11,225 bases of DNA from Verrucomicrobiota bacterium (GTDB taxonomy: Bacteria > Verrucomicrobiota > Verrucomicrobiae > Chthoniobacterales > UBA10450): NCBI GenBank assembly GCA_005887855.1, contig VBQB01000115.1, positions 1-11,225 on the forward strand, read 5' to 3'. Below, piece by piece: positions 1-11,225 of this stretch (the stretch's first letter is position 1; every line of letters begins with the position of its first letter). Position numbers and translations under genes: made by a program. Below the pieces are notes generated by a model, which was given only the letters and a program-made list of their open reading frames with translations, ran no database searches and had not been told where the DNA came from.

Positions 1-1283
1 TCCTTTTCGTCGCTAAGGTTTTCCAGCGGAAGGACGGCGATGCTTTTTTCCGGTGGTAAACTCGTCGCCACGTTCCGATGCCGGTAGAATGGAAGCCCCA
101 GCGCAAGAGCAAGCACTAACAATACAAGCACCAGAACGGCAGGCGATCGTGTCCAGCGCAGCCATGAAGGCGCGGTTGTGGTGCGCTCCAACTCGCCCTT
201 CAATTCCAGGTTGCGGCGTAGGTGTTTGAGCGCTTGAAGCATTTCGCTGGCGCTCTGGTACCGCTCTCTTCGATCTTTGCGCAGCGTTTTGCTGATGATC
301 TGCTGAAGCTCAGCCGGAGTCTGCCTGATATAACTCGTGAGCGGCGGTGGTTCTTTTTCAAGGATCGAAGACATGACTTCTCTTGGGGTATCGCCGATGA
401 ATGGCGCATGCCCCGTTACCATTTCGTAAAGGACTACGCCCAGACTCCAGATATCGGTACGTTTATCAACCGGCGCGCCGCACGCCTGTTCCGGTGACAT
501 GTACGGAACGGTTCCGAGTATCGAGCCCAGGTTGGTCTCAACCAGCAAGAGCGCTTCGTCTTTCGGCATCGTTGCTGGCGCTTCCTGTTCGGCAAGCTTT
601 GCAATCCCGAAGTCGAGCACTTTCACGTACCCGTCCGGCCGGAGCATCATGTTCCCCGGGTTGATGTCGCGATGAACAATCCCATTTTCATGGGCGGCGG
701 CGAGCGCGCTTGCCACCTGGATCGCAACATCGACAGCTTCACTCAACTCCATTCGCCCGCGTGTCAGACGTTGACGCAGTGTCTCGCCTTCGATCAGTTC
801 ACTGGCAATGTAATGAGTTGAGTGATCCTCACCGATCTCGTAAACTGTCAGGATATTTGGATGATTGAGACCAACCACGGCGCGCGCTTCCTGTTGAAAC
901 CGCTTCAGGCGCTCCGCGTCCCCGGTAAAGCGCGCGGGCAGGAGTTTGAGCGCGGCCTTGCGGCCCGCTGTCATGTCAGTGGCCAGATAGACTTCACCCA
1001 TCCCGCCGGTGCCGATCCGTTCAGAAATTTTGTAGTGGCCAATCGTGCGACCGACGAGCAAATCAGCTTGCCCGTTTTCAATAATCCGCGTCGCAAAGCG
1101 CGCAGCAGGGGTTTCAATGAAGCTGCCTACTCGTTGACGTGAAGCCAGGAGCGTTTCGACTTTACGGCGCAAAAGCTCATCACCTTCGCAGGCGGTATCC
1201 AGGAATGCGCCAATCTGGTCCGGCTCTTGATCGAGCGCTGCACGAAAGATTTCCTCAATCGTTTGAAATCGCGCCGGCGTCAT
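1..1283 (-). CDS. Transmembrane Ser/Thr protein kinase (PknB-like), 3' end outside window
   Basis: Translating the minus strand from the ATG at 1283 gives 427 codons without a stop, running off the window edge. Residues 1-80 form the helical N-terminal segment common to bacterial kinases that travel with ECF sigma factors. The kinase domain follows: glycine loop IGTGGMGEVY from residue 90, ATP-binding Lys113 in AALK, catalytic loop HRDINPGN at 204-211, DFG at 224-226 and a PYMSPEQ activation segment. A hydrophobic stretch at about 382-400 is a single membrane helix. After it begins a periplasmic segment with IAVLPLENLSD, a start often seen before TPR or FlgO-like sensor regions. The protein probably phosphorylates cytoplasmic targets in response to its outer domain. 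The Lys normally two residues after the catalytic Asp is Asn208, which is odd. It lies downstream of the ECF sigma gene, a common genetic pair. The family is certain; substrate and signal are unknown. Confidence 0.93.
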   Translation of the reverse strand, partial: MTPARFQTIEEIFRAALDQEPDQIGAFLDTACEGDELLRRKVETLLASRQRVGSFIETPAARFATRIIENGQADLLVGRTIGHYKISERIGTGGMGEVYLATDMTAGRKAALKLLPARFTGDAERLKRFQQEARAVVGLNHPNILTVYEIGEDHSTHYIASELIEGETLRQRLTRGRMELSEAVDVAIQVASALAAAHENGIVHRDINPGNMMLRPDGYVKVLDFGIAKLAEQEAPATMPKDEALLLVETNLGSILGTVPYMSPEQACGAPVDKRTDIWSLGVVLYEMVTGHAPFIGDTPREVMSSILEKEPPPLTSYIRQTPAELQQIISKTLRKDRRERYQSASEMLQALKHLRRNLELKGELERTTTAPSWLRWTRSPAVLVLVLLVLALALGLPFYRHRNVATSLPPEKSIAVLPLENLSDEK

Positions 1284-1289
1284 ATTCGG

Positions 1290-1355
1290 GAAAATGACGA
1301 AATCCAAATGCCGAATGCCGAAAGAATAATGAAGCCCGAATGACGAATGCATTTG
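1290..1355. repeat. ATGACGAA-family short repeats, left flank of the four-helix-bundle gene
   Basis: The stretch between kinase and four-helix-bundle gene holds repeated short words on the plus strand: AATGACGAAATCC, two nearby ATGCCGA units, and then CCCGAATGACGAATG. The same words occur on the opposite strand at 1812-1858, on the other side of the four-helix-bundle gene, so the two clusters form an imperfect inverted pair. No coding function is seen. Such repeats may be scars of a mobile cassette or simple intergenic repeats; the sequence does not decide. Confidence 0.55.
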
Positions 1356-1394
1356 GCTTCGCGGGGTTTGGATCTTCGCATCGCGGTTAGTCTT

Positions 1395-1840
1395 TTACTT
1401 GTTTCTCCAAATTTTGGAGAACATTAGATGCAGTTCCCTTGCTTCAAGCCAGAGCGTTCCAGCTTGTGGTTTCATTCCGGCATTGCCCGAACGGCGATCC
1501 GAAGGAAATGCTTGGTTTCGCGCGCTTCCTTCCGGCAAGTTCCAATGCTTTTCAGAAATTCCTTTTTGGAAACTGCGTCGTCAGCTTCGACGTAGTTAGC
1601 GCCAACATTAGTGCCGGCGCCAACAAGCTGAGTGATAATTCGAGTGGTTACCGGATTTAGTGGAATCGTCTTCGCGAAATCGATAATTGCTTCGCCAAAT
1701 CGAGCCGTTCGTTCTTCCAAATCGTAAACCCGTTTCGTCTCTGGCTCTTCGCGGACAAGTCCTGCGCCATCATCCCAAAACGAATCGTCGGCCCGCGCAT
1801 CCGGGCCTTCCGATTTCGTCATTCCTTCGTCCTTCGTCAT
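1395..1840 (-). pseudogene. Four-helix-bundle (S23-like) protein gene with C-terminal frameshift
   Basis: The conceptual protein contains the family core, from YDLEERTARFGEAIIDFAK through QLVGAGTNVGANYVEADDAVSKK (split by normal family spacing) to CRKEARETKHFLR. This identifies the TIGR02436-type four-helix bundle related to the 23S rRNA intervening-sequence protein. The frame stops at 1472 after RAMPE. In the next frame translation continues as MKPQAGTLWLEARELHLMF and ends SKIWRNK with a stop at 1395-1397, which is the expected family C-terminus. One missing A near 1475 explains the break, so it is a true pseudogene, a variable allele or an assembly error. The start is uncertain: ATG at 1840 or 1822; the frame also stays open upstream into the sigma gene. 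The family has no firmly known biochemical role. The gene splits the sigma factor from its kinase and is flanked by inverted short repeats, which suggests insertion as a cassette. Confidence 0.8.
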
Positions 1841-1858
1841 TCGAGCTTCGTCATTTCC
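1812..1858. repeat. ATGACGAA-family short repeats, right flank of the four-helix-bundle gene
   Basis: On the plus strand TTCGTCATT occurs three times within 45 bases, interleaved with CTTCGTCC. The reverse complement reads AATGACGAAGCTCGAATG and then GGAATGACGAAATC, close to the left-flank copies at 1290-1355 but in opposite orientation. The cluster begins right at the sigma factor stop codon and overlaps the presumed four-helix-bundle start, so it may set both gene ends. Confidence 0.55.
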
Positions 1859-1859
1859 G

Positions 1860-2438
1860 TCAGTCCACGTTGTGCAATTCCGTATACAGCCATACTTTGG
1901 CGAATTCCCACTCACGCCTCACCGTTACACGTGAAATCTTGAGCACCTCTGCGATCTCGTCATAGTTGAGCCCGCCAAAATATTTGAGCTCGACGACTTG
2001 ACCTTTTCTTGAGTCGAGGCTGACCAGTCTTTCCAGTGCCTCATGTAGATCAACAATTTCCTTGGATTGCTCCGGTGAGACAATTGCTGCTTCGTCCAAC
2101 TCTACCTTGAGCGCGCCGCCGCCGCGCTTTTGGGCTCGATCACTCCTAGCGTAGCTAACCAGGATTTGGCGCATCGCTTGGGCGGCCACAGCGAAGAAGT
2201 GGGCGCGGTTCTGCCAGCGTGGATTGGTTTGGTCGGCCAGGCGCAGATAAGCCTCGTTGACCAGCGCCGTAGTTTGCAGTGTGTGGTCGGGGCGTTGTCC
2301 GCCCATATGACGATGAGCGAGGCGTCGGAGTTCCTCATAGACCAGCGGGGTCAATTCCGCGAGGGCAGCATCGTCCCCGCGACTCCAGTGCGCCAAAAGC
2401 TCGGTCACTCTTTGCCGAGAGACCGAAGGCGCATCCAT
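1860..2438 (-). CDS. ECF-type RNA polymerase sigma factor (Sig-70_X6/TIGR02999-like)
   Basis: This 192-residue protein is an extracytoplasmic-function sigma factor. Sigma region 2 spans roughly residues 30-105, with LRRLAHRHMGGQRPDHTLQT and AHFFAVAAQAMRQILVSYAR as recognisable family stretches. Region 4 spans about 135-188, with VVELKYFGGLNYDEIAEVLK followed by the recognition helix ISRVTVRREWEFAKVWL. There is no membrane segment and no anti-sigma partner next to it. I chose the ATG at 2438 because GAGGAAAAGG lies just upstream; a GTG eight codons earlier also keeps the frame but has its GAGG too close. In this family activity is often tied to a neighbouring Ser/Thr kinase rather than an anti-sigma factor, and such a kinase lies two genes downstream. 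The target promoters are unknown. Confidence 0.92.
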   Translation of the reverse strand: MDAPSVSRQRVTELLAHWSRGDDAALAELTPLVYEELRRLAHRHMGGQRPDHTLQTTALVNEAYLRLADQTNPRWQNRAHFFAVAAQAMRQILVSYARSDRAQKRGGGALKVELDEAAIVSPEQSKEIVDLHEALERLVSLDSRKGQVVELKYFGGLNYDEIAEVLKISRVTVRREWEFAKVWLYTELHNVD

Positions 2439-2615
2439 AACCTTTTCCTCGTATCCTATCACCCTCAGAAGTTTCCTGCACGCGGAAGCTTCTCCCGAAA
2501 AAATCTCAATTCAGATGATCACTTTGATCGAACTTTTTCGTTTATAGCAATGGAAGGGAAAACTACGAAACCAAAAAGAAAGAGATCACCTCAACAACAA
2601 TTAGAAACAAAAAAT
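2439..2615. other. Divergent intergenic region between ECF sigma factor and cupin
   Basis: This 177-bp gap must carry the promoters of both divergent genes. Its right half (about 2540-2640) is strikingly AT-rich compared with the surroundings. On the minus strand TATAAA (plus 2541-2546) could be a -10 for the sigma gene, with a poor TTCGTA 17 bp upstream. I found no convincing -35/-10 pair for the cupin. A short hairpin-like GGAAGCTTCTCC lies near 2485-2496. The regulatory assignment is weak. Confidence 0.3.
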
Positions 2616-3215
2616 ATGAAAACATTATATATAGCAAAATCAATTCACCGCTCGCCTTTGCGGCGTGCTCTGCTTCTCATCGCGCCGGCGCTGGTTATCG
2701 TCGCCGTGTTGACAGCCGTGCCAGCTCGCGCAACTCCCCAGTGCGCCGTGGCAACGGAGTTCATTGTTGGTAGCCCAACTCATGGCGCCCCCTTTCCAAA
2801 TGGCCTGCTCAACTTGATGTGCAACGAGTTTGACCAGTATGGGTGGAACCTCAAGATGATGGTGAAGGGGGACTCCGAACTTTATGTTGTCCGAAACACG
2901 TTCCCAGTCGGGGCTGAGACTGGATGGCACACGCATCCGGGGCCCAGCCTGATCACGGTTATATCTGGAGAGCTCACGGTCTACGAGGCTGACAATCCCA
3001 CCTGTACGCCCACAGTCTACCACGCAGGTGAGACGTTTACCGACATAGGCTGCGGGGACGTACACCTGATACGTAACGAGGGGACGGTTTGCGCGGTAAA
3101 TGTCGTGGTCCAGATCATTCCCGCAGGCCAGCCGCGAAGAAACGACAGGCCGGCCCCAGCTAATTGCCCACCAATTCTTTGTCCTTCACCTTCACCTACG
3201 CCTTGTCCTCAATAA
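2616..3215 (+). CDS. Secreted single-domain cupin protein
   Basis: The 199-residue protein starts with a clear signal peptide: basic MKTLYIAKSIHRSPLRR, a hydrophobic core, and a likely cut after ARA near residue 39. A single cupin barrel follows, with GWHTH (H105, H107) then VISGELTVY as motif 1 and GDVHLIRNEG (H150) as motif 2. These three His could bind a metal; the Glu expected in motif 1 is not at its usual place. The tail is rich in Pro and Cys (PSPSPTPCPQ), which points to an exported, perhaps surface-exposed, protein. The frame stays open upstream to 2130 across the sigma gene, so that part is a shadow. ATG 2550 is an alternative start but would put 22 polar residues before the signal. 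No ribosome site is evident. Being divergent from an ECF sigma factor suggests possible co-regulation. The substrate is unknown. Confidence 0.87.
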   Translation: MKTLYIAKSIHRSPLRRALLLIAPALVIVAVLTAVPARATPQCAVATEFIVGSPTHGAPFPNGLLNLMCNEFDQYGWNLKMMVKGDSELYVVRNTFPVGAETGWHTHPGPSLITVISGELTVYEADNPTCTPTVYHAGETFTDIGCGDVHLIRNEGTVCAVNVVVQIIPAGQPRRNDRPAPANCPPILCPSPSPTPCPQ

Positions 3216-3285
3216 TTGCCCATTCTGAGAACGAGAAAGAGTGAAGCAGCTCGACGGCCGCGGCATTTCAATCCAGTGAGCGCTC

Positions 3286-3708
3286 TTACATTGCGTGGAG
3301 CTCGCGCCGGATAACGAATCCTTCCAAATCGCGAACGTCAATCGGCTCGCCAGTTTTCGGCGAGAGCAGCATATGTTCCTCGGCGTCGTTCACCAAACTT
3401 GCGATCGATTGCCAGACATCTTCTCGGACGCTTGTCCCCATGAACCGAGCGGCCCGCCGGATGCGATTCCAAATTAAACGATCTTCGCATGCGATAACGG
3501 CGAAACCGGGCGGCGGATTCTCTTGGTCGATCTCATCTCCGCGAACCAATTGCGCCGGTAAGCGGCCGCGCGTGTAAAGCGTGAGGAATTGCTCGATCGA
3601 CATTCCGAATTCGTTAGCGATGCGCTGCACTACGCGCCGGCATTCTGAATTGAGATTCCATTCAACCACGCCGTTCTCTTTTTCTACAGTGAAGATGTTG
3701 TTGTTCAT
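3286..3708 (-). CDS. Hypothetical protein, possibly ribbon-helix-helix-like N-terminus
   Basis: I do not recognise this 140-residue cytoplasmic protein. Residues about 10-45 (VVEWNLNSECRRVVQRIANE, then FGMSIEQFLTLY) have a short strand followed by two amphipathic helices, which resembles a ribbon-helix-helix DNA-binding fold. A second helical segment follows around RLIWNRIRRAARFMGTSV, with an acidic C-terminal half. There is no signal peptide or membrane helix. I chose the ATG at 3708 because the frame upstream only opens with TTG and basic residues that look like untranslated sequence. It stands alone, next to tRNA-Asp and a direct repeat, so a link with an integrated element is possible but unproven. 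Composition is similar to its neighbours. Confidence 0.68.
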   Translation of the reverse strand: MNNNIFTVEKENGVVEWNLNSECRRVVQRIANEFGMSIEQFLTLYTRGRLPAQLVRGDEIDQENPPPGFAVIACEDRLIWNRIRRAARFMGTSVREDVWQSIASLVNDAEEHMLLSPKTGEPIDVRDLEGFVIRRELHAM

Positions 3709-3772
3709 GTAACCGTTAAGCGCCCGTTTCTTCCCGCGCGCAAGCACTATTTCCAAGCATCTAGGCAGGCCT

Positions 3773-3791
3773 GTCCTAAAGCCGTCCTAAA
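3773..3791. repeat. Direct repeat GTCCTAAA x2 downstream of tRNA-Asp
   Basis: GTCCTAAA occurs at 3773-3780 and again at 3784-3791, an 11-bp period, about 54 bp beyond the 3' end of tRNA-Asp. A similar tandem repeat with the core GTCCT lies downstream of tRNA-Phe at 11101-11119. Short repeats next to tRNA 3' ends can be integrase arm sites, but no integrase is present here. Confidence 0.4.
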
Positions 3792-3844
3792 CTCGGTTCA
3801 CAAGTGCATTTAAAAACAGGCTTTTTCATAGGTAAAAGCAAATC

Positions 3845-3918
3845 CGGAGCCTACGGGGCTCGAACCCGCAACCTCCGCCGTGACAGGGCGGCGCTCTAAC
3901 CAATTGAGCTAAGGCTCC
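3845..3918 (-). tRNA. tRNA-Asp (GUC)
   Basis: On the minus strand the 74-nt sequence folds as a complete cloverleaf: acceptor GGAGCCT with AGGCTCC, D stem GCTC/GAGC, anticodon stem CCGCC/GGCGG with loop CTGTCAC, a 5-nt variable loop and T arm GCGGG-TTCGAGC-CCCGT. The anticodon is GTC, for Asp. The discriminator base is G, as expected for tRNA-Asp. CCA is not encoded in the DNA. Confidence 0.97.
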
Positions 3919-3928
3919 TAGCGAAAAA

Positions 3929-3957
3929 ACTGTAGCGGCAGCTGTCCCCAGCCGCAA
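3929..3957 (-). promoter_or_regulatory. Likely sigma70 promoter of tRNA-Asp
   Basis: Read on the minus strand, TTGCGG (plus 3952-3957) and TACAGT (plus 3929-3934) are separated by exactly 17 bp and end 10 bp before the tRNA, which would give a leader of a few bases. The -35 hexamer is identical to that of the mpa promoter at 4099. The spacer is GC-rich and partly self-complementary. Confidence 0.5.
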
Positions 3958-4098
3958 GCAACCTGACGTTGCATCCCGCAGTTGCGCGAGAGGAGATGCG
4001 CTTTACATCTGGATGCGAAGAGCGTCGTGTTCCATTTTTTTCTGCAACACAAGATCGGGCTAATGGTTGAACATTTCGTATGTCGGCGTCGTCGAAGA

Positions 4099-4127
4099 TT
4101 GCGGAATGCGCGTGACGACGCTATAAT
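4099..4127 (+). promoter_or_regulatory. Sigma70 promoter of the mpa gene
   Basis: TTGCGG (4099-4104) and a perfect consensus TATAAT (4122-4127) are 17 bp apart. Transcription would start near 4134, leaving a leader of about 28 nt before the ATG at 4162. This is the best promoter match in the window. No operator is visible, which suggests fairly constitutive expression. Confidence 0.7.
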
Positions 4128-4161
4128 CACACTCGGTTCGGCGGATTGACCCAAACCATAA

Positions 4162-5847
4162 ATGAGCGACGAGCGCAGCGAAGGACTTCAGGGCGGGGAA
4201 GGGGAGCCGGGCCCAGGTAATCTCCTCGATTCATTTGATCGTGTGATCGCGTCGTTGCCTCCGGGCGATCCGATTCGGCGCGAACTGCTCGATTTGCGCC
4301 CGGACATTTCCGATCGGGAAGAAGTATTGGTCGAAGCTCGCCGGATGATCGAGAAACTCGAGGAAGTCATTAAAAAGGTGACTTCGCCGGCGAACCGCAT
4401 CGGCACATTTCTCGGTGCCACCTCGCACGATACCGCACACATCGTCGTGGGGGGCGCCGACTATTATTGCAATGTCGATCCGCGCATCCCGCTGGCGAAG
4501 TTGAAAAAGGGCACTCGCGTCCTTGTCAACGAGGCATACGTCATTGTCGGTGATCTCGGATTTGAAACGGCGGGACCTGTGACAAAAATCACCGAAATTC
4601 TGGGCAACGATCGATTGCGTGTCGGCTCGGAGCACGGATTGCAATCGATGGTGCTGCAACGTTCCGCTGATCTTGCGCAGGCAACCTTGAAATCGGGCGA
4701 CGAAGTACGTGTCGATTCAAACTACCGGATGGCGCTCGAGATGCTCTCCAGCACGAAATCGCACGAGCATTATCTGGATAACGTGCCGGAACTGCCATGG
4801 GAAAAAGTCGGCGGTCAGGAGGCGGCCCTCCAGGCGATCAAGGATGCGATCGAGCTTCCGCTTTTGCATGTCGATCTTTTCAAGAAATTTCAGCACGCTA
4901 CGCCGAAAGGTTTCCTCCTCTACGGTCCCCCCGGTTGTGGGAAAACGCTGATCGGAAAAGCGACCGCTTACAACTTGACGAAGCAGCTTCGGGAAAAAAC
5001 GGGCGTCGAGATGCGTGAATATTTCATGCACGTAAAAGGCCCGGAGATTTTGAACATGTGGGTGGGTGAATCGGAAAGGATGGTGCGCGAAATTTTTGCC
5101 ACGGCTTGCGAGAAACGCGGCGAAGGTTTCATGCCTTTCCTTTTTATTGACGAGGCCGAGTCGATTCTCGGCACCCGCCGCGCCTCGCGTTATTCGAACA
5201 TTCTTTCCACGCTCGTGCCGATGTTTTGTTCGGAAATGGACGGAATCGATTCACTTAATGACGTTGTAATTATCCTCGCGTCCAATCGTGCTGACCTGAT
5301 CGACCCTGCCATTTTGCGCCCCGGCCGGATCGATCGAAAAATCAAAGTCAACCGTCCGGACAAGCGGGGTGCGCGTGATATTTATCGCATCTATCTCACC
5401 GACGATCTCCCTTACGATGGCGTGCTCGCGAAGGAAGCCGACGGTATCGGCGCGTCCATCGATCGATTGATCGAACGGTTTGTCGATTGGCAATTTACGC
5501 GACGCGACGAGAACAAGTTTCTCGAGGTGACCCTGCGCAGCGGACGTAAAGAAACGCTGTACCGTGGTGACCTCATCAGCGGTGCGATCATTGCCTCGAT
5601 TGTCGAGCGGGCGAAAGCCATGGCGATTAAACGGGCCATCGCCACCCAGCAGGAGGAAGGAATTCGGGAAACGGATTTACAACTCGCATTCAACGCGGAG
5701 TATGTCGAGAACGACATCTTCCCGACGACCGACATCACCGAGGACTGGCTCAAGCTGATCGATTACGACCCGGAAAACGTCGTCAAGATTGCGCCTGTGA
5801 AGCCGCTTGCAGACGGACGAAGTCGTGCACCATCCGGCATAATCTGA
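4162..5847 (+). CDS. mpa: Mpa/ARC-type proteasomal AAA+ unfoldase
   Basis: The 561-residue protein belongs to the ARC/Mpa family, the hexameric ATPase that pulls Pup-tagged proteins apart. In order: an acidic, flexible residues 1-20; a helical coiled-coil segment at about 50-75 (the Pup-binding region in characterised members); two OB-like barrels at about 80-200; and the AAA domain with Walker A GPPGCGKT (255-262), pore loop WVGES (300-304), Walker B FLFIDE (326-331), sensor ASNRADLID and arginine finger region RPGRIDR (386-392). The C-terminal part holds the family-specific DENKFLEVTLRSGRKETLY and SGAIIASIVERAKAMAIK, which separate it from Cdc48, FtsH and archaeal PAN. It ends in PSGII, without the C-terminal GQYL that lets mycobacterial Mpa dock on and open the 20S core. 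A strong promoter lies upstream; no Shine-Dalgarno is evident. A dop homologue lies downstream beyond a transposase gene. Its protease partner is not in the window. Confidence 0.94.
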   Translation: MSDERSEGLQGGEGEPGPGNLLDSFDRVIASLPPGDPIRRELLDLRPDISDREEVLVEARRMIEKLEEVIKKVTSPANRIGTFLGATSHDTAHIVVGGADYYCNVDPRIPLAKLKKGTRVLVNEAYVIVGDLGFETAGPVTKITEILGNDRLRVGSEHGLQSMVLQRSADLAQATLKSGDEVRVDSNYRMALEMLSSTKSHEHYLDNVPELPWEKVGGQEAALQAIKDAIELPLLHVDLFKKFQHATPKGFLLYGPPGCGKTLIGKATAYNLTKQLREKTGVEMREYFMHVKGPEILNMWVGESERMVREIFATACEKRGEGFMPFLFIDEAESILGTRRASRYSNILSTLVPMFCSEMDGIDSLNDVVIILASNRADLIDPAILRPGRIDRKIKVNRPDKRGARDIYRIYLTDDLPYDGVLAKEADGIGASIDRLIERFVDWQFTRRDENKFLEVTLRSGRKETLYRGDLISGAIIASIVERAKAMAIKRAIATQQEEGIRETDLQLAFNAEYVENDIFPTTDITEDWLKLIDYDPENVVKIAPVKPLADGRSRAPSGII

Positions 5848-5860
5848 TGCTCCTTTGATT

Positions 5861-5883
5861 GTAGGAGAAGCTGCCAGCTTTCC
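5861..5883. repeat. REP-like imperfect hairpin after mpa (left copy)
   Basis: GTAGGAGAAGCTG (5861-5873) is followed after one base by CAGCTTTCC, an imperfect palindrome starting 13 bp after the mpa stop. It matches the 13-base arm of the perfect palindrome at 6337-6363 at 12 of 13 positions. It may also help terminate mpa transcription, though no T-run follows. Confidence 0.65.
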
Positions 5884-5981
5884 GATGATATGGCGAACCA
5901 CCGCGGCTGCCGGAAATTCAATTACCGTGGGAAAAATCAATTATTTACTTTGTAACCCTGTGCGTAAAAGACCGACGCAAG

Positions 5982-6404
5982 GTGTTGGCTAATCCGAAAA
6001 TGTTTCAAGCCATCAAAGCGACAGTCGCGCAGCTTCGGCGATGGCATGTGCTCGCTGCTGTGATCATGCCTGATCATGCACACTTGATCGTTTCGCCGAT
6101 CGAAAACCGCGGGCTTTCCGTCGGCGATTTTTCCACGGGTCTCAAACGAGTGCTGCGAAAAATGCTTGGTTCGCAGCCGTGGGAATGGCAGCGCGGTTGT
6201 TTTGATCGCCTTTTGCGATCCGATGAGAACCTGCACAACAAATGGATTTATGTGCAGGACAATCCGGTGCGGCATGGTTTGGCCGAGAAGGCGGACGATT
6301 GGCCGTACTATCTGGATTTCATCAATGAACCCCGTGGTAGGGGAAGCTGTCAGCTTCCCCTACAGAAAACGGGGCAACAGACGATCGGGGTGGGCGGGCG
6401 ATGA
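5982..6404 (+). CDS. REP-associated tyrosine transposase (RAYT, Y1_Tnp/HUH), 5' end defective or uncertain
   Basis: The product is a small HUH-type nuclease of the IS200/IS605-like RAYT group, which nicks single-stranded DNA at REP hairpins. Visible motifs are the HUH pair in VIMPDHAHLIVSP (H32, H34) and the catalytic Tyr90 in NKWIYVQDNPVRHGL. Homology clearly starts earlier: the same frame from 5889 reads PRLPEIQLPWEKSIIYFVTL and then CVKDRRKVLANPK, but it has no ATG, GTG or TTG before GTG 5982, and a TGA lies at 5886. So the true start was probably lost or shifted. At the 3' end the frame runs through a perfect palindrome and overlaps the dop start by ATGA. REP-like hairpins lie on both sides. 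The gene sits between mpa and dop and probably arrived by transposition. Whether it is still active is doubtful. Confidence 0.82.
   Translation: MLANPKMFQAIKATVAQLRRWHVLAAVIMPDHAHLIVSPIENRGLSVGDFSTGLKRVLRKMLGSQPWEWQRGCFDRLLRSDENLHNKWIYVQDNPVRHGLAEKADDWPYYLDFINEPRGRGSCQLPLQKTGQQTIGVGGR
6330..6374. repeat. Perfect REP palindrome upstream of dop (right copy)
   Basis: GTAGGGGAAGCTG (6337-6349), one T, and its exact reverse complement (6351-6363) make a perfect 27-base palindrome. It is enclosed by an outer pair, CCCCGT (6330-6335) and ACGGGG (6369-6374). The inner arm matches the left REP copy at 5861 in 12 of 13 bases. It lies inside the 3' end of the transposase frame and ends 37 bases before the dop ATG, so a hairpin in the mRNA could affect dop translation or readthrough. 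Confidence 0.85.
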
Positions 6405-7930
6405 AACGCATCTTCGGTCTTGAGACGGAGTACGGCATTACGGTAAGCGACGCTGAGAGTGTCGATGTTGTCGCCGAATCGATACAGCTGGTGCGGCATT
6501 ACACCGAACACGGCGCGCTCATGAAATGGGATTACGAGTTGGAAGATCCACATCTCGATGCCCGCGGTTTTCGTGCCAGGGAATTGCTCCAGGACACCGA
6601 TGAATCGGCTTACTATGAGATCGACAAAAATCGAGCGCTCAGTTTCGAAGAAATAAAAAGCGACCTCGTTCTTTCAAATGGCGCCCGTTTTTACAACGAC
6701 CACGCCCATCCGGAATACTCTACTCCGGAATGCACGACGCTCCGGCAAATCGTGGCACAGGACAAGGCCGGCGAGCGCATCCTGGCGGAATGCGCGCGGC
6801 GTCGAAACCAGAAATTGCCGCCTGGCCACGAAGTCCGTCTTTACAAGAACAACAGCGACTTTGTCGGGCACAGTTACGGCTGTCACGATAATTACCTGAT
6901 GAGCCGCGGGATCGCATGGGACCGCATCGTCGCCGGCGTTCTGCCGTTTCTCATCACACGCCAAATCTTCGCCGGCGCAGGAAAGATGGGCATCGAAGCG
7001 GAGAGCGCGTCGGGCGAGCCTGGTGTTTTTCAGATTTCGCAACGCGCGGATTTTTTCAGTGTGCTGGTAAGTATTGACACCATGAATCGTCGTCCGCTGG
7101 TCAATACGCGCGACGAGCCGCATGCCGATGCGAGCCGCTATCGGCGGTTTCACGTTATCCTGGGCGATTCGAACATGAGCGAATGGGCGATAGCCATGAA
7201 AATCGGGACCACGGCGCTTGTTCTCGATCTGATCGAACGCGGGGAAGCGCCGCAACTCGAGATCGCGCAACCGATCGATGCGAACAAATCGATTAGCCGC
7301 GATCAAACTTACGACTGGATTATCGAGTTAAAGGACGGACGAAAGATTTCCGCAATCGATGTGCAACGGATTTATCTCAAGGCGGCGGCCAGGATCGACG
7401 ATGGCACGGACGAGGATCGACAATGGATCTTGCGCGAATGGGAGAATGTTCTCAACGATCTCGAGCGCGACGTTATGCTGACGCGCGACCGGGTCGATTG
7501 GATGGCGAAGAAGTTCTTGCTTGATGCGTTGCAGGCAGAAGAAAAGCTTTCCTCGAAGGATCCGTGGCTGCAATCGATCGATCTAGAGTATCACAATGTC
7601 GATCTTGAGCATGGCCTGTATTACGAGCTTGTGCGTCAGGGGGCGATGCGCCGCGTCGTGACCGAAGACGAGATCAAAACGTCAATCTTCTGTCCGCCAG
7701 AAACCACACGCGCATTTTTTCGCGGCCGTTCTGTTGCACGTTTCAACAACGAGATTTCCTCGATCCAGTGGGACGAAATCGTCTTCGAAAATCGATCGCA
7801 AATCCGTCGGATCGTTTTGCCCGAAGCCGCATCGGACGTCAGACTCAGTGCGTTAAATCACGCCGCGCGCAATGGTAAAGACTTTGCAGAATTCATTCGC
7901 GCGATCAGTGAGATCAGCGATTCGCAGTAG
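6401..7930 (+). CDS. dop: Dop-type Pup deamidase/depupylase homologue (Dop/PafA family)
   Basis: The 509-residue protein is a glutamine-synthetase-like enzyme of the Dop/PafA family, which acts on the C-terminus of the ubiquitin-like modifier Pup (deamidation and removal from targets for Dop, ligation for PafA). Visible motifs: GLETEYG with E8 and E10 at the ATP/Mg site, YNDHAHPEYSTPEC with the catalytic Asp100, HSYGCHDNYL (157-166), NTRDEPHAD (235-243) and GDSNMSE (255-261). The long insert at about 40-90 (KWDYELEDPHLDARGF onward) and DHAHPEYS are Dop-like; TRQIFAGAGK and GDSNMSE read more like PafA. I call it Dop mainly on the insert and length. GGGGTGGGCGGG just upstream of the ATG may serve as a ribosome site, and the start overlaps the transposase stop. 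No Pup, PafA or 20S gene is next to it. It converges with guaA. Confidence 0.92.
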   Translation: MKRIFGLETEYGITVSDAESVDVVAESIQLVRHYTEHGALMKWDYELEDPHLDARGFRARELLQDTDESAYYEIDKNRALSFEEIKSDLVLSNGARFYNDHAHPEYSTPECTTLRQIVAQDKAGERILAECARRRNQKLPPGHEVRLYKNNSDFVGHSYGCHDNYLMSRGIAWDRIVAGVLPFLITRQIFAGAGKMGIEAESASGEPGVFQISQRADFFSVLVSIDTMNRRPLVNTRDEPHADASRYRRFHVILGDSNMSEWAIAMKIGTTALVLDLIERGEAPQLEIAQPIDANKSISRDQTYDWIIELKDGRKISAIDVQRIYLKAAARIDDGTDEDRQWILREWENVLNDLERDVMLTRDRVDWMAKKFLLDALQAEEKLSSKDPWLQSIDLEYHNVDLEHGLYYELVRQGAMRRVVTEDEIKTSIFCPPETTRAFFRGRSVARFNNEISSIQWDEIVFENRSQIRRIVLPEAASDVRLSALNHAARNGKDFAEFIRAISEISDSQ

Positions 7931-7962
7931 GCGCGATCGCCCTTCGCCGGATCGCGGGGGTT

Positions 7963-8144
7963 GGGTAGGGCACGCGTCTCGCGTGCTGGTTTCGGCGTCC
8001 CGCCGAAACAATCTTTCGTGAACGCTTCCACCTCTGAAATCTTGGCGCAGATCTAGGAAAGTTCGCGCTGGCGATACGCCAACGCAGGCTCGCCACGGGA
8101 CGAGTCCGTCCGACTGGCGGACACGCAAGACGCGTGCGCTACCC
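7963..8144. repeat. MITE-like 182-bp element with terminal inverted repeats and internal hairpins
   Basis: The ends are inverted repeats of 23 bp with two mismatches: 7963-7985, beginning GGGTAGGGCACGCG, and 8122-8144, its near reverse complement. Inside are further hairpins: GCACGCG/CGCGTGC in the left end, a perfect 9-bp stem GTTTCGGCG/CGCCGAAAC (7989-8009) and TGGCG/CGCCA (8069-8081). There is no coding capacity. It fills most of the 264-bp gap between the convergent dop and guaA and may stop transcription from both sides. A 12-base piece of its left end recurs at 10802. It is a non-autonomous mobile or REP/BIME-type repeat. Confidence 0.78.
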
Positions 8145-8194
8145 ACACCAGACTGCCGCGCAAGCGAAGCACATTCCGCCATCCGCAATCGAAT

Positions 8195-9790
8195 TCACTC
8201 CCACTCGATCGTGCTCGGCGGTTTACTTGAGATATCGTAACAGACGCGATTAACGCCTTTGACTTCGTTACTGATTCGAGCGGAGATACGCGCGAGCAAT
8301 TCGTAGGGAAGTCGCACCCAATCTGCAGTCATGCCATCCTGGCTTTCGACGATGCGCAGCACGATTGTATTTTCGTAAGTGCGCTGATCGCCCATTACGC
8401 CAACCGAGCGGACCGGGAGCAGGACAGCGAAGGATTGCCAGACGCGATAATACCAATCAGAAGATTCCATTTCGCTCACGACAATTGTGTCCGCTTCGCG
8501 CAAGATCGACAATCGCTCCGGGGTGACTTCACCGAGAATGCGAACGGCAAGGCCCGGTCCCGGAAAGGGCTGACGATACACGATCTCTTTAGGCAACCCG
8601 AGCTGCAACCCGGCCTGGCGTACTTCGTCTTTGAATAATTGTCGAACCGGTTCGACGAGCTTGAAGTGCATTTTCTCGGGCAATCCGCCAACGTTGTGAT
8701 GACTTTTGATCACCTGTGCGGGATTGCCCTCGATCGATACGCTCTCAATCACGTCTGGATAAAGGGTGCCTTGCGCGAGAAACTTGTAACCGCGGTGTTT
8801 GCGGGCGCCGTTCCTTCGGTCTTCCGCGAGTAACTCTTCAGTCGCATGTTGGAACACTTTGATGAATTCGCTGCCGATAATTTTCCTTTTTGTTTCCGGA
8901 TCGGTCACGCCTTTGAGCACGGCGAGGAAGCGTTTGCTCGCGTCCGCATATTTCAAACGCACGTGAAAATTTTCGCCGAAAACGCGCTGGACGATTTCTT
9001 CCTCGCGCGAACGGAGCAGTCCATTATTCACGAAAATGCAGGTAAGCTGGTCGCCAATGGCTTTATGCAAGAGCGCAGCGGTCACGGAAGAATCGACCCC
9101 GCCGCTTAAACCGAGCACCACTTTTTGATCACCGACCTGTTCGCGGACGCGTGCGCAAGCTTCTTCGATGAACGAACCCATCGTCCAGTCCATCGTGCAG
9201 TGGCAGATGTGATAGACGAAATTCTGCAGAATCTCCTTCCCGCGCGGTGTGTGCCCGACTTCGGGATGAAATTGCAGCCCGTAAAGTTTGCGTTCCGGAT
9301 CCTCCACCGCTGCGAAGTTGGAGCTCTCCGTCCTCCCGGCAGCGCGAAATCCCTTCGGCAGCGCCGTCACTTCATCGCCATGACTGTTCCAGACATCGAT
9401 CTGTGGGCCGAGCCCACCTAGCAGTTGCGAGCCGTTTGCGATGTGCAACGTCCCAGCGCCGTACTCGCGTCGCCCGGTGAACACAACCTGGCCGCCGAGG
9501 TGATGTGCCATCAGCATCAAGCCATAACAAATGCCGAGCACCGGGATGCCGAGCGAAAAGATTTCTGGATCGAGATGTGGCGCGTCTTTGTCGTAAACAC
9601 TTGCGGGACCACCAGAGAGAATGAGTCCGTTCGGTTTCAGCTTGGCGATTTCAGCTGCGGATGTGTTGAAGCGAACAATCTCCGAATAAACCTGCAATTC
9701 ACGAATGCGCCGCGCAATGACTTGTGTGTACTGGGAACCGAAATCGAGAATGAGGATTCTTGAATGCGCTGATGGAGCCGCCGTCTTCAC
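8195..9790 (-). CDS. guaA: GMP synthase (glutamine-hydrolysing)
   Basis: The 531-residue enzyme converts XMP to GMP using ATP and glutamine, in purine synthesis in the cytoplasm. The N-terminal class I glutamine amidotransferase domain (about 10-200) has the nucleophile Cys88 in GICYG and the His175/Glu177 pair in QFHPEVGH. The ATP pyrophosphatase domain has the PP-loop SGGVDSS at 229-235 and the family sequence [16 protein letters not shown]. The C-terminal dimerisation domain ends in the conserved KPPSTIEWE. Length matches the family. The start is GTG at 9790, 3 bp after the stop of a small lipoprotein gene with no clear ribosome site, so translation is probably coupled. It ends facing dop across a repeat element. 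No guaB is visible. The assignment is certain. Confidence 0.98.
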
Positions 9791-9793
9791 GCG

Positions 9794-9994
9794 CTACTCG
9801 TGAGTTTGCGGCACGCTGTGCTCGCTCGCGGGATCGTTGTAGGATCGCTCGATTGGGCCGAGTGTTCCCTGGCCGGTAACACCACGTTGAAGCTGGCCTT
9901 GTACTTCTTCCGTGCTGCGTTGTTCGAGCGGATCTGCGCAGCCGCCCACCAGCACCATCGATGCGATCACGAGCAAGATCGGCATGCGCTTCAT
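9794..9994 (-). CDS. Small predicted lipoprotein upstream of guaA
   Basis: The 66-residue product begins MKRMPILLVIASMVLVGGC: a short basic start, a hydrophobic core and a lipobox with Cys19. That predicts processing by signal peptidase II and a mature lipoprotein of about 48 residues. The mature part is polar, with ADPLEQRSTEEVQGQL and a Gly-rich middle, and has no known domain. It stops 3 bp before the guaA GTG, so the two are probably one transcript. A promoter-like sequence directly upstream places the first base close to the ATG. I do not recognise the family; the function is unknown, and a link to guanine synthesis is not implied beyond co-transcription. It could be a chance frame, but the textbook lipoprotein signal makes that unlikely. 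Confidence 0.75.
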   Translation of the reverse strand: MKRMPILLVIASMVLVGGCADPLEQRSTEEVQGQLQRGVTGQGTLGPIERSYNDPASEHSVPQTHE

Positions 9995-10000
9995 CTGCTC

Positions 10001-10028
10001 ATTTTAGAAAGCGAGCGCAGGATTGCAA
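10001..10028 (-). promoter_or_regulatory. Promoter of the lipoprotein-guaA operon, possibly leaderless
   Basis: Read on the minus strand, TTGCAA (plus 10023-10028), a 16-bp spacer and TAAAAT (plus 10001-10006) resemble a sigma70 promoter. The -10 box ends only 6 bases before the lipoprotein ATG at 9994, so the transcript would start at or next to the start codon. Confidence 0.45.
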
Positions 10029-10049
10029 GAACACTGGATCGTCGAACGG

Positions 10050-10130
10050 TTGAAGCGATCAAGCGCTGAAGCGTTGCAGGGGTCACACTGGTGGTTGGCG
10101 CCTTAACGCTTTAACGTTTCAACTCTTTAA
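10050..10130. repeat. Imperfect inverted repeat upstream of aat
   Basis: Two 26-base arms, 10050-10075 (TTGAAGCG...GAAGCGTT) and 10105-10130 (AACGCTTTAACG...TTTAA), are reverse complements at 19 of 26 positions with a 29-base loop. The element fills the space between the lipoprotein promoter and the aat start, ending 6 bases before the ATG. It may be another dispersed repeat, or may act on aat expression. No good promoter for aat is seen. Confidence 0.5.
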
Positions 10131-10136
10131 CGCGCC

Positions 10137-10709
10137 ATGATCGATCCGGAACTTTTGTTGCAAGGCTATCGGCTTGGCGTCTTTCCGATGGCGATGGGGA
10201 ACGGCACGATTGAATGGTTCTCACCCGATCCCCGCGCGATTTTGCCGCTCGATGCATTTCATCTTCCCCATGCCCTACAGCGCGTCGCGCGGAAAAAAAC
10301 TTTTGAAATCAAGATCGACGATCGCTTTTCGGATGTGATCGAGGCCTGCGCGAAGCGCGAAGACACGTGGATCAATCGGGAAATTATCGAGAGCTATACA
10401 CGATTGCACGAGCTTGGCTACGCGCACTCGGTCGAAGCTTGGAGGGAGGGTCAACTCGCCGGCGGACTCTACGGGGTCGCAGTCGGCGGCGCATTTTTTG
10501 GCGAATCGATGTTTCATCGCGTTACAGACGCGTCGAAGATCGCGCTGGTGGCGCTCGTGCAACATTTGCGTGCGAAAAAGTTCGTGTTGCTCGACACCCA
10601 ATGGCTCACGCCGCACTTGCAACACTTCGGCGGCATCGAGATTTCACGGAACCATTACCTGCGCTTGCTCAAGCGCGCGGTCGAATTGCCGCGCAAATTC
10701 GGGGACTGA
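10137..10709 (+). CDS. aat: Leucyl/phenylalanyl-tRNA--protein transferase
   Basis: The 190-residue enzyme moves Leu or Phe from aminoacyl-tRNA to the N-terminal Arg or Lys of proteins, creating a bacterial N-degron normally read by ClpS and degraded by ClpAP. The family signature is clear: YRLGVFPMA near the start, WFSPDPRAILPLD (27-39), the core GGLYGVAVGGAFFGESMFHR (109-128), and LLDTQWLTPHL followed by HFGGIEISRNHYL. It is shorter than E. coli Aat (234 residues) because it lacks the extra N-terminal segment, as in many other bacteria. The ATG at 10137 fits the alignment start, but no ribosome site is visible. It is a single gene; tRNA-Phe, a source of its substrate, lies 217 bp downstream. 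The assignment is sure. Confidence 0.96.
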   Translation: MIDPELLLQGYRLGVFPMAMGNGTIEWFSPDPRAILPLDAFHLPHALQRVARKKTFEIKIDDRFSDVIEACAKREDTWINREIIESYTRLHELGYAHSVEAWREGQLAGGLYGVAVGGAFFGESMFHRVTDASKIALVALVQHLRAKKFVLLDTQWLTPHLQHFGGIEISRNHYLRLLKRAVELPRKFGD

Positions 10710-10716
10710 TCCTTTG

Positions 10717-10783
10717 GTAGGAACGGACCGCCTGGCCGTCCGAATCTCGTTCGTCGGCGCGCCCAGCGGTCGCGCCGCCCTAC
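10717..10783. repeat. BIME-like double hairpin downstream of aat
   Basis: The outer bases GTAGG (10717-10721) and CCTAC (10779-10783) are complementary. Between them lie two hairpins: GGAC...GTCC (10725-10741, with inner GCC/GGC) and GGCGCG/CGCGCC (10756-10776). It starts 7 bp after the aat stop, shares the GTAGG opening with the other hairpin repeats in the window, and may act as a transcription barrier. Confidence 0.6.
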
Positions 10784-10801
10784 TACACGATCTTTGAAAT
10801 T

Positions 10802-10852
10802 GTAGGGCACGCGCATCCATGCCAGCGTCAGGGCAACTGAAGCGCTTGCCCT
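10802..10852. repeat. Partial MITE end plus hairpin
   Basis: GTAGGGCACGCG at 10802-10813 is identical to 7965-7976 in the left end of the 182-bp element, but no matching right end follows. Further on, AGGGCAA (10830-10836) and TTGCCCT (10846-10852) form a perfect 7-bp stem. It appears to be a fragment or related member of the same repeat group. Confidence 0.5.
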
Positions 10853-10926
10853 AAAGCCGGATTCTTGCATAGTGAACGCCCGACATTTGAGGGTGACTTT
10901 TCTACGTCGATCTTCCTTGAAACGAC

Positions 10927-10999
10927 GGCTGGGTAGCTCAGTTGGCAGAGCAGAGGACTGAAAATCCTCGTGTCGGCGGTTCGATTCCGCCCCCAGCCA
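10927..10999 (+). tRNA. tRNA-Phe (GAA)
   Basis: The 73-nt sequence folds completely: acceptor GGCTGGG/CCCAGCC, D stem GCTC/GAGC, anticodon stem GAGGA/TCCTC with loop CTGAAAA, and T arm GGCGG-TTCGATT-CCGCC. The anticodon is GAA, for Phe, and the discriminator base is A. CCA is not encoded. The following CCCTTTTT may contribute to ending the transcript. Confidence 0.97.
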
Positions 11000-11100
11000 C
11001 ACCCTTTTTCAGAGGGAAAACACGATCGAAACTCCCGTTTTCCGACTATGACCCGAAAAGGCCGGAGATGAAAGAATATACGGCTTTACGGAGAGTAAAC

Positions 11101-11119
11101 TGTCCTGCATTGTCCTGCA
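11101..11119. repeat. Tandem repeat TGTCCTGCA x2 downstream of tRNA-Phe
   Basis: TGTCCTGCA occurs at 11101-11109 and 11111-11119, a 10-bp period, close to one DNA helix turn. It lies about 100 bp after tRNA-Phe in a stretch (11000-11225) where I find no convincing gene. It resembles the GTCCTAAA pair beside tRNA-Asp and could be a protein-binding or integrase arm site. Confidence 0.4.
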
Positions 11120-11225
11120 ATAGCCTATTCCCGCGCCCTGTGCGCCCGAATTTCTACGTTTCAAGGCTCCGGGCAGGAACTGCGATAAGAGAAATTTCCA
11201 AAAGTCAGCGTTGACCACGACCTCG

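Follow-up and report, generated by a model that had tools for sequence, protein, structure and literature searches.

The closest described counterparts of the locus analyzed here are two bacterial proteasome systems. In the Pup-proteasome system of the Actinobacteria (Mpa/ARC, Dop, PafA, and PrcBA), the docking tyrosine is held to be central to HbYX/GQYL activation; Glu119 and Arg26 of the α-subunit (M. tuberculosis, or Mtb, numbering) bind this penultimate tyrosine, and Lys52 binds the carboxylate. For Gram-negative bacteria, a UBact-proteasome system (Pfam PF20513, NCBIfam NF033388) was reportedly described in 2017. 20S genes in M. infernorum are mentioned in a passage of PMC2474590.

The window, which is the whole 11,225-nt stretch of DNA analyzed, encodes an ATPase and a Dop homologous to those of the Pup system, as are the PafA and 20S subunits of its relatives. 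The differences from the Pup system are that the relatives have UBact in place of Pup, that the Mpa has neither GQYL nor any penultimate tyrosine, and that the relatives' α-subunit pocket lacks Glu119 and mostly lacks Arg26. The relatives share the same six components with the UBact system, and the window Mpa and Dop group with those of its whole clusters. However, the genes lie together in such clusters (e.g. L076–L080), whereas in the window and its relatives they occupy separate places. The clusters L218–L223 of Verrucomicrobiota likewise contain the same six genes, with Mpa tails VV, but they hold them in one cluster and encode a Dop only 51–54% identical to that of the window. Of the six genes that make up such a Pup-like UBact system, the window very probably carries two, the other four lying elsewhere in the genome of this Chthoniobacterales soil bacterium; its Mpa would dock without a tyrosine.

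The mpa and dop genes

The features of the locus are as follows.

4162–5847, forward strand: mpa, UBact-type Mpa/ARC proteasomal AAA ATPase (561 amino acids; profile and PDB matches)
5833–5844, forward strand: last four mpa codons, Ser-Gly-Ile-Ile, a tyrosine-free aliphatic C-terminus (GQYL in mycobacterial Mpa)
5982–6404, forward strand: RAYT-like gene (REP-associated tyrosine transposase) between mpa and dop (NF047646, 67.3 bits; cut-off 80)
6401–7930, forward strand: dop, UBact-type depupylase/deamidase-like enzyme (509 amino acids; PF03136)

The Mpa and Dop gene pair is real and intact. A profile search of the Mpa protein detected the AAA domain at 103 bits together with both proteasomal-ATPase OB domains, and the closest PDB matches were mycobacterial Mpa structures (E = 1.7e-102, aligned over residues 51–556). 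The protein comprises an N-terminal helix, two OB domains, the AAA domain, a C-terminal β-grasp region, and a flexible tail, with the OB domains, AAA domain, and C-terminal region all homologous to Mpa. In a predicted structure of moderate quality (mean pLDDT 61), the N-terminal helix spans residues 37–74. The score against the actinobacterial-type Mpa/ARC model TIGR03689, 461 bits, is below the curated cut-off of 504.75, and we therefore name the protein a UBact-type Mpa, a homologue outside that equivalog. It aligns over its full length with the Mpa proteins of L076–L079 at 56–65% identity.

Dop matched the Pup-ligase/depupylase superfamily profile PF03136 with 548.6 bits (gathering score 25), and it aligns with Acidothermus Dop starting at residue 1. 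Its scores were below the curated cut-offs of both the Dop and the PafA models of NCBIfam, with the Dop model the higher (TIGR03688, 478.1 bits, cut-off 492.3; PafA model, 390.9 bits). It clusters with 16 other UBact-type Dop rows, including the Dop of whole clusters (90/78), and is separated from 17 UBact-type PafA rows (100/100). Both window proteins belong to the UBact-type group, Dop by this grouping and Mpa by its alignment.

The preliminary description of the locus noted Mpa and Dop without Pup, PafA, or a 20S proteasome in the window. The profile searches agree, with no match to UBact, Prc, or PafA within the 11,225 nt at the thresholds used. No frame of at least 35 amino acids in the window ends in G[EQ], and small open reading frames were inspected down to 25 amino acids at positions 3200–8300. 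On these searches, we reject a small modifier hidden in the window.

The RAYT-like gene has REP-like palindromes on either side, with their cores at 5868 and 6344. Neither this gene nor the palindromes appeared in the preliminary description.

The remaining pathway genes in related genomes

Gene content was surveyed in 48 genomes of Chthoniobacterales-like relatives, as distinct from the window's own genome. Mpa was present in all 48, PafA in 44, UBact above the Pfam cut-off in 43, and a 20S β-type gene also in 43; UBact, PafA, and Dop occurred jointly in 40. The relatives' UBact terminates in R-T-G-[EQ]. The catalytic residues T1, D17, and K33 were retained in all 52 distinct aligned β-subunit stretches. 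In the relatives, ubact, prcB, and prcA form one cluster, with pafA separate, and the three genes were grouped together in 58 of the 60 overlapping loci L111–L170. All six genes were clustered in eleven loci (L076–L080 and L218–L223) from Verrucomicrobiota and Poribacteria.

By this arrangement in its relatives, the window's own genome most likely carries ubact-prcB-prcA together and pafA apart, and the UBact-type proteasome system is most likely, as judged from sequence, complete but with its genes dispersed. The suggestion in the preliminary description that the rest of the pathway is encoded elsewhere is thus supported by the close relatives surveyed, and its divergent modifier has a counterpart in the UBact-like modifier of 43 of the 48. 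Its proposal that Mpa works with another protease, or with none, finds no support, given the frequency of the β-type gene in the relatives and the conservation of the catalytic residues; we reject a partial pathway with a different protease on the 20S genes of the relatives. It named two observations as contradicting it, a complete pup-prcBA-pafA cluster elsewhere and close relatives sharing the tail with a proven 20S complex; the relatives match both at the level of gene content. The apparent anomaly of an ATPase and a Dop seemingly without partners is resolved in this way. Because the UBact genes of soil Chthoniobacterales are dispersed, a search limited to the neighborhood overlooks them.

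The Mpa tail and the α-subunit pocket

The window Mpa ends in APSGII, with Ile rather than Tyr as the penultimate residue; the preliminary description had correctly read PSGII in place of GQYL. The tail was surveyed across Verrucomicrobiota and Poribacteria. Two aliphatic residues, [VI][VI], ended 72 of 75 distinct Mpa proteins, and the three exceptions were two disrupted frames and one Pup-type Mpa with a GAYL end. Two protein searches were each taken to their best 120 matches, and the organism names among the matches listed were all Ca. Poribacteria. In these, [VI][VI] ended 119 of the best 120 poribacterial-type Mpa matches. The eleven loci with mpa and 20S genes in one cluster have the same type of tail. 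The absence of GQYL is therefore no sign of lost docking, and we reject loss of docking on that ground.

In 41 UBact-type α-subunits Lys52 and Asp144 were invariant, Glu119 was replaced by Leu or Ile in every case, and Arg26 was lost in 40. The exception, L076, retains Arg26 and is partnered by an Mpa without the tyrosine. The best 120 poribacterial-type α-subunit matches showed the same pattern, save for two gaps at position 52. The Pup-type yardsticks, by contrast, retain Arg/Lys26 and Glu119. One Poribacteria assembly (G050) contains both the UBact and the Pup kinds.

From these residue patterns we propose a tyrosine-free docking in a matched pocket, which possibly arose in a single evolutionary event. 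In the proposed scheme, modeled on the Pup system, Dop would deamidate UBact ending in Gln and later strip UBact off targets, and PafA would attach it to lysines. The N-terminal coiled coil of Mpa would bind the UBact tag, and the target would be unfolded and passed to the 20S core. Mpa would dock through its [VI][VI] C-terminus, with the carboxylate predicted to pair with the invariant α-subunit lysine (Lys52 in Mtb) and the aliphatic side chains lodging in a pocket without the two tyrosine partners. A literature search found no account of tyrosine-free docking, although the UBact queries mostly returned unrelated papers, and the portion of PMC7203096 available contained no passage on UBact. 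The proposal yields a testable rule, namely that Gram-negative proteasome ATPases may dock without a tyrosine. We regard as evenly balanced the broader claim that UBact-type proteasomes of Gram-negative bacteria use this docking mode, the Mpa tail consisting of two β-branched aliphatic residues and the α-pocket having changed along with it, without Arg26 and Glu119, aliphatic at position 119, and with the carboxylate-binding lysine retained. If true, tail and pocket would form a specificity code separating UBact from Pup proteasomes, even within one assembly such as G050.

Alternative explanations

The UBact and Pup types may differ in tail and pocket through one event, so that the link between the two is not an independently repeated one. 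Such a single origin of both changes across the UBact-type proteins would also suit a different reading, which we consider possible but somewhat doubtful: that the aliphatic end is not a docking element, that Mpa grips the 20S core mainly through its β-grasp hairpin, and that the differences reflect common descent. A passage of PMC9599533 supports this reading in reporting that the β-hairpin contacts of M. tuberculosis Mpa are required for degradation. However, across the 72 Mpa proteins the last two residues vary much less (0.68 and 0.41 bits) than the preceding fourteen (1.7–3.4 bits), suggesting selection on the tail itself, and the invariance of the carboxylate-binding α-subunit lysine also argues for tail docking.

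Some Actinobacteria keep Pup genes without prcBA, and the window's lineage might similarly have no 20S core, or lack the whole tagging half, with Mpa a stand-alone unfoldase. We consider this improbable. UBact, PafA, or both were missing in 8 of the 48 relatives, presumably through gaps in MAGs; five of the eight (G002, G007, G018, G019, and G023) had neither a UBact nor a β-type match. Joint absence is nevertheless expected if a single unassembled locus carries both, and G018 retains a truncated α-type match at a contig start. The closest relatives searched, G001, G003, and G027 (Mpa 93, 94, and 92% identical), all have UBact, the β-type gene, and PafA, the last in pieces in G001. Still less credible is a decaying remnant split up by mobile REP elements, for which the scattering of the pathway genes in relatives and the RAYT-like gene with its palindromes between mpa and dop could be cited. 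Against decay, both window frames are unbroken, and across L001–L031 Dop is 83–90% identical and near-full-length Mpa 84–94% identical. Moreover, the same kind of insertion occupies the same gap in 7 of 80 relatives' loci, and in 42 others of these the gap measures 6–204 bases.

Gene Content of the Window

The window carries mpa and dop together, both as intact, domain-supported frames, in agreement with the preliminary description. Between them lies a gene resembling those of REP-associated tyrosine transposases (RAYT).

4162-5847, +: mpa, Mpa/ARC-type proteasomal ATPase, intact frame
5868 and 6344: REP-like palindromes flanking the RAYT-like gene
5982-6404, +: RAYT-like gene between mpa and dop (67 bits, below the cut-off of 80)
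6401-7930, +: dop, Dop-type enzyme, intact frame
8195-9790, -: guaA, downstream of dop
between guaA and aat: 66-aa frame, downstream of dop
10137-10709, +: aat, downstream of dop

Searches across the window found no match to UBact, Prc, or PafA at the thresholds used, and no frame of at least 35 aa in the window ends in G[EQ]; the preliminary description is right on this point as well.

Eighty related loci were gathered with Dop as the query, from metagenome-assembled genomes titled Verrucomicrobia, Spartobacteria, Chthoniobacterales, Ca. Udaeobacter, Chthoniobacter, and similar; the set also takes in Chthoniobacter flavus and four Ca. Poribacteria loci. The Dop of one of them (L001) is 90% identical to that of the window, and Dop identity places the window in a Chthoniobacterales contig. 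Mpa is encoded in 62 of the 80 loci, some of the remainder ending too early to contain it. Among these 62, the mpa-dop gap measures 6-204 bases in 42 and 1-9 kb in 12, a RAYT-like gene sits inside it in seven, and one locus (L023) has a fused frame at this position. The guaA gene, the 66-aa frame, and aat, which encodes an N-end-rule enzyme (together 8195-10709), follow dop in relatives too, with guaA near dop in 25/80 loci and aat in 22/80; some loci do not reach far enough to show either gene. The genes at 1472-3756 (23S-IVP-like, ECF sigma factor, cupin-like, and a 156-aa frame) are unmatched near dop in all 80.

In a 36-row tree, the Dop of the window and 16 other UBact-type Dop rows form one group (90/78), and a 100/100 branch sets it apart from 17 UBact-type PafA rows. 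The picture is not entirely clean: on the Dop side, the poribacterial locus L201 has its two Pup-type rows paired on long branches, and the tree program flags this pairing as possibly false. When the Dop of the window was compared with known structures, Acidothermus Dop aligned from residue 1 and the PafA structures only from residue 86.

The Rest of the Pathway in Related Genomes

The genomes behind 50 of the 80 loci were searched, namely 48 Chthoniobacterales-like genomes (G001-G048), G049 (source of L076, titled Verrucomicrobiia), and G050 (source of L077, Poribacteria). All 50 have an Mpa match. PafA, called at an identity of at least 59% to the L076 PafA in the main stretch (Dop gives ∼43-47%), is present in 44 of the 48 Chthoniobacterales-like genomes, fragmented in G001 and G030 and with a single internal stop in G039; among the 48 it was not found in G002, G016, G020, and G035. 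UBact as such reportedly goes back to a 2017 report and was identified here with Pfam and NCBIfam models. It exceeds the Pfam cut-off in 45/50 genomes (43/48 of the Chthoniobacterales-like) and was not found at that cut-off in G002, G007, G018, G019, and G023. A Pfam Proteasome match occurs in 47/50; a beta-type match, judged from the positions of the Proteasome matches, is missing in the same five genomes; of these, G018 has an alpha-type match where a contig begins, and in G023 there is a proteasome-fold frame of another kind. In G006 the beta subunit gene is in pieces. Dop, UBact, and PafA are all present in 40/48 Chthoniobacterales-like genomes.

The beta residues T1, D17, and K33 are kept in 52/52 distinct aligned stretches, among which there may be overlapping loci as well as the Pup-type L201 beta. 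UBact ends in RTGQ in 52 of 70 rows and in RTGE in 18, overlapping loci being counted repeatedly. Pup ending in Gln is deamidated by Dop, and by analogy a Gln-ended UBact would need the same treatment.

The suggestion that the rest of the pathway is encoded elsewhere is borne out in the relatives, where UBact and PafA lie mostly on contigs other than that of dop. In the 40 genomes with all three genes, dop, ubact, and pafA occupy three separate contigs in 37 (a hand count, inflated by short contigs); pafA and ubact share a contig in three (G040, G041, and G042), and dop and ubact in none. G015, which has long contigs, carries dop on a 368-kb, ubact on a 737-kb, and pafA on a 191-kb contig. In C. 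flavus, ubact and pafA are ∼1.6 kb apart, and mpa and dop are on two further contigs. The order ubact, prcB, prcA is found together in 58/60 overlapping loci (L111-L170); the two exceptions are L111, which is Pup-type, and L143, a short contig.

A single cluster mpa-dop-ubact-prcB-prcA-pafA occurs in L076-L080, with two unrelated frames separating dop from ubact in L078. A single six-gene cluster was also found in L218-L223, from six genomes of the phylum of G041; UBact was detected in 10/288 genomes drawn from that phylum. Because of the contig placements in the relatives and the arrangement in C. flavus, set against these whole clusters elsewhere, the simplest reading is that a cluster whole in other lineages came apart step by step in the relatives of the window. 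The pathway of the window is most likely complete and simply scattered, and the window belongs, as an ordinary member, to the UBact-type proteasome systems.

Parts of this distribution have been noted before. The available text of the respective sources records Pup and PafA outside actinobacteria, in Verrucomicrobia among others, in a 2008 report whose alignment key lists C. flavus (PMC2588565), 20S genes in Methylacidiphilum infernorum (PMC2474590), a Gram-negative proteasome group with Verrucomicrobia (PMC5666114), and very sporadic Dop/PafA homologues in Verrucomicrobia (PMC7947786).

The Mpa Tail and the Alpha-ring Pocket

The Mpa of the window ends in SGII and does lack GQYL, as had been pointed out. 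A [VI][VI] end is found in 61/63 Mpa tails from one set of loci and in 72/75 distinct Mpa read to the stop. The exceptions are L019 and L023, whose frames diverge from Mpa ahead of the C terminus, and the Pup-type G050 Mpa (L201), with a GAYL end. In the 72, the final two positions have entropies of 0.68 and 0.41 bits, and the preceding fourteen have 1.7 to 3.4 bits. Among the best 120 matches to poribacterial Mpa, 119 end in VI or VV and one 894-aa protein ends in SI. Given the [VI][VI] end in 72/75 Mpa and in all eleven whole clusters (L076-L080 and L218-L223), the missing GQYL is a trait of UBact-type Mpa and no defect of the Mpa of the window.

In M. tuberculosis, according to the available text of PMC9599533, the penultimate tyrosine of Mpa bonds alpha (PrcA) Arg26 or Glu119, the terminal carboxylate bonds Lys52 in one of two modes, and Asp144 and Ser146 make further contacts; Arg26 and Lys52 are also required for PafE-driven degradation. 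Forty-one distinct complete UBact-type alpha subunits, chosen by N-terminal motif and completeness, with divergent or cut subunits left out, were aligned to the M. tuberculosis alpha sequence (see the table below). In a looser alpha set Lys52 is present in 69/69.

Residues at the tail-binding positions of alpha subunits (M. tuberculosis numbering)
UBact-type (41): 26, Pro 13, Gly 9, Ser 8, Ala 8, Thr 2, Arg 1 (L076); 52, Lys 41; 119, Leu 36, Ile 5; 144, Asp 41; 146, variable
Poribacterial type (best 120 matches): 26, Arg 0; 52, Lys 118, gap 2; 119, Ile 120; 144, Asp 120
Rhodococcus, Pup-type yardstick (alignment reading): Arg26, Lys52, Glu119, Asp144
Pup-type alpha of G050: 26, Lys; 52, 119, and 144 kept

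From these counts, UBact-type systems differ from Pup-type systems in the Mpa tail and the alpha pocket together, perhaps through a single event. We infer that UBact-type Mpa may dock in a tyrosine-free mode, for which the steady conservation of the tail end is the best support. Neither the [VI][VI] tail nor the pocket change is stated in the available portions of PMC8755798, PMC12288473, PMC9599533, and PMC4254994, nor was either found in a wider search of freely available literature. The shared change is the part that specialists might think worth testing.

Additional Genes in the Relatives

G050 has a UBact-type cluster (L077) and a Pup-type cluster (L201:592-7107) in one assembly, in which a binning error is possible; the Pup of the latter ends in GGE and its Mpa in GAYL. 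G036 has a second UBact match above the cut-off (G036:C227:16653-16781) besides the copy adjoining prcB. Downstream of prcA in relatives, an N-acetylmuramoyl-L-alanine amidase gene was found in 3/3 loci tested and a peptidoglycan-binding-domain gene in 2/2.

L203:2287-3886, L205:7468-9088, L207:8983-9771: amidase and peptidoglycan-binding-domain genes downstream of prcA

Several Chthoniobacterales-like genomes have, at a distance from the ubact-prcBA locus, a weaker second proteasome-fold frame (profile positions 7-185), which is perhaps, at a guess, Anbu- or BPH-like.

G034:C5:341272, G033:C66:8421, G046:C9:135794, G030:C106:15777, G025:C247:8468, G023:C25:745: weaker proteasome-fold frames
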